From Streptomonospora salina (lineage in GTDB: Bacteria; Actinomycetota; Actinomycetes; Streptosporangiales; Streptosporangiaceae), in NCBI RefSeq assembly GCF_014204715.1, contig NZ_JACHLY010000001.1, forward strand, positions 1,953,001-2,017,000: a stretch of 64,000 bases of DNA, read 5' to 3'. Below, in pieces: positions 1 to 64,000 of this stretch. The translations under genes were made by a program, and so were the position numbers. Every line of letters starts with the position of its first letter. The stretch's first letter is position 1. The notes under the pieces are model-generated. The model saw only the letters and a program-made list of their open reading frames with translations, was not told the origin of the DNA and made no database searches.

Positions 1-593
1 CCGCGCTCGTGCAGCCCGTCGCGCAGTGCGCGGACGGCCGCGGCGCGGCTCTGCACCATGCCCCGGGCGTCGGGATTGACGATCAGGTCGACGTAGCGCC
101 GGCGGACCCGCGCCTCGGGGTCGGTCAGGCCCTTGTGCTTCTCCGGCAGCGGCCGCAGGCACTTCGCCGTCAGGGACCAGGACTCGACCATCACCGACAG
201 CTCACCGCGCCGGGAGGTGATGACCTCGCCTTCCACACCCACGTGGTCGCCCAGGTCGACGTCGCCCTTCCAGGCCGCCAGCGCGTCATCGCCCAGCCGG
301 TCCAGCGACAGCATCACCTGCAGGTCGCCGGTGGAGTCGCGCAGCGTGGCGAAGCACAGCTTGCCGCCGGTGCGGTAGAGCATGACGCGCCCGGCGACGC
401 CGACGCGCTCGCCGGTGCCCGAATCGGCGGCGAGGTCCCCGTGTTTCTCGCGGATCGCCGCCACCGTGGTGGTGCGCGGGAACCCGAGCGGGTAGGGGTC
501 GACCCCCTCCGCGCGCAGGCGGTCCAGCTTCTCGCGCCGGACCCGCATCTGTTCGGGCAGGTCGTCGTAGGCTTCGTCCAGTCCTTCGCTCAC
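1..593 (-). CDS. lysS: Lysyl-tRNA synthetase, N-terminal part (cut by window edge)
   Basis: Class II lysyl-tRNA synthetase, which charges tRNA-Lys in the cytosol. About 197 N-terminal residues are visible. After a short N-terminal helix (motif RREKLDRLRAEG) comes the OB-fold anticodon-binding domain, with the typical strands 'GRVMLYRTGGKLCFATLRD', 'GDHVGVEGEV', 'SRRGELSV' and 'LTAKCLRPLPEKHKGLTDPE', then 'RRRYVDLI' at the entry to the catalytic core, which lies outside the window. I chose the GTG at 593. It follows coaX by 55 bases on the same strand. A TAGGAT box ends exactly 7 bases before the start and no good ribosome binding site is seen, so it may have its own leaderless transcript. LysS itself is secure; only the C-terminal two thirds are unseen. 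Confidence 0.95.
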   Translation of the reverse strand, partial: MSEGLDEAYDDLPEQMRVRREKLDRLRAEGVDPYPLGFPRTTTVAAIREKHGDLAADSGTGERVGVAGRVMLYRTGGKLCFATLRDSTGDLQVMLSLDRLGDDALAAWKGDVDLGDHVGVEGEVITSRRGELSVMVESWSLTAKCLRPLPEKHKGLTDPEARVRRRYVDLIVNPDARGMVQSRAAAVRALRDGLHER

Positions 594-600
594 GGTGGGA

Positions 601-606
601 ATCCTA
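601..606 (-). promoter_or_regulatory. Candidate -10 box of a leaderless lysS transcript
   Basis: TAGGAT on the minus strand fits the actinobacterial TAnnnT -10 pattern. Transcription starting about 7 bases downstream would begin at the GTG of lysS. No clear -35 is visible. Confidence 0.35.
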
Positions 607-648
607 TCGGCCCGGGGCGGGTGGCCCCGACGTGCGACGCCTCCGCCG

Positions 649-1428
649 TCAGGAGTTGCGCTGGTAGACCAGGCGCAGACCCACGAGCGTGAGCCAGGGC
701 TCGTGCACGTCCACCGTCTCGCATTCGCCGACCACCATCGGCGCCAGGCCGCCCGTGGCCACCACGGTCACCTCGTCGACGTCGTCGGTCAGCTCCTGGG
801 CCATGCGGTCGACGATGCCGTCGACCTGCCCGGCGAATCCGAAGACGATGCCCGAACGCAGCGCCTCCGTCGTATTCTTGGCCACCACCGAGCGGGGCTT
901 GACCAGCTCCACCATGTGCAACTGGGCACCCCGCCGCGACAGCGCCTCCACCGAGATGTCGATACCGGGCGCGATCGCGCCGCCCACGTACTCGCCCTTG
1001 GCGCTGACGGCGTCGAAGGTCGTCGCGGTACCGAAGTCCACCACCACGGCCGGCCCGCCGTACTGCTGCACCGCCGCCAGCGCGTTGACGATGCGGTCGC
1101 TGCCGACCTCCTTGGGGTTGTCCATGCGCACAGGCACCCCGGTCTTCACCCCGGGCTCGACGATGACCGCCGCGACGTCGCCGAAGTGGCGGCGGAACAT
1201 CTCGCGCATCTCGTGCTGGACCGACGGCACCGAGCAGCACAGGGCGATGCCGTCGATCTGCCCGTCGCCGATGACGGAGCTGCCCCGGATCAGCCCGTGC
1301 AGTACGACGGCCCACTCGTCTGCGGTGCGGCGCGCCTCGGTGGAGACGCGCCAATGCTCGACCAGCAGCTCGCCGTCGAAGAGACCGAGAACCGTGTGCG
1401 AGTTGCCGACGTCGATCGCAAGGAGCAT
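649..1428 (-). CDS. coaX: Type III pantothenate kinase
   Basis: Phosphorylates pantothenate to 4'-phosphopantothenate, the first step of coenzyme A synthesis. The type III (CoaX) family shows as an N-terminal phosphate-binding DVGNSHT (about residues 6-12), a GSDRIVN motif near 105, and DFGTATTFD near 130, all of the ASKHA fold. Its 259 aa match the usual 255-265. The ATG at 1428 is preceded by an AGGAGAGG ribosome binding site about 7 bases away. It lies 32 bases after nadBC and shares a run of genes with panC, which makes its substrate, so CoA and NAD precursor synthesis are transcribed together. Confidence 0.96.
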   Translation of the reverse strand: MLLAIDVGNSHTVLGLFDGELLVEHWRVSTEARRTADEWAVVLHGLIRGSSVIGDGQIDGIALCCSVPSVQHEMREMFRRHFGDVAAVIVEPGVKTGVPVRMDNPKEVGSDRIVNALAAVQQYGGPAVVVDFGTATTFDAVSAKGEYVGGAIAPGIDISVEALSRRGAQLHMVELVKPRSVVAKNTTEALRSGIVFGFAGQVDGIVDRMAQELTDDVDEVTVVATGGLAPMVVGECETVDVHEPWLTLVGLRLVYQRNS

Positions 1429-1460
1429 CTAAGGCCTCTCCTGGTGGATTGTGCAGGATC

Positions 1461-4064
1461 TCAGCGAATGTCCCGGAGATCGAGCGCGATGTCCAGCGCT
1501 GGGCTGGAATGGGTCAGCGCCCCTACCGCCAGATAGTCGACTCCCGTCGCGGCGACCTCCGCGGCGTCGGCGAACCGCAGTCCGCCGCTGGACTCCAGCC
1601 GCGCGCGCCCGGCCACCAGGGCCACGGCCGCGCGCAGCTCGCCGACCGTGAAGTTGTCCAGCAGGATCTCCTCGGCGCCCGCGGACAGGGCCGGCTCGAT
1701 CTGGTCGATCCGGTCGACCTCGACCTCCAGGGGGACGCCGGGGAACGCGCTGCGCACCGCGCGCACGGCCGCGGCCACGCCGCCGGCGGCCACCACGTGG
1801 TTGTCCTTGATCAGCGCCGCGTCCGCCAGACCGAAGCGGTGGTTGACACCGCCGCCGCAACGCACCGCGTACTTCTCCAGCGCGCGCAGGCCCGGGTGCG
1901 TCTTGCGGCTGTCGCGGACCCGCGCCCGCGTGCCCGCCGCCGCCTCGACCCACCGGGCCGTCGCCGTCGCGATCCCCGACAGGTGGGTGAGGATGTTCAG
2001 CGCCGTGCGCTCGGCGGTGAGCAGGTCGCGCGTGCGGGCGGTCACGCTCATCAGCACGTCGCCGCGAGCCGCTGCGCCGCCGTCGGCGACGTGGCGCTCG
2101 ACCTCCATGAGGCCGCCGGTGACCTCGGCGAAAACGAGCTCGGCCACCGCCAGCCCGGCCGGTACCCCATCGGCGCGCGCCACCACGTCGGCGGTGCGGA
2201 TCTGGGTGGCCGGGATGGTGGCGGCGGTCGTGACATCGGCGCCGCGACCCCCGGACCCCCCGGGCAGGCTCAGGTCCTCGTCCAAGGCCGCGCGCACGCT
2301 CCGCAGCACACCTGCGGCGCCTCCGCCGCTGTGGCCACCGGAGCGGGCGAGCGCCGCCAGCTCGGCGCCGAGCGGACCCTCCAGCGGCGCCGACGCGACC
2401 GGCGCCTGCCCACGGGGCCCGTCGATCCCGACCCGGACGTTGATCCGGGCCGGGACCGGGGCCGCCGGTCCGTGCTCGGCGGCGCGGTCGTCGGCGCGGA
2501 CCCGCAGCAGGGCCGCGCCGAGCAGCGTCGCGGCCACCGTGAACAGGTTCGTCGCCTCCCAGGAGGCCGTCCCGGGTTCGGCGGTGTCGTTGGCGGGGTC
2601 CGCGGCCACCGCGGCGAGCTCGCCGAGCGCAGCGCGCAGCCCCTCCTCGTCGCGCACCACGCCCGCATAGCGCGACATCACGGCGCGGATCCGGGACGCG
2701 TTCTCGGGGGCGACCAAGCCGCCCCGGCCTTCGGGCTCCGCCGCCGCAGGCAGCGGATCCGCGGCCGCCGCGGCGGTGCGCTCGGCCACGTCCCCGGCCG
2801 CGCGGTGGGCGAAGACCACGCTTTCCAGCAGCGAGTTCGAGGCCAGCCGGTTGGCGCCGTGGACGCCCGTGCGGGCGACCTCGCCGACCGCGTAGAGGCC
2901 GCTGACACCGGTGCGCCCCCGCAGGTCGGTGCGCAGCCCGCCGGAGGCGTAGTGCGCGGCGGGCGCCACCGGGATCAGGTCGGTCACCGGGTCCACACCG
3001 TGCTTGCGGCACGCGGCGAGGATGGTCGGGAAGCGCTCCTCCCACATCCGCGCGCCGAAGTGGCGCGCGTCCAGCAGCACGTGGTCGGCGCCGGTGCGCG
3101 CCATCGCCTCGGCGGCGCCCCGCGCGACCACGTCGCGGGGGGCGAGGTCGGCCGATTCGTGCAGGTCGGCCATGAAGCGTTCACCGTCGGTGTCCAGCAG
3201 GAACGCGCCCTCGCCGCGCACGGCTTCGGAGATCAGCGGCTGCTGGCCGCGCGCCTGCGCGCCCAGCCACAGCACGGTGGGGTGGAACTGGACGAACTCC
3301 AGGTCCTCGGCCGCGGCGCCGGCCCGCAGGCCCAGCGCCAGACCGTCGCCCGTGGAGACCTCGGGATTGGTGGTCGAAGCGAAGACCTGGCCGATGCCGC
3401 CCGTCGCGAGCACGACCGCGCGCGCCCGCACCCGGCCCACGCCGCCGCGCTCGCCCTCGCCGATGACGTGGACGGTGACGCCCGCGGCGGAGGGCTCCGC
3501 GCCCGGACCGGCGGGGCGAGCGGTCAGCAGGTCGGGGGCGAAGGCGTGCTCGATCACCTCGATGCGGGGGTCGGCGGTGACGGCGTGGATGAGCGCCCGC
3601 TCGATCTCGGCTCCGGTGGCGTCGCCGCCGGCGTGGGCGATGCGGCGGGCCCGGTGGCCGCCCTCGCGGGTCAGCGCCAGGCGGCCGTCGTCGGTGCGGT
3701 CGAACGCCGTACCGTGCTCGACCAGCCAGCGCAGCGCTTCGGGGCCGACGGTGACCAGCGTCCGCACGGCCTGCGGGTCGCACAGTTCCCGCCCGGCGAC
3801 GACGGTGTCGACCATGTGCGACAGCGGCGCGTCGGACGGGTCGGTCACGGCCGCGATGCCGCCCTGGGCCCATCGCGTCGAACCGGTGGACAGCAGATCC
3901 TTGGTGACCAGCACCACCCGTCCCCGCGGGGATACCTCGGTGTAGCGCAGGGCGGTGCTGAGCCCGGCGATGCCGGATCCGACGACCACGGCGTCGGCCG
4001 ACGCCGTCCACCCCGGTTCGGGGGCGGTCAGCCGGCGCGGCGGTTCGGGCAGCGTCTCCGACAC
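1461..4064 (-). CDS. nadB-nadC: L-aspartate oxidase / quinolinate phosphoribosyltransferase fusion (NadB-NadC)
   Basis: One open frame of 867 codons encodes two NAD-biosynthesis enzymes that are usually separate. Residues 1-518 are L-aspartate oxidase: FAD-binding GSGIAGLS near 29, STRWAQGGIAA, EFVQFHPT, LAPRDVVARG, HYASGG and GVHGANRLASNSLLE, so the usual active-site histidines and arginines are present. The C-terminal RGxHxRxDFP-type tail of stand-alone NadB is absent. A linker rich in Ala, Gly and Pro follows (about 519-583), then complete quinolinate phosphoribosyltransferase (about 584-867) with RTALNILTHLSGIAT, DSRKTHPGLR, KYAVRCGGGVNHR and the C-terminal ESSGGL. No stop codon separates the halves. 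The GTG start has an AAAGGAGG site at ideal spacing. nadA is not seen here. Confidence 0.93.
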   Translation of the reverse strand: MSETLPEPPRRLTAPEPGWTASADAVVVGSGIAGLSTALRYTEVSPRGRVVLVTKDLLSTGSTRWAQGGIAAVTDPSDAPLSHMVDTVVAGRELCDPQAVRTLVTVGPEALRWLVEHGTAFDRTDDGRLALTREGGHRARRIAHAGGDATGAEIERALIHAVTADPRIEVIEHAFAPDLLTARPAGPGAEPSAAGVTVHVIGEGERGGVGRVRARAVVLATGGIGQVFASTTNPEVSTGDGLALGLRAGAAAEDLEFVQFHPTVLWLGAQARGQQPLISEAVRGEGAFLLDTDGERFMADLHESADLAPRDVVARGAAEAMARTGADHVLLDARHFGARMWEERFPTILAACRKHGVDPVTDLIPVAPAAHYASGGLRTDLRGRTGVSGLYAVGEVARTGVHGANRLASNSLLESVVFAHRAAGDVAERTAAAAADPLPAAAEPEGRGGLVAPENASRIRAVMSRYAGVVRDEEGLRAALGELAAVAADPANDTAEPGTASWEATNLFTVAATLLGAALLRVRADDRAAEHGPAAPVPARINVRVGIDGPRGQAPVASAPLEGPLGAELAALARSGGHSGGGAAGVLRSVRAALDEDLSLPGGSGGRGADVTTAATIPATQIRTADVVARADGVPAGLAVAELVFAEVTGGLMEVERHVADGGAAARGDVLMSVTARTRDLLTAERTALNILTHLSGIATATARWVEAAAGTRARVRDSRKTHPGLRALEKYAVRCGGGVNHRFGLADAALIKDNHVVAAGGVAAAVRAVRSAFPGVPLEVEVDRIDQIEPALSAGAEEILLDNFTVGELRAAVALVAGRARLESSGGLRFADAAEVAATGVDYLAVGALTHSSPALDIALDLRDIR

Positions 4065-4114
4065 CGCGGAGCCTCCTTTGCGGCGGGTGCCGCGCCCGTC
4101 GCCCGCGCAGCGGT

Positions 4115-4990
4115 TCACAGGGAGAGCGGCACGTTGTCGATCAGCCTGGTCCGCCCGACGCGTGCCGCCACGAGAAGCACGGCTTCGCCGCGGAAGTCGC
4201 CGGGGACCTCCGCGAACGTGGCAGCGTCGACCAGGGCCAAGTAGTCCACGGTGACCGGTGGGTCGCCCGCGGCGGCTTCGTCGAGGACGGCGCGGGCCGC
4301 ACTGAGGATACCGACCGGGCCCGTCACGGACGCGTCCGCCCCCGCCAGCAGCGCACGGGACAGCGACAGGGCGCTGCGGCGCTCCTCGGGGCCGAGGTAG
4401 GCGTTGCGGCTGGAGGAGGCGAGGTTGTCGGAATCGCGCATGGTCGGCGCCGCGACGATGTCCACGGGCATGTTCAGGTCGCGGACCATGCGGCGCACCA
4501 GCGCGAGCTGCTGGGCGTCCTTCTGGCCGAACACGGCGACATCCGGCCGCACCAGGTTGAACAGCTTGCCGACCACGGTGAGGACGCCGCCGAAGAAGCC
4601 CGGGCGGAACTCGCCCTCCAGCACGCGGCCCATCTCGCCGGGGTCGACGCGCACGATCTGCTCGCCGGGGTACATGTCCTCCACCGACGGCGCGAACACC
4701 AGGGCGGCGCCCTCCTCGGCGCACACCCGCATGTCGGCGTCGAGGTCGCGCGGATAGCTCCCGTAGTCCTCGCCGGGGCCGAACTGCAGCGGATTGACGA
4801 AGACGCTGACCACGAGCGTGTCGGCCTGCTCGCGGGCGGCGGCCATCAGTGCGCGGTGCCCGCCGTGCAGTGCGCCCATGGTGGGCACCAGCGCCACGCG
4901 GCCTTCGGTTTTCGGGCGCAGGAAGGCCAGTTCATCGGGTGTACGGGCGAGCGCGGGGCCACCGCGGGGTGCGTCCGGTGCGTCGGTCAT
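4115..4990 (-). CDS. panC: Pantothenate synthetase
   Basis: Joins pantoate and beta-alanine with ATP to make pantothenate. It is a nucleotidyltransferase of 291 aa with PTMGALHGGH (HIGH-type motif, about residues 36-45), VSVFVNPLQFGPGEDYGSYPR, the pantoate-binding FGQKDAQQL, and SSRN in place of the KMSKS loop. It starts with ATG at 4990 and lies 31 bases after the DUF2520 gene and 50 bases before nadBC in the same operon. It supplies the substrate of CoaX three genes on. Confidence 0.97.
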   Translation of the reverse strand: MTDAPDAPRGGPALARTPDELAFLRPKTEGRVALVPTMGALHGGHRALMAAAREQADTLVVSVFVNPLQFGPGEDYGSYPRDLDADMRVCAEEGAALVFAPSVEDMYPGEQIVRVDPGEMGRVLEGEFRPGFFGGVLTVVGKLFNLVRPDVAVFGQKDAQQLALVRRMVRDLNMPVDIVAAPTMRDSDNLASSSRNAYLGPEERRSALSLSRALLAGADASVTGPVGILSAARAVLDEAAAGDPPVTVDYLALVDAATFAEVPGDFRGEAVLLVAARVGRTRLIDNVPLSL

Positions 4991-5021
4991 GGGGCTGTCT
5001 TTCCGGTTGCGGGGGATCGCC

Positions 5022-5912
5022 TCACGTCTGGAGGACGTCCAGCAGGCGTTCGGCGTCGTGGGGCTTGAGCAGTCCGGCGGCCAGCGCGCGGTCGGCGGTC
5101 AGGCGCGCCAGTGCCACGTAGGCCGGCACGCTTTCGGGCGAGTGCCGGTGCAGCTCGGCGAGGTGGGCGGAGACGGTTTCGGTGTCGCCGCGCAGAACCG
5201 GCCCGCTGAGGCCGTCCATGCCCAGCCGCAGCCCGTTGTCCAGGGCGGCGCCCAGCAGGGGGCCGAGCATGCGGGAGGGGTGCTCGACGCCGGCCGCCTG
5301 CAGCAGCGAAGCGCTTTCGGCGACCAGGGTGACCAGGTGATTCGCTCCCCCGGCCAGAGCCGTGTGGTAGAGGGTTCGGTGTTCCTCGGCGATCCACACG
5401 GGTTCGGCGCCCATCTCGACGACCAGGGCTTCGGCGATGGGGCGCAGCGCCTCGGGGGCGGTCGCGCCGAAGGAGCAGCTGGCCAGCCGGTCGACGTCCT
5501 CGTCGCGACCGGTGAAGGTCATCACGGGGTGCAGCGCGAGGGGCAGGCCGCCGGCGGCGGTCGCGGGCGCGAGGACGCTGTAGCCGTGAGCGCCGCTGGT
5601 ATGCACCAGGAAGGTGCCGCCGACGTCGGTTCCGGTCTCGACGAGTCCGCGTACGAGCGGTTCGAGTGCGTCGTCGGGAACGGTCAACAGGACCAGGTCG
5701 GACTCGGCGACGACCTCGGCGGGCTCGGCCACACGTGCCGACGGCAGGCGCCGGCCCACGCGCTCGCGCGAGCCCTCGGATACCGCGGAGGCGGCCACCA
5801 CCCGGTGGCCCGCCCGCGCCAGCGCCGCTCCCAGCACCGACCCGACCCGTCCGGCGCCGACGACGCCGACCCGCAGCCGCGCGGGCCGCTGGGCGTTCTC
5901 TGCCTGCTGCAT
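5022..5912 (-). CDS. Rossmann-like / DUF2520 domain protein
   Basis: A 296-aa cytosolic protein with an N-terminal Rossmann motif GVVGAGRVGSVLG (about residues 15-27) and a C-terminal helical DUF2520 region beginning near ALHPVMTFTGRDEDV and continuing through HTALAGGANHLVTLV. The fold is that of pyrroline-5-carboxylate-reductase or ketopantoate-reductase-like dehydrogenases. The gene is typically the immediate upstream neighbour of panC in actinobacteria, which suggests a role linked to pantoate supply, but no reaction can be assigned from sequence. ATG at 5912; it lies 31 bases from panC. Confidence 0.88.
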   Translation of the reverse strand: MQQAENAQRPARLRVGVVGAGRVGSVLGAALARAGHRVVAASAVSEGSRERVGRRLPSARVAEPAEVVAESDLVLLTVPDDALEPLVRGLVETGTDVGGTFLVHTSGAHGYSVLAPATAAGGLPLALHPVMTFTGRDEDVDRLASCSFGATAPEALRPIAEALVVEMGAEPVWIAEEHRTLYHTALAGGANHLVTLVAESASLLQAAGVEHPSRMLGPLLGAALDNGLRLGMDGLSGPVLRGDTETVSAHLAELHRHSPESVPAYVALARLTADRALAAGLLKPHDAERLLDVLQT

Positions 5913-6119
5913 CGCACCCCGTTCCAGTCCACTCGGGTACCGGACATCTGCGCGGCCAGCTTACTGACCGCCCGCGGTGCCCAGACCACACCGCCCGCCG
6001 ACGGGGGTGCGCAGTGATCGGTGTCTCGCGCGAGCGCGGCCCGGGCTGCGGCCCGCCCCGGAGGCCCGGGGCGGCGCGATCGGCCTTTCCGCCGTTCAGG
6101 GAAGCCCTGAACAGCGCGA

Positions 6120-6148
6120 AGCCGGCGCCGCCCTGGGCGGCGCCGGCT
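6120..6148 (-). terminator. GC-rich hairpin downstream of the small chaplin gene
   Basis: A perfect 13-bp stem (6120-6132 with 6136-6148) and a 3-base loop, 48 bases after the chaplin stop. There is no T-run, as is common in high-GC actinobacteria. It probably isolates the chaplin transcript from the DUF2520-panC operon. Confidence 0.6.
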
Positions 6149-6195
6149 CGCGGTGCTCGGCACTGCCTCCGCTCAGCGGGGGCAGGGAGCCGGTG

Positions 6196-6438
6196 CTACT
6201 CCCAGACCATCGCGCCGGACTTGTGGCAGGAGCCCCCGCCGTTGCCGAGGACGCCGATGCCGTTGCCGCAGACGTTGACCGGGACGTTCAGGTCGGCCAC
6301 GACCTGGTTCCCGCCCAGGACCGAGCCGTTTCCGGAGGTCATGATGTCGTCGTCGGCAGACGCGCTCGGCGCGCTCGCGAGGATCGCGCCGGCCGCGGCG
6401 GCGGCGAGGGCACTGGCGGCCAGAGTCTTCTTCAGCAC
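6196..6438 (-). CDS. Small secreted chaplin-like protein
   Basis: An 80-aa precursor with a Lys-start signal peptide (about residues 1-28, cleaved near ASADD) and one chaplin (DUF320-type) domain with GNGSVLGGNQVVADLNVPV, CGNGIGVLG and a C-terminal Cys. The two cysteines at 57 and 71 match the disulfide pair of short chaplins. Chaplins are hydrophobic proteins that assemble into amyloid films on aerial hyphae and spores. The domain is a little shorter than Streptomyces ChpD-H. The GTG start has AAGGGG upstream. It has its own regulated-looking promoter region and terminator, so it stands apart from the biosynthetic genes on both sides. Confidence 0.85.
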   Translation of the reverse strand: MLKKTLAASALAAAAAGAILASAPSASADDDIMTSGNGSVLGGNQVVADLNVPVNVCGNGIGVLGNGGGSCHKSGAMVWE

Positions 6439-6501
6439 GTGGATTTCCCCTTGATCCAGGCCGGGCGGACACGGCCCACCCGACAGGTTCGACTGTACGT
6501 G

Positions 6502-6526
6502 AGAACGCGATTACCCCTCGCGTTCT
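6502..6526. promoter_or_regulatory. Perfect inverted repeat upstream of the small chaplin gene
   Basis: A 9-bp perfect inverted repeat (AGAACGCGA / TCGCGTTCT) with a 7-base spacer, centred about 75 bases before the chaplin start. This is the size and position of an operator for a dimeric regulator. No regulator can be named. Confidence 0.45.
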
Positions 6527-6817
6527 GGTCACCAATCTAGTCACCGGCACGGGGGCTCGTCCCGCTTTTCGGCCAACTCGGCGAATACGAATAACTAGCT
6601 GCATTCATTCAGCCACTGTCCGTTGCGCCTATTGTCCTGACATTCCCCCACGAACCGCCGGGGACACCGGGGGTCGCGCGACACCGATCCGCTCCTCTAG
6701 TGATACACGCCACATCTGCCCAGGGGCCGGGGGACCCGCCGCAGGAGTCCGATCCCCGGCACAGCCGCGCGTGTCGCACCGGCGGACCGGCACGGGGCCG
6801 GGGAAGGCCGGGGACGG
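6527..6817. other. Intergenic stretch between PH-domain gene and chaplin control region
   Basis: No convincing gene. The part near 6560-6620 is AT-richer than its surroundings, as expected of a promoter region for the minus-strand chaplin. I see no clear terminator for the PH-domain gene and no RNA gene. Confidence 0.5.
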
Positions 6818-8992
6818 TCACGCCGACGGCGTGTCGCTGCGTGTCGCCCACCGTTCGGTGCCCGCGCTCCGCCGGCGGGCGGCGTGCCCGTACGCGGCGG
6901 TCCCCTCGGCGATGCGGCGCGCCTCGGCGATCTCGCGCCCGCTCGCGCGCGCCCGGATCGGACCGGGCGGGGTGTCGGCCTCGACATCGGCCACACCCCG
7001 CCTGCGGGCCAGCGGGCCGGCACTCAACCGCACGCTCTGCGTCCGCGTGTGCGGCACGATCTCGGTCACCCGGCAGACCAGCCCGCGGCAGGTGACGAAC
7101 AACCGCTCGTCCACGCCGAGGGCGCCGTCGCGGGCCCGGCCGCTGCCCGCCGGGTGCATGGCCGTACGCAAGGCGTCGGTTCCGGGGAACAGTTCGCCGA
7201 CCAGCAGATAGCCCAAGCGCCGCGGAACGACCGGGAGCAGGGTCGAGGAGTCCATCTGCCGCTCGCCGGCATAGCCGGCGACGTTGGCTTCGACACGCAC
7301 GACGCCCAGCGCCCGCCACAGCACCGGTTCGACGATGCGCACCGCCTGCACCCGCCCCGGCGGCACCGTCTGCATGCGCGCCTGGAAGATCCCGTAGCGC
7401 AGCCGCAGTCCGTCCGGCGACAGGGACGCGTAGAAGTCGGTGTAGCGCACCAGCGGGCCCAGGAAGCCGCGCATCAGCCCCAGCAGCACGGGTACGGCGC
7501 CGCCGAGGACGCCCGCCTCGAAGTAGCCGGTGACCCCGACCGAGATCGCACCTGCGGCGATGAGCAGGACGAACAGCAGTACGCTGCCCAGCACGGGCAG
7601 CCGGAAGGCGAGCGCGCCCAGCAGCAGCCCGAAGGGCAGCCGGTAGAAGGGCCACTCCGGCGCCTTGGGCGTCGTCCCCGCGAGGCCGGCCGCGTGGGCC
7701 AGAAGCGCCGCCCGCAAGCGCTCCGCCCGCCCCCACGTCAGATACCGCAGCCGGACCTCGCTCGCGTCTCCCCCGGCCAGTTCCGCGCGCAGCTCGGCCA
7801 GCCCCAGGACCTGCATCAGCAGCGGCCGCACGACGTCGACGGCCTGCAGGCGGCTCAGCGGGATCTCGCGTGACGACCGCCGGATCAGCCCGGAATGCAC
7901 GACCAGGTGGTCGTCGCGCAACCCGAAGGAGGAGACCCACCAGGACAGCAGGCTGAACGCGATCGCGGCGCAGGCCACCGCCAGCGTCATGAGCAGCAGC
8001 CAGCCCGGGCCCAGCTGGAGGACCACGGTCCCGGGCAGAGCGAGGAAGACGACGACGGCCAGGAGCACCTGCAGCACCACGGTGGCCCAGTGCGTGCGGT
8101 GGGCGCCGCGCGCGACGTCGGGTTCGCCGGACCGGTCCGGCGCGTCCTGCGGCTGGGCCTGGCGCTGCGGCTCGGATGGCGCGTCGGCCGTCGGGGGCAG
8201 GAAGCGCACGCGCCCGCCGCCGCGGGCGGGCGCGGGGCGGGGCCACGCGGCATCGGCCGCTCCGGAGTCCGCATCTCCGGAGTCCGCATCTCCGGAGTCC
8301 GCGGGTGCCGACCACGGCGCCGTGCCGGACGGCGATGACGGCGGCGGGAGGGGGTGCGCCTCCGGCGGGGGCTCGTGCGGTGTCTCGGGGGGCGCGGAGT
8401 CGGACGGCGCGCCGTCGGGGCCGCCGGCCGGGTCCGGGGCGTCGATCCGCGGCCACTGCCCGAGGCCGCCGGACGGCTCGGGCGGGCGCGCCCATGCCCG
8501 GGGCGGCAGCTCGTCGGGGCCGTCCCCGTCCGATCCCGCCTCGGAGGCCGACGGCGACGGGGGCACGATCCGGGGGGCGCCCCGGCTCTGCCGTGCCGCT
8601 TCCTCCGGGGTCTCCGCTCCGGGCGCGTCCGCGCCGCCGCCGTCCCGGTCACCGTTCCGGTTCCAGGCGTCGTCGCGGGCATCGTCACGGGCGTCGTCGC
8701 GGGCGGCGGCGTCCCCGGTGTAGTACGGGCGGTCCCGGACGGGGGGCGGCGCCACCTGCTCCACGCGGTGCGTGTCGGTAGGCGCGGTCACCGGGCGCAG
8801 CTCCGGCATTACGGAGCCGCCGCCCTCGGCGGTAGGGCCGGAGTCCCGTTCCGGCTGCTCTGCGGCGTCGGCCTCCGATCCGAACCACGTGGGTCCCGGG
8901 TCGGCCGGTTCTGCGGGTTCCGGTCGGCGGTCGCCGTCAGCGGACCGGCGTCCGGAATACGGACCGGGCTCGGTGCGGTCGGCGTCGCCCAC
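6818..8992 (-). CDS. Membrane protein with repeated bacterial PH (YdbT-like) domains and a long disordered N-terminus
   Basis: 724 aa. Residues 1 to about 300 are low-complexity Pro/Asp/Ser/Gly sequence with two short tandem repeats (three copies of RDDA; two copies of DSGDA followed by DSGAADAA). Then come paired transmembrane segments (about 312-360 and 470-520) and three related bPH_2 segments, each with the signature (I/V)P..R.QaV: IPLSRLQAVDVVRP, VPPGRVQAVRIVEP and VPHTRTQSVRL. It is the larger partner of the YdbS/YdbT pair, and the smaller PH protein is directly upstream (3 bases between stop and start). Function is unknown. The GTG start at 8992 is inside a translationally coupled junction. 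The disordered N-terminus is far longer than usual for the family. Confidence 0.85.
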   Translation of the reverse strand: MGDADRTEPGPYSGRRSADGDRRPEPAEPADPGPTWFGSEADAAEQPERDSGPTAEGGGSVMPELRPVTAPTDTHRVEQVAPPPVRDRPYYTGDAAARDDARDDARDDAWNRNGDRDGGGADAPGAETPEEAARQSRGAPRIVPPSPSASEAGSDGDGPDELPPRAWARPPEPSGGLGQWPRIDAPDPAGGPDGAPSDSAPPETPHEPPPEAHPLPPPSSPSGTAPWSAPADSGDADSGDADSGAADAAWPRPAPARGGGRVRFLPPTADAPSEPQRQAQPQDAPDRSGEPDVARGAHRTHWATVVLQVLLAVVVFLALPGTVVLQLGPGWLLLMTLAVACAAIAFSLLSWWVSSFGLRDDHLVVHSGLIRRSSREIPLSRLQAVDVVRPLLMQVLGLAELRAELAGGDASEVRLRYLTWGRAERLRAALLAHAAGLAGTTPKAPEWPFYRLPFGLLLGALAFRLPVLGSVLLFVLLIAAGAISVGVTGYFEAGVLGGAVPVLLGLMRGFLGPLVRYTDFYASLSPDGLRLRYGIFQARMQTVPPGRVQAVRIVEPVLWRALGVVRVEANVAGYAGERQMDSSTLLPVVPRRLGYLLVGELFPGTDALRTAMHPAGSGRARDGALGVDERLFVTCRGLVCRVTEIVPHTRTQSVRLSAGPLARRRGVADVEADTPPGPIRARASGREIAEARRIAEGTAAYGHAARRRSAGTERWATRSDTPSA

Positions 8993-8995
8993 GGC

Positions 8996-9625
8996 TCACA
9001 GCCCCGTCGAGAAGGTCTCGCTGCGTGCCGCCAGCCGGTCGCGCAGCTGCACGGCGTCGTCGAGGCGCAGACCCGGGATGCGGGTGTCGGCGGTCGTGGC
9101 CGCAGTGCGTACCTGGACCGTGGCCAGGCCCAGCGCCTGCTCCAACAGGTCGGAGGTGACGTCGACGACCTGCATGCGGCCGTAGGGGATCACCACGAGC
9201 TGGCGAGTGACCAGCCCGTACGTCAGGTACAGGTCCGTCGCGCCTTCGGCATAGCCCCAGGCTTCGCGGGCGGCTCCGGTCGCCCACCACCCCGCGGCCG
9301 CGGCGGCCGCGACGAGCACGGCCCAGACCGGGACCCACCACCAGGCGGCGAACCACAGCGCGGTGCCGACCAGCACGAGCGCGGGCACCAGCGCCGCCAG
9401 CAGGACCGTCCTGCGATACCAGGTCAGCGGGGCGCAGACGCGGCTCCACGACGTGCCCTCCGGAGCGGCGAAGGCCGCATCGATGCGGGCGGTACGGGAT
9501 CCGCGCGCGCCGGGCGATCCGGCCGCGGACACGCCCCGGCCGGATCGCGGCCCGCTGTCCTGCGGGTCGGACCCGGCTTGCTGAGAAGAAGCCTCAGACG
9601 CGGCAAAGTCCACGATTCCAGTCAA
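8996..9625 (-). CDS. PH-domain (YdbS-like) membrane protein
   Basis: 209 aa: a disordered N-terminus, two adjacent transmembrane helices (about 72-110), and one bPH_2 domain with YGLVTRQLVVIPYGRMQVVDV and 'LLEQALGLATVQVRTA'. It pairs with the larger PH protein downstream. The start may be the TTG at 9625 or the GTG at 9613; neither has a strong ribosome binding site, so the first four residues are uncertain. Confidence 0.85.
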   Translation of the reverse strand: MTGIVDFAASEASSQQAGSDPQDSGPRSGRGVSAAGSPGARGSRTARIDAAFAAPEGTSWSRVCAPLTWYRRTVLLAALVPALVLVGTALWFAAWWWVPVWAVLVAAAAAAGWWATGAAREAWGYAEGATDLYLTYGLVTRQLVVIPYGRMQVVDVTSDLLEQALGLATVQVRTAATTADTRIPGLRLDDAVQLRDRLAARSETFSTGL

Positions 9626-9746
9626 TCATCCCGATGCCACTCCGCGGCGCCACAGCACACGTGCCGGGCGAATCGGGTCGCGGGCCGGGCCGCCGGGCAC
9701 CCTCCCGGCGCGCCGCCCCGGTATCCCCGGCCCCAGGGGCGGCGTA

Positions 9747-10274
9747 TCAGGCCCGGGACCCGTTCGGATCGTCATCGCCCGGGACGCGGCACGAGTACTC
9801 CAGGAACAGTGCCGCGGCCAGCAGAACCACCGCCGACAGCAGGGTCCCTCCCGCCGTCAGCGCGTCGGTGCGCACGTCGACCGCGTTGAAGCGCTCCGCC
9901 AGAGCGGCCAGCATCCCGGCGAAGCCGCCGGCGGCCAGCGCCGCGAACACCACGCTGGCCTTGGCCAGTGCCAGCAGGCGGGCGGCGCTCAGCGGCTCCA
10001 TCGGGACCGTGCCCGGATCCCGCCGGATCCGGCGCCGCGTGTGCACCGCAGCGATCGTCTCGGCGGCGGCGAGCAGCAGCAGCGTGGGGATCGCGCTCCA
10101 CGGCAGCATCGGCAGCGAACCGTAGACCCGGTCGATCACCACGTAGCACAGCACGCCCGCCACCGCGGCCACCGCCGCCGGCACCCGCCAGTCCGTCGGC
10201 TTCAGGCGCCCTTCGCCGTCGCCGACCGGGTCGTCCTCGGGCCGGTCCTCGTTGTCGTCGTACACAGTCCTCAC
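9747..10274 (-). CDS. DUF3180 membrane protein
   Basis: 175 aa with an acidic N-terminus and four predicted transmembrane helices arranged as two pairs, with HTRRRIRRDPGTVPMEPLSA in the central loop, typical of DUF3180. This family sits after folK throughout actinobacteria; its function is unknown. It lies 34 bases after folK. A GTG start at 10274 is used here; a second in-frame GTG three codons on is possible. Confidence 0.88.
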   Translation of the reverse strand: MRTVYDDNEDRPEDDPVGDGEGRLKPTDWRVPAAVAAVAGVLCYVVIDRVYGSLPMLPWSAIPTLLLLAAAETIAAVHTRRRIRRDPGTVPMEPLSAARLLALAKASVVFAALAAGGFAGMLAALAERFNAVDVRTDALTAGGTLLSAVVLLAAALFLEYSCRVPGDDDPNGSRA

Positions 10275-10308
10275 ACCCTCAGCGGCCGCCGCGGCGCTCC
10301 CGCCGCGC

Positions 10309-10824
10309 TCACACCTGCAGCGCCAGATCGTCGCGGCGGTGCAGCTCCTGGCCTTCTATCCCGGCGAGCAGGTCGCGGACCGGGCCGCGGCCCGCGATCT
10401 CGGCGTCGGGGTCGACGTCGGCCCACGGGCGCAGCACGAACGCGCGCTCGTGGGCGCGCGGATGCGGGAGGGTCAGCCGCGCATCGTCGCTCTGCTCCCC
10501 GCCGACCGCGATGATGTCGACGTCCAGGGTCCGCGGTCCCCACCGCACGTCGCGCACGCGGCCCAGCGCCTCCTCCACCGACTGCGCGCGTTCCAGCAGT
10601 ACTTCGGGGGGCATCCGGGTATCGGCGGTCACCACCGCGTTGAGGAAGGCTCCCTGGTCGGGGCCGCCCACCGGCGCGGTCTCGTAGACCGGCGACAGGG
10701 ACACCGGAACCAGCTCCGGCGAGTCGAACAGCCCGTCCACGGCTCCCTGCAGCGCGGCGGGCCGGTCACCCACGTTGCTGCCCAGCGCCAGTACGGCCCG
10801 TCGCAGCACCGTCGTTGCGTTCAT
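10309..10824 (-). CDS. folK: 6-hydroxymethyl-7,8-dihydropterin pyrophosphokinase
   Basis: Transfers pyrophosphate from ATP to 6-hydroxymethyl-dihydropterin in folate synthesis. The 171-aa protein has LALGSNVGDR near the N-terminus, SPVYETAPVG, FLNAVV, 'RWGPRTLDVDII' with the Mg-binding Asp pair, and LPHPRAHERAFVLRPW, all diagnostic of HPPK. ATG at 10824 with AGGGGTGG just upstream. It follows folB by 82 bases in the folP-folB-folK group. Confidence 0.97.
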   Translation of the reverse strand: MNATTVLRRAVLALGSNVGDRPAALQGAVDGLFDSPELVPVSLSPVYETAPVGGPDQGAFLNAVVTADTRMPPEVLLERAQSVEEALGRVRDVRWGPRTLDVDIIAVGGEQSDDARLTLPHPRAHERAFVLRPWADVDPDAEIAGRGPVRDLLAGIEGQELHRRDDLALQV

Positions 10825-10906
10825 CGCCCACCCCTTGTCACGACGTGCGGAATGCGCCCTCGTCCCGAGGTTTCCGTTGCCGGCGGCTGCGTCCGGCCGC
10901 CCCCGC

Positions 10907-11278
10907 TCACCCGTTGTCGCGGACGACGGTGACCGAGATGTCGCCGAACGCGTGCGGGACGGGCGCGTTCGGCTTGTGCACCGTCACCTCGGCGCGGTGT
11001 ACCCGCGGCTCGGACAGGCACACCGCCGCCAGCCGCTCGGCCAACGTCTCGATCAGCTGGACCGGTTCCCCCGTCACGACCGCCACCAGGCGGTCGGCGA
11101 GCTCACCGTAGTGCACCGTATCGGCGAGATCGTCGCTGCGCCCGGCCGCGGACAGGTCGAGCGCGAGTCCGACGTCGACGACGAAGTCCTGGCCGTCGCG
11201 CCGCTCGTGCTCCAGCACCCCGTGGCGGCCGCGGGCGCGCAGCCCGCTCAGCCGGATGCGGTCCCCGTCGCCGATCAC
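10907..11278 (-). CDS. folB: Dihydroneopterin aldolase
   Basis: Cleaves dihydroneopterin to the hydroxymethyl-pterin used by FolK. It is 123 aa, the normal length. Motifs are IRLSGLRARGRHGVLEHER at the N-terminus, 'DTVHYGELADRL' and ETLAERLA with the active-site Glu/Tyr region, and the C-terminal VTVHKPNAPVP. The GTG start overlaps the stop of the NTF2-like gene (GTGA), so the two are translationally coupled. Confidence 0.96.
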   Translation of the reverse strand: MIGDGDRIRLSGLRARGRHGVLEHERRDGQDFVVDVGLALDLSAAGRSDDLADTVHYGELADRLVAVVTGEPVQLIETLAERLAAVCLSEPRVHRAEVTVHKPNAPVPHAFGDISVTVVRDNG

Positions 11279-11733
11279 AGGACGTCGCCGTCCTGGTCGG
11301 CGTCCTCGTCGTTCTCGTCGAGCATGACCGGCGAGGCGTGGTGCGACCACAGCCGCCAGCCCTCCGGGGTGTACACGAACATGTTCGTGGCCACGACCTG
11401 CCCGCCGGCGACGAAGCCGGGTTGGTCGTCCTCGGCGGTGAGGACGTTCTCCTCGCAGGTGACCATGGCCACCTCGCCGCTGACGCCGATATGGGTCTCG
11501 GTGAGCACGTACTGGATGTAGGGAACATTGGCCATGATCAGCGTCCACGCGCGCATGATCTCGGAGCGGCCGCGCAGCAGCGGCCAGCCGGGATTGACGC
11601 AGACGAGGTCGGGCGCCTCGTCCTCCTCGGCCCAGACACGGCGCATCAGGTCGATGTCGCCGTTCTCGATGGCGCCGTAGAACTGCGCGTTGGCCTCGGC
11701 CACGCGCTCCATGACCTCCTGGCGGGACTTCAC
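11275..11733 (-). CDS. NTF2-like (SnoaL-type) protein in the folate operon
   Basis: 152 aa, starting at a GTG that overlaps the folP stop by 4 bases, which fixes the start despite an open frame upstream. NTF2/SnoaL fold features are the N-terminal helix 'VAEANAQFYGAIENGDIDLM', VWAEEDEAPDLVCVNPGWP, 'GRSEIMRAW', 'MVTCEENVLT' and a C-terminal strand 'GWRLWSHHASPV'. An acidic tail ends it. This small protein is regularly found between folP and folB in actinobacteria. Its role is unknown; a pterin- or folate-related binding or catalytic role is inferred from location only. Confidence 0.85.
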   Translation of the reverse strand: MKSRQEVMERVAEANAQFYGAIENGDIDLMRRVWAEEDEAPDLVCVNPGWPLLRGRSEIMRAWTLIMANVPYIQYVLTETHIGVSGEVAMVTCEENVLTAEDDQPGFVAGGQVVATNMFVYTPEGWRLWSHHASPVMLDENDEDADQDGDVL

Positions 11734-12581
11734 ACGCCGCTCCGGCCGATGAGCTCGCCGCGTCCTTCGTCGAGATCGGCTCCCCCGCTGTTCCACGCCG
11801 CGGCGACCCGGACCGCGTCGGCGTTGGGCCGCACGTCGTGCACGCGCACGCACCAGGCCCCCCGGGCCGCGGCAAGGGCCGTGAGCGCGACGGTGGCGTC
11901 GTCGCAGCCGGTGAATTCGCGCGGGTCTCCGTCGGCGTCGCTGAGCAGCCGGCCGAGGAAGCGCTTGCGGGAGCCTGCGATCAACAGTGGACGCCCCAAG
12001 TCGTCGAATCGGTCGAGGCGGGCGAGCAGTGCCCAGTTGTGGGCGCGGTCGGGCAGCTTGGAGAACCCCAGCCCGGGGTCGAGCACGATCTGGGCGGGGT
12101 CGACCCCCTCGTCGGCCATAGCCGACATGCGGTCGCGCAGTTCGTCGCGGACCTCTCGGACCACGTCGTCGTAGTGGGCCCGGTCCTGCATCCGGTGGCT
12201 GTGGCCGCGCCAGTGCATCAGCACGTAGGCGACGCCGGTCGTGGCGACGAGCCGGGCCATGGCCGGGTCGGCGAGTCCGCCGCTGACGTCGTTGACCAGC
12301 CGCGCGCCGGACTCGACGGCCCGGGCGGCGACCTCGGCCCGCATGGTGTCGACGCTGACGGCGACCCCTTGGCGTGCGAGCTCGCTCACGACCGGTCCCA
12401 CTCGGCGCAGCTCTTCGTCCAGAGAGACCCGCTGGGCGCCCGGCCGGGTCGACTCGCCGCCGACGTCGACGATGTCGGCGCCGTCCCCGGCGAGGCGCAG
12501 GCCGTGCTCGATAGCGCTCGCGGTGTCGAACCGGGACCCGCCGTCGGAGAACGAGTCCGGCGTGACGTTGACGACGCCCAT
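11730..12581 (-). CDS. folP: Dihydropteroate synthase
   Basis: Condenses p-aminobenzoate with hydroxymethyl-dihydropterin pyrophosphate. This is the sulfonamide target. It is a TIM barrel with MGVVNVTPDSFSDGG at the N-terminus, DVGGESTRPGA, VNDVSGG, 'VLMHWRGHS', DPGLGFSK, AGSRKRFLG and a C-terminal RVHDV. I give the ATG at 12581, but that starts inside the first barrel strand: residues 'PVRRRSLV' continue in frame upstream with no ATG, GTG or TTG. A GGAGGG site near 12711-12716 sits where an ATC codon would start a longer protein. The true N-terminus is therefore open. Confidence 0.93.
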   Translation of the reverse strand: MGVVNVTPDSFSDGGSRFDTASAIEHGLRLAGDGADIVDVGGESTRPGAQRVSLDEELRRVGPVVSELARQGVAVSVDTMRAEVAARAVESGARLVNDVSGGLADPAMARLVATTGVAYVLMHWRGHSHRMQDRAHYDDVVREVRDELRDRMSAMADEGVDPAQIVLDPGLGFSKLPDRAHNWALLARLDRFDDLGRPLLIAGSRKRFLGRLLSDADGDPREFTGCDDATVALTALAAARGAWCVRVHDVRPNADAVRVAAAWNSGGADLDEGRGELIGRSGV

Positions 12582-12875
12582 GACCAGGGACCGCCGGCGG
12601 ACCGGGAGACCGGGCAGGTCCCGGCCGGTGGGGAACGGGGCGGGGACGGCTCCGGCGCCCTCCCCCTGCTCGGATCCGTTCGCTTCGCTAGCCGTGATCT
12701 TCTTTCCCTCCGTACGTGGGCCGCCGCGGCCGACGGGCGGATCTCGCGATCACCCTATGAGAACCCGGGCTTGCGCGGCGACCCGCCCCGTGATCGATCA
12801 TGCCCGGCGCAACCGGGCCGGGTCGACCGGTTGCGCTCAGGGCCGAACGGACGCTCAGGGGGGGAGGGGCGACGG
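12582..12875. other. Region upstream of folP; may encode its N-terminal extension
   Basis: No separate gene seen. From about 12582 to 12705 the folP frame stays open and reads as an Ala/Gly/Glu-rich stretch leading into the first barrel strand. Further upstream a TAGGGT box (minus strand, near 12755) could be a -10 element. The rest has no recognisable structure. Confidence 0.4.
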
Positions 12876-12904
12876 CCGGGGCCGGCGGAATGCGCCGGCC
12901 CCGG
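12876..12904 (-). terminator. Strong hairpin directly after folE
   Basis: A perfect 12-bp GC stem (12876-12887 with 12893-12904) with a 5-base loop, ending at the base next to the folE stop codon. It marks the end of the ftsH-folE transcript and separates it from folP. Confidence 0.7.
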
Positions 12905-13530
12905 TCAGTCGTGCCCCAGGATCAGGCTCATCGCCTCGGACCGTGTGCGGTCGCGGTTGCGGAAGTCGCCGCGCACCGCCGACGTCACCGTCTTCGCACC
13001 GGGCTTGCGGACTCCGCGCATCGTCATGCACAGGTGCTCGGCCTCGATGACCACGATCACGCCGCGCGGGTCCAGATGGGCCATGATGCCGTCGGCGACC
13101 TGGGTGGTCAGCCGCTCCTGGACCTGGGGGCGGCGGGCGTAGACGTCCACCAGCCGGGCGATCTTGGACAGCCCGGTGATCTGGCCTTTGCTGTTGGGGA
13201 TGTAGCCCACGTGCGCGCTGCCGTAGAAGGGCACGAGGTGGTGCTCGCAGGTGGAGTACAGCTCGATGTCGCGGATCAGCACCATCTCCTCATGGCCTGC
13301 CTCGAACACCGTGGTCAGCACGTCCTCGGGCTTCTGCCCCAGTCCCGCGAACTGCTCCTCGTAGGCCCGCGCGACCCGGGCGGGGGTGTCGCGCAGGCCG
13401 TCCCGTTCCGGGTCCTCGCCGATGGCCAGCAGGATCTCCCGGACCGCCTTCTCGATGCGCGCGTGGTCGACCTCGTGGTGTTCGGGCACGACCAGCGGGA
13501 TGTCGTTGCCGGAGGCGGGGCCTTCGGCGC

Positions 13531-13534
<4 letters not shown>
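12905..13534 (-). CDS. folE: GTP cyclohydrolase I
   Basis: Opens GTP to dihydroneopterin triphosphate, the first step of folate synthesis. 209 aa with [13 protein letters not shown], the zinc-ligand region [27 protein letters not shown], '[10 protein letters not shown]' and the C-terminal [16 protein letters not shown] with the third zinc ligand Cys. The GTG start overlaps the ftsH stop by 4 bases (GTGA), so it is coupled to ftsH translation. Confidence 0.97.
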
Positions 13535-15624
<2,090 letters not shown>

Positions 15625-15987
15625 CTATCCGGAACCCCGCTGGGTCCGTCCCTCCTGACCAGCCGGCTTGCCCCGAAAACCGCAGGGGTCGGCTCGGCCG
15701 CGGATGCCGGGTGCGGGCGCCTGTGCGCCGTATACCGAACCCGGGCCGCTCAGCCGAGAAGCCCCGTTTGGCCGCCGGAGGCGGAACCTATCGGACACGT
15801 TTCCTACATTCGCTGTGGTCGGTCTGCGGTGCTCGCGCAGCCACGGCAGTTGCCTACCACACCGGGATACTCGACGGTACACCCCGTTCATCACCGGGTG
15901 CACTCGCGCTCCTCCCGCGTTCGCGGACGGTGGAACCCCTCACGGCTCCAACGTGCGGAGCGGGGGTGGTTGTTCCCGCCCGCGCGG
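15625..15987. other. Intergenic region between hpt and ftsH
   Basis: 363 bases with no supported gene. It probably contains the ftsH promoter; minus-strand boxes such as GATAGGTT near 15787-15794 could be a -10, but no good -35 partner is seen. No RNA gene or strong hairpin is evident. Confidence 0.5.
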
Positions 15988-16542
15988 TCAGCCCTGGTAG
16001 ACGTGCGGCGCCAGAGTGCCGATGAGAGGCAGGTTGCGGTATTTCTCGGCGTAGTCGAGCCCGTAGCCGACGATGAACTCGTTGGGCAGGTCGAATCCGA
16101 CATAGCCCACGTCGAGCTCCACGTCGAAGGCGAGCGGCTTGCGCACCATCGTGCAGATCTCCACCGAGGCCGGGCCGCGCGACTTCAGGTTGCCCACCAG
16201 CCAGGAGAGGGTCAACCCGGAGTCGATGACGTCCTCGACGATCAGGACGTTGCGGTCCTTGATGTCGATCTCCAGATCCTTGAGGATCCGCACGACCCCC
16301 GACGACGTCGTGCCCGCCCCGTAGGACGACACCGCCATCCAGTCCATCTCGCACGGATGGTGCAGCTCGCGCGCGAGATCGGCCATCACCATGACGGCCC
16401 CCTTGAGGACTCCGACGAGCAGCAGGTCCTTCCCGGCGTAGTCGGCGTCGATCTCGGCCGCCATCTCGCCCAGCTTGGCGCTGATCTGGCTTTCGGTCAC
16501 CAGGACCTTCTCCAGATCCTCGCCCATGTCTTTCGCGTCCAC
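15988..16542 (-). CDS. hpt: Hypoxanthine phosphoribosyltransferase
   Basis: Salvages hypoxanthine (and guanine) with PRPP to the nucleotide. 184 aa with '[17 protein letters not shown]', [11 protein letters not shown] and the PRPP loop [14 protein letters not shown] (about 102-115), then [15 protein letters not shown] near the C-terminus. GTG at 16542 with GAGGT 9 bases upstream; ATG at 16527 is an alternative. It is downstream of tilS as in many bacteria (tilS-hpt-ftsH). Confidence 0.96.
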
Positions 16543-16788
16543 GCTTGGCTGACCTCGCTGCTCAGGTCGGGGTTGGAGAACATCCCCAGAATAGACGGGC
16601 GCCGGGGCGCCGGGATCCGCAGGTGCCCCGGCCCGGCCGGCCGGTCCGGGCCCCGGCCGGCGGCCGCGTCGGCGGCGCGGCCCCGCCGGGAGCGGCCCGC
16701 ACTTCCGCCGTTCGCCGGGTTGCGGGAGACGGTGTGAGATTGGCTTCCTCCCCTCCGGCGGGTACGGCGCCGCACCCGCCGGCGCGGT

Positions 16789-17811
16789 TCACACCGAAGG
16801 CCCGGCGCCCCGGGGCTCCGGGCCCCCGGGGGCGCCGACGAAGGCGATCCGTCCCTCGCTGCGCAGTCCCCGGACTTTGCCGGGCAGGTCGACGTGCGCC
16901 TGCCCCCGCCAGTCGGACACCAGCCGGTCCAGTTCCGCCACGTGCACCGCGAACAGGGCCCCCGCCGGAGCGCCCGCCGCGACGGCGGCCCGGCGCAGCA
17001 GCCGGGTGCGCACGGCGCGGGGCAGCTCCGCCAGCGCGGCGACGTCCAGCGCAGCGTCCCCGCCCGTCCCCGACCGCACCCGCTCCTGGACCGCGTCGGC
17101 CCACTCGTCCAGCGCGTCGGCGTCGTCGCGCAGCAGGTCGGAGGTGCGGGCGAGCGCCTCGGCGACGCCCGGGCCCAACTCCCGCTCCAGCGTCGGCATC
17201 ACCCGCGCGCGCACCCGCGAGCGCGCGTAGGCGGGGTCGGAGTTGTGCGGGTCGGACCACGCGGCCAGGCCCATGTCGGCGCAGGCGGTGTGCACCTGCG
17301 TACGCGGCAGCCCCAGCAGGGGCCGCAGGTAGTGTCCGCTGCGCTGCGGGATACCCGACAGCGAGCGGCCGCCGGAACCGCGCGCCAGCCGCAACAGCAC
17401 CGTCTCGGCCTGGTCGTCGCGGGTGTGGCCGAGCAGCACGGCGTCGGCGCCCAGCCGCCGCGCGGCGTCGTCCAGAGCCCTGTAGCGGGCGGTGCGGGCG
17501 GCGCTTTCGGGACCGCCCTCGGCGCCGACGTGCACGGCCGCGCTCTCGGCCGGGTCCAGACCGAGCCCGCGCATCGTCGCCACGACCTCGGCGGCCCGCT
17601 CGCCCGAGCCGTCCTGGAGTCCGTGGTCGACCGTGATTCCGCCCGCGCGCAGCCCCATCCGGGGGGCGGCGAACGCGGCGGCGCCCGCCAGCGCCAGCGA
17701 GTCGGCGCCGCCGCTGCAGGCCACCAGGACCAGGGCGCCGGAGTCCACCCGGGACAGGGCGCCGCGGACGGCGCGGCGGGCCGCGGCGACAGCGGGAGGC
17801 GGGCCGGTCAC
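16789..17811 (-). CDS. tilS: tRNA(Ile)-lysidine synthase
   Basis: Modifies the wobble C of the tRNA-Ile CAU anticodon to lysidine. 340 aa. The N-terminal PP-loop ATPase has [10 protein letters not shown] (about 32-41), VDHGLQDGS, '[20 protein letters not shown]' and GIPQR. An '[11 protein letters not shown]' helix follows. The C-terminal substrate domain is short, as usual in actinobacteria. GTG at 17811, 25 bases after the upstream metalloprotease gene. Confidence 0.94.
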
Positions 17812-17836
17812 TGCGGGCCTCCCGCCGCCGGGGGTG

Positions 17837-18988
17837 TCACTCCCGCGGCGGGCCGCCCGCGGTTCCGCCGCCGGGCGACAGGCCGGCGGGGCCCTCGCCG
17901 AACTCCTGCGGGAGGGCTGCGGGCCGCACGACGCGGTCGATCCAGGCGTCGGGGTTGCGGATCTCCTTCAGCGTCGGAAGGGTCTCGGGCGACTCCCATA
18001 CGCGGTTGAACTCGGCCATGCCGACCCGGGTGACCACGGTGCGCACGAAGGCCGCGCCCTCTTCGTACTGCTTCATCTTGAGGTCGATGCCCAGCAGCTG
18101 GCGGATGACCTTGTCGACGCGGTTGGCGCCCTCGCGGCGGCGCTGGAAGCGGCGCCGGATCTCGGCGACGCTGGGCACGACCTCGGGGCCCACAGCGTCC
18201 ATGACGTAGTCGCCGTGGCCTTCGGCGAGGCTCATGACCGCGGTGATGCGGTCCATGATCTCGCTCTGCTCCTCGCTCTGGAACGCCTCGATGAGGTTGG
18301 CGTCGCCACCGCGCAGCACCTCGGCCACGGCGTCGCCGGCCGAGCGCAGCCGGTCGATCAGCTGGCCGGCGTCGACGTTGGAGGCCAGCAGCATCTCCTG
18401 CATCTGCTCCTGCACGTAGTCGCGCAGCCAGGGCGAGGAGGTGAACTGCACGCGGTGGGTCTCCTCGTGCAGGCACACCCACAGCCGGAAGTCGTGCGGG
18501 TCCACGTCGAGCTCGCGCTCGGTGTGGACGATGTTGGGGGCGACCAGCGTGAGCCGCCCGGTCGGCGCCCTGCCGTCGGGGTCGGGCGGCAGGAACAGCT
18601 CGTACTGGCCCAGCACCCGGCCGGCGAGGTAGGACAGGACGGCGCCCAGCTGGACGCCGGTCACGCGGGAGCCGACGGCGGTGGTGAGGTTGCCGGCGGT
18701 GCCGCCGGTCAGCCGTTCGCCGCCGAGGCGGTCGAGGACGGGCTCCAGCACCACGCGGAAGCCGGCGACATTGGCCTTGATCCAGCCCGGCCGGTCGACG
18801 ACGGCCGCCGGCCCGCCCGGTTCGAGGGGTTCCATACCGGTGAACTCGCGCACGTGGCCCTGGGCGGTGGCGGACAGCTCACGCAGCTGCGCCACGGCCT
18901 GGCGGGCGTCGGCGAGGTCCACCTGCGGACCGGGCCTCACGAGTCGGACACCGGTGCTGACGGCTACGTCCCAGTCGATCAAACTCAC
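17837..18988 (-). CDS. Zinc-dependent metalloprotease family protein (DUF2342 type)
   Basis: 383 aa. It begins [15 protein letters not shown], the signature start of the family once labelled 'coenzyme F420 biosynthesis associated'. It carries an HEETHR zinc-binding motif (about 173-178) followed by a helical region and '[16 protein letters not shown]', which could supply the third zinc ligand. The C-terminus has '[12 protein letters not shown]'. The gene sits between dac and tilS in actinobacteria; the substrate is unknown. I chose the GTG at 18988, where homology begins, over an open frame reaching 19075. Confidence 0.88.
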
Positions 18989-19047
18989 GTGTTCACCGTA
19001 CCCACGAAACCGCCGAATGGGCGTGCGACGCGGGGATTTCGGGGTTT

Positions 19048-19067
19048 CCTCGGGGAAGTCCCCGAGG
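19048..19067 (-). terminator. Hairpin downstream of dac
   Basis: Perfect 8-bp stem CCTCGGGG/CCCCGAGG with a 4-base loop, about 80 bases after the dac stop and before the metalloprotease start. Confidence 0.5.
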
Positions 19068-19147
19068 CCGCGCACGTCCGCGCCGGTGGGGCCCCGTCCC
19101 CCGATCCGCCGCCGGCCCGTCTCCGACGGCCCGGCGGCCTCCCCCGG

Positions 19148-20533
19148 TTAGCGGCAGCCGCACTCGGCGAGCGCCGCGGCGAAGGCGTCGAGGTCGCTGC
19201 CCAGTGCGGCGGGGTGGTTGGCGATGAACGCGAACACCAGCAGCCGTCCGTCGGCGTCGTAGACGGTACCCGCGAGGGCGCTCACGCCGTTGAGGGTGCC
19301 GGTCTTGGCCCGGACGCGCCCCGCACCCGCCCGGGATCCCCCGGCCTCGGAGTAGCGGTCGTCGAGGGTTCCGGTGAAGTGGGCGGTAGGCAGGCCGGCG
19401 ACGAGGGAGTACAGGTCCGGCCGCTGCGCATCGGCCGACATCCGCAGCAGCGCGACGAGCGCCTCGGGCGCGATCCGGTTGTCGACCGACAGTCCGCTGC
19501 CGTCCTCGACGTGGACGCCCTCCACTCCCAGTTCGTCCAGCACGTCGGCCACGCCCTCGGACGCGCCGGCGAAGGAGGCGTCGTAGCCCTGTGCCAGGCC
19601 GACCTGGCGGAACAGCGCCTCGGCGATGTTGTTGGCGCTTTCCAGCAGCATCCACTCGACCAGGGAGGACATCGGCGGCGACTGCACAGCGGCGACGGCG
19701 TCGGCGTCCTCGGGCGCCTCTGCGGGGCTGGGCCCGCCGTCGACCTCCACGCCCGCGGCCTCCAGCCGCTCGGCGAAGGCCTCGGCGGCGGCGCCCGGCG
19801 GATCGGCGACGCGGTCGCTGTAGTGGTCCGACGGGTCGAGGCGGCCGCCGTCGAGCATCAGGGCGTGCACGGTCGCGACGTTGCCGCCGTCGACGTAGCC
19901 CGGTTTCCAGCCCGGCCCCGTGTCGGAGCCGCTGTAGAGCGAGTCGTCGTAGCTGAGCTCCACGGAGCCGGCGCCCGACTCCTCCAGCGCGGCGGCGGTA
20001 TCGGCGGCCAGCTGTTCCAGGGTGGCCGGACGCGGATAGCGGTCCTGGTCACGGGTCACGGTGAGGGTGGGGTCGCCGCCGCCGACGAGGACGATCCCGC
20101 CGTCGCCGTCGCGGACCACCTCGGTGGTCAGCCGCGCGTCGGGGCCCGCGGCGTGGAGCACGGCGGCCCCGGTGACGATCTTGGTGGTGGAGGCGGGGAC
20201 GGCTCCGTGGCCCGCATCGCGCCCGTAGAGCCGTTCGCCGGTGCGGGCGTCGGCCACATAGGCGTAGAGGCCGTCGGCGACGCCGGAACCGGCCGTGGGA
20301 TCATCGAGCTTGTCCCGGAGCCGCTCCGGATCCACCTGGGCGGCGTCCTGCTGAGCCGTGTCGGGCGCGTCCTCGGCGAAGGCGACAGGATAGGGCATCG
20401 CCGCGGGTGGGCGGGAGTCGATGATGTCGATCGCGACAACACCCGCCACCAGCACGAATATGTTGAGGACGGCCAACGCGGACAGCGCTCGGGCCCGTAC
20501 CTGCCGCACCCCGCACCTGCCTTCCGTTGGCAT
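19148..20533 (-). CDS. dac: D-alanyl-D-alanine carboxypeptidase / endopeptidase (PBP4, S13 family)
   Basis: Trims or cleaves peptidoglycan peptides outside the membrane. 461 aa with an N-terminal signal anchor (about 16-38), the SxxK serine motif in PASTTKIVTG (about 113), SxN as SANN near 298, and KTG near 410, all three active-site motifs of S13 penicillin-binding proteins. ATG at 20533 has AAAGG upstream; a GTG at 20563 would add ten residues. It is divergent from ppa with about 56 bases between starts, so the two promoters overlap. Confidence 0.94.
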   Translation of the reverse strand: MPTEGRCGVRQVRARALSALAVLNIFVLVAGVVAIDIIDSRPPAAMPYPVAFAEDAPDTAQQDAAQVDPERLRDKLDDPTAGSGVADGLYAYVADARTGERLYGRDAGHGAVPASTTKIVTGAAVLHAAGPDARLTTEVVRDGDGGIVLVGGGDPTLTVTRDQDRYPRPATLEQLAADTAAALEESGAGSVELSYDDSLYSGSDTGPGWKPGYVDGGNVATVHALMLDGGRLDPSDHYSDRVADPPGAAAEAFAERLEAAGVEVDGGPSPAEAPEDADAVAAVQSPPMSSLVEWMLLESANNIAEALFRQVGLAQGYDASFAGASEGVADVLDELGVEGVHVEDGSGLSVDNRIAPEALVALLRMSADAQRPDLYSLVAGLPTAHFTGTLDDRYSEAGGSRAGAGRVRAKTGTLNGVSALAGTVYDADGRLLVFAFIANHPAALGSDLDAFAAALAECGCR

Positions 20534-20589
20534 ACGACGACCTTTGACTGTTTGTAGCGACACTAGCCGCAGAGGAAGCCGAGAACAGC

Positions 20590-21117
20590 ATGGAATTCGA
20601 CGTCACGATCGAGATCCCCAAGGGCGAGCGCAACAAGTATGAGATGGATCACGAGACAGGACGGATCCGTCTGGACAGGATGCTGTTCACGTCGACGAGC
20701 TACCCGGCCGACTACGGGTTCATCGAAGGCACGCTCGGCGAGGACGGCGACCCGTTGGACGCGCTCGTCCTGCTGAAGCACCCCACCTTCCCCGGGTGCC
20801 TGATCCGCTGCCGGGCCGTGGGCATGTTCCGCATGCGCGACGAGGCCGGCGGCGACGACAAGGTGCTGTGCGTACCGGCGACCGACCCGCGCATGGAGCA
20901 CCTTCGCGACATCCACCACGTGAACGAGTTCGAGCGCCTGGAGGTCGAGCACTTCTTCAGCGTCTACAAGGACCTCGAACCCGGCAAGTCCGTCGAGGGC
21001 GCCACATGGGTGGGCCGCCACGACGCCGAGCAGGAGGTCCTCGGCTCGGTCAAGCGCGCCGAAGAGGCCGGCGGGCACGGCGACACTTCCCACATCAAGC
21101 TGAGTAAAGCCGAGTAG
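20590..21117 (+). CDS. ppa: Inorganic pyrophosphatase
   Basis: Hydrolyses pyrophosphate to phosphate, pulling biosynthetic reactions forward. Family I enzyme, 175 aa, with '[11 protein letters not shown]', [20 protein letters not shown], the metal-binding motif [10 protein letters not shown] and 'VPATDPR'. The C-terminus (KHGD-like '[15 protein letters not shown]') is slightly extended. ATG has AGAGGAAG upstream. Single-gene unit divergent from dac. Confidence 0.97.
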
Positions 21118-21152
21118 GCGGGCGCCGACGGATCACGGGCGCCTCCGCCGTC

Positions 21153-21170
21153 CGCCGGCTGCGGCCGGCG
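21153..21170 (+). terminator. Small hairpin after ppa
   Basis: 7-bp GC stem with a 4-base loop, 36 bases past the ppa stop. There is no T-run, so the call rests on position and stem only. Confidence 0.35.
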
Positions 21171-21273
21171 CGTGCGGGGACCGCGATGCGGACGACCGTC
21201 GCCGGGCGTGCCGGTCCCAGGGGTGGTGGCACGCTTCCGGCTGTCTCGCCGCAGCTCTCCGCGCGGTCGGGGA

Positions 21274-21939
21274 TCAGTCCGCGCGCAGGTGGCGCTCGAT
21301 CCGCTCGGTGACGCGCTCGATCCGCTCGGCGGAGAGCACGGCGTCCCGGGCGAGGATGTGCCGGATAGCGGGGCGGGGGCGCGCCAGCAGCACCCGCCCC
21401 CATTCGACGACCGGCCGCGGTCGCCGCCCGGAGACCAGCACCACCGCCGTCGCCGCCGGGACGTGGGCGTGCCCGGGGCCCGTCTCGGAAGCCAGCAGGC
21501 GGTCCATGCGGGCCGACTGCGCCGCCAGGCGTTCGGCGATCCGGTCGACCGGCATTCCGCCGACGCGCCAGCCGTGGCGACCGTCCGGCGCGGCCGGACG
21601 GCGCGTGGCCGCGAGCAGGAACACTCCGCCGGGCCCGACCGCCACGTAGCGGGCGGCGCCGTCGGGTACCAGCCGGTAGCCGCCGCCGCGCAGTTCCCGG
21701 AGTGCCGAGCGCGATCCGTTTGCGCCGGAGGGCGTGCGCCGGTTCGCCGCGTCGAGCAGGACGTAGCTGAAGGCGGTCAGGCCCGCCACGAGCACGCCGG
21801 CCCGCACGCCCAGGAAGCCGGCGGCCATGACCCCTGCGGCGGCCGAGATCAGCGCGCGTACCGCGATCCGGGCCCATCCGCCGTCGGGTGCGGCGGAGCG
21901 ACCGGATCCGCCCGGCCGGCCCGCTCCATCGCCCCCCAA
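21274..21939 (-). CDS. Membrane protein with a NERD-like (nuclease-related) region
   Basis: 221 aa. A disordered N-terminus leads to two transmembrane helices (about 26-64). A C-terminal domain contains RYVAVGPGGVFLLAATRR, resembling the core strand of NERD domains, and a helical end 'IERVTERIERHLRAD'. The TTG start at 21939 is supported by GGAGGTGA 6 bases upstream. Similar membrane NERD-like proteins occur in actinobacteria without known function. Assignment to NERD is tentative. Confidence 0.6.
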   Translation of the reverse strand: MGGDGAGRPGGSGRSAAPDGGWARIAVRALISAAAGVMAAGFLGVRAGVLVAGLTAFSYVLLDAANRRTPSGANGSRSALRELRGGGYRLVPDGAARYVAVGPGGVFLLAATRRPAAPDGRHGWRVGGMPVDRIAERLAAQSARMDRLLASETGPGHAHVPAATAVVLVSGRRPRPVVEWGRVLLARPRPAIRHILARDAVLSAERIERVTERIERHLRAD

Positions 21940-22343
21940 CGATCACCTCCGGCGCGACCTGCGCGAACAGGCGCGCACTCGTTCCCGTTCCGCTCCCCCG
22001 TGCCGTCCTTCCGGCGGCCCGCCGGACGCCGCGCGGAGCGTCCGGCGCAGCGGCGCGGGGCGGCGACGCGCGCTCGGTCCGACCGCCGGCGCCGCGGGCG
22101 CCGTGCGCCGGTGCGCGCCGCAGGACCGCGACCATCCCCCGGATTCCGGTCTTTAGCGGCCTCTTATGCCATCACCGAATCAGGCGGCGTCGCAACGCGT
22201 TTACCTAAAACCGGTCCGAACTCATCCCGTAATTCCGGGCCGTGCGCTGCGGGTCCCGCCGGTGGGCGGGCCGAGGCGCATCCGGGGTGCGGCGCGCGTG
22301 TCGCGGCGTGATGCGGGCGACACTCCGATCGCGCGGTCGGCGC
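21940..22343. other. Intergenic region with an AT-richer patch
   Basis: About 400 bases without a supported gene. Positions 22150-22240 are distinctly less GC-rich than the surroundings and may hold promoter elements; no specific motif is clear. Confidence 0.45.
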
Positions 22344-22375
22344 TTGACACTCGGCGCGGGGCTTGGTGTTCTTAG
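22344..22375 (+). promoter_or_regulatory. Candidate promoter of the Cys-codon leader peptide
   Basis: A perfect TTGACA -35 (22344-22349). A weak -10 lies 18-20 bases downstream. The predicted transcription start falls at or within a few bases of the ATG at 22380, so the leader peptide mRNA would be leaderless. Confidence 0.5.
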
Positions 22376-22379
22376 CGGT

Positions 22380-22490
22380 ATGCATCCGCGCACCCGTTCT
22401 GATCGGCCCTTCATGGCTCGCAGCGCCCCCGCCGGCGCTCGCCGTGCGGTCGGTGCGCGGTGCCTGTGTCGCTGTCCGGCCCGCCGCTGA
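22380..22490 (+). CDS. Cysteine-rich leader (attenuator) peptide, 36 aa
   Basis: A short ORF starting with MHPRTRSDRPF and ending GARCLCRCPARR, with three Cys codons in five positions just before the end. Short leaderless ORFs with clustered Cys codons that attenuate downstream sulfur-metabolism genes in response to cysteine are known in actinobacteria. Here the ORF directly follows a TTGACA promoter and is 185 bases before the next gene. There is no ribosome binding site. The peptide itself probably has no function; ribosome stalling at the Cys codons would be the signal. Confidence 0.55.
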   Translation: MHPRTRSDRPFMARSAPAGARRAVGARCLCRCPARR

Positions 22491-22675
22491 GCACCGCTGA
22501 ACCGCGGCGCGCCGCAGGCACCGCCTGACGGCGCTTTCTGTACGCACCGCCGGTCCCGCCGCGCCGACGTGTGTCGGCACCCGCCCGCGGACCCCGGCAC
22601 CAGGCCGGACCGGCCCCCGGTTTGCAGCTCCGGCGCCGCGCGCCGAGCACTCCCTACGTGAGGACGGCTTCACCC

Positions 22676-23212
22676 ATGACCCGCGAAACCGCAGCTACCG
22701 CGACCGTCGACGAACACGCCCGGGCGCGGGACGACCACGCACGGCGACCGTCGTCCTCGCCCGAAGGCATCGGCGACATCGTGCTCGCCGGACACCCCGC
22801 GCCCTATCCGCACTTGCGGTCCCGCAGCACCCCCACCATCGGACGGCTCGCCTCCGCCGCCCGCACCGCCGCCTCGGCGCTGGCACAGTCGGCGCCGCAG
22901 TCCCGGAGCACGGGGCGGTGGCAGCCCGCACCGCGCCGGGCCCGCCGCGTCGTGACCGGGCGGATGCGCGTCAGCACACTGGTCCTGGAACCCGACGGGT
23001 TCGCCGCCGTGCCGTCGCGGAGCCCCCGTGACGCGGCCGTGCTGCACGTGGCACAGGGCAGCGTGCACATGGTCACCGTCGCACCCGACCACCGGATGCA
23101 AGCGGTCCAGGAGTTGGACGGCGAGCGCGCCCGGGTACTCGGGTCGGGCGACGGCCACCGGCTCATCAACACCGGCGACGAACCCGCAGTCGTCGTGCGC
23201 ATCACCGGTTGA
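22676..23212 (+). CDS. Cupin-like protein, possibly a degenerate cysteine-dioxygenase relative
   Basis: 178 aa. The first 85 residues are Ser/Arg/Ala-rich and look disordered. The C-terminal half is a small cupin-like barrel: 'VSTLVLEPDGFAAVP', AVLHVAQGSVHMVTV, and GDGHRLINTGDEPAVVVRI. The last segment resembles the second cupin motif of actinobacterial cysteine dioxygenases, but the HxH metal-ligand pair of motif 1 is missing, so iron binding is doubtful. The Cys-codon leader upstream fits a sulfur-metabolism role. ATG at 22676; a GTG at 22659 is out of frame. Function is uncertain. Confidence 0.55.
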   Translation: MTRETAATATVDEHARARDDHARRPSSSPEGIGDIVLAGHPAPYPHLRSRSTPTIGRLASAARTAASALAQSAPQSRSTGRWQPAPRRARRVVTGRMRVSTLVLEPDGFAAVPSRSPRDAAVLHVAQGSVHMVTVAPDHRMQAVQELDGERARVLGSGDGHRLINTGDEPAVVVRITG

Positions 23213-23239
23213 GGCCGGCGCGCGGCGGCCGGCGCACGG

Positions 23240-23608
23240 CTAGTCGGTGCCGCCCGCCGCCGCACGCAGGGCCTCGTCGACGGCCTCGATCGACCGCAGC
23301 AGGGCCGCCATGCGCTTGCCTTCGGCCTGATAGGCGTGCATGACCTGGTCGACGGCGTGCTGGGGCAGGTAGTCGCGAAGCTCCACGCGTGCGGCGCGGT
23401 AGCCCTGGCGCGCACCCTCCAGCGAGGACGCGACGTGCTGGCGCGCCAGCCGCGAAAGCGCCACCGGATGCCGCCGCAGCACCCCGTGCAACCGGTAGTC
23501 GGCGGGCACGTGATCGAACAGCCAGACCGTGGCGGTCTGCTCGAACGACTCCGACCCCGGCGGATGCACGCTCTCCGGCCAATCCGGGGATAACCGCTGC
23601 TCAGGCAT
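23240..23608 (-). CDS. Conserved actinobacterial protein of unknown function
   Basis: 122 aa, cytosolic and helical, with 'ATVWLFDHVPADYRLHGVLRRHP', then QHVASSLEGARQGYRAARVEL and a C-terminal helix 'RSIEAVDEALRAA'. No catalytic motif is evident. It converges on the cupin-like gene with a 27-base gap. The codon usage and open frame look genuine. ATG at 23608. Confidence 0.7.
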   Translation of the reverse strand: MPEQRLSPDWPESVHPPGSESFEQTATVWLFDHVPADYRLHGVLRRHPVALSRLARQHVASSLEGARQGYRAARVELRDYLPQHAVDQVMHAYQAEGKRMAALLRSIEAVDEALRAAAGGTD

Positions 23609-23759
23609 ACCACGATCCTACCCGAGCACGTACACGTGTTCGATTCCGGGATCACGGGCGACGGACTTCCGGGAGATCACGGGGCACCGGGACGACGGGA
23701 TCCGGCCACCGGCCGCGGCGTCGCCGCGGCCGCGCCCGCCCCGGCGCCGCTGCGGCGGT

Positions 23760-24014
23760 CTACTCCGGCGGCTCCTGCGGGGAACCCGCCGGCCCCGCGG
23801 ACTCGCCGGACGGCTCCCCGCCCTTCGACTCCTCCTCGCCCGCGCGCCGCTCGGCCTCGACCCGGAGCGCGTATTCCGCGGCGTCCACGGCGGCACGCGC
23901 GGTGATCGCGTTGGTGTGCGCCCGCTCCACATCGTCGAGCTGGATGCAGTCGAACGACACGCGCGCGTCGTGGATGGCGGCTTCGAGCTGGCGTCCTGCC
24001 TCGTCCAGGCTCAC
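23760..24014 (-). CDS. Small helical protein of unknown function
   Basis: 84 aa: two amphipathic helices ('DEAGRQLEAAIHDARVSFDC' and 'TNAITARAAVDAAEYALRVE') followed by a Glu/Gly/Pro-rich tail. The GTG start at 24014 has AAGGGGAG at good spacing. It is divergent from the exonuclease gene. Not recognised. Confidence 0.6.
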   Translation of the reverse strand: MSLDEAGRQLEAAIHDARVSFDCIQLDDVERAHTNAITARAAVDAAEYALRVEAERRAGEEESKGGEPSGESAGPAGSPQEPPE

Positions 24015-24296
24015 GGTCTCCCCTTCCCTTCGGCGTGCGGCCTCGTCCGACCGCGACGTCCGGCCTCGGGTCCTCCATGCGCGAATCCGTCGCGAGGAGC
24101 CGCACGTTGGATATGTCTACCCGTGTGGCCTGCGGATCATGTCGTGCCCTGCGTGACTCCCCCGCCCATCGGCGGCACCCGGTGCCGACCCGCATGCCGG
24201 CCCCCATGCCGACCCGCCCCGTCCGGCCGTCGGCGGCGGGGAACGTCACCGGCCGCGGCTAGCATGACCGGGATCCGATGAGAGCAGGGAAGTACG

Positions 24297-25145
24297 ATGC
24301 GCAACCGCTACCCGGGAAATTGCACCTCCTGCGGCACCCCCGTCGCGGCCCAGGCCGGAGTCGTCCTCAACCAGGACGGGCGGTGGCGCACCTACTGCGC
24401 CGAGCACGAGCCCCGTCCCGAACCCCCGCCGCGCGGCGACCACCTCGGCTGGCACACCGGCCCGCTCGCCGGCTACGACTGCGAGACCTCCGCACGCGAT
24501 CCCCACACGGCCTTCCTGGTCTCGGCCGCCTTCGTCGACTCCGCCGGCAGCGAACGCACGTGGCTGGTCGACCCCGCCGACCGCGAGATCCCCGAGGAGG
24601 CCATCGCCGTCCACGGCATCACCAACGAGCGCGCCCGCGACGAGGGGATTCCGGCGGCCAAGGCCCTGGACGAGATCGCCGAGGCCCTCAGCGCCCACCT
24701 GCTGTCCGGGAACGGCCTGGCGGTCTTCAACGCCCCCTTCGACCTGACGGTGCTGGCCGGCGAACTGCGCCGCCACGAGCTCGCGCCGCTCAGCGAGCGC
24801 CTCGGCGCCGACACCGTCTCCCCCGTCCTCGACCCCCTGGTCATCGACCGCGGAAGCGACCCCTACCGGCGCGGCCCCCGCAACCTCGCGGCCATGTGCG
24901 GGTTCTACGGCGTCAGCCTTGAGGGCGCGCACACCGCCGTGGGCGACGCGTCGGCCTGCCTCACGCTGGCGTGCGAGATCGCGGCGCGCCGCCCCGACGT
25001 CGCGGCGCTGGATCTGCAGACGCTGCACCGGCGCCAGATCGAATGGGCCGCGGCCTACGCCCGCAGCCGCCAGGAATGGCTCGACAAGCGCCGCCCCGGC
25101 CACGGCACCGTCGTCGACGGCACCTGGCCCTGCACGACCGGCTGA
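24297..25145 (+). CDS. DEDDh 3'-5' exonuclease with an N-terminal zinc-ribbon
   Basis: 282 aa. The N-terminus has CTSC at 9-12 and CAEH at 34-37, a likely Cys3His zinc site. The exonuclease domain follows: Exo I GYDCETSARDP (D61, E63), 'AIAVHGITNERA', Exo II FNAPFDLTVL and Exo III HTAVGDASACLTL. This is the DnaQ/epsilon-like DEDDh family, usually acting on DNA or RNA 3' ends. It is not the replicative epsilon subunit, being stand-alone with no PHP or BRCT domain. ATG at 24297 with AGCAGGGAAG upstream. It is probably a repair or nucleic-acid-processing nuclease. Confidence 0.87.
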   Translation: MRNRYPGNCTSCGTPVAAQAGVVLNQDGRWRTYCAEHEPRPEPPPRGDHLGWHTGPLAGYDCETSARDPHTAFLVSAAFVDSAGSERTWLVDPADREIPEEAIAVHGITNERARDEGIPAAKALDEIAEALSAHLLSGNGLAVFNAPFDLTVLAGELRRHELAPLSERLGADTVSPVLDPLVIDRGSDPYRRGPRNLAAMCGFYGVSLEGAHTAVGDASACLTLACEIAARRPDVAALDLQTLHRRQIEWAAAYARSRQEWLDKRRPGHGTVVDGTWPCTTG

Positions 25146-25219
25146 GCGCCGCTGAGACGGTCACCCGCACCCGGCCCGCACGGCGCGCCGGTACAAGCCG
25201 GTGCGCCGGCCTCCGCGGT

Positions 25220-26377
25220 TCACCGCAGGCCGATGGTGGCGCTGGCGCGGCGCTGCTCGGTGGGCAGCCACGACAGCGGCACCAGGTCGGCCAGGAAGGC
25301 GTAGTCGCGGGCCAGCTTGCGCTCGGTCGCGCTCTGGCCCGCCGCGATCTGGCCCCACCACGATGCGATGTCGGCCCAGCCCGGCGCCGACAGCGACCCG
25401 CCGGTATGGCGCAGCGACAGCGCGGCCGAGAGGTTGGCGAAACGCAGCCGCTGCTCCAGCGGCCAGTTCGCCAGCGTGCCGACGATGAACGCGGCGCCGA
25501 ACACGTCCCCGGCCCCCGTGGTGTCGATGGCCTCCAGCACCAGCCCCTCCACCTCGGCGTGCTCGCCGGTGCACCGGTCCACCGCCAGTGCTCCGCGCGG
25601 CCCGTCGGTGACCACCGCCACCGGAACGCATTCGGCCAGTGCCGACAGCGCCGACGCCGGACTGCCGGTGCGGGTGTAGGCCATCGCCTCGATGGCGTTG
25701 GGCATGAACACGTCGCAGTGCCGCAGCTGCTCCAGCACCGACCCGCTCCAGGTCTCGCTGTCGTCCCAGCCCACGTCGGCGAAGATCCGCGCGCCCTCGG
25801 CGGCCTGGTCCAGCGCCCACTGCGGCATGCCCTGGTCCACGCCCAGGCTGACCAGAGCCGCCCGGGCCTGCGGCAGCGCACGGGCCATATCGGCATGGGG
25901 TGTGGGCGACGGATGCTCGTGGGTCACCATGCTGCGGTCGCCGCGGTAGGCCAGCGACACCGTGAAGGGCGAGTGCCAGTCGGGAATGCGCCGCGACGCC
26001 GACAGGTCGACGCGCTCCTGCGTGCTCAGCGTCTCCCAGGCGAAGTCGCCGTAGACGTCCTCGCCGAAGGCCGTCGCCACCGCCGTGCGCAGGCCCAGCC
26101 GCGACGCGGCGACAGCCGGGTTGGCGACCCCGCCCGGGCAGGAGCCCATGCCTTCGGCGCCGACTTCGGTACCGGCGGCCGGCGGCGCAGCCAGCCCGGT
26201 GAGGACGATGTCGAAGAAGACGGTCCCGCTCAGCGCCAGGTCGACGGCCGGGCTGTCGGGCTCGCGCTCCGCGGCCAGGACGTCGTGCGGCAACCCGACG
26301 AGCGGCGCCGACTCCAGCCTGCCGTCGGCCGTCGGCGCCTGCTGACCCTTCCCGCTGCCGCGCTTCTGCACGCCCAT
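25220..26377 (-). CDS. PfkB-family carbohydrate kinase
   Basis: 385 aa ribokinase-fold sugar kinase. It has a 40-residue variable N-terminus, then 'LSGTVFFDIVLTGL', CPGGVANPAVAASRLG, 'AFGEDVYGDFAW', and the C-terminal signature DTTGAGDVFGAAFI (about 286-299) with the catalytic Asp of GAGD. The substrate cannot be read from sequence. It is divergent from a GH4 glycosidase gene with 172 bases between, suggesting a shared sugar or glycoside pathway. ATG at 26377. Confidence 0.88.
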   Translation of the reverse strand: MGVQKRGSGKGQQAPTADGRLESAPLVGLPHDVLAAEREPDSPAVDLALSGTVFFDIVLTGLAAPPAAGTEVGAEGMGSCPGGVANPAVAASRLGLRTAVATAFGEDVYGDFAWETLSTQERVDLSASRRIPDWHSPFTVSLAYRGDRSMVTHEHPSPTPHADMARALPQARAALVSLGVDQGMPQWALDQAAEGARIFADVGWDDSETWSGSVLEQLRHCDVFMPNAIEAMAYTRTGSPASALSALAECVPVAVVTDGPRGALAVDRCTGEHAEVEGLVLEAIDTTGAGDVFGAAFIVGTLANWPLEQRLRFANLSAALSLRHTGGSLSAPGWADIASWWGQIAAGQSATERKLARDYAFLADLVPLSWLPTEQRRASATIGLR

Positions 26378-26456
26378 GGCCGCCCCTGCGATCGCCCGCC
26401 CCCGTGAGGGCTCCTTCCCGAACGTCCTAGAAGTGCAGGCTACGCAAGGACACCGC

Positions 26457-26473
26457 CGTCGGCACGTCCGACG
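26457..26473. promoter_or_regulatory. Inverted repeat in the kinase/GH4 divergent promoter
   Basis: A 6-bp inverted repeat CGTCGG/CCGACG with a 5-base spacer near the middle of the 172-base divergent region. It is a possible operator for a sugar regulator, but short enough to be chance in such GC-rich DNA. Confidence 0.25.
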
Positions 26474-26549
26474 TTGCGCACATCCGCCCGCACCGGAGCC
26501 GACTACCGTGAAAACCGGACCGGACCATCCGGGGAGAGGAGACGCACAC

Positions 26550-27929
26550 GTGCGACTGGCCATTCTGGGCGGCGGCGGGTTCCGCGTGCCGCTGGTGCAC
26601 CGCGCCCTGCTCGCCGAGTCCCTCCGCAGCGACGCCGTCGTATCCGAGGTGGTGCTGTTCGATCCGGACGAGCACCGGCTCGACGGCATCCGCGCCGTAC
26701 TCGAACGCCAGCGCGACGCCCACCGGGCGGCGCACGGCCCGCCGCGGCTGAGCGTGCGCACCGCACGCAGCCTGCCCGAAACCCTCGACGGGGCGGGGAC
26801 GGTCTTCTCCGCCATCCGGGTCGGCGCGATGCCGGGGCGGGTCGCCGACGAACGCGTCGCGCTGTCCGCGGGGGTACTCGGCCAGGAGACCGTCGGCGCC
26901 GGAGGCATCAACTACGGCCTGCGCACCCTGCCCATCGCCCAGCGGGTCGCCCGCGCGGTCGCCGAGCACGCGCCCCGAGCCTGGGTCGTCAACTTCACCA
27001 ACCCGGCGGGCCTGGTCACCGAAGCGATGTCGGAGGTGCTCGGCGACCGTGTGATCGGCATCTGCGACTCCCCCGTCGGCCTGAGCCGCCGCGCCGCCCG
27101 CGCCCTCGGCCTGGACCCGGCGGCCGTGCGCCCCGACTACGCCGGCCTGAACCACCTCGGCTGGCTGCGCGGCCTGTGGAGCGGCGGCCGCGACCGGCTC
27201 CCCGAGCTACTGGCCGACACCCGGGCGCTGGAGTCCTTCGAGGAGGGCCGGATCTTCGGCGCCGAATGGGTGCGCGCCCTGGGCGCGCTGCCCAACGAGT
27301 ACCTGCACTACTACTACATGGCGCGGGAGGCGGCCGCCGCAGCCGCCGACACCGCCCGCGAGGGCCTGACGCGCGGCGAGGAACTGGTGGAACAGCAGCG
27401 CGGCTTCTACCGCGAAGCCTCCGCGCGGCCCGGCGAGGCGTTCGAGCTGTGGGACCGCGCCCGGCTGGCGCGCGAACGCGGCTACATGGCCGACAACCGC
27501 CGCGCCTCCGGAGGCGACGAGCGCGACGGCGAAGACCTGGACGGCGGCGGCTACGAGGAGGTGGCGCTGGCGGTGATGCGGGCTGTGGCGCGCGACGAGC
27601 CGACCCGGCTGATCGCGGACGTGCGCAACCGCGGCGCCCTTCCCGGGCTGGACGACGACGCGGTGGTCGAGGTGCCCTGCCTCGTCGACGCCGGCGGCGC
27701 CCAGCCGCTGTCGGCCGCTCCGCTCGCCGACCACCAGCTCGGGCTGGTGCTGGCCGTGAAATCGGCCGAACGCGACGTGATGGAGGCGGTGCGCACCGGA
27801 TCCCGCGCACATGCCCTGCGGGCGTTCGCCACCCACCCGCTGGTGGACTCGGTCACCACGGCCCGCACCCTGCTGGACGGCTACCTGGAGGCGTTCGGCG
27901 ACCTCGGCGAGGTGCTGCCGAACCCGTAG
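26550..27929 (+). CDS. Glycoside hydrolase family 4 (6-phospho-beta-glucosidase-like)
   Basis: GH4 enzymes hydrolyse glycosides by an NAD+- and divalent-metal-dependent redox elimination. 459 aa with the NAD-binding LAILGGGGFRVP at the start, AGGINYGLRTLP, 'VVNFTNPAGLVTEA', the metal-ligand Cys region GICDSPVG (about 170-177) and 'LNHLGWLRGL', then 'ALPNEYLHYYY'. The Cys-x-x-Pro and Asn-His pattern groups it with 6-phospho-beta-glucosidases, though no PTS transporter is nearby. The GTG start at 26550 is backed by GGGGAGAGGAG. Confidence 0.9.
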   Translation: MRLAILGGGGFRVPLVHRALLAESLRSDAVVSEVVLFDPDEHRLDGIRAVLERQRDAHRAAHGPPRLSVRTARSLPETLDGAGTVFSAIRVGAMPGRVADERVALSAGVLGQETVGAGGINYGLRTLPIAQRVARAVAEHAPRAWVVNFTNPAGLVTEAMSEVLGDRVIGICDSPVGLSRRAARALGLDPAAVRPDYAGLNHLGWLRGLWSGGRDRLPELLADTRALESFEEGRIFGAEWVRALGALPNEYLHYYYMAREAAAAAADTAREGLTRGEELVEQQRGFYREASARPGEAFELWDRARLARERGYMADNRRASGGDERDGEDLDGGGYEEVALAVMRAVARDEPTRLIADVRNRGALPGLDDDAVVEVPCLVDAGGAQPLSAAPLADHQLGLVLAVKSAERDVMEAVRTGSRAHALRAFATHPLVDSVTTARTLLDGYLEAFGDLGEVLPNP

Positions 27930-27997
27930 CGGTAACGGGACGCCGCCCAGAAGCCGGGAGAAGGCCGACCGGTGCCGCGGCGAGGCCGGCCCGCAGA

Positions 27998-28623
27998 TCA
28001 GACTTCGTCGGCCCCGACCACCAGGGCGAGGAGGTCGCCGGCATCGTTCCGTGCCGTATACCCCTCCGCGACGGCCTGCTCCATCACCGGGAACGCGAGG
28101 ATATTCGCCCCGGAGGCCGGATCGGCGATTTCATCGGGGTAGTTTCCCGGCCCGGCGAGGACGTCGGCAGAACGCACCGCCTCCTCCATCCAGGGGATGG
28201 TGCCGCTCTTGCTGTCATACCAGCGCTTAACCGCCGCCTTCTCCGACCGGTCCGTGCCCAGGAACGCGCATGTCTTCGATCGCCGCCCCGTGTCGTCGTT
28301 GAAGTGCTGCCAGTGCGCTTGGGCCACCTGCTCCCACGGGGCAAAAGGCAGGAACAATTCGTCGACTCGGAATTCCGGCGGCTCGGGCGCCTCCGACTGG
28401 TCGTCGGCCATCGCGTAGACCGGATGCGTACCCGGCGGGGCCGGGTAGACGAACCCTCCGTCCCCCAGTACTTCGGGGTCATCCACACCACGCCTCTGGC
28501 GCCCTCGACCGCCACGAAATCGCCGACCCGCCCGATCCACGATGAGGCGCCCTTCCCGCGATGGACCTTGCGCATGGCCTTCTCGATGACACCTACCGCG
28601 ATGTCGGACGTTTCGGTTTCCAT
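27998..28623 (-). pseudogene. Gene of unknown function interrupted by a -1 frameshift in a G5 run
   Basis: Two frames each encode half of one protein. Frame A starts at the ATG at 28623 (METETSDIAVG) and stays protein-like through 'DFVAVEGARGVVWMTPKYWG'. Frame B continues with 'GDGGFVYPAPPGTHPVYAM' through FRVDELFLPFAPWEQVAQAHW to the stop at 27998. The switch falls in a run of five C (28462-28466, plus strand); one extra base restores a 208-aa protein reading YWG-DGGFVYP. Either a sequencing or assembly error in the homopolymer or a real inactivating deletion would explain it. The protein family is not recognised; it is soluble, acidic and Trp-rich. Confidence 0.65.
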
Positions 28624-28681
28624 GGGGCGGGGAGTGTGGCACGGGGCTACGACGGATCCGACCGGCAGCGGGCGTTCGCGG

Positions 28682-29026
28682 CTATCCAAAACTGCGGATC
28701 TCCGCAACGATCTCCTCGGCACGACGCTCACCGCAGCCGGTGGCGTCGCGGACCGCCCCGGCGGCCTCGTTGCCGCGGCCCTCGTCGAGGAGGCCGCGGA
28801 CCCGGGCCAGCGTGTCGTCGGAAAGCGCGGACCCCGATCGATCCTGGCCGCCCTCAAGCAGGGTGTAGCCGCCGGCGGGCGGGTCGGCCGGGGCCGCAAG
28901 CGCCGAAGCGCCGGCGCCCGGCTCCACGTCCTGGTCGCCGCGGCGCAGCTGCCCCGCAACCCAGGCGCCCGTGCCGAGCACGGCCAGTGCTCCCAGTAGC
29001 GCCAGCACCATCAGCAGCAGGCTCAT
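28682..29026 (-). CDS. Single-pass membrane protein with a C-terminal helical domain
   Basis: 114 aa: an N-terminal transmembrane helix (about 2-26), a disordered linker, and a compact C-terminal region 'LARVRGLLDEGRGNEAAGAV' then 'REVT'-like RDATGCGERRAEEIVAEI, similar in pattern to the small helical domain of ribosomal protein L7/L12-like membrane proteins in actinobacteria. ATG at 29026. Function unknown. Confidence 0.6.
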   Translation of the reverse strand: MSLLLMVLALLGALAVLGTGAWVAGQLRRGDQDVEPGAGASALAAPADPPAGGYTLLEGGQDRSGSALSDDTLARVRGLLDEGRGNEAAGAVRDATGCGERRAEEIVAEIRSFG

Positions 29027-29104
29027 ACCGGGTTGCTACCCAGTGCGTCGGAGTTTGCACCGTCCGTACGCATTTGCGAAGGCGCAGCGGGTGCGACGGC
29101 GACG

Positions 29105-29147
29105 AAAAAAGGCCCGGGACCGACGTGCAACGTCGGTCCCGGGCCTT
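29105..29147 (-). terminator. Rho-independent terminator after tRNA-Thr
   Basis: An 18-bp perfect stem (29109-29126 with 29130-29147), a 3-base loop, and on the minus strand a run of six T after the stem. It begins 9 bases beyond the tRNA 3' end. Confidence 0.95.
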
Positions 29148-29155
29148 CCCGGCGG

Positions 29156-29228
29156 AGCCGCCTGCCGGAATCGAACCGGCGACCTATTCATTACGAGTGA
29201 ATCGCTCTACCGACTGAGCTAAGGCGGC
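29156..29228 (-). tRNA. tRNA-Thr (anticodon CGT)
   Basis: 73 bases folding into a complete cloverleaf: acceptor GCCGCCT/AGGCGGC with discriminator T, D-arm with AGCTCAGTCGGTAGAGC, anticodon stem ATTCA/TGAAT with loop CTCGTAA (CGT at 34-36), and T-arm GCCGG TTCGAAT CCGGC. CCA is not encoded. Followed by a strong terminator. Confidence 0.95.
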
Positions 29229-29323
29229 ACAGCCCCGCGTGCGGAGCGCTAACTAGTGTATCGCCTCCGAACCGCCGGTCGGTACATGGAACCCGTCCCG
29301 CCGCGGCCGCCGCCCACGCGCGG

Positions 29324-30937
29324 TCACGAGCACACGGTGCCCTCCTCGGGCGGCTCCGTCCGCAGCAGGTAGGCGTCGACGGCCTCGTCGACGCAGTCGC
29401 TGCCGCGCCCGTAGGCGGTGTGGCCGTCGCCGTCGCGGGTGAGCAGCACGCCCGATTCCAGCTCGGCGGCCAGGTTCTCGGCCCATTCGTACGGTGTCGC
29501 CGAATCGCGGGTGGTACCCACCACCAGGATGGGCGGTGCGCCCGGCGCGTCCAGCGGCTCCGGCTCGGGCACCGCCTCCTTCGGCCAGTAAGCGCAGGTC
29601 ATCCCGCCCCACGTCAGGGACGCCCCGAACAGGGGGGAGGTGGCGTCGGCCCGTTCGGCCGCGTCGGCGAAGGCGTCGATGTCGCGCGGGCTCTGCCGGT
29701 CCGAGCAGTTCACCGTGACCAGCGCGGACGTGTAGTTGGTGTAGGCGTCGGCGTCGTCGCGGTTGTAGAGCTCGCCGCCCATCCGCAGCAGGCGGGTGCC
29801 GTCGCCGTCGAAGGCCTCGCCCAGCGCGGTGCGCAGCTTCGGCCAGGAGCTCTCGCTGTAGAGCGCCGAGTGGATCCCCAGCTCCAGCCAGGAGCGCCCG
29901 GCCCGGCGGTCGTCGTCGAGGTCGCTGTGCAGCGGCTCCCGCCCGGCCTCGTCCAGCAGGCCCGAGAGCTTGTCGACGGCGGGCTCGACTCCGTCTCCCT
30001 CGCTCCCCAGGGGGCAGTCGGCGTGCTCCAGGCAGTCTGCGATGAAGGACCGCAGCGCGACCTCGGAACCTTCGGCTTGGCGCATGCCCAGCTCGACGAT
30101 TCCGGCGGAGGGGTCCATCGCGCCGTCGAGCACGAGCGCCCGCACCCGGTCCGGGAACATGTCGGCGTAATGCGCTCCGAGGTAGGTGCCGTAGGACTTG
30201 CCGAGGAAGGTGAGCTCGTCGTCGCCCAGCGCCGAGCGCAGCACGTCCACGTCGCGTGCGACCTCCTCGGTTCCCATGTGCATCACGAGCTCGCCGGAGT
30301 GCTCCCGGCAGCCGTCGACGAACCCGCGGTTGAGCCGGGCGAGTTCGTCGAGGCCCTCGCCGCTGACCGCGGCGGGGTCGGAGGCGCCGTCGCGGCCGGT
30401 GAAGTCGACGGCGATGAAATCGTCCATCGCGGACCTCCCCAGGCACGTGATGGGCGAACTGCGTTCCACTCCGCGCGGATCGAATCCGACGATGTCGAAG
30501 CGCTCGCGGACGGAGTCGCCGAACCTGCGAGCCGCGGTTTCGGCGTACTCGAAGCCCGATCCGCCGGGCCCGCCCGGATTGACCACAAGCGAGCCGGCGG
30601 GGTCGTTTCCGGTGGCCGGTATCCGCTGGACGGCGATCTCCAGCCGCTCGCCCGCGGGCTCGCCGTAGTCGAGCGGGACCGCGACGGTGCCGCACTGCGC
30701 GCCGTCGCCGCCGCAGTCGCGCCAGTCGATCCGCTGGCCGTAGAACCGCGCGGGCGCGCCGTCGGGGGCGTCGGCGGAACCGGACGCCTCGGGTCGAGCG
30801 TCGCCGCCGGAACCGGTGCATCCGGCCGCCGCGGCGGCCAGGGCGAGCGCCGCTGCCGCCGCGCGCAGCCCGCGCCGCGCAGGCGTCCGGTCCCGGGGGT
30901 TCGCGATCGGGGCGGGGGATGCCGTCGTGGTGTCCAC
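29324..30937 (-). CDS. Secreted alpha/beta-hydrolase lipoprotein, tripeptidyl-aminopeptidase-like
   Basis: 537 aa. Lipoprotein signal with lipobox ending AAAGC (Cys40), so it is anchored outside the membrane. The fold is that of Streptomyces tripeptidyl aminopeptidases (S33): 'GSLVVNPGGPGGSGFEYA' (oxyanion loop), FDIVGFDPRGVERS, nucleophile GKSYGTYLG (Ser near 248), 'VLDGAMDP', catalytic Asp in TTRDSATPYEWA and His in GDGHTAYG. The C-terminal TAP-like cap region ends in a Cys. It likely clips N-terminal tripeptides from extracellular peptides. GTG at 30937. Confidence 0.9.
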   Translation of the reverse strand: MDTTTASPAPIANPRDRTPARRGLRAAAAALALAAAAAGCTGSGGDARPEASGSADAPDGAPARFYGQRIDWRDCGGDGAQCGTVAVPLDYGEPAGERLEIAVQRIPATGNDPAGSLVVNPGGPGGSGFEYAETAARRFGDSVRERFDIVGFDPRGVERSSPITCLGRSAMDDFIAVDFTGRDGASDPAAVSGEGLDELARLNRGFVDGCREHSGELVMHMGTEEVARDVDVLRSALGDDELTFLGKSYGTYLGAHYADMFPDRVRALVLDGAMDPSAGIVELGMRQAEGSEVALRSFIADCLEHADCPLGSEGDGVEPAVDKLSGLLDEAGREPLHSDLDDDRRAGRSWLELGIHSALYSESSWPKLRTALGEAFDGDGTRLLRMGGELYNRDDADAYTNYTSALVTVNCSDRQSPRDIDAFADAAERADATSPLFGASLTWGGMTCAYWPKEAVPEPEPLDAPGAPPILVVGTTRDSATPYEWAENLAAELESGVLLTRDGDGHTAYGRGSDCVDEAVDAYLLRTEPPEEGTVCS

Positions 30938-31025
30938 AGCGACACCTTAGCCGCGCGGGAATCCGTGCGCCCCGGCCGTCCGCAGCCGCGTGCGGCCACG
31001 GCCGGCTGCGGCGCCGCGCCCGCGC

Positions 31026-32225
31026 TCAGCCCCGGTAGAGCGCCGCGGTCATCGCCTCCATCGCGATCTGCGGGTGCACGTTGGCGGCGATGCGTTCGCG
31101 GCAGAGCATGATGGCGTCGATGCGGCGCAGGGTGGACTCGGGTGCGGACGAGCGCGCGACGCGCTGGAGGTCGCCCTCGTGGCCGGCGGCGGACAGCTCC
31201 ACCCGCGCGCCCAGCTGCACCGCCAGCACGTCACGGTAGAACGCCACGAGATCCATCAGCGCGGTGTCGTAAGTGTCGCGCTTGATACGGGTCGCCCGGC
31301 GCTTCTGCTGCTCCTCCAAGTCCTTGAGCGCGCCCGAGGCTCCGCGCACCGCCTTGGCCACGCCCTTGCCCGTGGATCCCTCGCCGAAGGCGGCCTTGAG
31401 GTCGGCGCGCTCGTGCTCGTCCAGTTCGGCCGTCGTGGCCTTGGCTTCGGCTTCGGCCAGCTCGTACAGCCGCGCCGCCGCCGCCACGCACGCACCGGTG
31501 CCCTCCAGCCGGGCCGGCATCCCCAGCACCTCGGAGCGGCGGTTCCGGGCTTCGGAATCGGTGGCCAACTGCCGCGCGCGCTCGACGTTGCCGGCCGCGG
31601 CCCGGGCGGCGTCGGCCGCCCGGCCGGGATCGACGCCGTCGCGCCGGACCAGCAGGTCGGCCACCGCCCCGGTCGGCGCAGACCCCAGGGCCACCTGGCG
31701 GCAGCGCGAGCGGATGGTGACCAGCATGTCCTCGGCGGTGGGGGTGCACAGCAGCCACACCGTACGCGGAGAGGGTTCCTCGACGGCTTTGAGCAGTGCG
31801 TTGGATGCGGCCTCGGTGGCGCGATCGGCGTCCTCGAACAGCACGATGCGGAACCGGCCCCCGGTGGGCCGCGACGCCGCCTTCAGCACCAGTTCGCGGG
31901 TCTTGTCGACGCCGAAGCTCAACCCGCTGGGGCGCACGTAGAGCACGTCGGCGTGGGTGCCGGCGAACACCTGGTGGCAGGCCTCGCACGAGCCGCAGCC
32001 GCCCCCAGGGCACTGCAGCGCGGCGGCGAACGCGCGCGCGGCCTCGGACCGCCCGGATCCGGGAGGGCCGGTGAACAGCCAGGCGTGGGTCATGCCCTCG
32101 CCCGGACCGCCGGCCAGGAGATCGTCTGCGGCGTGCACGGCAGCACGGAGCCGCTGGACCGCGGCCTCTTGGCCCACCAGGTCGCCGAAGACACCGTCCC
32201 GGCCCGATTCCGTTCGTTCGTTCAC
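31026..32225 (-). CDS. holB: DNA polymerase III subunit delta'
   Basis: Clamp-loader subunit that helps load the beta clamp. 399 aa. N-terminus 'FGDLVGQEAAVQRLRAAV', a degenerate P-loop GPPGSGRSEAA in which the lysine is Arg (usual for the non-hydrolysing delta' subunit), a four-Cys zinc site within CPGGGCGSCEACHQ, 'IVLFEDADRATEAASNALLK' and EEPSPRTVWLL, 'RSRCRQVAL'. The GTG start at 32225 is where homology begins. It follows the MFS-tmk fusion gene, the standard tmk-holB order. Confidence 0.93.
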   Translation of the reverse strand: MNERTESGRDGVFGDLVGQEAAVQRLRAAVHAADDLLAGGPGEGMTHAWLFTGPPGSGRSEAARAFAAALQCPGGGCGSCEACHQVFAGTHADVLYVRPSGLSFGVDKTRELVLKAASRPTGGRFRIVLFEDADRATEAASNALLKAVEEPSPRTVWLLCTPTAEDMLVTIRSRCRQVALGSAPTGAVADLLVRRDGVDPGRAADAARAAAGNVERARQLATDSEARNRRSEVLGMPARLEGTGACVAAAARLYELAEAEAKATTAELDEHERADLKAAFGEGSTGKGVAKAVRGASGALKDLEEQQKRRATRIKRDTYDTALMDLVAFYRDVLAVQLGARVELSAAGHEGDLQRVARSSAPESTLRRIDAIMLCRERIAANVHPQIAMEAMTAALYRG

Positions 32226-32391
32226 CGCTGCGCCCCGCTGGCTCCGTCGCCGATTCGGCCCGACCGTATGCGGCGCCGCCGCCCCGGTCCCTGCCAGGAT
32301 AGGCCGCCGCGCCGACACTCCGCCGCCGCGGACCGGCGGCGCGAACGCCGCGGGACCCGCGCCGCCTTCCGGAGCCGGCCGCAGGCGGGCG

Positions 32392-34773
32392 TCACTCCTT
32401 GATGGTGGGCATCATGCCGGTGATCGCCTCGGCGTCCGTCGGCACAGGGTCGGGAAGGACCGGGCGCAGGCGCCGCTGGATCTCACGGGTGAGCTCTTCG
32501 GCGGACTCGCGCGCGTCGACGACGAGGTAGCGCGCCGGGTCGCGTCCGGCGAGCTCGCGGAAGCTCTGCCGCACGCGCGCGTGGAACTCCTCCGTTTCCG
32601 ACTCCATGCGGTCGGTGGCGCCGCCCAGCCGCGCGAGCCCCTGCTCGGGCGGGATGTCCAGGAGCACGGTCAGGTGCGGGGACAGGTCCTCGGTCGCCCA
32701 TTCGTTGACGCGCTCGATGTCGTCGCGGGCCAAGTCGCGGCCGGCTCCCTGGTAGGCCAGGTTGGAGTCGACGTAGCGGTCGCTGATGACGATCGCGCCG
32801 CGGCGCAGCGCGGGCAGGATCACCGACGCGACGTGCTCGGCCCGGTCGGCCGCATACAGCAGCGCCTCGGCGCGCGCGGACATCTCGGTGCCCTCGCGGT
32901 CCAGCAGCATCGCCCGCAGCCGCATCCCGAGCTTGGTCGAACCGGGCTCGCGGGTGGTCACCACCTCGAAGCCCTCTTCGCGCAGCCACACCGACAGCCG
33001 CCCGGCCTGCGTGGACTTGCCGGCGCCCTCGCCGCCCTCCAGAACGATGAAGGTGCCCGGCAGCCGCCCCTCCTCCTGCTGGACGTCGGCGGTGGGCAGA
33101 GGCACGCCGCGCAGTGCGGCCAGCAGCTCCCGGGACAGCGGGACCTCGCCGCCGTCGATCCGGCGGTAGGTGGCCAGCGCGGCGGCCAGAACCAGCAGGC
33201 CCGCGATGAGCAGCACCGCACCGCTGCCGAGGAACCCGTAGGAGAGGTCGCCGTAACCGAGCGCGTAGTCGCCGATGACCGCGGCGAGCAGGGGCGCGCC
33301 GACCACCGCGACGAGCAGCTCCGCGCGGGCCACGGCGTTGAGGTACCCCAGGGTGCGGGTGCGGATGTCCTCTTCCAGCTCCTGGTGCACCAGGGTGATT
33401 CCGGTCACCCACGTGATTCCGGCGGCGCCGCCGGCCAGTGCCACCAGCACGGCGGCCATGACCGTGTTCGGGATCAGGCCGGCGGCCAGCAGCGCGACGG
33501 CGGCCGCGCCCATGCTCACCGCGAACAGTCGCGGGCGGCTGAGGTGGTGCAGGATGCGCGGACCGGCCAGCATTCCCAGCGCCATGCCCGCGAACACGGC
33601 GGCGAAGAGCACACCGAACCCGGCGTTGCCCGCTCCGAGGCTCACCACGTGCAGGCGAGCGACGCCGGCCACGGCGGCCACCGCGGGGAACACGCTGACC
33701 ATGCCGGCCAGCAGTCCGCGCACCAGCGGCGTCGTTCCCGCGAACCGGCCGCCCTGCCACAGGGTGCGCAGCAGGTTCTCCGGCCGGTAGCGCGGTACGG
33801 CCTCCTCCGGGGCCTCGGGGCGCTGCTCCGCGGTCCGAGCGGTGCCGCCGCCGTCCTGCGGTGCGGGCGCGAACTGCGCGGTGCGCTCGGTTGCGCCGGC
33901 ACCGGTGGCCAGGGGGGCGGTGCGGTCGTCGGCGGCGGGTGCTGCGCCGCCCTCGGTGGTCTGCAGCTCGGCGGTGGCCTCGTCGTCCGACGACGGGACG
34001 GCGGGGGCCAGCGGCGTGGTGCGCTCGTCCTCGGCGGCCGCACCCGGCGCCGCAGGGGGTGCCGCAGCGGGCGCAGCCTCGCCCGCGGACCGGCGCGGCT
34101 TGGGCAGTGCCAGCGCGGTCAGCGCCGCGGCCATGTACGCCGCAGCGGCGGCGTAGAGGGCAGCGTCGGTCCGGGGTGCCAGGAACGCCTCGGCGCTCCC
34201 GGCGGGCCCGCCGCCTCCGGGAAGCAGGGCGCCCACCAGCCAGCTCAGCGACGCCAGCGCCGCGAAGAGCACGCCGGCCACCGGGGCGGTTGCGTACGAC
34301 GTCAGGACCGCCAGCCGGGTGGCCTGGCCCAGGCGGCGCTGGGGCACCAGCTCGGCGAGGGCGGCGTCCTTGGCCGGGCTCCACGCCAGCGCCGCGATCT
34401 CGGCGAGGAAACCGGCGATGAGCAGCCAGTCCAGACGCCCGGCGAGGGGGATGGACAGGTAGAGGAGGGCGCGTACCGCATCGGCGACGACCATGGTCAG
34501 GCGCCGGTCGAACCGGTCGGCCAGCACGCCGGCCAGCGGGCTCAGCAGCACCGGCGGCGCGAGCTTGACCGCGGCGGCGCCCGCGACCGCGTAGGCCCGG
34601 GTCATCGGATCGGCGTCGGCGGTCAGCGCGGCGGCCAGAGCGAGGAGGGCGAGCAGGCCGAGCCAGTCGCCGAGGCTGGACAGCGAAAGCGCAGTCCACA
34701 TGCGGCGGAACGGCTTGCTGGAGAGGACGCCGCGCGCCTCGCCCGGCGCTCCTAGGGGGGCAGATCTGCTCAT
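32392..34773 (-). CDS. tmk: MFS membrane protein fused to dTMP kinase
   Basis: 793 aa in one frame. Residues 1 to about 545 form an MFS-type transporter module with about 12 predicted helices, split by an Ala/Pro/Thr-rich linker (about 225-330). Residues about 563-793 are a complete thymidylate kinase: FIVLEGGEGAGKSTQ (P-loop near 576), TTREPGSTKLG (DR/REPG motif), 'ISDRYVDSNLAYQGAGRDL' and 'TVLLDIPPEQGLARLGG'. It makes dTDP from dTMP for DNA synthesis. The kinase is the only tmk seen here and sits next to holB. Such MFS-kinase fusions are known from Streptomyces and relatives; the transport substrate is unknown. No good ribosome binding site precedes the ATG. Confidence 0.92.
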   Translation of the reverse strand: MSRSAPLGAPGEARGVLSSKPFRRMWTALSLSSLGDWLGLLALLALAAALTADADPMTRAYAVAGAAAVKLAPPVLLSPLAGVLADRFDRRLTMVVADAVRALLYLSIPLAGRLDWLLIAGFLAEIAALAWSPAKDAALAELVPQRRLGQATRLAVLTSYATAPVAGVLFAALASLSWLVGALLPGGGGPAGSAEAFLAPRTDAALYAAAAAYMAAALTALALPKPRRSAGEAAPAAAPPAAPGAAAEDERTTPLAPAVPSSDDEATAELQTTEGGAAPAADDRTAPLATGAGATERTAQFAPAPQDGGGTARTAEQRPEAPEEAVPRYRPENLLRTLWQGGRFAGTTPLVRGLLAGMVSVFPAVAAVAGVARLHVVSLGAGNAGFGVLFAAVFAGMALGMLAGPRILHHLSRPRLFAVSMGAAAVALLAAGLIPNTVMAAVLVALAGGAAGITWVTGITLVHQELEEDIRTRTLGYLNAVARAELLVAVVGAPLLAAVIGDYALGYGDLSYGFLGSGAVLLIAGLLVLAAALATYRRIDGGEVPLSRELLAALRGVPLPTADVQQEEGRLPGTFIVLEGGEGAGKSTQAGRLSVWLREEGFEVVTTREPGSTKLGMRLRAMLLDREGTEMSARAEALLYAADRAEHVASVILPALRRGAIVISDRYVDSNLAYQGAGRDLARDDIERVNEWATEDLSPHLTVLLDIPPEQGLARLGGATDRMESETEEFHARVRQSFRELAGRDPARYLVVDARESAEELTREIQRRLRPVLPDPVPTDAEAITGMMPTIKE

Positions 34774-35137
34774 AGCGATAAAGGTATCGACTGTTCTGAC
34801 GCTGGGAAGTGGGCTTGGCCCTCGAACGGACCGGGGACGCCGGCGACCGGTCGTACTGCGGGCGCGGTCGCCAGCCTAGTGCGAGACTCGGATACGGCGA
34901 TAGCTCGCTCGGCAGTGCGGGGTCCACACCCCCGCGCCTCGCGCCGCGCGGTGTGCGGGGAGCGTTCGCGGAACTTTAGCGCCGGGCGCATGCGGGCGCC
35001 ACCCCGCGGGGCGGCGGTCGGCGGCGCCGGTACCGCAGCGGAACGCGGATGCGGGCGCCGACCTGGAGCGGTGCTGCGCGGACGGCTCCGTGCCTCTTCG
35101 GTCACACGGCGCTTCCGCGGACGTCGCGGATGCCCGG
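34774..35137. other. Intergenic region between topA and tmk
   Basis: 364 bases without a supported gene. It should hold the tmk promoter and the topA transcript end. A short inverted repeat CGATA/TATCG (34777-34790) sits immediately upstream of the tmk ATG, where a ribosome binding site would be expected. Confidence 0.4.
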
Positions 35138-38035
35138 TCAGCCCTGCGAGGTGCCGCCCTTGGGGGTGCCGTCCTTGGTGCCGGAGCCGGCGGCGCTCGT
35201 GGACTTCTTGCCCGCCGTGGACTTCTTGGTGGTCGTGGACTTCTTTGCGGCGGTCTTCTTCGTCCCGGTGGACGACGCGGCCGACTTCCCCGACGCCGCC
35301 GAGGAGGACTTCGACGAGGACGACTCGGACGACGACTTCGACGAGGACGACTTCGCCGTGGATTTCTTGGCCGGCGCCTTGGCGCGCCGCTCGGCCAGCA
35401 GCTCGCCGGCACGTGCGTCGGTGACCGCCTCCACCTCGTCGCCCTTGCGCAGTGAGGCGTTGGTCTCGCCGTCGGTCACGTACGGCCCGAAGCGGCCGTC
35501 CTTGACCACCATCGGCTTGCCGGTCTCGGGATCGTTGCCCAGTTCGCGCAGCGGGGCCGCGGCCGCAGCGCGGCGGCCGCGCTGCTTGGGCTGGGCGAAC
35601 AGCTCCCGGGCCTGCTCCACGGTGACCGTGAAGATCTGCTCCTCGGTCTCCAGCGAGCGGCTGTCGGTGCCTTTGCGCAGGTACGGGCCGAAGCGGCCGT
35701 TCTGCGCGGTGACCTGATCGCCGTCGATCTCACCCACCACCCGCGGCAACGACAGCAGCTTGAGGCCGTCCTCCAGGGTGATGGTGTCCAGGGTCATCGA
35801 CTTCAGCAGCGACGCGGTCCGCGGCTTGGGGCCGTTCTTGGACTTCGACTTGGATTTGCCGCCGTTGGCGGACGCCTCGGCTTCGGGTTCCTCCAGCACC
35901 TCGGTGACGTAGGGGCCGAACCGCCCGTTGCGGGCGACGACCGCCCGCCCCGTCTCGGGGTCGGTGCCCAGCTCGCGGTCCCCGCTGGGCTGGGCGAACA
36001 GCTCCTCGGCCTTGTCCGGGGTCAGCTCGTCGGGAGCGAGCTCCTCGGGGATGTTCACCCGCTGGCCGTCGCGCTCCATGTACGGGCCGTAGCGGCCCAC
36101 GCGGATCATGATGTCGGTCCCCACCAGCGGGAAGGAGCTGACCTCCTTGGGGTCGATCTCGCTGAGCTGGTCGCCCACCAGGTCCTTGAGCCCCGGCTCC
36201 TCCTCGCCGCCGTAGTAGAACCGGCGCAGCCACGGCACACTCTCGGCTTCGCCGCGGGCGATCCCGTCGAGCATGTCCTCCATGCGGGCGGTGAAGTCGT
36301 AGTCGACCAGGTTTCCGAAGTGCCGCTCCAGCAGCTGCACCACCGCGAACGCCAGGAAGGACGGCACCAGCGCCGAACCCTTCCGGAAGACGTAGCCGCG
36401 GTCGAGGATGGTGCCGATGATCGACGCGTAGGTCGAGGGCCGCCCGATCTCACGGTCCTCCAGCTCCTTGACCAGGCTCGCCTCGGTGTAGCGCGCCGGA
36501 GGGCGGGTGCTGTGGCCCTCGGCTTCGATCTCCTCGGCCGTGAGCGGGTCGTCCTCCTGCAGCGGCGGCAGGCGGCGCTCCCGGTCGTCGAGCTCGGCCT
36601 CGGGGTCGTCGGCCCCTTCGACATAGGCCTTGAGGAAGCCGTGGAAGGTGATGACCTTGCCGGTGGAGGTGAACTCGGCGACCTCGCCCGCGCTGGAAGC
36701 GCCGGCGACCTTCACCGTCACCGACTCGCCGACCGCGTCCTTCATCTGGGAGGCGACGGTGCGCTTCCAGATCAGCTCGTAGAGCCGGAACTCCGCACCG
36801 CTCAGACCGCTCTCGGCCGGCGTGCGGAAGGTGTCGCCGGCGGGGCGGATCGCCTCGTGGGCCTCCTGGGCGTTCTTGACCTTGCTGGTGTAGACCCGCG
36901 GCTTGGCCGGCACGTAGTCGCCGCCGTACAGCCCGGTGGCCTGATCGCGGGCCGCAGCGATGGCGCTGTCCGACAGCGTGGTGCTGTCGGTGCGCATGTA
37001 GGTGATGAACCCGTTCTCGTACAGCCGCTGGGCCACCTGCATGGTCTGCTTGGAGGACAGGTTCAGCTTGCGGGAGGCCTCCTGCTGCAGCGTGGTCGTG
37101 CGGAAGGGGGCGTAGGGCGAGCGCTTGTAGGGCTTGCGCTCCACCGAACGCACCGCGAAGTCGCTGCCGCCCAGCCGCTCGGCCAGGCCGCGCGCGGCCT
37201 GCTCGTCCAGGTGCAGCACACCCGAAGAGGAGCGCAGCTCGCCGGTCGAGGTGAAGTCGCGGCCCACCGCGGCCCGGGCGCCGTCGACCGTGGACAGCGA
37301 AGCGGTGAAAGAGGAGGGGGCGTCCGCGTACTCGCCCGCGGCTTCGAAGGACGCCTTGAGGCCCCAGTAGTCGGCGGATACGAAGCTGATGCGCTCCCGT
37401 TCGCGCTCCACGACCAGGCGGGTGGCCACCGACTGCACCCGGCCCGCCGAGAGCTTGGGCACCATGACCTTCTTCCACAGCACCGGCGAGACTTCGTAGC
37501 CGTAGAGGCGGTCGAGGACGCGGCGGGTCTCCTGGGCGTCCACCAGGCGCAGGTTGAGGTCGCGGGTGTTCTCGGCGGCGTGGCGGATGGCGTCCTTGGT
37601 GATCTCGTTGAACACCATGCGGCGCACCGGGACCTTGGGTTTGAGCTCCTCGCGCAGGTGCCAGGCGATGGCCTCGCCCTCACGGTCCTCATCCGTGGCG
37701 AGGTAGAGCTCGTCGGCCTCGGCCAGCAGCTCCTTCAGCCGTTTGACGTGCGGCTTCTTCTCGGTATTGACGACATAGAGGGGTTGGAAGTCGTGCTCGA
37801 CGTTCACGCCGAGCCGCGCCCAGGACTCGCCCTTGTAGCGCGCCGGGACCTCGGCGGCCTTGGTGGGCAGGTCGCGGATGTGGCCGATGCTGGACTCCAC
37901 GACGTATCCCCGGCCGAGATAGCCGGCGATGGTCTTGGCCTTGGCGGGCGACTCGACGATGACCAGCCGGGTCAGGCCCTGCTGGTCGGTGTCCTCGGAG
38001 CCGTTCTCGCCGGCGCTGCCCTTTTTGGGTGGCAC
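35138..38035 (-). CDS. topA: DNA topoisomerase I
   Basis: Type IA topoisomerase that relaxes negative supercoils. 965 aa. TOPRIM domain starts 'LTRLVIVESPAKAKTIAGYL' with YLATDEDREGEAIAWHL; the catalytic Tyr is in GFITYMRTDSTTLS (about 342). The C-terminal half has four repeats of the GR(Y/F)GPY type instead of Cys4 zinc fingers, as in Mycobacterium and Streptomyces. It ends with a Lys/Ser/Ala/Thr-rich basic tail (about 890-965) expected to bind DNA. GTG at 38035 with GGGGAAGAG just upstream. Transcribed divergently from a DUF5703 gene. Confidence 0.97.
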   Translation of the reverse strand: MPPKKGSAGENGSEDTDQQGLTRLVIVESPAKAKTIAGYLGRGYVVESSIGHIRDLPTKAAEVPARYKGESWARLGVNVEHDFQPLYVVNTEKKPHVKRLKELLAEADELYLATDEDREGEAIAWHLREELKPKVPVRRMVFNEITKDAIRHAAENTRDLNLRLVDAQETRRVLDRLYGYEVSPVLWKKVMVPKLSAGRVQSVATRLVVERERERISFVSADYWGLKASFEAAGEYADAPSSFTASLSTVDGARAAVGRDFTSTGELRSSSGVLHLDEQAARGLAERLGGSDFAVRSVERKPYKRSPYAPFRTTTLQQEASRKLNLSSKQTMQVAQRLYENGFITYMRTDSTTLSDSAIAAARDQATGLYGGDYVPAKPRVYTSKVKNAQEAHEAIRPAGDTFRTPAESGLSGAEFRLYELIWKRTVASQMKDAVGESVTVKVAGASSAGEVAEFTSTGKVITFHGFLKAYVEGADDPEAELDDRERRLPPLQEDDPLTAEEIEAEGHSTRPPARYTEASLVKELEDREIGRPSTYASIIGTILDRGYVFRKGSALVPSFLAFAVVQLLERHFGNLVDYDFTARMEDMLDGIARGEAESVPWLRRFYYGGEEEPGLKDLVGDQLSEIDPKEVSSFPLVGTDIMIRVGRYGPYMERDGQRVNIPEELAPDELTPDKAEELFAQPSGDRELGTDPETGRAVVARNGRFGPYVTEVLEEPEAEASANGGKSKSKSKNGPKPRTASLLKSMTLDTITLEDGLKLLSLPRVVGEIDGDQVTAQNGRFGPYLRKGTDSRSLETEEQIFTVTVEQARELFAQPKQRGRRAAAAAPLRELGNDPETGKPMVVKDGRFGPYVTDGETNASLRKGDEVEAVTDARAGELLAERRAKAPAKKSTAKSSSSKSSSESSSSKSSSAASGKSAASSTGTKKTAAKKSTTTKKSTAGKKSTSAAGSGTKDGTPKGGTSQG

Positions 38036-38264
38036 GCTCTTCCCCTACATTTCGCCTTGCGCTGTCTGTGCGACCGGTCAACGGGTCCGCCAGCCATCGG
38101 AATTCCCGGCCACTGACGGTAACCGACGGCGACGCGATCCGCCCTTCGGGGCGGCGGGCACCGGTCGGTCCCTCCACCGGACGGGTCCGCAACCTGCGGG
38201 ACCGGAGGTTCACGTGTACGAACGGTATGGCACGAACACCGCGGACGGTCGCAGAATGAGAACG

Positions 38265-38450
38265 ATGCTTGAGTACGAATACCGGGAGATCCGCTTCTCC
38301 CGCGGCACATCGCGCAGTGTCACCCGCCAGGCGCTGACCGAGCAGGCCGAGTATGGGAAGTGGGAACTTTCCCGGGTACGCCTGTTTCCCGACGGGAGCC
38401 GGAACGTGACACTGCGCCGGAAGATCCTCCGACAGACACCGTTGATGTGA
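38265..38450 (+). CDS. DUF5703 small protein
   Basis: 61 aa: MLEYEYREIRFSRGTSRS, then 'LTEQAEYGKWELSRVRLFPD', ending GSRNVTLRRKILR. This EYEYRE...GTSR...HAEYG-WEL-RVRLYPDG pattern is the actinobacterial DUF5703 family of unknown function. I prefer the ATG at 38265 where the family begins; the ATG at 38256 adds three residues. Divergent from topA. Confidence 0.85.
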   Translation: MLEYEYREIRFSRGTSRSVTRQALTEQAEYGKWELSRVRLFPDGSRNVTLRRKILRQTPLM

Positions 38451-38883
38451 TTTCCCGCACACTCGACGCGTGTCGCCGATCTCCGGGGGCCGAGTGGCCG
38501 GATCCGGCCCGTCCGTCTGCGCAGCCGCCGGCATGCCGGTCACCCCCGGTGGCCGGCGCGCGTTCCGCTGCACACATGTAAGCGGCGAGCCCCCTCGGAA
38601 GCTCCGAGAGGACCGCCGCCACGGCCGGCCGGTCCACCCCCGCAATGTCCACCACGACATCCTTGCGTGCGGGAGAGCACCGCACCGGCCGCGCGCCGGT
38701 CCTTCACGGAAGCCCCGGAAGGACTCGCCGCTACAGCGACGCGGCCGCCGTCCCGGCTCCCCCGCCGTCCACCACGACGTCCTTGCAATACGGGAGAGCA
38801 CCGCACCGGCCGCGCGCCGGTCCATTCGCCTCAGCGGCGCTCCGCCTCCCGGCCGGGCCGGGGCGGGCGGGCCGCGTCCGGGC
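38451..38883. other. Gene-free stretch containing a diverged direct repeat
   Basis: 433 bases between the DUF5703 gene and the chaplin-repeat gene. No supported gene; open frames here are repeats of the same Arg-rich translation and lack ribosome binding sites. The only structure seen is the duplication at 38600-38823. Confidence 0.55.
38600..38823. repeat. Two tandem copies of an approximately 115-bp unit
   Basis: Unit 1 (about 38600-38702) and unit 2 (about 38712-38823) each start with a GGAAGC(T/C)CCG-like block and end with a nearly identical 56/57-bp segment (38647-38702 and 38767-38823). That segment begins GTCCACCACGAC and ends GCCGCGCGCCGGTCC. It differs only at one base and in a 4/5-base patch. 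Intergenic, function unknown. Confidence 0.75.
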
Positions 38884-40263
38884 CTACAGGCCCAGGTCCT
38901 CCACCTGGTCCCCGACGCCGCCGGCGGAACCCGCCTGCTCGGTCGCGTCGGCCAGGCCGCTCAGCTCCTCGGGGGCGCTGTCGGCGGGCACCTGCGCCTC
39001 GATCGCCTCCGTACCGGGCACCTCCGCGTTCAGCGGCAGCACACCGGAGGGGTCGGGCAGCTCGTTGCGCAGCGGCAGCTCCTCGGCGGTCCGGTCGACG
39101 ACCTCGGAGGCCTCCGGCACGGATCCGGCCGCCTGCGGCACCGTCTCGCCGGCGGTGTGCCGGACGTCGCCGCCCGCACCCTCGATCACCGCGGCGCCGT
39201 CGCCGTGGGAAGCCGCCCCCGCGGTGCCCAGCACCGCGCCGACCGCGTTGCCCGACACGTTGACCGGAACGTCGCCGTCGACCACCGCCTGGTTGCCGCC
39301 CAGCAGCGACCCGTTCCCCGAGGTCGTGATGTCGTCGCCGTCGTCGGCGACGATCGCGTGGGAGTCGTGGGAAGCCGCCCCCGCGACACCTCCCACCGCG
39401 CCGACCGCGTTGCCCGAGGCGTTCACCGGGACGTCCAGGTCGCCGACGAGCTGGTTGCCGCCCAGCAGCGACCCGTTGCCCGACGTCATGATGCTGTCGC
39501 CGCCGTCACCGGCGCGCTGGTGCAGGACGGGGCCGGCGTCGACGGCGTCCGGGCTGAGGTGGAGCGGGCGGCCGAGGTTGGCCCACTCCACCAGGCCGCC
39601 GGCCTCGGCCGGAGCCGCCTGCTGTTCGCGGTGGTAGCCGTCGGAGCCGTGGCTCATGCCGTGGTGGGCGTCCTCGGCGACCAGGGCACCGGTGTCGTGC
39701 GCGGCAGCACCGGCGACTCCGGCCACCGCGCCGACGGCGTTGCCCGAGGCGTTCACCGGGACGTCCAGGTCGGCGACGAGCTGGTTGGCGCTGGCCAGGG
39801 CCCCGTTGCCGCTGGAGCTGACGGTGTCGCCCCGGTGGTGGTGGCCGCCGTCGCCTTCGACGACCGCCGATCCGCTGCCGTGGGAGGAGGCGCCCGCGGT
39901 GCCCAGCACCGCGCCGACCGCGTTGCCCGACACGTTGACCGGAACGTCGCCGTCGACCACGGCCTGGTTGCCGCTCAGCACCGAGCCGTTCCCCGAGGTG
40001 TGCGGCCCGCTGCCGCCCTCGTCGACGACGGCGGCGCCGTCACCGTGGGAGGAGGCGCCCGCGGTGCCCAGCACCCCGCCGACCGCGTTGCCCGACACGT
40101 TGGCCGGGACGTCCAGGTTGCCCACCAGCTGGTTGCCGCTCAGCGCGGAGCCGTTCCCGGTGGTGGTGGGGTGGCTGTCGGCGAAGGAGACGCCGGCGCC
40201 CAGGGCGACGAAGCCGGCGGTGAGCACTGCCGTCTTTGCGGATGTGCGAACCCACGTACGCAT
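38884..40263 (-). CDS. Secreted protein with five cysteine-free chaplin-like repeats
   Basis: 459 aa. Signal peptide about 1-28 (ending VSFADS). Five repeats of about 45 residues, each starting GNG(S/A), then (L/A)xxNQ, DVP(V/A)N, (V/A)SGNAVG and a His/Asp/Gly-rich end (ASSHGDG or similar). Four lie as 1-3 and 4-5 around a linker (about 210-255). The chaplin Cys is Ser in every repeat. The C-terminal about 100 residues are Glu/Pro/Ala-rich without LPxTG or a membrane helix, so it is probably released or held by assembly. ATG with AAAGGAC upstream. It is next to a second chaplin-type gene. It resembles chaplins in pattern but is much longer than any Streptomyces chaplin. Confidence 0.8.
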   Translation of the reverse strand: MRTWVRTSAKTAVLTAGFVALGAGVSFADSHPTTTGNGSALSGNQLVGNLDVPANVSGNAVGGVLGTAGASSHGDGAAVVDEGGSGPHTSGNGSVLSGNQAVVDGDVPVNVSGNAVGAVLGTAGASSHGSGSAVVEGDGGHHHRGDTVSSSGNGALASANQLVADLDVPVNASGNAVGAVAGVAGAAAHDTGALVAEDAHHGMSHGSDGYHREQQAAPAEAGGLVEWANLGRPLHLSPDAVDAGPVLHQRAGDGGDSIMTSGNGSLLGGNQLVGDLDVPVNASGNAVGAVGGVAGAASHDSHAIVADDGDDITTSGNGSLLGGNQAVVDGDVPVNVSGNAVGAVLGTAGAASHGDGAAVIEGAGGDVRHTAGETVPQAAGSVPEASEVVDRTAEELPLRNELPDPSGVLPLNAEVPGTEAIEAQVPADSAPEELSGLADATEQAGSAGGVGDQVEDLGL

Positions 40264-40538
40264 GTGGGAGTCCTTTCGAAACGTTTGTGCAGCTGAGTGA
40301 GATGGATGCGGGGCCGCGGCGCTCTCGCCCCTGGCGGGGGCGCTCGCAGACGCGGCCGGGGGGCGCTCGGCAGCTGCGCACCTGGAAGGTGCGGGCTGCG
40401 CGGAGCGCGGGTCCCGCTCCCGCCCGGCGCCGGGATCGGCGTCCGGCGGGCGGCGGGTTCCCGAGCAGCTCCCCTCCGGCTGAGGAGAGGCTGACGTGAG
40501 TCCCGCGGCGTGGCCGTGACGCGGGGCTCGCGTCAGCC
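40264..40538. other. Region between the two chaplin-type genes
   Basis: About 275 bases, no gene supported. An AAACGTTT palindrome (40279-40286) lies just ahead of the ribosome binding site of the five-repeat gene. Confidence 0.4.
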
Positions 40539-40559
40539 CCCCGGTCATGGCGACCGGGG
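40539..40559 (-). terminator. Hairpin downstream of the sortase-type chaplin
   Basis: 8-bp perfect stem CCCCGGTC/GACCGGGG with a 5-base loop, 11 bases after the stop codon. No T-run. Confidence 0.5.
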
Positions 40560-40570
40560 AGCCGAACGGA

Positions 40571-41317
40571 TCAGGAGTGGTCGGCCTTGCGGCGGACGAG
40601 GGCCAGCAGGCCCAGCCCGGCGAGGACGGCGCCTCCGGCGGCCACCAGCAGGGGCAGCAGCCCCGCCCCGGTGACCGGAAGGTCGTCGCCGGCGCCGTTC
40701 ACCGGGGGCGTCGACGTGTCGTCGGACGGGGGAGTCTCGTCGTCGGGAGGCGTGCTCTCGTCGTCGGGAGGCGTGCTCTCGTCGTCCGGCGGCGTGCTCT
40801 CGTCGTCCGGCGGCGTGCTCTCGTCGTCCGGCGGCGTGCTCTCGTCGTCCGGCGGCGGGGTCTCGTATCCGGGCGGGGTGGTCTCGTCGTCCGGCGGCGG
40901 GGTCTCCTTGCTCTCGCCCTCGCAGTCGGCGCCGGCGTTGCCGACCGCCCCGACGGCGTTGCCGCAGACGTTCACCGGGGCGTCGGCGTCGGCGCCGACC
41001 TGGTTGCCGCCGCCGATGGACCCGTTACCACCGGTGGTGGTGTCCCCCTCGGACTCCGAAACCGAGGCGCCGCCGGAGGAGGATCCGGAGTCCCCGGTGG
41101 AGGCCCCGCTTCCCGCGCACTGGGCGCCGGCGGTCCCGAGCACCGCGACGGCGTTGCCGCACAGGTTCACCGGGATGTCGGCGTCGGCGCCGGCCTGATT
41201 GCCTCCGAGAACGGATCCGTTCCCGCTGGTCGTGGTGTCGGCGTAGGCGATCGGGGCTGCGGTGAAGAAGCCGGCCGCTACGAGGGCGGCGAACACCGTG
41301 GTCGTTTTCCTGGACAT
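40571..41317 (-). CDS. Two-domain chaplin with sortase (LPVTG) anchor
   Basis: 248 aa. Signal peptide about 1-26. Two chaplin domains, each GNGS(V/I)xGGNQ..ADA(D)xPVN(L/V)CGNAV with a paired Cys (53/67 and 118/132). A Pro/Asp/Glu/Thr stalk of PPDDEST repeats spans the wall. The end is a sorting signal: LPVTG, hydrophobic helix and RRKADHS. This matches the architecture of long chaplins (ChpA-C type) that sortase attaches to peptidoglycan on aerial structures. ATG at 41317 with AAGGAAT upstream. The Cys pairs contrast with the Cys-free repeats in the neighbouring gene. Confidence 0.9.
   Translation of the reverse strand: MSRKTTTVFAALVAAGFFTAAPIAYADTTTSGNGSVLGGNQAGADADIPVNLCGNAVAVLGTAGAQCAGSGASTGDSGSSSGGASVSESEGDTTTGGNGSIGGGNQVGADADAPVNVCGNAVGAVGNAGADCEGESKETPPPDDETTPPGYETPPPDDESTPPDDESTPPDDESTPPDDESTPPDDESTPPDDETPPSDDTSTPPVNGAGDDLPVTGAGLLPLLVAAGGAVLAGLGLLALVRRKADHS
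40736..40861 (-). repeat. Six 21-bp tandem repeats encoding the PPDDEST stalk
   Basis: Six consecutive 21-bp units inside the sortase-type chaplin gene, five encoding PPDDEST and one ending PPDDE-TP. Two sequence versions of the unit alternate in blocks (two of one, then three of the other), which points to recent duplication. Confidence 0.9.
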
Positions 41318-41498
41318 AAGGCGATTCCTTGTGACGAGTCGTACTGATGTGACGGGAATGCTCGCGCGGCGGCTGGTCGGCAGACGCGGTGCCGCGGAGC
41401 GGAGGCGAGCGGAACGGGCGCACGCCGGCTTCGGCGAAAGGCGCGAGAAAGCGCGCCGCGGTCAGGCGTGCGCCGTGGGCACGCCGGAGCGGCGCGTA

Positions 41499-42464
41499 CT
41501 AGTCAGGCGAGAACGACGGGTCGTCGGCGGTGTAGCGGACGACCACGGCCGGGTCCTCGGGCAGGGCGACCCGCTGGCCGACGAGCCGCAGCGCGTTGGC
41601 GCGGTTCGTCTCGAAGCCCGTGGGTGCGGCGGGGACCGGCGAGGGCGACACCGTTCCGGTCGAGTCGGAGGTGTCGCTCAAGGCGGACCCGGTCAGCGGA
41701 TCCGGAACGTCGGCAGAGCCGGCGGACTGGTCGGGCCCGCCGGAGGCAGGGTCGGCGGGGGCAGCGGCGGCCAGGGCCTCGGCCTCGGACCGCTGCGCCG
41801 GTACGCCCGAGTCGGCTGCGGAAGCGGCCCCCTCGGCGGGTGCGCTCTGCTGGCGGGCCGCCTCGCCGTCGCGACCGGGTTCGCCGGTCGCGGCGCCGTT
41901 CTGCGGCGGCCCGAATTCCCCTGCGACGTCGTCGAGCCCGGCCTGCCGGCCCTGGTCGACGGTCTGCTCCAGGTGGTCCTGGAGGCGACCCGCATCGCCG
42001 CCGATCCCGTCGGAGACGGCTCCGGCGAGCTCGGATTCGCTCAGGGACCCGTCGGCGAAACCGCCGACCTCGCGGCCAGCGCGCACAGTGCCGGTCACGA
42101 CCTCACCGGTGCCCTGCGCCGTGGTCTCCACCACGCCACGGGTACCGGCTTCTGCGGCGTCGGCGGCCTCAGCCACCCCGTCGGACTCGGCCACCGATGC
42201 GAGCACCGGCGCCTCGGAGGCGGCGGGCCCGGATTCACCGGACTCACCGGACTCACCGGAGGTACCGCCGGCTTCGGCGGCGACCTCGGCGACGGGATCG
42301 AGGCCCGGGCCGGGGATCTCGTCGGCGCCGGCGGCCGCTGCACCCAGGAGCCACCCGGCGGCGGCCAACCCCGTCAGCACGCCCGCCCGGCGCAGGGCGC
42401 GACCCATGGAACGGCAGTTCGCGAGAGCGGGGCGATCCCGCTTCAGGCGACCTGCGAGCACCAT
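41499..42464 (-). CDS. Secreted Ala/Glu/Ser-rich protein of unknown function
   Basis: 321 aa. Basic N-terminus and signal peptide (about 20-48, 'GVLTGLAAAGWLLGAAAAGA'), then a long low-complexity acidic region including SGESGESGESG and a predicted coiled segment 'GRLQDHLEQTVDQGRQAGLD'. No enzyme motif, no sortase signal. The ATG at 42464 has GAAGG at 7 bases; a TTG at 42470 would add two residues. It follows the chaplin genes on the same strand, so a surface or envelope role is inferred. Confidence 0.65.
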   Translation of the reverse strand: MVLAGRLKRDRPALANCRSMGRALRRAGVLTGLAAAGWLLGAAAAGADEIPGPGLDPVAEVAAEAGGTSGESGESGESGPAASEAPVLASVAESDGVAEAADAAEAGTRGVVETTAQGTGEVVTGTVRAGREVGGFADGSLSESELAGAVSDGIGGDAGRLQDHLEQTVDQGRQAGLDDVAGEFGPPQNGAATGEPGRDGEAARQQSAPAEGAASAADSGVPAQRSEAEALAAAAPADPASGGPDQSAGSADVPDPLTGSALSDTSDSTGTVSPSPVPAAPTGFETNRANALRLVGQRVALPEDPAVVVRYTADDPSFSPD

Positions 42465-42561
42465 GGACAACCTTCGCCCTTTCGACGAACACGGCTACGG
42501 GTAGCGGCCCGACGGGCCGCGTGAAGCGCCCGCAAAACCGAACCCTTGCGAACTGAAAGTT

Positions 42562-42589
42562 ACCGTAGCATCACCGAGGGCGATGTGAA
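42562..42589 (-). promoter_or_regulatory. Candidate promoter of the secreted-protein gene
   Basis: TTCACA (-35) and TACGGT (-10) separated by 16 bases on the minus strand, about 100 bases upstream of the ATG at 42464, in a locally AT-richer stretch. Confidence 0.4.
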
Positions 42590-42751
42590 GCGGCAAACCG
42601 GCCAACCGGCCGAGGATTTTTCACAAGCCGATCTCCGCAGGTCACAAAGCGGGCAAAGGCCGCGCTTCCGGGGCGGCGTCCCGGCCGGCGGCGGCCCCGG
42701 CGAACCGCAGTGGGCCGCCGGGCCACCGGGGGCCGCCCCGGCCGCGCGGGA

Positions 42752-44074
42752 TCAGCTCATGGAGATGAACCGGTCGAGGACCCGGACGCCGAACTGGAGT
42801 CCGTCGACGGGAACCCGCTCGTCCACGCCGTGGAACATGCCCGAGAAATTCAGGTCCGCCGGCAGCCGCAGCGGCGCGAACCCGTAGTTGCGGATACCCA
42901 GCGACTGGAAGCTCTTGGCGTCGGTACCGCCCGACAGGCAATAGGGGACGGCCTTGGCCTCCGGGTCCTCGGCCAGCAGCGACTCCGACATCGCGGTGGC
43001 GATTCCGCCCCCGAACCCGGTCTCCACGGAGGGCAGGTGGTGGATGAACTCGCGGTCGACCCCGGGTCCCAGCAGGCGGTCGATCTCGGCGAAGTACTCG
43101 TCCTCCAGCCCCGGCAGGAAACGCCCGTCCACGTCGGCCGTAGCCGTTCCGGGAATGACGTTGGCCTTGTAACCGGCGTCGAGCACGGTGGGGTTGACGG
43201 TGTGGCGCAGCGTGGCGCCGATCATGCTGGACACCGAGCCCAGCCGCGCGACGGTGGACTCCACGTCGTTCTCGTCGAACTCGATGCCGAACTCGGCGCA
43301 GACCTCCTCCATGAAGGTGCGCACGGTCGTGGTCAGCTGCACGGGGAACCGGTGCCGACCCAGGCGCGCGACGGCGTCGGCGAGCTCGGTCACGGCGTTG
43401 TCGTCGTTGGTCATCGACCCGTGCCCGGCGGTGCCGCGCGCCTTGAGGCGCATCCAGGCGATGCCCTTCTCGGCGGTCTCGACCAGATACAGCCGCCGGT
43501 TCTCGGCCACGGTGACACTGAATCCGCCGACCTCGCTGATCGCCTCGCTGCAATCGGCGAAGAGCCCGGGGTGCTGGTCGACCAGCCAACGGGCGCCCCA
43601 GGTGCCGCCCGCCTCCTCGTCGGCGAGGAACGCCAGCACGATGTCGCGCGGCGGTCGCCGCCCTTCGCGCATGCGCCGGCGCAGCACGGCCAGGATCATG
43701 GCGTCCATGTCCTTCATGTCGATCGCGCCGCGCCCCCAGACGCACCCGTCGGCGATCTCGCCTCCGAAGGGGTCGTGCGTCCAGTCGGCGGCGTCGGCGG
43801 GCACGACGTCCAGGTGCCCGTGCAGCAGCAGCGGCGCCCGTCCGGGATCCTCCCCGGGGACGCGCGCCACGACGCTGCTGCGCCCCGGGTGCGACTCGTA
43901 GATCGTCGGTTCGATCCCGACCTCGTCCAGCTTGGCGGCGACGTACTCCGCCGCCGCCCGCTCCCCGGGACCCGAGTGGTCGCCGTAGTTGGACGTATCG
44001 ATGGCGATGAGCTCCCGGCACAGATCCACGACCTCGCGCTCGGCCCCGCTCACCCCGTCACCAGCCTCCACCAT
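42752..44074 (-). CDS. M20-family metallopeptidase
   Basis: 440 aa cytosolic di-zinc peptidase/deacylase. Metal-binding motifs are 'LLLHGHLDVVPAD' (His and Asp ligands), WGRGAIDMKD, and DEEAGG (catalytic Glu). The lid domain starts near RGTAGHGS, and the C-terminal GVDERVPV supplies the last region. Related to ArgE, DapE and carboxypeptidase G2. The substrate is unknown; it may be a dipeptide or N-acyl amino acid. The ATG has AGGAGGC about 10 bases upstream. It ends the chromosomal part next to tRNA-Leu, and the recombinase frame overlaps its first codons. Confidence 0.9.
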   Translation of the reverse strand: MVEAGDGVSGAEREVVDLCRELIAIDTSNYGDHSGPGERAAAEYVAAKLDEVGIEPTIYESHPGRSSVVARVPGEDPGRAPLLLHGHLDVVPADAADWTHDPFGGEIADGCVWGRGAIDMKDMDAMILAVLRRRMREGRRPPRDIVLAFLADEEAGGTWGARWLVDQHPGLFADCSEAISEVGGFSVTVAENRRLYLVETAEKGIAWMRLKARGTAGHGSMTNDDNAVTELADAVARLGRHRFPVQLTTTVRTFMEEVCAEFGIEFDENDVESTVARLGSVSSMIGATLRHTVNPTVLDAGYKANVIPGTATADVDGRFLPGLEDEYFAEIDRLLGPGVDREFIHHLPSVETGFGGGIATAMSESLLAEDPEAKAVPYCLSGGTDAKSFQSLGIRNYGFAPLRLPADLNFSGMFHGVDERVPVDGLQFGVRVLDRFISMS

Positions 44075-45990
44075 GACGCTGACCGCCTCCTCTTCACCGC
44101 AGACTTCGGTCCCGACCCTTCCATGCTCCCCCCGAAGCCCGAAACGATGTCCGATCGGCCCCAGACCTTTGCTATGGTTAATCCAGCCAGCGCACGGCGT
44201 GCGGGGCGATACGTCCGGGTGGCGGAATAGGTAGACGCGCTAGCTTGAGGTGCTAGTGCCCGCATAGGGCATGGGGGTTCAAGTCCCCCCTCGGACACTT
44301 TCGAATCTCCTATGAGATCGGGGCTGAGGACCACCTCAGCCTGAACGGTCTCCTCACCGGGGTTGTAGGTCGCCCTTAAGCCGAGCTGCTTGTACAGCTC
44401 GGCTTTGTCATCGGAGTCGGCCCCCTCCAGGACCCGGACGATGTCGCCCAATTCATGCACCATCTGGGTGATGGTCGCCTCGTCCAAGCGATCGCTGGGG
44501 GCTTGCAGGCGCTTCAGCTTGGCCTGGGCGGCTTGGCGCTGGTTCTCGGCCTCAGTGATCCACTCGATCACGGCTGAGGCCGCCGCGCCCCCGTCCAGGG
44601 CATCGCGGTACTGGCGAAGCCGGCGCTCGCACTCCTCGATCTCCATACGGATCCGCTGCTCCTGGGCTGCGTATTCGTCGTGTCCTTGATTGGCCGCCAT
44701 GGCGGCGATGGTCTCGTCGATGCGGTCGGGGGCGAACTCCCGCGCCAGCCAGGCGTCGAGCTGCGGCACCACGAGGTCTTCGCGCAGGTAGACGTTGCGC
44801 GGGTGCTCGATCTTGTTGGCCAGCGCGTACTCCTGGGGGAACCGGCACCGGTAATAAGGAGCGTTGTTGGTCCACTGGCCCTGCATCCGCCGGTCGCAGA
44901 CCCCGCAAAACAGCAGAGTGCGCAGCACGTAGGGGTAGCGGCGCCGGTGCGGCTTGTGGGAGGTCGGCCCGGTCCCGCGCGCGGCCAGGATCTGCTGGAC
45001 CTGGTCGAAGGCTTCCTGAGGGATCAAGGACTCATGCATGATCCGCTCCGACCACACCCACTCGTCCTTGTCGTTCCAGCGCTGTTTGGTGGTGTGGCCG
45101 AGCTGCACGTCGTGGACGTCGATGAGTTCTTCGTCCTTGCGCTGCTTGGCCCAGACCTGGCGGCCGGTGTAGCGCGGGTTGGTCAGGATCACCCGGATGG
45201 CGCCCTTGGCCCAGGCGACGCCGGAGCGGTGCCGGTTGCGCTTGCGGTCGTAGGCCGAGGGCGAGGGGATGCCCTCACGGGTCAAGTGCTCGGCGAGCTG
45301 CCCGATGCTCCACCCATTGAGGAAGTGAGCGAAGATGAGCCGCACCACCCACTCGGTCTGCGGGTCGGGCACCAGGCGGTGCATCCGCTTGCCGTCGGAG
45401 GCCTTGGCGGGGTTGGGGTGCGGGCCGACGTCCTCCAGCATGTATCCGTACGGCGGGCGCCCGCCCAGCCAGCGCCCCTCCATCTGAGCTTGGGAGGTCA
45501 TGGCGGCGCGCACCCGGGTCTTGATGCGGGTGCGCTCTCCCTTGGAGATCCCGCCGTACATCGACATGATCAGTTCGTGGGCCTCGTTCGCGGGGTCGAT
45601 CGCCCCGCCGATCTCGGGCACCCAGAGCTGGACGCTGTAGTGCTCGAACATAGGGAACGTCATCGCGAACTGGTTGCCGTAGAACGCGCGCTGCGGCTCG
45701 CCGACTACCACCGCATCGAATCCGCGGTTGGGGTTGGCCAGCAGGTCCAGCAGCCGACTGGCCTGCGGGCGCCGCTGCGGCGGCACCGAGCGGGAGCGGT
45801 CGATGTCGAAGAACTCCTCGACGATGTGCCCACCGTGGTTCTGGATCAGGGCGGTAGCGCGCGAGCGCTGCCACTGCCGTGAGGATTCCGGGTCCTGCTG
45901 GTCCTCGGTGGAGACTCGTCCGAGGAAAGCAAAGTCTGTTGGTTCGGAGCCGGGCTTTCGGATCGGGTTGCCGACCGGCCTGTGGGTCAT
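44050..45990 (-). CDS. Large serine recombinase (integrase)
   Basis: Catalyses integration and excision of the element. 646 codons. Resolvase domain with catalytic Ser27 in FLGRVSTEDQQDPESS and 'GEPQRAFYGNQF'; recombinase domain with 'EGRWLGGRPPYGYML' and NPRYTGRQVWAKQR; zinc ribbon with CGVC and YRCRF; coiled-coil near 430-540. Element-derived sequence ends about residue 564; the rest is read from the antisense strand of the whole tRNA-Leu (28 residues) and chromosomal DNA up to a stop at 44050 inside the M20 gene. The N-terminal ATG overlaps the upstream small gene (ATGA). Confidence 0.93.
   Translation of the reverse strand: MTHRPVGNPIRKPGSEPTDFAFLGRVSTEDQQDPESSRQWQRSRATALIQNHGGHIVEEFFDIDRSRSVPPQRRPQASRLLDLLANPNRGFDAVVVGEPQRAFYGNQFAMTFPMFEHYSVQLWVPEIGGAIDPANEAHELIMSMYGGISKGERTRIKTRVRAAMTSQAQMEGRWLGGRPPYGYMLEDVGPHPNPAKASDGKRMHRLVPDPQTEWVVRLIFAHFLNGWSIGQLAEHLTREGIPSPSAYDRKRNRHRSGVAWAKGAIRVILTNPRYTGRQVWAKQRKDEELIDVHDVQLGHTTKQRWNDKDEWVWSERIMHESLIPQEAFDQVQQILAARGTGPTSHKPHRRRYPYVLRTLLFCGVCDRRMQGQWTNNAPYYRCRFPQEYALANKIEHPRNVYLREDLVVPQLDAWLAREFAPDRIDETIAAMAANQGHDEYAAQEQRIRMEIEECERRLRQYRDALDGGAAASAVIEWITEAENQRQAAQAKLKRLQAPSDRLDEATITQMVHELGDIVRVLEGADSDDKAELYKQLGLRATYNPGEETVQAEVVLSPDLIGDSKVSEGGLEPPCPMRALAPQASASTYSATRTYRPARRALAGLTIAKVWGRSDIVSGFGGSMEGSGPKSAVKRRRSASWWRLVTG
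44213..44297 (+). tRNA. tRNA-Leu (anticodon GAG)
   Basis: 85 bases with acceptor GTCCGGG/CTCGGAC and discriminator A, D-arm with GGAATAGGTAGAC, anticodon stem CTAGC/GCTAG with loop TTGAGGT (GAG), the long variable arm expected of class II tRNA-Leu, and T-arm GGGGG TTCAAGT CCCCC. CCA is not encoded. It is intact, and the mobile element begins at its 3' side. Confidence 0.95.
44262..44297 (+). other. Presumed attachment (attL) site in the 3' part of tRNA-Leu
   Basis: The recombinase gene ends on top of the tRNA, the usual arrangement where attP lies at the 3' end of the integrase gene. The tRNA 3' half is the probable shared core. The exact crossover cannot be seen because the other junction is beyond the window. 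Confidence 0.4.
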
Positions 45991-46247
45991 CGGTCACCTG
46001 CTTCCTCGTCTGATCGAGGGGCATGCTCATCGGCTGCGAATCGCTGTGCGTATGCCCTGCGAATGATCCGCAGCAGCGCTCGGGCCGCTTGGGGAGTGAG
46101 GACGGGCGCGTCATCGGGAAGGACCACCCGAACCTGCTGGGGGTTATCCGACGCTTCGCGGCTTTCGTGCCCGCCAGGATAGGCGTCGGCACCGCCGTCG
46201 ACACCATGTTTTAGCTGGTCAGAAGCATTTTCTTCCCGTCGAGTCAC
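45987..46247 (-). CDS. Small protein coupled to the recombinase
   Basis: 86 aa. The conserved part is 'VRVVLPDDAPVLTPQAARAL' followed by LRIIRRAYAQR, a pattern seen in small genes directly upstream of serine recombinases in actinobacterial elements. The GTG start at 46247 has GAGGTGA upstream at good spacing; an ATG at 46283 is possible. Its stop overlaps the recombinase ATG, so the two are co-translated. It may help recombination or its control; unproven. Confidence 0.65.
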   Translation of the reverse strand: MTRREENASDQLKHGVDGGADAYPGGHESREASDNPQQVRVVLPDDAPVLTPQAARALLRIIRRAYAQRFAADEHAPRSDEEAGDR

Positions 46248-46497
46248 AGCGGAATCACCTCGGGGCAAGCGCCGGTGCGGCAACGGTAGGCATTGCCGGA
46301 TACGCCGCGTCGGTCACTCCCGTGGGGGCGTGCCGACTCCGATCGCGCCGCAGTGGCGAAGCGGCGGCGAACACCCGACGAAGAAACCGCTGGCTGGTTG
46401 CCGAGCGACACCGGGCGGCAATGCCGCCCGGCAGACGGGCGCCGGGAGCAACTGATTCGCGGCAACGACATGGAGGAGACGAACAGCAGGCGGGGGA

Positions 46498-46935
46498 TCA
46501 TGGCGCCTCCCATCGGATACGGGCCGAACCTTGAGCGCGGGGCCGGCGGGGCGGGTGCCAGTCCTCGCGCGGTGGCAATGCCGCCGCCGGCGTCCAGTTG
46601 GCGGCGCGCAGGGAGGTGCCGGGCTCCTCGGCGCGGGTGTAGGTGAGCAGGCGCTCATAGGCCAGGGCCCGGGCTGCGCGCCGGCAGGCGGCATAGAGCA
46701 TCGAACAGGCGTTGGGCGTGCCGTCGGTGGCCAGGCGGGTGACCTCCAGGGTGCGGCCGTCGTCGAGCCCGCGCGCCACGGGGCGCCCGACGACGGCGAC
46801 CGCCACCAGCGCCCCGGTTTCGTCGGCGGCGCCGATGCTGAACTTGTGGCCGCGCGGGGGCGGCAGGTGGCGGTGGAAGACCTCGATGAAGGCCTTGGCT
46901 TCGGCCAGACTCACCGGAATCAGGTGCAGGCTCAC
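46498..46935 (-). CDS. XF1762-family protein (acetyltransferase-like fold)
   Basis: 145 aa: 'LHLIPVSLAEAKAFIEVFHR' followed by HLPPPRGHKFSIGA, then LEVTRLATDGTPNACSMLYA and 'RALAYERLLTYT' and GTSLRAANW. This is the XF1762 family found in phages and mobile elements; the strand-helix pattern resembles GNAT acetyltransferases. The last 20 residues are basic. The GTG start overlaps the stop of the PAPS-reductase-like gene, with GGAGGTGA in that gene as its ribosome binding site. Exact function unknown. Confidence 0.8.
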   Translation of the reverse strand: MSLHLIPVSLAEAKAFIEVFHRHLPPPRGHKFSIGAADETGALVAVAVVGRPVARGLDDGRTLEVTRLATDGTPNACSMLYAACRRAARALAYERLLTYTRAEEPGTSLRAANWTPAAALPPREDWHPPRRPRAQGSARIRWEAP

Positions 46936-47822
46936 CGGTCACCTCCGTCGTTGTCGGCGTCCGCCCCGTCCGGCTCCTCGCTGCCGCGGCAACTCCAGGG
47001 CGAGCACCCGTCGGGCTCGGGCCCGGTGTCGATGCCCAGGTCGACCTGTTCCAAGGGGATGCGGTCGCGATGCAGGTAGGCCGTGCCATGAAGCGGCATG
47101 CCGCGCGCGGTGGCGCCCGGAGGGCCGTGCCGGATGGCGGCATCGAAGGCAACGGCGTCCTCGAAGGAGGCCGGATCGGTGGCTCGCATCTCGGCCCAGG
47201 ACTCGTTGGAGCGGAACGGGCACCCGATGCAGGCGGATTTGGGAGTGTCGCCGAGGCCGTGGAGGGTGAGGAACGCGGCGCAGTCGCGGCGCGTCCAGCC
47301 GATGTCCAGCAGCGGGAAGACGTTGCGCAGATAGCCGACGTCGGCGTCCTTGGCGCGGTGGACCTCGTCGACGCTGATGCCGATGGCCTGCTCGGCATAG
47401 ATCCCCGTGGGGACACGTGCCGGATGGGGATAGCCCAGCAGGCGGCGGGCCTCGCGCTTGAGCGGGCGGACCTTGTACTCGCTGGTGCATTGGCGCCGGC
47501 CCATCCGGTGCTCGCCGTGGGGGCCGTGGATGAACAGCGGCATGCCGGCGAACCGGTGCCGGGGGTCGAGGGCGTCGTCGCGGATGTTGCCGGCGGCAAC
47601 GCGTAGCAGGGGGATCCCGGCATCGGCGGCAACGGCTTCGATCCGCTGCAGGTGCTGGTAGACGGCCGGGGGTTCCCATCCGGTGTCGGCGAACAGGGCG
47701 TAGTCGAAGGTCGGGATCGCGCCGCGGGCGGCGAGCAGCAGCAGGGTGCTGGACTGCACGCCCGCCCCCAGCGACAGCAGCTTCAGCGCGGGTGCGGGCC
47801 GGTGCGGATCGCGTAGGGCCAT
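46932..47822 (-). CDS. PAPS-reductase-like / adenine-nucleotide alpha-hydrolase family protein
   Basis: 296 aa of the PP-loop superfamily. P-loop LGAGVQSSTLLLL (about 18-30), 'FADTGWEPP', RRQCTSEYKVRPLKR (Cys112), Cys181 and SACIGCPFRSNES (Cys198, Cys201). This Cys pattern is shared by phage and plasmid PAPS-reductase-like proteins, which are not assimilatory CysH enzymes. It may activate a substrate with ATP for sulfur or amide chemistry; the substrate is unknown. Translationally coupled to the XF1762 gene. One of the two shared 44-bp promoter-like elements lies 31-74 bases upstream. Confidence 0.82.
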   Translation of the reverse strand: MALRDPHRPAPALKLLSLGAGVQSSTLLLLAARGAIPTFDYALFADTGWEPPAVYQHLQRIEAVAADAGIPLLRVAAGNIRDDALDPRHRFAGMPLFIHGPHGEHRMGRRQCTSEYKVRPLKREARRLLGYPHPARVPTGIYAEQAIGISVDEVHRAKDADVGYLRNVFPLLDIGWTRRDCAAFLTLHGLGDTPKSACIGCPFRSNESWAEMRATDPASFEDAVAFDAAIRHGPPGATARGMPLHGTAYLHRDRIPLEQVDLGIDTGPEPDGCSPWSCRGSEEPDGADADNDGGDR

Positions 47823-47852
47823 GGGTTGGTGTCGGCGGCGGCCAACGAACGT

Positions 47853-47896
47853 CCCACTGGTATATGCAGAAATCCGGGCCGCTCAGCGTCCACCCA
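47853..47896 (-). promoter_or_regulatory. Outward-facing 44-bp element, copy 1 (toward PAPS-reductase operon)
   Basis: Reads on the minus strand as a conserved GGTGGACGCTGA block and, downstream, TTCTGCATATAC. Promoter-like hexamers are CTGAGC and TATACC, 16 bases apart. The reverse complement matches copy 2 at 48820-48863 in 36 of 44 positions. Confidence 0.65.
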
Positions 47897-47917
47897 TGCC
47901 CGGATCGGTTCGCGGGT

Positions 47918-47929
47918 GTGCGTACGCAC
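47918..47929. promoter_or_regulatory. 12-bp perfect palindrome in the divergent promoter region
   Basis: GTGCGTACGCAC, in the 289-base region between the PAPS-reductase-like gene and the sigma-like gene. A plausible operator; may control the sigma-like gene. Confidence 0.35.
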
Positions 47930-48111
47930 GGCGTTCGCACCCCGCATGTGGCGTAGTTCCGTCCGGCTGCGCTGGGGCGCCCGCACATCGAGGGATTCGT
48001 TCGCCGGGTCTTCGCCGATTCTTCGCACACGCGACTGCGAATATCGTGCTCATTTTTGGCGAAGCCGGGTGTGTATCACTGGTGACTCCCGACAACGCGA
48101 GGGAGTTCATC

Positions 48112-48843
48112 ATGAGTTCCACGCCGTTTTCCGTGCTGCGCCGCTCCTTTGACACACTCGCCGCCACTCATGGCGGCCCGCTGCTGGATGCCGCGGGAAT
48201 TACCGGAGCACCCCGCACTTCTCTTTCCGCAGCGGATTTGGCCGCGTGGCTGCCCGAAGCCACGGCCGAGGCGACCGATGAGGCCTGGCGGCGCCTGATC
48301 GTCCGGGCACGCACCGGTGAGGCCGCCTGGACGGTGATCGCGGCCGGGTTGGCGCTGCCCGGTCTGTATGCCGCGCGCAACCGGATGTGCCGCGGCCTGG
48401 GCGCCGACGTGGCCGATTTGGAAGCCGAGATGCTCAGCGCCCTGATCGCCCAGATGCGCGCGCTGGATCCGGAGCCGCGGGCGGTGTGTGGGCGGCTGGT
48501 CTATGCGGTGCGCAAGGCCGGGCAGCGCTACCGCTACCTGCGCGACCAACAGCGCCGTCGCGAGCGCCCCCACCAGGACGCCCGCCGGGAGGCGGCCCTG
48601 CCTCGTGCGCGCGGGCCGGTGACCGTGCTGGCCGAGGCCGTGGCCGGCGGCGTGCTCACCTCGCAAGAGGCGGAGTTGGTCGCGCGCACGCACCTGGAAG
48701 GCCACCGGCTCACAGCGGTCGCCCGGGAGCTGGGGTTGTCGTATACGACCGCGCGGCGCCGCCGCAAACACGCCTGCGCGCGCCTGGCCGAAACCATCCA
48801 GGACGGAAAAGCGGCCGCGTCGGTGGACGCTGACGGGCTCTGA
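48112..48843 (+). CDS. Sigma-factor-like helix-turn-helix protein of the element
   Basis: 243 aa. Residues about 65-130 are helical with 'GLGADVADLEAEMLSALIAQ', resembling a degenerate sigma region 2. The C-terminus carries region-4-like HTH: 'GGVLTSQEAELVARTHLEGH' then RLTAVARELGLSYTTARRRRKHACARL. ATG at 48112 with GAGGGAG upstream. It sits immediately ahead of the conjugation operon and is bracketed by the two 44-bp elements, the second overlapping its last codons. It is a likely regulator of transfer; whether it is a true sigma factor is inference. Confidence 0.8.
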   Translation: MSSTPFSVLRRSFDTLAATHGGPLLDAAGITGAPRTSLSAADLAAWLPEATAEATDEAWRRLIVRARTGEAAWTVIAAGLALPGLYAARNRMCRGLGADVADLEAEMLSALIAQMRALDPEPRAVCGRLVYAVRKAGQRYRYLRDQQRRRERPHQDARREAALPRARGPVTVLAEAVAGGVLTSQEAELVARTHLEGHRLTAVARELGLSYTTARRRRKHACARLAETIQDGKAAASVDADGL

Positions 48844-48863
48844 ATTCTGCATATACGAGTGCG
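48820..48863 (+). promoter_or_regulatory. Outward-facing 44-bp element, copy 2 (toward conjugation operon)
   Basis: Inverted copy of 47853-47896. It contains GGTGGACGCTGA and TTCTGCATATAC, with CTGACG and TATACG 16 bases apart. It begins inside the last codons of the sigma-like gene and lies about 145 bases before the pilin gene. Confidence 0.65.
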
Positions 48864-48880
48864 GGCGATTTATCCGCCCG
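48862..48880 (+). terminator. Short hairpin between sigma-like gene and pilin gene
   Basis: 6-bp stem CGGGCG/CGCCCG with a 7-base AT-rich loop, about 20 bases after the stop. Could be a weak terminator or a leader structure of the conjugation transcript. Confidence 0.3.
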
Positions 48881-49005
48881 GACGTAAGGGGCGGGGACGC
48901 GGCCAACGAACGCTCCCCCGGTTTCCACGTCGCGCGAGAAAGGAGAGTCGGCGCTTCCCCGCCCCTTCTCCCCTGCTTTTCGTTCGTTCTTTTGAGGTGA
49001 CGACT

Positions 49006-49359
49006 ATGCCGCTCCCGCGCGCACGCCCGGCGCGCGTCGCTGTCGTCGGCGCGCTGCTGTGCGTCCTGTTCGTGCTCGCCCCGGGTTCTGCCGCTCTGGC
49101 CCAGGGCGCCGAGCAGCCCGGAGTCTCGGATCTGGGTGAGGTGATCACCAACATCCGCAACTGGCTCGTGGGCCTGCTGGTGGCGCTGGCCACGCTGCTG
49201 CTGACCATCGGCGGGCTGCGCTACCTGCTGGCCGGCGGGGATCCCGGCGAGGTCAGCAAGGCCAAGGACACGCTGAAGTACTCCGCGCTGGGCTATGGGG
49301 TCGCGATCCTCGCGCCGATCCTGGTGGAGATCCTGCGCGGCTTCGTCGGGCTGGGCTGA
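49006..49359 (+). CDS. VirB2/TrbC-like pilin
   Basis: 117 aa. Signal peptide about 1-33 (ending ALAQG) and two hydrophobic helices ('WLVGLLVALATLLLTIGGLR' and 'YGVAILAPILVEILRGFVG') separated by LLAGGDPGEVSKAKDTLKY, the standard arrangement of major T4SS pilins. It would form the conjugation surface structure. ATG with GAGGTGA upstream. First gene of the transfer operon, 2 bases before the next. Confidence 0.85.
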   Translation: MPLPRARPARVAVVGALLCVLFVLAPGSAALAQGAEQPGVSDLGEVITNIRNWLVGLLVALATLLLTIGGLRYLLAGGDPGEVSKAKDTLKYSALGYGVAILAPILVEILRGFVGLG

Positions 49360-49361
49360 GG

Positions 49362-51152
49362 ATGCGCACCCGCCACCGGATGGGTCTTGCCCTGGGCGCC
49401 GCGGCACTGCTGGTGCTGGTGCCGGTTGCCGCACCCCGTGTGGCGGCACTCGGGGCGGCACCGGCCGCGGCCGCGACCCCGGCGCCGCCCCAGCCCGGTG
49501 CCGAGCCCGAACCGCCGCAGACGAGAGAGGCGCCCTCTCCCGCACCCACGCCTACACCGAGCTCCGACCCCGATGGCAATGACAGCGGCAACGGGGTGCA
49601 GGAGGAGCCACCCACTGCGGGCCAGGAGTGCGGCGCGTTCGACTACGCCTGCAAGGTCACCGAGGCCCTCAACACGTGGCTGATCTCGACGGTGACCGAC
49701 ATGGCCAACGCCGGCCTGGTCACCGCCGCGGTCGGGATGATCTCCACCCCGCCGCCCACCTCCGGCATCGAAGACGCCTGGCGGATCTCCCAGCAGGTGA
49801 CCAGCACGGTGTACGTGCTGGTGGTCACCGTGGCCGGGGTGCTGGTGATGACCAACCCCAGCGTGCAGACCTCGGCCAGCCTCAAGGAGGTCCTGCCGCG
49901 GGTGCTGCTGGGCTTCGTCGGCGCCAACGCGAGCTGGTTCCTGTGCTCGCTGATGGCCGATGTCGGCAACGGAGCCGCCCTGGGGCTGGTCAGCGACACC
50001 GCCACGCCGGAGAGCGTGGCCCAGGCCATAGGGCGCATCATCGCCAACCCCGAGGGCGAGCTGTTCATCGTCGTGCTGCTCTTCCTGGTCGCCAACCTCC
50101 TGGCGGTGTTCCTGTACTTCGCCGTGCTGATTCGCATCGTGCTGTGGCTGCTGCTGACGGCGATCGCGCCCATCGCGCTGGCCTGCCACGCCCTGCCCCA
50201 GACCGATGGGCTGGCCCGGCTGTGGTGGCGGGCGATGTCGGCGCTGCTGATCATCCAGGTGGCCCAGGCCCTGGTGCTGCGCATCGCGGTGACCGTGTTC
50301 CTCAACCGCGAGCAGATGCAGGCGCTGGATCCCGGCGGCACCGTGGGGTCTCTGGCCGATGTGGCGCTGTTGATCTGCTGCCTGTATGTGCTGGTGCGCA
50401 TCCCGTTCTGGGCGTTCAAGCAGGTGTTCAACCTGGGCAACTCGCCGGCGGTCAAGGGCCTGAAGCTGGCGGTGAGCCTGCTCGTGTTCCGCAACATCGG
50501 CAAGGCGCTGGCCGGTGCTAAAGGGGCCAAGGCGGGAGGGCAGGCCGCGCGCCAGGGCGCCCAGCGCACTGCCGCGCGGACCACGGCGGCACGCCGCCCG
50601 CCGACACGGGCGGCGCGGTGGCACCAGCCCCGACTGCCGCTGCAGATGCCGGCACCGAAGACACAGCCGCAGCAGCCGATCCCGGGTATCGATCGCCAGA
50701 TCGACCCGACCCGGCAGCGACGACTGCGGGAGCGCCGCCGATGGGTCCAGCCCACCCTGCCCGAGGGCGCGCTGGGCCGGCGCAGCCGACCGGCCTGGCA
50801 CCGCCAACCGGCCCTGCCCGGCATGCAGGGCCCGCCCCAAGGGCGTCAAGAGCCGATTCCCGGCCTGCGCACCCCGCCTCCGGCGCGCCAGGAGGCGCTG
50901 TTCGAGCCCACACCGCAGATGCGACGCCCGTCGCGGCGCCCGGCCGCGCCATCCCAGCCGAGGCGAGAGAACGGCCGCAACGACCCGGGGGGCTCCGAAC
51001 CGGTGCGCCCGGGCCCGTCCCCTCGACCGCCAGCACAGTCGAGCGGTGGTGCAGAGCGCCCAACCCCCTATCACCAGGCGCCTCAGCCGCGGCCGATCCG
51101 TCCCACGCCCCGCCACCGTCCCCGCCGCGACAACCCCGGACGGAGGTCCTGA
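49362..51152 (+). CDS. TrbL/VirB6-like conjugation membrane protein
   Basis: 596 aa. Signal peptide and Pro/Ala-rich external stretch (1 to about 85), a Cys-containing segment 'QECGAFDYACKVTEALNTWL', then six or so transmembrane helices (about 140-385) and a long basic Pro/Arg/Gln-rich cytosolic tail (about 400-596). Polytopic inner-membrane channel component of T4SS. It ends where the PrgI gene begins (TGA followed directly by ATG). Confidence 0.82.
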   Translation: MRTRHRMGLALGAAALLVLVPVAAPRVAALGAAPAAAATPAPPQPGAEPEPPQTREAPSPAPTPTPSSDPDGNDSGNGVQEEPPTAGQECGAFDYACKVTEALNTWLISTVTDMANAGLVTAAVGMISTPPPTSGIEDAWRISQQVTSTVYVLVVTVAGVLVMTNPSVQTSASLKEVLPRVLLGFVGANASWFLCSLMADVGNGAALGLVSDTATPESVAQAIGRIIANPEGELFIVVLLFLVANLLAVFLYFAVLIRIVLWLLLTAIAPIALACHALPQTDGLARLWWRAMSALLIIQVAQALVLRIAVTVFLNREQMQALDPGGTVGSLADVALLICCLYVLVRIPFWAFKQVFNLGNSPAVKGLKLAVSLLVFRNIGKALAGAKGAKAGGQAARQGAQRTAARTTAARRPPTRAARWHQPRLPLQMPAPKTQPQQPIPGIDRQIDPTRQRRLRERRRWVQPTLPEGALGRRSRPAWHRQPALPGMQGPPQGRQEPIPGLRTPPPARQEALFEPTPQMRRPSRRPAAPSQPRRENGRNDPGGSEPVRPGPSPRPPAQSSGGAERPTPYHQAPQPRPIRPTPRHRPRRDNPGRRS

Positions 51153-52088
51153 ATGCGTGTGCGCATGCCCGCCGACATCGAGCGGGAAGACAAGCTCCTG
51201 GCCAACCTCTCAGCCCGCCAACTGCTGATCATCGGGATCCCCGGCCTGGGCCTGTGGGCCCTGTGGAGCGCCCTGGGCGATGCGGTGCCGTTGCCGGTGC
51301 TGGGCGCCCTGGCCGTCCCGCTCATGGGAGCGGCGGTGGCCGCCGCCCTCATCCAGCGCGACGGGCTGAGCCTGGACCGCCTCCTCGTGGCGGCGGTGCG
51401 GTTCCACCGCGCTCCCAAGCGCCGCGCCACCACCGCCCCGTCCTCAGCGGAAGTGCCGTCATGGATCAGCGCCGATCCCGGCCCGCTCCCGGCACCGCTG
51501 GAGCTGCCCGTCTCAGCGATCGGTGACGACGGGGTGATCGACCTGGGCGAGCACGGCGCCGCCCTCGTCCTCGACTGCTCGACCGTCAACGTCGGGCTGC
51601 GCACCGAGGAGGAACGCGCCGCCCTCGTGTCCGGGTTCGCCTCCTACCTCAACTCCCTGGCGGCTCCGGTCCAGATCCTGGTGCGCGCCGAATCGGTACG
51701 TCTGGACCCGCTGATTGCCGCCCTCGATGCCGCGGCACCGACGTTGCCGCACCCGGCACTGGAGCAGGCCGCCCGCGCCCACGCCGACTTCCTCAACGAC
51801 CTGGCCGCCTCCCACACGCTGCTGTATCGCCGCGTGCTGCTGGTGGTGCGCGAGCCTGCCGCCCACGGGCGGCAGGCAGCGGCAACGCTCAAGCGCCGGG
51901 CCGACGATGCCGCCCGGGCGCTGGCTGGTGCCGGCAGCACCGCCACCGTCCTCGACGGACCGCGGGCCGTCGCCGTGCTCGCCGCGGCCGCCGACCCCAC
52001 CCGTACCGGCGGCGTCGCCCCGGAAGATCTCGCCGCCCCCGATGCCGTGATCACCGGCCCGGAAACCGAACAGCAGGAGGAGGGCTGA
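51153..52088 (+). CDS. PrgI-family (VirB3-like) conjugation protein
   Basis: 311 aa. 'RMPADIEREDKLLANLSARQ' at the start is the PrgI signature, followed by two transmembrane helices (about 24-68) of VirB3 type. The C-terminal soluble domain (about 110-300) resembles the N-terminal domain of VirB4-type ATPases, as in other actinobacterial PrgI proteins. It directly precedes VirB4, its usual partner. Confidence 0.85.
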   Translation: MRVRMPADIEREDKLLANLSARQLLIIGIPGLGLWALWSALGDAVPLPVLGALAVPLMGAAVAAALIQRDGLSLDRLLVAAVRFHRAPKRRATTAPSSAEVPSWISADPGPLPAPLELPVSAIGDDGVIDLGEHGAALVLDCSTVNVGLRTEEERAALVSGFASYLNSLAAPVQILVRAESVRLDPLIAALDAAAPTLPHPALEQAARAHADFLNDLAASHTLLYRRVLLVVREPAAHGRQAAATLKRRADDAARALAGAGSTATVLDGPRAVAVLAAAADPTRTGGVAPEDLAAPDAVITGPETEQQEEG

Positions 52089-52091
52089 ACC

Positions 52092-53897
52092 ATGCGTCGA
52101 CTATTGCGAACGCGGCGGGCGCACCGGACGGCGACCGGGTCGGGCCCTGTTAATGCTGAGGTCGAGATCGGCCAGCGCCGCATGCGGCTGGGCGAGGGCG
52201 CCGCGGCCTCCTTCGTCGTCACGGGCTATCCGGCCGAGGTCGGCCACGCCTGGCTGGAACCGCTGCTGACCTACCCCGGCCGCCTCGACGTGAGCCTGCA
52301 CATCGAACCGGTCCCGCCGAAGGTGGCCGCCGACCGGCTGCGCCGCCAGATGGCCCGGCTGGAATCGTCCAACCAGACCGGGGCCGAACAGGGCAAGCTC
52401 GAGGACTTCGAATCCGAGGTCGCCGCCGACGACGCACGCGACATGGCCGCCTCCCTGGCCCGCGGGGACGGCAAGCTGTTTCGCGTCGGGCTGTCGGTCA
52501 CGGTCCACGCCGCATCAGACGAGGAGCTGGACGAGGAGGTCGGCCACGTCCAGTCGCTGGCCTCCTCCATGCTGATCGACGCCCGCCCCGCCTCCTACCG
52601 CCAACTGCAGGGCTGGGTCTCGGCCCTGCCGACGGGCGTGGATCTGCTGGGCCAGCGCCGCAGCATGGACACCCATGCGCTCTCGGCGGCCTACCCGTTC
52701 GCCTCCCCCGACGTGGCGGTCGAGACCTCGCCCACCGCCGTCCTCTACGGTCTCAACGCCGACTCCTCGGGGGTGGTGGTCTGGGACCGGTGGGCTCTGG
52801 ACACCTACAACACCGTCGTGTTGGCCCGCTCCGGCGCCGGCAAGTCCTACTTCTGCAAACTCGACCTGCTCCGGTCGATGTATGCGGGGATCACGGCCGC
52901 GGTCATCGATCCCGAAGACGAATACAGCCGGCTGACCGAGGCCGTGGGCGGAACCACGATCCGGCTGGGCGAGCCCGGGGTGCACCTCAACCCCCTGGAC
53001 CTCGCCCTCGATCAGGCCGCGAACCGCGACGCCCTGAGTCGGCGGGCGTTGTTCCTGCACACCCTGCTGGCGGTCATGCTCGGCGGTCCCCTGGGCCCGC
53101 GCCAGCGCGCCGCCCTGGACCAGGCGCTGATCGCCACCTACCGGGCCGCGGGCATCACCGCCGACGAGCGCACCTGGAACCGTCCCGCCCCGCTGCTGGC
53201 CGACCTGGTCGCGACCCTGGAGAACGAGGGCGACGAGCACGGCCAGGACCTCGCCGTCCAGCTCGCGCCCTACACCACGGGTTCCTACAGCGAGCTGTTT
53301 CGCGCCCCGACCACCCGGCGGCCTTCCGGCCATCTCGTGTCGTGGTCGCTGCGGGATCTGCCCGACGAGCTCAAGGCCACCGGGACCCTGTTGGCGCTGG
53401 ATGCGATCTGGCGCACCGTCGCCGATGCCGCCCCCGATCACCCCCGCATGGTGCTGGTGGATGAGGGCTGGCTGCTCATGTCCGAGCCCGAGGGCGCGAA
53501 GTTCCTGTTCCGCCTGGCCAAGGCCGCCCGCAAACGCTGGGTCGGGTTGACGGTAGCCACTCAGGACGCCGCCGACGTGCTCGGATCCGAGCTGGGCAAA
53601 GCCGTCGTCGCCAACTCCGCCACCCAGATCCTGATGCGCCAGGCGCCCCAGGCCATCGACCAGATGGCCGACTCCTTCGCGCTGTCCGACGGCGAGCGCC
53701 GGCACCTGCTCACCGCTTCACCTGGGGACGCGCTGCTGTGCAGCGGTCAGCGCCGGGTGGCCTTCCGCGTGGTCGCCAGCCAAGCCGAACACCAGCTCGT
53801 CACGACCAATCCGGCCGAGTTCGCCCATCCCGCCCGCTCCGACGAGGGCTCCACAGAACTGGACGTCGACACCGCCGAGGAGGACGACCTGCTATGA
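52092..53897 (+). CDS. VirB4-type conjugation ATPase
   Basis: 601 aa. N-terminal VirB4 domain with 'EVGHAWLEPLLTYPGRLDVS' and the CagE/TrbE-like region; Walker A ARSGAGKSYFC (about 245) and Walker B MVLVDEGWLLM (about 452); 'TVATQDAADVLGSELGKAVV' and NSATQILMRQ. Hexameric ATPase powering pilus assembly and transfer. Its stop overlaps the start of the coupling protein (ATGA). Confidence 0.93.
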   Translation: MRRLLRTRRAHRTATGSGPVNAEVEIGQRRMRLGEGAAASFVVTGYPAEVGHAWLEPLLTYPGRLDVSLHIEPVPPKVAADRLRRQMARLESSNQTGAEQGKLEDFESEVAADDARDMAASLARGDGKLFRVGLSVTVHAASDEELDEEVGHVQSLASSMLIDARPASYRQLQGWVSALPTGVDLLGQRRSMDTHALSAAYPFASPDVAVETSPTAVLYGLNADSSGVVVWDRWALDTYNTVVLARSGAGKSYFCKLDLLRSMYAGITAAVIDPEDEYSRLTEAVGGTTIRLGEPGVHLNPLDLALDQAANRDALSRRALFLHTLLAVMLGGPLGPRQRAALDQALIATYRAAGITADERTWNRPAPLLADLVATLENEGDEHGQDLAVQLAPYTTGSYSELFRAPTTRRPSGHLVSWSLRDLPDELKATGTLLALDAIWRTVADAAPDHPRMVLVDEGWLLMSEPEGAKFLFRLAKAARKRWVGLTVATQDAADVLGSELGKAVVANSATQILMRQAPQAIDQMADSFALSDGERRHLLTASPGDALLCSGQRRVAFRVVASQAEHQLVTTNPAEFAHPARSDEGSTELDVDTAEEDDLL

Positions 53898-56206
53898 CCC
53901 CTCGTCTCACCGAACTGGGCCGCCTGCCCACCGCACTCGCCGAGTTCCTGTTCTTCCTGATCACCACCTATGGGTGGTATCTCCTATCCGCGGCGCTGAT
54001 GATCGTCGCCGCCCTGCTGGCCGCGCGCGCCGCCGCCTCCTGGCTGCGGCACCGTCGCTGGGCTCGCGATGCCCGCCTCATCGAGATCCTGCCCCCGCCC
54101 GAAAGCGACATGGCCGGCGCGGTGCACCTGTGGCGCCAAATGCTGGGCACCCTGCGCCCGGTCTGGAAACGCGCACTGCTGGGCCAACCCCACGTGGTGT
54201 GGGAATACGCCATGACCACCACCGGGCTGGGCATCCGCATGTGGATACCCGGCCCGATTCCGCCCGGTCTGGTCGAGCGCGCCATCACGTCCTCCTGGCC
54301 CGGCGCCGCGGCCACCACCCATCCCGTCCGCCCACCCGAGGCCGACCAGCACGTGCGGGGCGGGCGAGTCCGGCTCGCGCGCCCCGACCACTACCCCATC
54401 GAGACCGGCTACGACGAGGACCCGGTGCGCGCGCTGATCGGCGCGGCCGGCGACCTCGTCGGCGACGAGGAGATCCTGGTGCAGGTCGCGGTGCGCCCCA
54501 TCACCGGGGCCCGGTTGCGCCGCGCGGGCCGCGCCGCCCACCGGCTGCGCCACACCGCGCCCGAGACCGCAGACCCTTTCGCCCCCGGCCACCGGCCGCG
54601 TCGGCACGGGCCTTCGCCGGAGGCCTCGAGCGAGATCCGCGCGATCGTGCACAAGGCCACCCAGCCGCGGCTGGAGACCCACATCCGCTACCTCATCTCC
54701 TCCACGGGCGACGGTGAGCAGGCTCGCCAGGCGCGCCGCGGCCGCTCCCACGCCTTGGCCGCGGCCTTCGCGGTCTTCAGCGGCTACAACCACTACCAGC
54801 GCCGCCGGATGCTGCTGGCCCCGCAGTGGCTGGCGACGGTGCGGTTCATGGGCCACGGCGACCTGCTCACCGCCGCCGAACTGGCCGCCGTTGCGCACCT
54901 GCCCCTCGATGAGACCGTGCCGGGGCTGCAGCGCGCCCCGGCCCGCCCGGTTCCGCCCCCGCCCCAGGTGGCCGCCGACTCCCCACAGGCGCGGCTGCTG
55001 GGCACGGCGGAACAGTCCAAGCGCCGCACCATCGCCCAACACGCCGCCGATGCGCGCCAGCACACCCACATCATCGGCGGAACCGGCACCGGCAAGACCA
55101 CCCTGCTGATGAACATGGCCCTGGACGACATCGCCAAAGGCCGCGGGCTGGTGATGATCGAACCCAAGGGCGAATCCGACCTGCTGCTGCCCCGCATCCC
55201 CGAGAAGGCGATGGACCGGGTCGTGCTGATCGATCCCGACGACGACGCCCCGCCGCCCGCGCTCAACGTGCTGGCCGGCAGTGACCCGGTGCGCACCGCC
55301 GACACCATCACCGGGGTGTTCCAGCGCATCTTCGCCGACTCCTGGGGGCCGCGCACCGACGACATCCTGCGCTCGGCCGTCCTCACCCTCGCCGGAACCC
55401 CGCAGGCCAGCTTGGCCAACATCCCCAAACTCCTCGACAACAGCAGCTTCCGCCGCCGCGCCACCGCCCACCTGGAACCCACCTCGGTGCTGGCCGGATT
55501 CTGGTCCTGGTACGAGGGCCTGTCCGAGCCGGCCCGTGCCCATGCCACCGCCCCGTTGATGAACAAGCTGCGCGCGGTGCTGCTGCGCGACTTCGCCCGC
55601 GACCTGCTGGCCGCCCGCCCGCAGCACAGTCTGAACCTGGCACCCCTGCTGGACGAGGACGCGATCATCATCGCCCGCCTGCCCAAAGGCGTCCTCGGCG
55701 AAGACACCAGCTCCCTACTGGGTTCGCTCGTGCTGGCCCAGGTATGGCAGGGCGTGCTGGCCCGGGCCGGCCAACGCGAAGCCCAACGCCGCGACATCAA
55801 CCTCTATCTCGACGAGGCCCACAACTTCCTGACCCTGCCCTACGGGCTGGGCGACATGCTCGCCGAAGCCCGCGCCTACCGCGCCGGGCTCACCATCGCC
55901 CACCAGGACCTGGCCCAGCTGCCCCGCGAGCTGCGCGAGGCCACCTCCACCAACGCCCGCTCCAAGATCTTCTTCGACGTCTCCCCCGAAGACGCCCGCG
56001 CCCTGGCCCGCCACGTCCAGCCCGAACTCGGCGAACACGACTTGAGTCACTTGGCGCGGTTCCAGGCCGCCACCCGTCTGGTCGCCCACGGCGCGCTCAC
56101 CCCCGCCTTCACCCTGCGCACCCGACCCCTGCCCGCACCGATCCGCGGGCGGGCCACCGCCGTGCGCAAGGCCGCCCGCACCAACCACACCCGCCAACCC
56201 CAGTAA
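53894..56206 (+). CDS. Type IV coupling protein (VirD4/TraG-like ATPase)
   Basis: 770 aa. Two N-terminal transmembrane helices (about 15-50), a long soluble region, then Walker A GGTGTGKTT (about 395), 'GLVMIEPKGESDLLL', and Walker B 'INLYLDEAHNFL' (about 634-645), with 'AHQDLAQLPRELREATSTNA' beyond. It brings the DNA-relaxase complex to the channel. The ATG overlaps the VirB4 stop. The length and order VirB4-VirD4 match actinobacterial T4SS elements. Confidence 0.92.
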   Translation: MTPRLTELGRLPTALAEFLFFLITTYGWYLLSAALMIVAALLAARAAASWLRHRRWARDARLIEILPPPESDMAGAVHLWRQMLGTLRPVWKRALLGQPHVVWEYAMTTTGLGIRMWIPGPIPPGLVERAITSSWPGAAATTHPVRPPEADQHVRGGRVRLARPDHYPIETGYDEDPVRALIGAAGDLVGDEEILVQVAVRPITGARLRRAGRAAHRLRHTAPETADPFAPGHRPRRHGPSPEASSEIRAIVHKATQPRLETHIRYLISSTGDGEQARQARRGRSHALAAAFAVFSGYNHYQRRRMLLAPQWLATVRFMGHGDLLTAAELAAVAHLPLDETVPGLQRAPARPVPPPPQVAADSPQARLLGTAEQSKRRTIAQHAADARQHTHIIGGTGTGKTTLLMNMALDDIAKGRGLVMIEPKGESDLLLPRIPEKAMDRVVLIDPDDDAPPPALNVLAGSDPVRTADTITGVFQRIFADSWGPRTDDILRSAVLTLAGTPQASLANIPKLLDNSSFRRRATAHLEPTSVLAGFWSWYEGLSEPARAHATAPLMNKLRAVLLRDFARDLLAARPQHSLNLAPLLDEDAIIIARLPKGVLGEDTSSLLGSLVLAQVWQGVLARAGQREAQRRDINLYLDEAHNFLTLPYGLGDMLAEARAYRAGLTIAHQDLAQLPRELREATSTNARSKIFFDVSPEDARALARHVQPELGEHDLSHLARFQAATRLVAHGALTPAFTLRTRPLPAPIRGRATAVRKAARTNHTRQPQ

Positions 56207-56238
56207 CCCCACCGCGCCGTGTGAAGGAGGCGAACCCG

Positions 56239-57135
56239 TTGTCCGTTGTGCTGCGCCCCGACCACCACACCCCCGTCCGACCCCGCAGCTCGCCGGAGGT
56301 CATCAAGACGCTCGTCGCCCGCCTGACCGACCGCGACCGTCACATCATGCGCCTGATCTGGCGCCACAAGGTCCTGACCACCGACCAGCTCACCGCCCTG
56401 GGCTGGAACGCCTACAACACCGCCAAACAGCGCCTGGCCACCCTGCACCGCCTACGCGCCCTCGACCGGATCCGCCCCTGGAACCCCCGCGGCGGCGCCC
56501 CCTGGCACTACGTCCTCGACACCCCCGGCGCCGAAATCCTCGCCGCCGAACACGGGCAGACACTGCGCGAATTCGGCTACCGCCGCGACCGCGCCCTGGC
56601 CCCGGCCACCTCCGCCGCACTGGGCCACCTGCGCGGCCTCAACCAGGTCTTCACCGATCTCTACGCCCACACCCGCACCGCGGCCCACGACGCCCACCTG
56701 GACTGGTGGACCGAAGCCGAGTGCGCCGACCTCTACGGCGACATCGTCCGCCCCGACGGCGCCGGCACCTGGACCACCGACGGCCGCAGTGTGGGCTTCT
56801 TCCTCGAATACGACACCGGCACCGAACGCCTGCGCCGCCTGGTCGACAAGGTCGAGGCCTACGGCGAACTCGCCCAGGCCACCGCCACCGCCCTCGTCGT
56901 GCTGTTCCACCTGCCCAGCCGGCGCCGCGAAGCCCACCTGCGCCGCGCCCTCGGATCCCGCCCCGCAGTTGCGGTGGCCACCGCCACCCACGAGGCCCAC
57001 CCGGCCGAAGCGGTCTGGGTGCGCGCCGACGACCCCCATCTGCACCCGCGCCGCCTCATCGACCTGGCCCCCGACCACACCGCCGAGCAGCCGATGCTGT
57101 TCGACCACACCGCCGAGGAGGAGGACGTTGGCTAG
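56239..57135 (+). CDS. Replication-relaxation family protein
   Basis: 298 aa. Winged-helix start 'VARLTDRDRHIMRLIWRHKV' and LTTDQLTALGW, then 'TAKQRLATLHRLRALDRIRP' and a nuclease-like core with 'FFLEYDTGTERLRRLVDKVE' and 'LVVLFHLPSRRREAHLRRAL'. This is the replication-relaxation family of plasmids and ICEs, thought to handle DNA at the origin. TTG at 56239 has AAGGAGG at 8 bases; a GTG at 56221 lacks one. It overlaps the lysin gene by 8 bases. Confidence 0.82.
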   Translation: MSVVLRPDHHTPVRPRSSPEVIKTLVARLTDRDRHIMRLIWRHKVLTTDQLTALGWNAYNTAKQRLATLHRLRALDRIRPWNPRGGAPWHYVLDTPGAEILAAEHGQTLREFGYRRDRALAPATSAALGHLRGLNQVFTDLYAHTRTAAHDAHLDWWTEAECADLYGDIVRPDGAGTWTTDGRSVGFFLEYDTGTERLRRLVDKVEAYGELAQATATALVVLFHLPSRRREAHLRRALGSRPAVAVATATHEAHPAEAVWVRADDPHLHPRRLIDLAPDHTAEQPMLFDHTAEEEDVG

Positions 57136-58195
57136 CCTCGGCTGCGGCGTCGCAGTGGGCGCCGCAGCCCTGCTCGTTCCCGCCGTGGCCGTCTCCGCCC
57201 TCACCGCCGTCTCCTCCCCCACCGCCGCAGCGGCGCCCGAGGAGGTCGCGGGGGTGCCGGACACGCTGCTGGACGCCTACGCCGGCGCCGCGGCCAGGCT
57301 GCACGAGACCCAGCCGCAGTGCTCGGGGATGCGGTGGCAGATCCTCGCCGGCATCGGCAAGATCGAGTCCTCTCTGCTGGCCGGCCACGACATCGCCCCC
57401 AACGGCGACGTGTCCCCGCCCATGATCGGCCCCCGCCTGGACGGCTCCGGCGTCGGCGGCAATCTGACCCCGCACTACGACACCGACAACGGCACGTGGG
57501 ACGGCGACACCGAATACGACCGCGCGGTAGGCCCCAATCAACACCTGCCCTCGGGCTGGGACACCTACGGCGCCGACGGCAACGGCGACGGCGTCAAGGA
57601 TCCGCACAACGCCTACGACTCGGCGCTGGCCAGCGCGCGGGAACTGTGCCTGAGCGCCGGACCGGGCGGCGTCGACTTCACCGACCGCGGCCAACTGGCC
57701 GACGCGCTGTACCGCTACAACCACAGCCAGGCCTACGTCGAAGACGTGCTGGAAGCCATCGACCGCTTCGACGCCATCCGGGTGTCCGCGGGAAGCGGCG
57801 CCGGCAATTCGCACGGTCAGGCGGCAGCCGAGTGGGCGCTGCGCCAGGTCGGCAAACCCTACGTCTGGGCCGCCGAAGGCCCGGCCGCCTTCGACTGCTC
57901 CGGCCTGACCATGCAGGCCTGGGCCGCGGCCGGCATCGACATCCCCCGCGTCACTACCGACCAGTACCGAGCCGGCCGACACGTCAGCCCGGAACGGCTC
58001 CAGCCCGGGGACCTGCTGTTCTACGACACCACCGACGCCGGCGCCCCCGGCCCCGCCCCCAGCCACGTCACGATGTACATCGGCGACGGGAAGATGGTCA
58101 ACGCCCCGTCACCCGGGCAGACCGTGCGCACCCAACCCGTGCAGGATGACTTCTACAGCCCGCGGTTCATGGGCGCCGTTCGACCATCCCCATAG
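57128..58195 (+). CDS. Bifunctional wall lysin: lytic-transglycosylase-like plus NlpC/P60
   Basis: 355 aa. Signal peptide about 1-37. A lytic-transglycosylase-like region with the Glu in MRWQILAGIGKIES (about 78) and 'HNAYDSALASARELCLSAG'. Then a C40 NlpC/P60 endopeptidase: catalytic Cys in FDCSGLTMQAW (about 255), His in SHVTMYIG (about 312). Serves as the VirB1-like wall-opening enzyme of the conjugation system. TTG start with GGAGGAGGAC upstream. Confidence 0.88.
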   Translation: MASLGCGVAVGAAALLVPAVAVSALTAVSSPTAAAAPEEVAGVPDTLLDAYAGAAARLHETQPQCSGMRWQILAGIGKIESSLLAGHDIAPNGDVSPPMIGPRLDGSGVGGNLTPHYDTDNGTWDGDTEYDRAVGPNQHLPSGWDTYGADGNGDGVKDPHNAYDSALASARELCLSAGPGGVDFTDRGQLADALYRYNHSQAYVEDVLEAIDRFDAIRVSAGSGAGNSHGQAAAEWALRQVGKPYVWAAEGPAAFDCSGLTMQAWAAAGIDIPRVTTDQYRAGRHVSPERLQPGDLLFYDTTDAGAPGPAPSHVTMYIGDGKMVNAPSPGQTVRTQPVQDDFYSPRFMGAVRPSP

Positions 58196-58264
58196 CAAGG
58201 TCGTAAGCGCTAAGATTGGGCATTGGCCATGTCACCTTTCGTCTAGTCAACGTTGGTAGTGGCC

Positions 58265-58296
58265 GAGGAGTGGCCGGTTTCGACTGGCCACTCCTC
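58265..58296 (+). terminator. Hairpin after the conjugation operon
   Basis: 11-bp perfect stem GAGGAGTGGCC/GGCCACTCCTC with a 10-base loop, 70 bases past the lysin stop; no clear T-run. Confidence 0.6.
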
Positions 58297-58574
58297 CTTC
58301 TGGGCCGAACTCTGGTTGATGCGGAAGGCTCTCCGGTGCGCGACTCGGTACGTCGCTGTTCCACCGGGCCCGTTGGGAAAGCTGGTGCCTGGAGAAGCAG
58401 AGGCTATCCTTGCTGGTGGCGGAAATTGGCAGCTCCGGTGCGGCAGTAACCATTACCGGGCAGTAGCAACGACTCCTGCAACCACCGACAGTGGTTGTCC
58501 CGACAGTCCGGTACATCAATCCAGCAACCACCAACGACCTGACACACGAGAAGGCATCATCACCCGACGGAGCC
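58297..58574. other. Gap between the conjugation operon and the IS
   Basis: About 280 bases, visibly lower in GC than the operon. An open frame runs through it into the IS and could be the remains of a small gene split by the insertion, but no family is recognised. Confidence 0.4.
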
Positions 58575-58629
58575 TCCCCCTGAGTAGTGGACATCTCCGA
58601 CAATGGAAACCAAGGAGGAGTCCACCACC

Positions 58630-58950
58630 ATGGCCATGAAGCACTATCCGGCCGAGTTCAAAGCCGACGCGGTCGCGCTGTACCGGTCCCGGCCCGGCGC
58701 CACCATCGCCGAGATCGCCGACGAGCTCGGCGTCAACCGCGAGACGCTGCGCAACTGGATCCGCATCGACGACAGGCAGCGCTCGGCGACGGCCGCGCCG
58801 GCCCACCCCCGCCCGGCAGAGGCCGCGCCCGCGGGCGAGCCGCTGCAGCAGGAGAACAAACGGCTGCGCGCCCAGATCGCCGAACTGGAGAAGGAACGCG
58901 AGATCCTGCGCAAGGCGGCCGCCTATTTCGCGGGAGAGATGAAGCAGTGA
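58630..58950 (+). CDS. IS3-family transposase OrfA
   Basis: 106 aa: HTH 'AEFKADAVALYRSRPGATIA' followed by EIADELGVNRETLRNWIR, then a leucine-zipper segment 'QQENKRLRAQIAELEKEREI' typical of OrfA. ATG at 58630 has AAGGAGG upstream. Ends in GTGA overlap with OrfB. Confidence 0.92.
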   Translation: MAMKHYPAEFKADAVALYRSRPGATIAEIADELGVNRETLRNWIRIDDRQRSATAAPAHPRPAEAAPAGEPLQQENKRLRAQIAELEKEREILRKAAAYFAGEMKQ

Positions 58951-59840
58951 GCCGCTTCTGCTTCGTCCAGGACCACCAGGGCGCCTACGGCGCCAAGCGG
59001 CTGTGCGCGGTGCTTCAGCTGTCGCGCTCGGGCTACTACGCCTGGCGGGCCCGCGCAGGCGCGCGTGAACAGCGGGCGGCCGCCGACGCCGAACTGACCA
59101 CCCGGATCGCGGCGATCCACGCGGCCGACCGCGCCTGCGGGGCGCCGAGGATCACCGCCGAGCTGCGCGAGCAGGGCCACGTAATCAACCACAAGCGGGT
59201 GGAGCGCCTGATGCGCACCGCCGGCATCGAAGGCCTGCACCTGCGCAGGAAAGTGCGCACCACGGTGCCCGAGCCCGCCACGGCCCCGGCGGGCGACCTG
59301 CTGGGCCGCGACTTCACCGCCCAGGCGCCCAACACCCGCTATGTCGGCGACATCACCTACCTGCCCGTGGACGGCGACCGGTTCCTGTACCTGGCCACGG
59401 TGATCGACCTGTACTCGCGGCGGGTGGTGGGCTGGTCCATCGCCGACCATATGCGCGCCGAACTCGTCTGCGATGCGTTGGAGGGGGCCCGGCGCGCGCG
59501 GGGCGGCTGCCTGGACGGCGCGGTCTTCCACACCGACCACGGCGCCCAATACACCTCCCGGCGGTTCCAGACACAGTGTGCGGAGCTGGGGGTGGTGCGC
59601 TCGATGGGCGCGGTGGGCTCCTCGGCCGACAACGCCGCGGCCGAGGCCTTCCACGCCACTCTCAAACGCGAAACCCTCCAGGGGCCCGGCTTGAAGCGGT
59701 GGCCCAGCCCGCACACGGCGCGCATGGCGGTGTTCTCCTGGATCAACCGCTACAACACCCGCCGCAGGCACTCGGCGATCGGCTACCTCGCCCCCGCCGT
59801 CTACGAGCACCGAACCGCTAAGCTGCACCTGGCTGCCTGA
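58947..59840 (+). CDS. IS3-family transposase OrfB (DDE integrase)
   Basis: 297 aa, HTH_21 region 'LTTRIAAIHAADRACGAPRI' and rve core with DDE residues in 'YVGDITYLPVDG', 'FHTDHGAQYTSRRF' and NAAAEAFHATLKRE. The GTG overlaps the OrfA stop. There is no A-rich slippery run, so expression may be by re-initiation; GGGAGAG lies just upstream. It looks intact. Confidence 0.93.
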   Translation: MSRFCFVQDHQGAYGAKRLCAVLQLSRSGYYAWRARAGAREQRAAADAELTTRIAAIHAADRACGAPRITAELREQGHVINHKRVERLMRTAGIEGLHLRRKVRTTVPEPATAPAGDLLGRDFTAQAPNTRYVGDITYLPVDGDRFLYLATVIDLYSRRVVGWSIADHMRAELVCDALEGARRARGGCLDGAVFHTDHGAQYTSRRFQTQCAELGVVRSMGAVGSSADNAAAEAFHATLKRETLQGPGLKRWPSPHTARMAVFSWINRYNTRRRHSAIGYLAPAVYEHRTAKLHLAA

Positions 59841-59899
59841 TTACCGGGTGTCCACACTCAAGGGGGAACCCCCGACCAACTAGAAGGAGTCCAGACCGC

Positions 59900-60421
59900 A
59901 TGGAGCCAGTAAACCCGGACTGCCACCAATGCAAGGACCATGGCCTGAACTTGCCCGATGGACACCGGGCGTGCCAGCAACACATCCCATCGCAATGGCG
60001 TAGCACCCTGGACGACCTTGACCACAGGGCACAACGAGTCATCCCCGACGGATGGCCCTATGGGCCAAACATCGACGTCCAAGCGCGCATTGATCTCATC
60101 AGGTGGGCCGAGTCCCTTGGCGTGAAGCACTCGGGAACGCGCTGTCAACAACTCCACTGGCTACGCTCGGGGCAGTGCCAGGAGGCAGATTGCCGCCCGC
60201 TCGGGTGGATGGACCACACCACCCGGTGGACGCGCGACGGCGAGCCCGCGCTGCTCCTCACGCAGCCCTATGGCAGCCCTGAAACTCTTCGTGAAAGCAT
60301 CGGCTGGCTCCTGGAGGACGACGCGTTCTATGTGGCGATGGAGCCGAGCTGGTACGGGCATGGAACGACGGGGATCTTCGTCTGGCGTTCCGATGTCTGG
60401 CAAAGTCTCCAAGAGGACTGA
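59900..60421 (+). CDS. Protein of unknown function with an N-terminal Cys/His cluster
   Basis: 173 aa. The first 30 residues hold Cys8, Cys11, Cys25 and His28, spaced like a small zinc finger. Later segments are 'GTRCQQLHWLRSGQCQEADC' and 'EPSWYGHGTTGIFVWRSDVW'. ATG at 59900 has AGAAGGAG upstream. It lies just after the IS in a lower-GC patch with different codon use, so it was probably acquired separately. Family not recognised. Confidence 0.6.
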   Translation: MEPVNPDCHQCKDHGLNLPDGHRACQQHIPSQWRSTLDDLDHRAQRVIPDGWPYGPNIDVQARIDLIRWAESLGVKHSGTRCQQLHWLRSGQCQEADCRPLGWMDHTTRWTRDGEPALLLTQPYGSPETLRESIGWLLEDDAFYVAMEPSWYGHGTTGIFVWRSDVWQSLQED

Positions 60422-60474
60422 CACACGCAGGCCCGGCACGCACTACATGGTGCCGGGCCTCACGGCCGGTTGCT

Positions 60475-61212
60475 CTACCGCCCCAGAAACTTGGAGCCTG
60501 TCCTTACGTGGCCGCTGTCGGGAGGCGTAACCGTGTAGTCGAGAGCTTCCAAGGCAGCCGATGCGATCCTTGGATTGTCGCGGATCGCACTACGAAGCTG
60601 TATCCCTCGCCAGCGCTCCAGACCCTCGGTCAACGCCTTTTCCCAGCCAGCAGCACAGTCGACCCCGAACTCCTCGATGAGCATCCACAGCACTTCCTCG
60701 ACACATGGCCGGTAGCGGTGGCCCCCTACAGGAAAGTGGATCTCTTGGAGTCGTGCGATCTTGTCTTGTTTGGCCTTCGCGCCGCCGCGCCCCATTCCTC
60801 CGAGTCGCAGCAGATGGGCGAACTCGTCCCGGTGTGCGTGGACATGCAGATGTGCCGCAGGCGGCGAGGTCCAACTACGCATGTACTCGTAACGGAAGAG
60901 CGGAACCGGGTGCCTTTCCTTCACGCTGCAGGTGATCTTGGAGTCCTCCACGGCGAGGAACTGGCCTTCCCTGTCCCAACAGAGCCATATCCGGGCGTCA
61001 AGTCGGAGCCGGACCGTCCCGCTGATCGTGAACTCGATTGGCTGCATCAAGCCATCGCTGTCCCGCGGCGCCACCAGAACCTGGGGTCCTGAGTGATGCA
61101 GAACAGCGACGAACGAAAGGGCATCCGGTCGGATACCCTTGAACGTCCTTGTCAGGTTGTCAGCGAACTCTGCCGCTTGGTCGTACAGTGCCTGATCGGA
61201 TGAGCTACTCAT
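60475..61212 (-). CDS. Protein of unknown function with an HxHxHxxE-type cluster, overlapping a 61-aa partner
   Basis: 245 aa. Contains 'FRYEYMRSWTSPPAAHLHVH' then AHRDEFAHLLRLGG, and IHFPVGGHRYRPCVEEVLWML. The clustered His/Arg/Glu residues could form an active or metal site. Its ATG overlaps the stop of the 61-aa gene by 8 bases, so they are co-translated. Lower GC than the element backbone. Could be one half of a toxin-antitoxin-like pair; nothing in the sequence proves it. Confidence 0.65.
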   Translation of the reverse strand: MSSSSDQALYDQAAEFADNLTRTFKGIRPDALSFVAVLHHSGPQVLVAPRDSDGLMQPIEFTISGTVRLRLDARIWLCWDREGQFLAVEDSKITCSVKERHPVPLFRYEYMRSWTSPPAAHLHVHAHRDEFAHLLRLGGMGRGGAKAKQDKIARLQEIHFPVGGHRYRPCVEEVLWMLIEEFGVDCAAGWEKALTEGLERWRGIQLRSAIRDNPRIASAALEALDYTVTPPDSGHVRTGSKFLGR

Positions 61213-61390
61213 TGCCGAGCAGGAAGTCGATCCCTTGGATGGTGTTCCAGAGGGACAACTCGTGCTCGCTTAGCGCCCACTCCTCAGCGCATTGCTGCAG
61301 TTGCTCATAGGTCATGCCGGCTTCGTTGAGGAGCGCTTGCCGCTGTTCACGGAGCTCCTCGTCGGTTCGGACGATGACACTGGCTGGCAT
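61205..61390 (-). CDS. 61-aa helical protein, first gene of the overlapping pair
   Basis: Reads MPASVIVRTDEELREQRQAL, then NEAGMTYEQLQQCAEEW and ends LWNTIQGIDFLLGNE. All-helical, acidic, no membrane segment. ATG at 61390 with GGGAGGG upstream. Similar short helical proteins precede larger partners in many actinobacterial mobile regions. Function unknown. Confidence 0.65.
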   Translation of the reverse strand: MPASVIVRTDEELREQRQALLNEAGMTYEQLQQCAEEWALSEHELSLWNTIQGIDFLLGNE

Positions 61391-61691
61391 GGAGACCCTC
61401 CCATGGGGGGCTAGGAGGTCAGGCTATCTAGATGTTTCTCTACCCAACCACGGACGTCTGACATCTTTGCTGAGTCTTTGCCCTGCTAGGGAGGGGCGCC
61501 GGAAAGTTGGCCATGTCAGGCCAGGTTGCGACTCTGGGTAAACGATTGAGGCGTGGTCGCGTCTAAACACGCGGCAGTTCCGCGCACCGTACCCGCTGCG
61601 GTGTCGAGCCCGACGGGCTAGCTGTCAGTGTGGTGGTAGCGGCCCCACCAGCCGCCTTCAGGAGTGGGCAGGGCGATGGCTCCGCGTGTAC
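61391..61691. other. Gene-free lower-GC stretch
   Basis: About 300 bases containing the promoter side of the 61-aa gene and the end of the next minus-strand gene. Several short inverted repeats but no convincing terminator, RNA or att site. No gene supported. Confidence 0.45.
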
Positions 61692-61889
61692 TCACTGGTG
61701 GTCACCGTCCTCGATCTGTTCGGCCGCCTCAGCGGCGGCCAGGAGTTGGGACGCAAGGTCCCGGGCGCGTGCGGGCGGCAGCGGGACGAGGTGGGCGAGT
61801 TGGCCAGCCGGGGCGATCCAGGCCATGACCTGGCCGGTGGCCGGTTGCACCGCCGCGCCTACGGCGGGCGGCGGGGGGAGATTCGACAT
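61692..61889 (-). CDS. Small element protein of unknown function
   Basis: 65 aa: MSNLPPPPAVGAAVQPATGQ, then 'VMAWIAPAGQLAHLVPLPPA' and a C-terminal helix 'DLASQLLAAAEAAEQIEDGD'. ATG at 61889 with GGAGACACCG upstream. Typical of small auxiliary genes in actinobacterial ICEs; not recognised. Confidence 0.5.
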   Translation of the reverse strand: MSNLPPPPAVGAAVQPATGQVMAWIAPAGQLAHLVPLPPARARDLASQLLAAAEAAEQIEDGDHQ

Positions 61890-62045
61890 GCGGTGTCTCC
61901 GGTTCCTGCACGTAGGTCGTGTCAGAGACGGCTGGGGCGAGGCAGGGGTCGATCTGTGGCGATCAGGTCGACCCCGCCTGTCCGGTGTTTGGGTCCGCCG
62001 AGTCAGCGGCGTGTCCGTTCCCATCGGGCGCCTGGATCGGCGGTT

Positions 62046-62561
62046 TCACGGGGAGCGGTAGAACTCCTCCCATCGGTCGCCCATCCACAGTTCGGCGCGC
62101 ACGATCCGCGGTCCCAGGTCAAGGTGGGGGGCGCTGGCGCGGGCCAGCCGGTAGTCGAAAGGCACGCCCGGCATGGTCTGAAGCTCGAACAGTTCGGGGA
62201 TGCCGTACTGGTCGAAGCTGCGCACGAGGTGGATGTGGTCGGCGTCGGCGCGGGCCACGACTGCGCCGTAGTCGTACTCATCGGTCAGGGCGGTGAGGAC
62301 GGCGTCCTCGTCGAGGGGCTGGTTCTCGCGGCTGCGGCATTGGGCAATGAAGCCCTCGACCACGTCGCGTGCCTGGCGGTCGCTGGGTTGGAAGTGGGTG
62401 GCTCCGCCGTTGGGATGGCCGGTGATGGTGCCGAGCCGCCGGTCCTGCTCGCACAGGGGTGCGGTCCAGGCGACGCCGGTTGGGGTTTCGAGCTGGTGGA
62501 GGTCGGTGACCCGGATGCGGGTGTGGGGCACCTGCACGCCGGTGTGGACGAGGGTGATCAT
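62046..62561 (-). CDS. Element protein of unknown function
   Basis: 171 aa, cytosolic. Features are a beta-rich N-terminal half 'TPTGVAWTAPLCEQDRRLGT', a helix 'SDRQARDVVEGFIAQCRSR' and 'HIHLVRSFDQYGIPELFELQ'. ATG at 62561 with GGAGGTAC upstream. It is in a same-strand group with the 110-aa gene and ArdC. Not recognised. Confidence 0.6.
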   Translation of the reverse strand: MITLVHTGVQVPHTRIRVTDLHQLETPTGVAWTAPLCEQDRRLGTITGHPNGGATHFQPSDRQARDVVEGFIAQCRSRENQPLDEDAVLTALTDEYDYGAVVARADADHIHLVRSFDQYGIPELFELQTMPGVPFDYRLARASAPHLDLGPRIVRAELWMGDRWEEFYRSP

Positions 62562-62635
62562 GTGTACCTCCTCGCGTGGTTGAGCAGCTGGCGGGGCGAC
62601 GCGGTGTCGGTAGCGGTGCGGCGTCGCGGCGCCGG

Positions 62636-62968
62636 TTAGTTGTCGCTGGAGTGGATGCAGGTCTGGCCCGTATACAGCGCCCAGGTGTCGAAGAAGGCCG
62701 GTTCGGCGGCCATGGCGACGCTGAGTTCGTGGGCGATGGCCTCGCTTGCGGTGCTGGCGGAGGGGGCCACGCAGAGGGCGTGGACGAGGACGCCGTCGTC
62801 GTAGGGGGTGAGGGTGCAGCTCAGGACGACGAGGTCGGTGCCACAGCGCCGGCGCAGCGGCGCCATTGCGGGGGCGAGGCGTTGGCTCACGCCGTACTGC
62901 TGGGGCTGGGTCAGGGGTGTGGCGTCCTCGTCGGCCAGGGCGAAGACTTCGACGGTGAGCACAGCCAT
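62636..62968 (-). CDS. Element protein of unknown function
   Basis: 110 aa: starts MAVLTVEVFALADED and continues 'TPYDDGVLVHALCVAPSAST', ending 'AALY'-like WALYTGQTCIHSSDN. ATG at 62968 with AGGAG-type site (AAAGGAGCC) upstream. Separated from ArdC by a hairpin terminator. Not recognised. Confidence 0.55.
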   Translation of the reverse strand: MAVLTVEVFALADEDATPLTQPQQYGVSQRLAPAMAPLRRRCGTDLVVLSCTLTPYDDGVLVHALCVAPSASTASEAIAHELSVAMAAEPAFFDTWALYTGQTCIHSSDN

Positions 62969-62999
62969 CGGTGGGCTCCTTTGCACGCGGGAAGAGGGG

Positions 63000-63030
63000 C
63001 GGGAGCCGGGTGCCACGCGCCCGGCTCCCG
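63000..63030 (-). terminator. Hairpin after the ArdC-like gene
   Basis: 11-bp perfect stem (63000-63010 with 63020-63030), 9-base loop, 14 bases past the ArdC stop. Confidence 0.65.
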
Positions 63031-63043
63031 CGCCGGTGCGGGG

Positions 63044-63925
63044 TCAGGTCGCGGATGGGGCCGCGTGCTGCAGCGCGGCGGTGATCTCATCGGCTGCGGC
63101 CATGACGCGTTCGGCGCTGGCGTGGGCGGTGGCGGCGTCACCGGCCCAGCCGGCGACGTAGGGCACCGAGTAGGGCAGGGAGTCCAGCCCGGCGAGGTTG
63201 GCGACCAGGCAGGCCACGGATTCGGCTTCGATTTCCCTGCGTTCGCGGCTGGCCTCGGGGCGGGTGTTGTGCTCGCAGACGATGTGGGCGAGCTCGTGGG
63301 TGAGGGTTTTGACCGCTTGGGCCTCCTCCACGCCTTCACGCACGCGCACGGTGCGTGCGGTGAAGTCGACGTGGCCGTAGGCCGGGCCGCAGTCGCCGCG
63401 TTCGATCCCGTAGCCGCGGCGGGTGATCTGTGTGGCCACGTGGTCCCATAGCGCCGCGGGTGCCAGGCTGCGCAGCTCTTGGGGATCGGCCGCGGAGGCG
63501 TCGGGGAGTTCGGTGCCTTCGGTTTGGGCGACGTCGAAGGCGCCGGCGGTGGTGAATCCCCGCACTTCAAACCGCGGTTTCGTGTTTGCGTCGGCGTCGT
63601 CGGAGGCGTCGGGGTCGCCGGCCTCGCTCCGGTAGCGCAGCGGCGCCAGGATCCGGATCGCCTTTTCTCCTTTGCGGACCCGACGGCCGACCTGGTTCCA
63701 CTGCTTGAGGGGGCGCACGTCGGTGGCTTCGGGGTACTGCTCCATGATCAGCAGCAGGTTGTTGAGCGAGTAGCGGCGCAGCCACGCCCGCGCGCTCAGC
63801 ATGGCGTGCCATCCGTGGCCGCTGGTCAGGTTCTCCACGGCCGACTGCAGTTGTTCGTGGGCGTGGTTGAGACGTTCGCGGCGCTGTTCCGGGCTGAGTC
63901 CGCTCCGCTTGGGACTGGTGGGCAT
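63044..63925 (-). CDS. ArdC-like antirestriction protein (ssDNA-binding plus metallopeptidase)
   Basis: 293 aa. The N-terminal ArdC ssDNA-binding domain has 'RRYSLNNLLLIMEQYPEATD' and 'KQWNQVGRRVRKGEKAIRIL'. The C-terminal ImmA/IrrE-like zinc peptidase has 'AVKTLTHELAHIVCEHNTRP' (HELAH near 209) and a downstream Glu in EIEAESVACLVA. ArdC proteins shield incoming conjugative DNA from host restriction, consistent with an ICE. ATG at 63925. Confidence 0.88.
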   Translation of the reverse strand: MPTSPKRSGLSPEQRRERLNHAHEQLQSAVENLTSGHGWHAMLSARAWLRRYSLNNLLLIMEQYPEATDVRPLKQWNQVGRRVRKGEKAIRILAPLRYRSEAGDPDASDDADANTKPRFEVRGFTTAGAFDVAQTEGTELPDASAADPQELRSLAPAALWDHVATQITRRGYGIERGDCGPAYGHVDFTARTVRVREGVEEAQAVKTLTHELAHIVCEHNTRPEASRERREIEAESVACLVANLAGLDSLPYSVPYVAGWAGDAATAHASAERVMAAADEITAALQHAAPSAT

Positions 63926-63975
63926 GGCGGATACCTCGCAGCATGCGCGGTGGGAAACGGCAGTGCGGCGGCCCG

Positions 63976-64000
63976 GGCCCGTGCCGGTGGGGCACGGGCC
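63976..64000 (-). terminator. Hairpin at the window edge
   Basis: 10-bp perfect stem GGCCCGTGCC/GGCACGGGCC with a 5-base loop, upstream of the ArdC-like gene; probably terminates the next minus-strand gene outside the window. Confidence 0.5.

Follow-up and report, generated by a model that had tools for sequence, protein, structure and literature searches.

A gene for a predicted ECF-like sigma factor between two outward-facing promoter-like sites in a family of conjugative elements

The element and its inverted site pair

The window, which is the whole stretch of 64,000 nucleotides of the Streptomonospora salina genome analyzed here, carries a tRNA-adjacent conjugative element. It fulfills two criteria for an integrative and conjugative element, namely a recombinase gene at a tRNA gene and genes of type IV secretion. 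No repeat of the tRNA region that might mark the right attachment site was found in 40 kb beyond the window. The gene labels TrbL-like, VirD4-like, and RepRel were given by eye and are presumptive. The following features (positions in the window) are relevant here:

44050–45990, minus strand: large serine recombinase gene at the left end (PF07508, E 1.9e-21; PF00239, E 6.5e-12)
44213–44298, plus strand: tRNA-Leu gene, overlapped by the 3' part of the recombinase gene
46498–46935, minus strand: XF1762-family, Mom-like cargo gene (NF045478, E 4.8e-57; PHROG 1384, E 5e-33)
46932–47822, minus strand: PAPS-reductase-like cargo gene (PHROG 424, E 5.4e-41; SspD, E 2.5e-11; PF01507 below cut-off)
47853–47894, minus strand: promoter-like site c1, directed toward the PAPS-reductase/XF1762 operon, predicted start near 47857; 36/44 match to c2
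47919–47928, no strand assigned: palindrome TGCGTACGCA, a possible operator, between c1 and the sigma gene
48112–48843, plus strand: gene for a predicted ECF-like sigma factor of 243 amino acids (region 2 at about residues 50–160, region 4 at about 181–225)
48822–48863, plus strand: promoter-like site c2, directed toward the transfer operon, overlapping the 3' end of the sigma gene, predicted start near 48859
49006–49359, plus strand: type IV secretion pilin gene, the first of the transfer operon (PF18895, E 6.4e-18)
51153–52088, plus strand: PrgI-family gene (PF12666, E 1.3e-15)
52092–53897, plus strand: gene for a VirB4-like transfer ATPase (NF045971, E 1.1e-86, below its cut-off)

Judged by family matches, the cargo looks like a DNA-modification operon. 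PHROG 1384 is annotated as 'Mom-like DNA modification protein', and the second cargo protein meets the criterion of a match to a Mom-like family; that adenine in DNA is modified is an inference. On the cargo side of related elements, a C5-cytosine methylase is found in three loci (L040, L041, and L083) and an N4/N6 methylase in two (L038 and L039).

The original prediction, made from the letters of this DNA alone, held that a 44-bp sequence recurs in inverted orientation on both sides of the sigma-like gene. This is reproduced: positions 47853–47896, read on the minus strand, and 48820–48863 on the plus strand are identical at 36 of 44 positions, whereas no 44-nt match exceeds 28 when both flanks are dinucleotide-shuffled 1000 times. 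The rest of the window matches either copy at no more than 26 of 44 positions anywhere, and base composition predicts about 0.0002 inverted pairs of this quality within 2 kb for the whole window. Hence, the inverted pair is confirmed as real. The second copy starts within the final codons of the sigma-like gene, as had been proposed. The blocks identical in both copies are GGTGGACGCTGA and TTCTGCATATAC. Comparison with relatives defines the conserved blocks as GGTGGACGC, which most relatives have as GGTGAGCGC, and TTCTGCATAT, after which comes a start region resembling GAGTGAG. CTGAGC, offered as one of the hexamers, is not the conserved core. Neither c1 nor c2 is directed into the sigma gene.

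A third copy exists besides the bracketing pair. In the 5.6-Mb genome, the two-block pattern is found twice in the window and once at position 4962477 of contig C1, with no further occurrence at up to three mismatches. The third copy (source genome G000; read in L003 and L076) precedes a second PAPS-reductase/XF1762 cargo pair, in which the PAPS-reductase gene is shorter (251 codons vs. 296 in the window). The 19 kb read around this site revealed no sigma relative, and the sigma factor of the window might drive this cargo pair in trans.

Between c1 and the sigma start, a palindrome resembling TGCGTACGCA with at most one mismatch is present in 10 of 13 related elements, the window's included. 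By eye, a CTCCC/GGGAG hairpin could also form at 48086–48105 of the window, where it would mask the sigma gene's ribosome-binding site, and similar arms lie 5' of the sigma genes of several relatives. A search of Rfam with positions 47700–49100 returned a single match (E 0.58), under its gathering score.

The sigma-like protein and its relatives

The protein encoded between the two sites had been described as sigma-region-4-like. Region 4 and the location of the gene between the copies are borne out, while fold models predict that region 2 is present as well. In Pfam, region 4 alone is detected (Sigma70_r4, residues 181–225, E 0.0021, 17.9 bits against a cut-off of 24.1), and the sigma70-ECF family TIGR02937 matches residues 94–227 at E 6.2e-6, with 25.9 bits also below its cut-off of 42.9. 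The same family matches 16 of 26 relatives at E ≤0.1. An AlphaFold2 model of the whole protein (13 sequences) has a pLDDT of 86.5. When this model is compared with the PDB by Foldseek, nearly all of the 50 matches listed have titles that identify them as sigma factors or as the sigma chain in a polymerase complex; E-values reach 0.0028 at best, with none below 0.001 among the matches listed. TM-scores of the whole model are low (about 0.2–0.3 by query), which we attribute to domain orientation. For region 4 of 3hug, the TMt is 0.70.

Residues 50–160 folded separately (12 sequences) give a pLDDT of 86.7, and in Foldseek, sigma factors fill the first 12 ranks of the PDB matches, with mixed hits further down. 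The best match is region 2 of sigma-E with −10 DNA (TM 0.62/0.71, rmsd 2.7, E 0.11). The models thus satisfy the expectation of a −10-binding region 2 fold, though the E-value of 0.11 is weak, and of a −35-binding region 4 fold, with a family score below cut-off. Although the models rest on 12–13 sequences only and the Foldseek E-values are weak, we interpret the protein as an ECF-like sigma factor of two domains that has an N-terminal extension; that it directs core RNA polymerase is inferred. The protein might instead be an ordinary DNA-binding regulator, whose region-4-like helix-turn-helix binds the −35-like block while a sigma factor of the host reads the −10 block. The weak detection of region 4 only by Pfam is compatible with such a regulator, and the function of the protein does rest on prediction, but residues 50–160 model as a sigma region 2.

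Relatives of the sigma gene are present in 45 of 198 genomes at E ≤1e-8 and in 32 of 341 genomes of the family at E ≤1e-25 (source genome included in both counts), and this one genome has three. No relative was found in genome contigs (single-protein query) or in plasmid or viral contig collections. Forty stretches were read, 37 of which contain a sigma relative. A pilin gene follows downstream on the same strand in 33 of these 37 loci and was not found in L045, L056, L061, and L070. In L053, L054, and L065, the sigma reading frame continues in frame through the pilin gene (421–432 codons), a possible fusion. In another locus (L099, genome G237), a PAPS-like gene is flanked by two sigma-like genes at a distance of about 1.5 kb from each other.

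One gene bracketed by inverted repeats could also represent a transposon or an invertible cassette that carries this gene, with the pair as its ends. The orientation of the sigma gene relative to the pilin gene is nevertheless constant in all 33 loci in which both were found, which fails the orientation criterion for such a cassette and led us to reject it. The sites moreover vary between elements while neighbors and spacing stay fixed. Finally, a 1.8-kb insertion splits the sigma gene from the pilin gene in L043/L081, and c2 remains beyond the insertion, adjoining the pilin gene. We thus give this explanation almost no credence.

The two sites across related elements

The original prediction proposed a search of related elements for the paired blocks, and this search bears it out: 13 distinct elements, the window's included, place the two outward sites identically on either side of the sigma gene (10 by leave-one-out and 3 held out). 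A broad alignment of 26 members was too diverse for scanning, and a closer alignment gave 13 loci. Further sites were placed by eye in L041, L042, L043, L049, and L083, and the pair of L067 came from a scan within the locus. In an unguided inverted comparison of the flanks of 30 loci, six exceed their own 60 shuffles (the window element, L009, L010, L015, and L016, plus the low-complexity L031), L011 ties with its best shuffle, and 23 of the 30 loci are not outstanding.

In the leave-one-out test, 409 upstream positions per element were scored with a model built only from the c2 sites of the other elements. c1 ranks first in 10 of 10 elements, the window's included, and its scores exceed all 500 shuffles in each of them. 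A model from 20 sites finds these two sites in each of ten loci (11–17 kb) and nothing else within 20 bits, having been trained on the same sites that it scored. As a control, none of 1,052,500 positions in other loci exceeds 18 bits. The set fetched later comprises 13 loci, i.e., four known loci fetched again (L094–L097), three new members of the clade, and six distant loci. In the new members, the two sites are the two best matches, with 24.7 and 37.8 bits in L098 (next 0.4), 28.6 and 22.5 bits in L099 (next 1.9), and 12.4 and 8.6 bits in L104 (next 0.3). In the six distant loci, nothing at the expected places scores above 0 bits.

The two sites of one element resemble each other more than they resemble sites of other elements. 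Among 12 elements, agreement in the −35 block is 82% within an element and 53% between elements (p 5e-5), and in the −10 block 69% and 40% (p 5e-5). It is lower in the spacer (44% vs. 34%, p 0.03) and in the start region (54% vs. 42%, p 0.03), and flanks do not differ (29% vs. 29–30%, p >0.6). Exclusion of L049 and L067 gives a test of 10 elements, in which the −35 block agrees at 85% within vs. 69% between (p 5e-5) and the −10 block at 67% vs. 49% (p 0.001), with no significant difference in the spacer and flanks at 30% vs. 29%. Since sites were partly placed by eye before this comparison, the leave-one-out test and the elements fetched later serve as a check on that choice. Site variants are shared, for example, by the window element and L038 (TTCTGCATATA) and by L044 and L083 (TTCCTCTTGA), while L104 has GGCCGCAAAC with ATCGCAA.

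Agreement within elements would also arise from recent duplication or gene conversion without any function. We consider this very improbable because the agreement is confined to the two blocks, with only a small difference in the spacer and none in the flanks, and because position and spacing recur in 13 diverged elements. The −10 block varying in step within elements likewise bears on the DNA-binding regulator, as a shared host sigma factor would not require such variation; together with the modeled region 2, this makes a regulator of that type unlikely. The matched change in both blocks is in line with the preferred reading of a sigma factor that would recognize its own pair of promoters.

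Loci with missing or different sites delimit this pattern. Both sites are present in 13 of the 17 loci whose PAPS-like gene lies at most about 380 bp from the sigma gene. L080, L078, and L085, also among the 17, are close to L043: L080 has c1 (23.8 bits) and a weak c2 (9.5 bits) before the pilin gene, and L078 and L085 have c1 only (22.9 and 21.1 bits), with no c2 in the sequence examined. L049, with a PAPS-like gene at this distance, has no significant site. No pair was found in L054, L101, and L105, where the PAPS-like gene is 450–550 bp from the sigma gene, and in L056, where it is 1378 bp away, a 9.4-bit match about 107 bp before that gene remains below threshold. As a separate observation, the sigma relative of L085 lacks most of region 2 with c1 still in place, and VirB4 is the sole transfer gene, of those sought, found there within 8 kb.

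Elements that keep the sigma gene without the pair had been named as a refutation. Such a case occurs in L084 (Nocardiopsis quinghaiensis), which retains the sigma gene and c2 (35.6 bits) and has no c1 (p 0.96), but the PAPS cargo gene is absent there too. We thus read c1 as belonging to the cargo. Of the 13 elements, 12 have c2 at the head of the pilin gene. The exception is L045, whose two sites score above 40 bits (40.0 and 42.3, 20-site model): the sequence examined beyond c2 showed no transfer gene, and ORFs that by eye resemble insertion sequences (two inverted copies) begin directly after the c2 leader.

Seven loci of another clade have a transfer-side site of a different kind, consisting of a TGTCGATTC-like block, 13–15 nt, and a GCGAGTTTT-like block, and none of the seven shows another copy that matches comparably. 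For clades without a PAPS gene, no comparable match that could be a second site was found in about 15 kb. A third kind of site is seen in L067, which has a distant sigma relative and comes from a genome of another family of the same class; its outward pair matches at 24 of 26 positions, with the upstream copy 870 bp before the sigma start.

Leader sequences, the proposed switch and known systems

The leaders of the two putative transcripts are also related to each other, through the following features:

47838–47861, no strand assigned: copy 1 of a 24-nt direct repeat, located where the cargo transcript is predicted to begin (83% to 48899–48922)
48886–48967, plus strand: predicted long stem-loop in the transfer-operon leader, with 94% complementary 16-nt arms, enclosing AAAGGAG at 48939–48945
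48899–48922, no strand assigned: copy 2 of the direct repeat, in the transfer-operon leader, with RNA complementary to the cargo leader

Element by element, complementarity is seen between a part of the transfer leader and the cargo transcript at its predicted 5' end. For the best 18-nt agreement, the mean over 13 elements is 13.7 within an element and 11.9 between elements (p 5e-5), and with a limited register 12.5 vs. 9.9 of 16 (p 5e-5). L039 and L045 have no match in register among the 13; the leader of L045 seems to be cut by the insertion. Leaders were taken from site position 37, and when 11 of them are folded as single sequences, each has a hairpin that starts within nucleotides 1–4. 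All nine longer leaders contain AAAGGAG or GAAGGAG, mostly inside the long stem-loop that follows; L042 folds differently. RNAalifold applied to the leader alignment gives a weak result (13 pairs, −6.87 kcal/mol), probably because the stems are misaligned, and hence we report single-sequence folds alone.

The repeat is direct in the DNA while the promoters are inverted, which we take to favor RNA pairing over an operator linked to the promoters. An operator role is not excluded, as L084 keeps a similar leader segment without cargo and the differences between leader matches are indecisive: 11 are wobble-compatible and 5 incompatible, plus 14 transversions (counted without L039 and L045, which were kept in the agreement comparisons), so that a role in RNA or DNA remains undecided. 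Roughly the first 20 nucleotides of the cargo mRNA might pair within the transfer-leader stem-loop beside AAAGGAG and open or close the leader, wiring the two transcripts by RNA; we put this forward tentatively, as a possibility with somewhat less than even prospects.

The original prediction saw a self-contained regulon in which the sigma-like protein recognizes a promoter that fires transfer and cargo genes together. A dedicated pair of sigma factor and promoter for the two operons is well supported by comparison, given the computed site pair in 13 elements, its position and conservation, the matched change of the sites, and the predicted two-domain fold. "Self-contained" is too strong since neither promoter points into the sigma gene. 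We thus consider it probable, in the absence of transcription or binding data, that a divergent, element-dedicated ECF-like sigma factor fires the transfer and DNA-modification operons via a private promoter.

Since the sigma gene is driven from neither c1 nor c2, the switch has to be started by a signal from outside, and the two sites provide no feedback on the sigma gene. Most likely, this signal would raise the level of the sigma factor, perhaps by acting at the palindrome resembling TGCGTACGCA. The sigma factor, bound to core RNA polymerase of the host, would then read GGTGGACGC, the spacer, and TTCTGCATAT, with transcription starting a few nucleotides further; both the binding of the protein to the sites and the start of transcription there are inferred. 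c2 would fire the operon for type IV secretion and transfer, and c1 would divergently fire the DNA-modification cargo operon at the same time. This joint firing may mark the DNA of the element against restriction around transfer, a protection that is likewise inferred.

The elements provide a natural series of sigma-promoter pairs, 13 on the motif kind of the window and other clades with other motifs. This series makes the evolution of sigma specificity testable, as well as the insulation of several such elements in one cell. A reason for cargo and transfer to share a switch may be that modification genes, when fired alongside the transfer machinery, shield the outgoing DNA from restriction, which is our inference.

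Several known systems share single aspects of this arrangement. Orf7 of Tn916 is sigma-like and belongs to a Firmicute element, and we know of no promoter pair bracketing it. It resembles the present case as a small regulator of a conjugative element that is said to raise the expression of xis and int (PMC7288454). SigN of the Bacillus subtilis plasmid pBS32 is also a sigma factor of a mobile element with a regulon largely on the same element, but it activates its own expression and is linked to over-replication of the plasmid and cell death (PMC6751061). The element in the window differs in that no site is directed into the sigma gene and that the targets are transfer and DNA-modification cargo operons. 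The same source calls sigma factors rare on plasmids (PMC6751061). TraR of Tn4371-family elements is comparable as a regulator at a fixed place that links cargo expression with transfer in conjugative elements. In contrast, it is a LysR-type regulator co-transcribed with the cargo and not a sigma factor, and the accessible part of the source describes no matched promoter pair (PMC11448139). Mom-type modification of phage Mu and others (PMC7824862) is related to the second cargo protein through its match to the Mom-like PHROG 1384. Unlike the phage Mu type, the Mom-like gene of the window resides in a conjugative element beside a PAPS-reductase-like gene, with a DNA methylase in relatives and an activity that is inferred.

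The same arrangement is not described in the open literature on conjugative elements with sigma factors, as judged from titles and the starts of abstracts of the matches listed, with most subscription papers not covered. Sigma factors on mobile elements are already known; the present case is a conjugative family that keeps a sigma-like gene between the two promoters it apparently controls.
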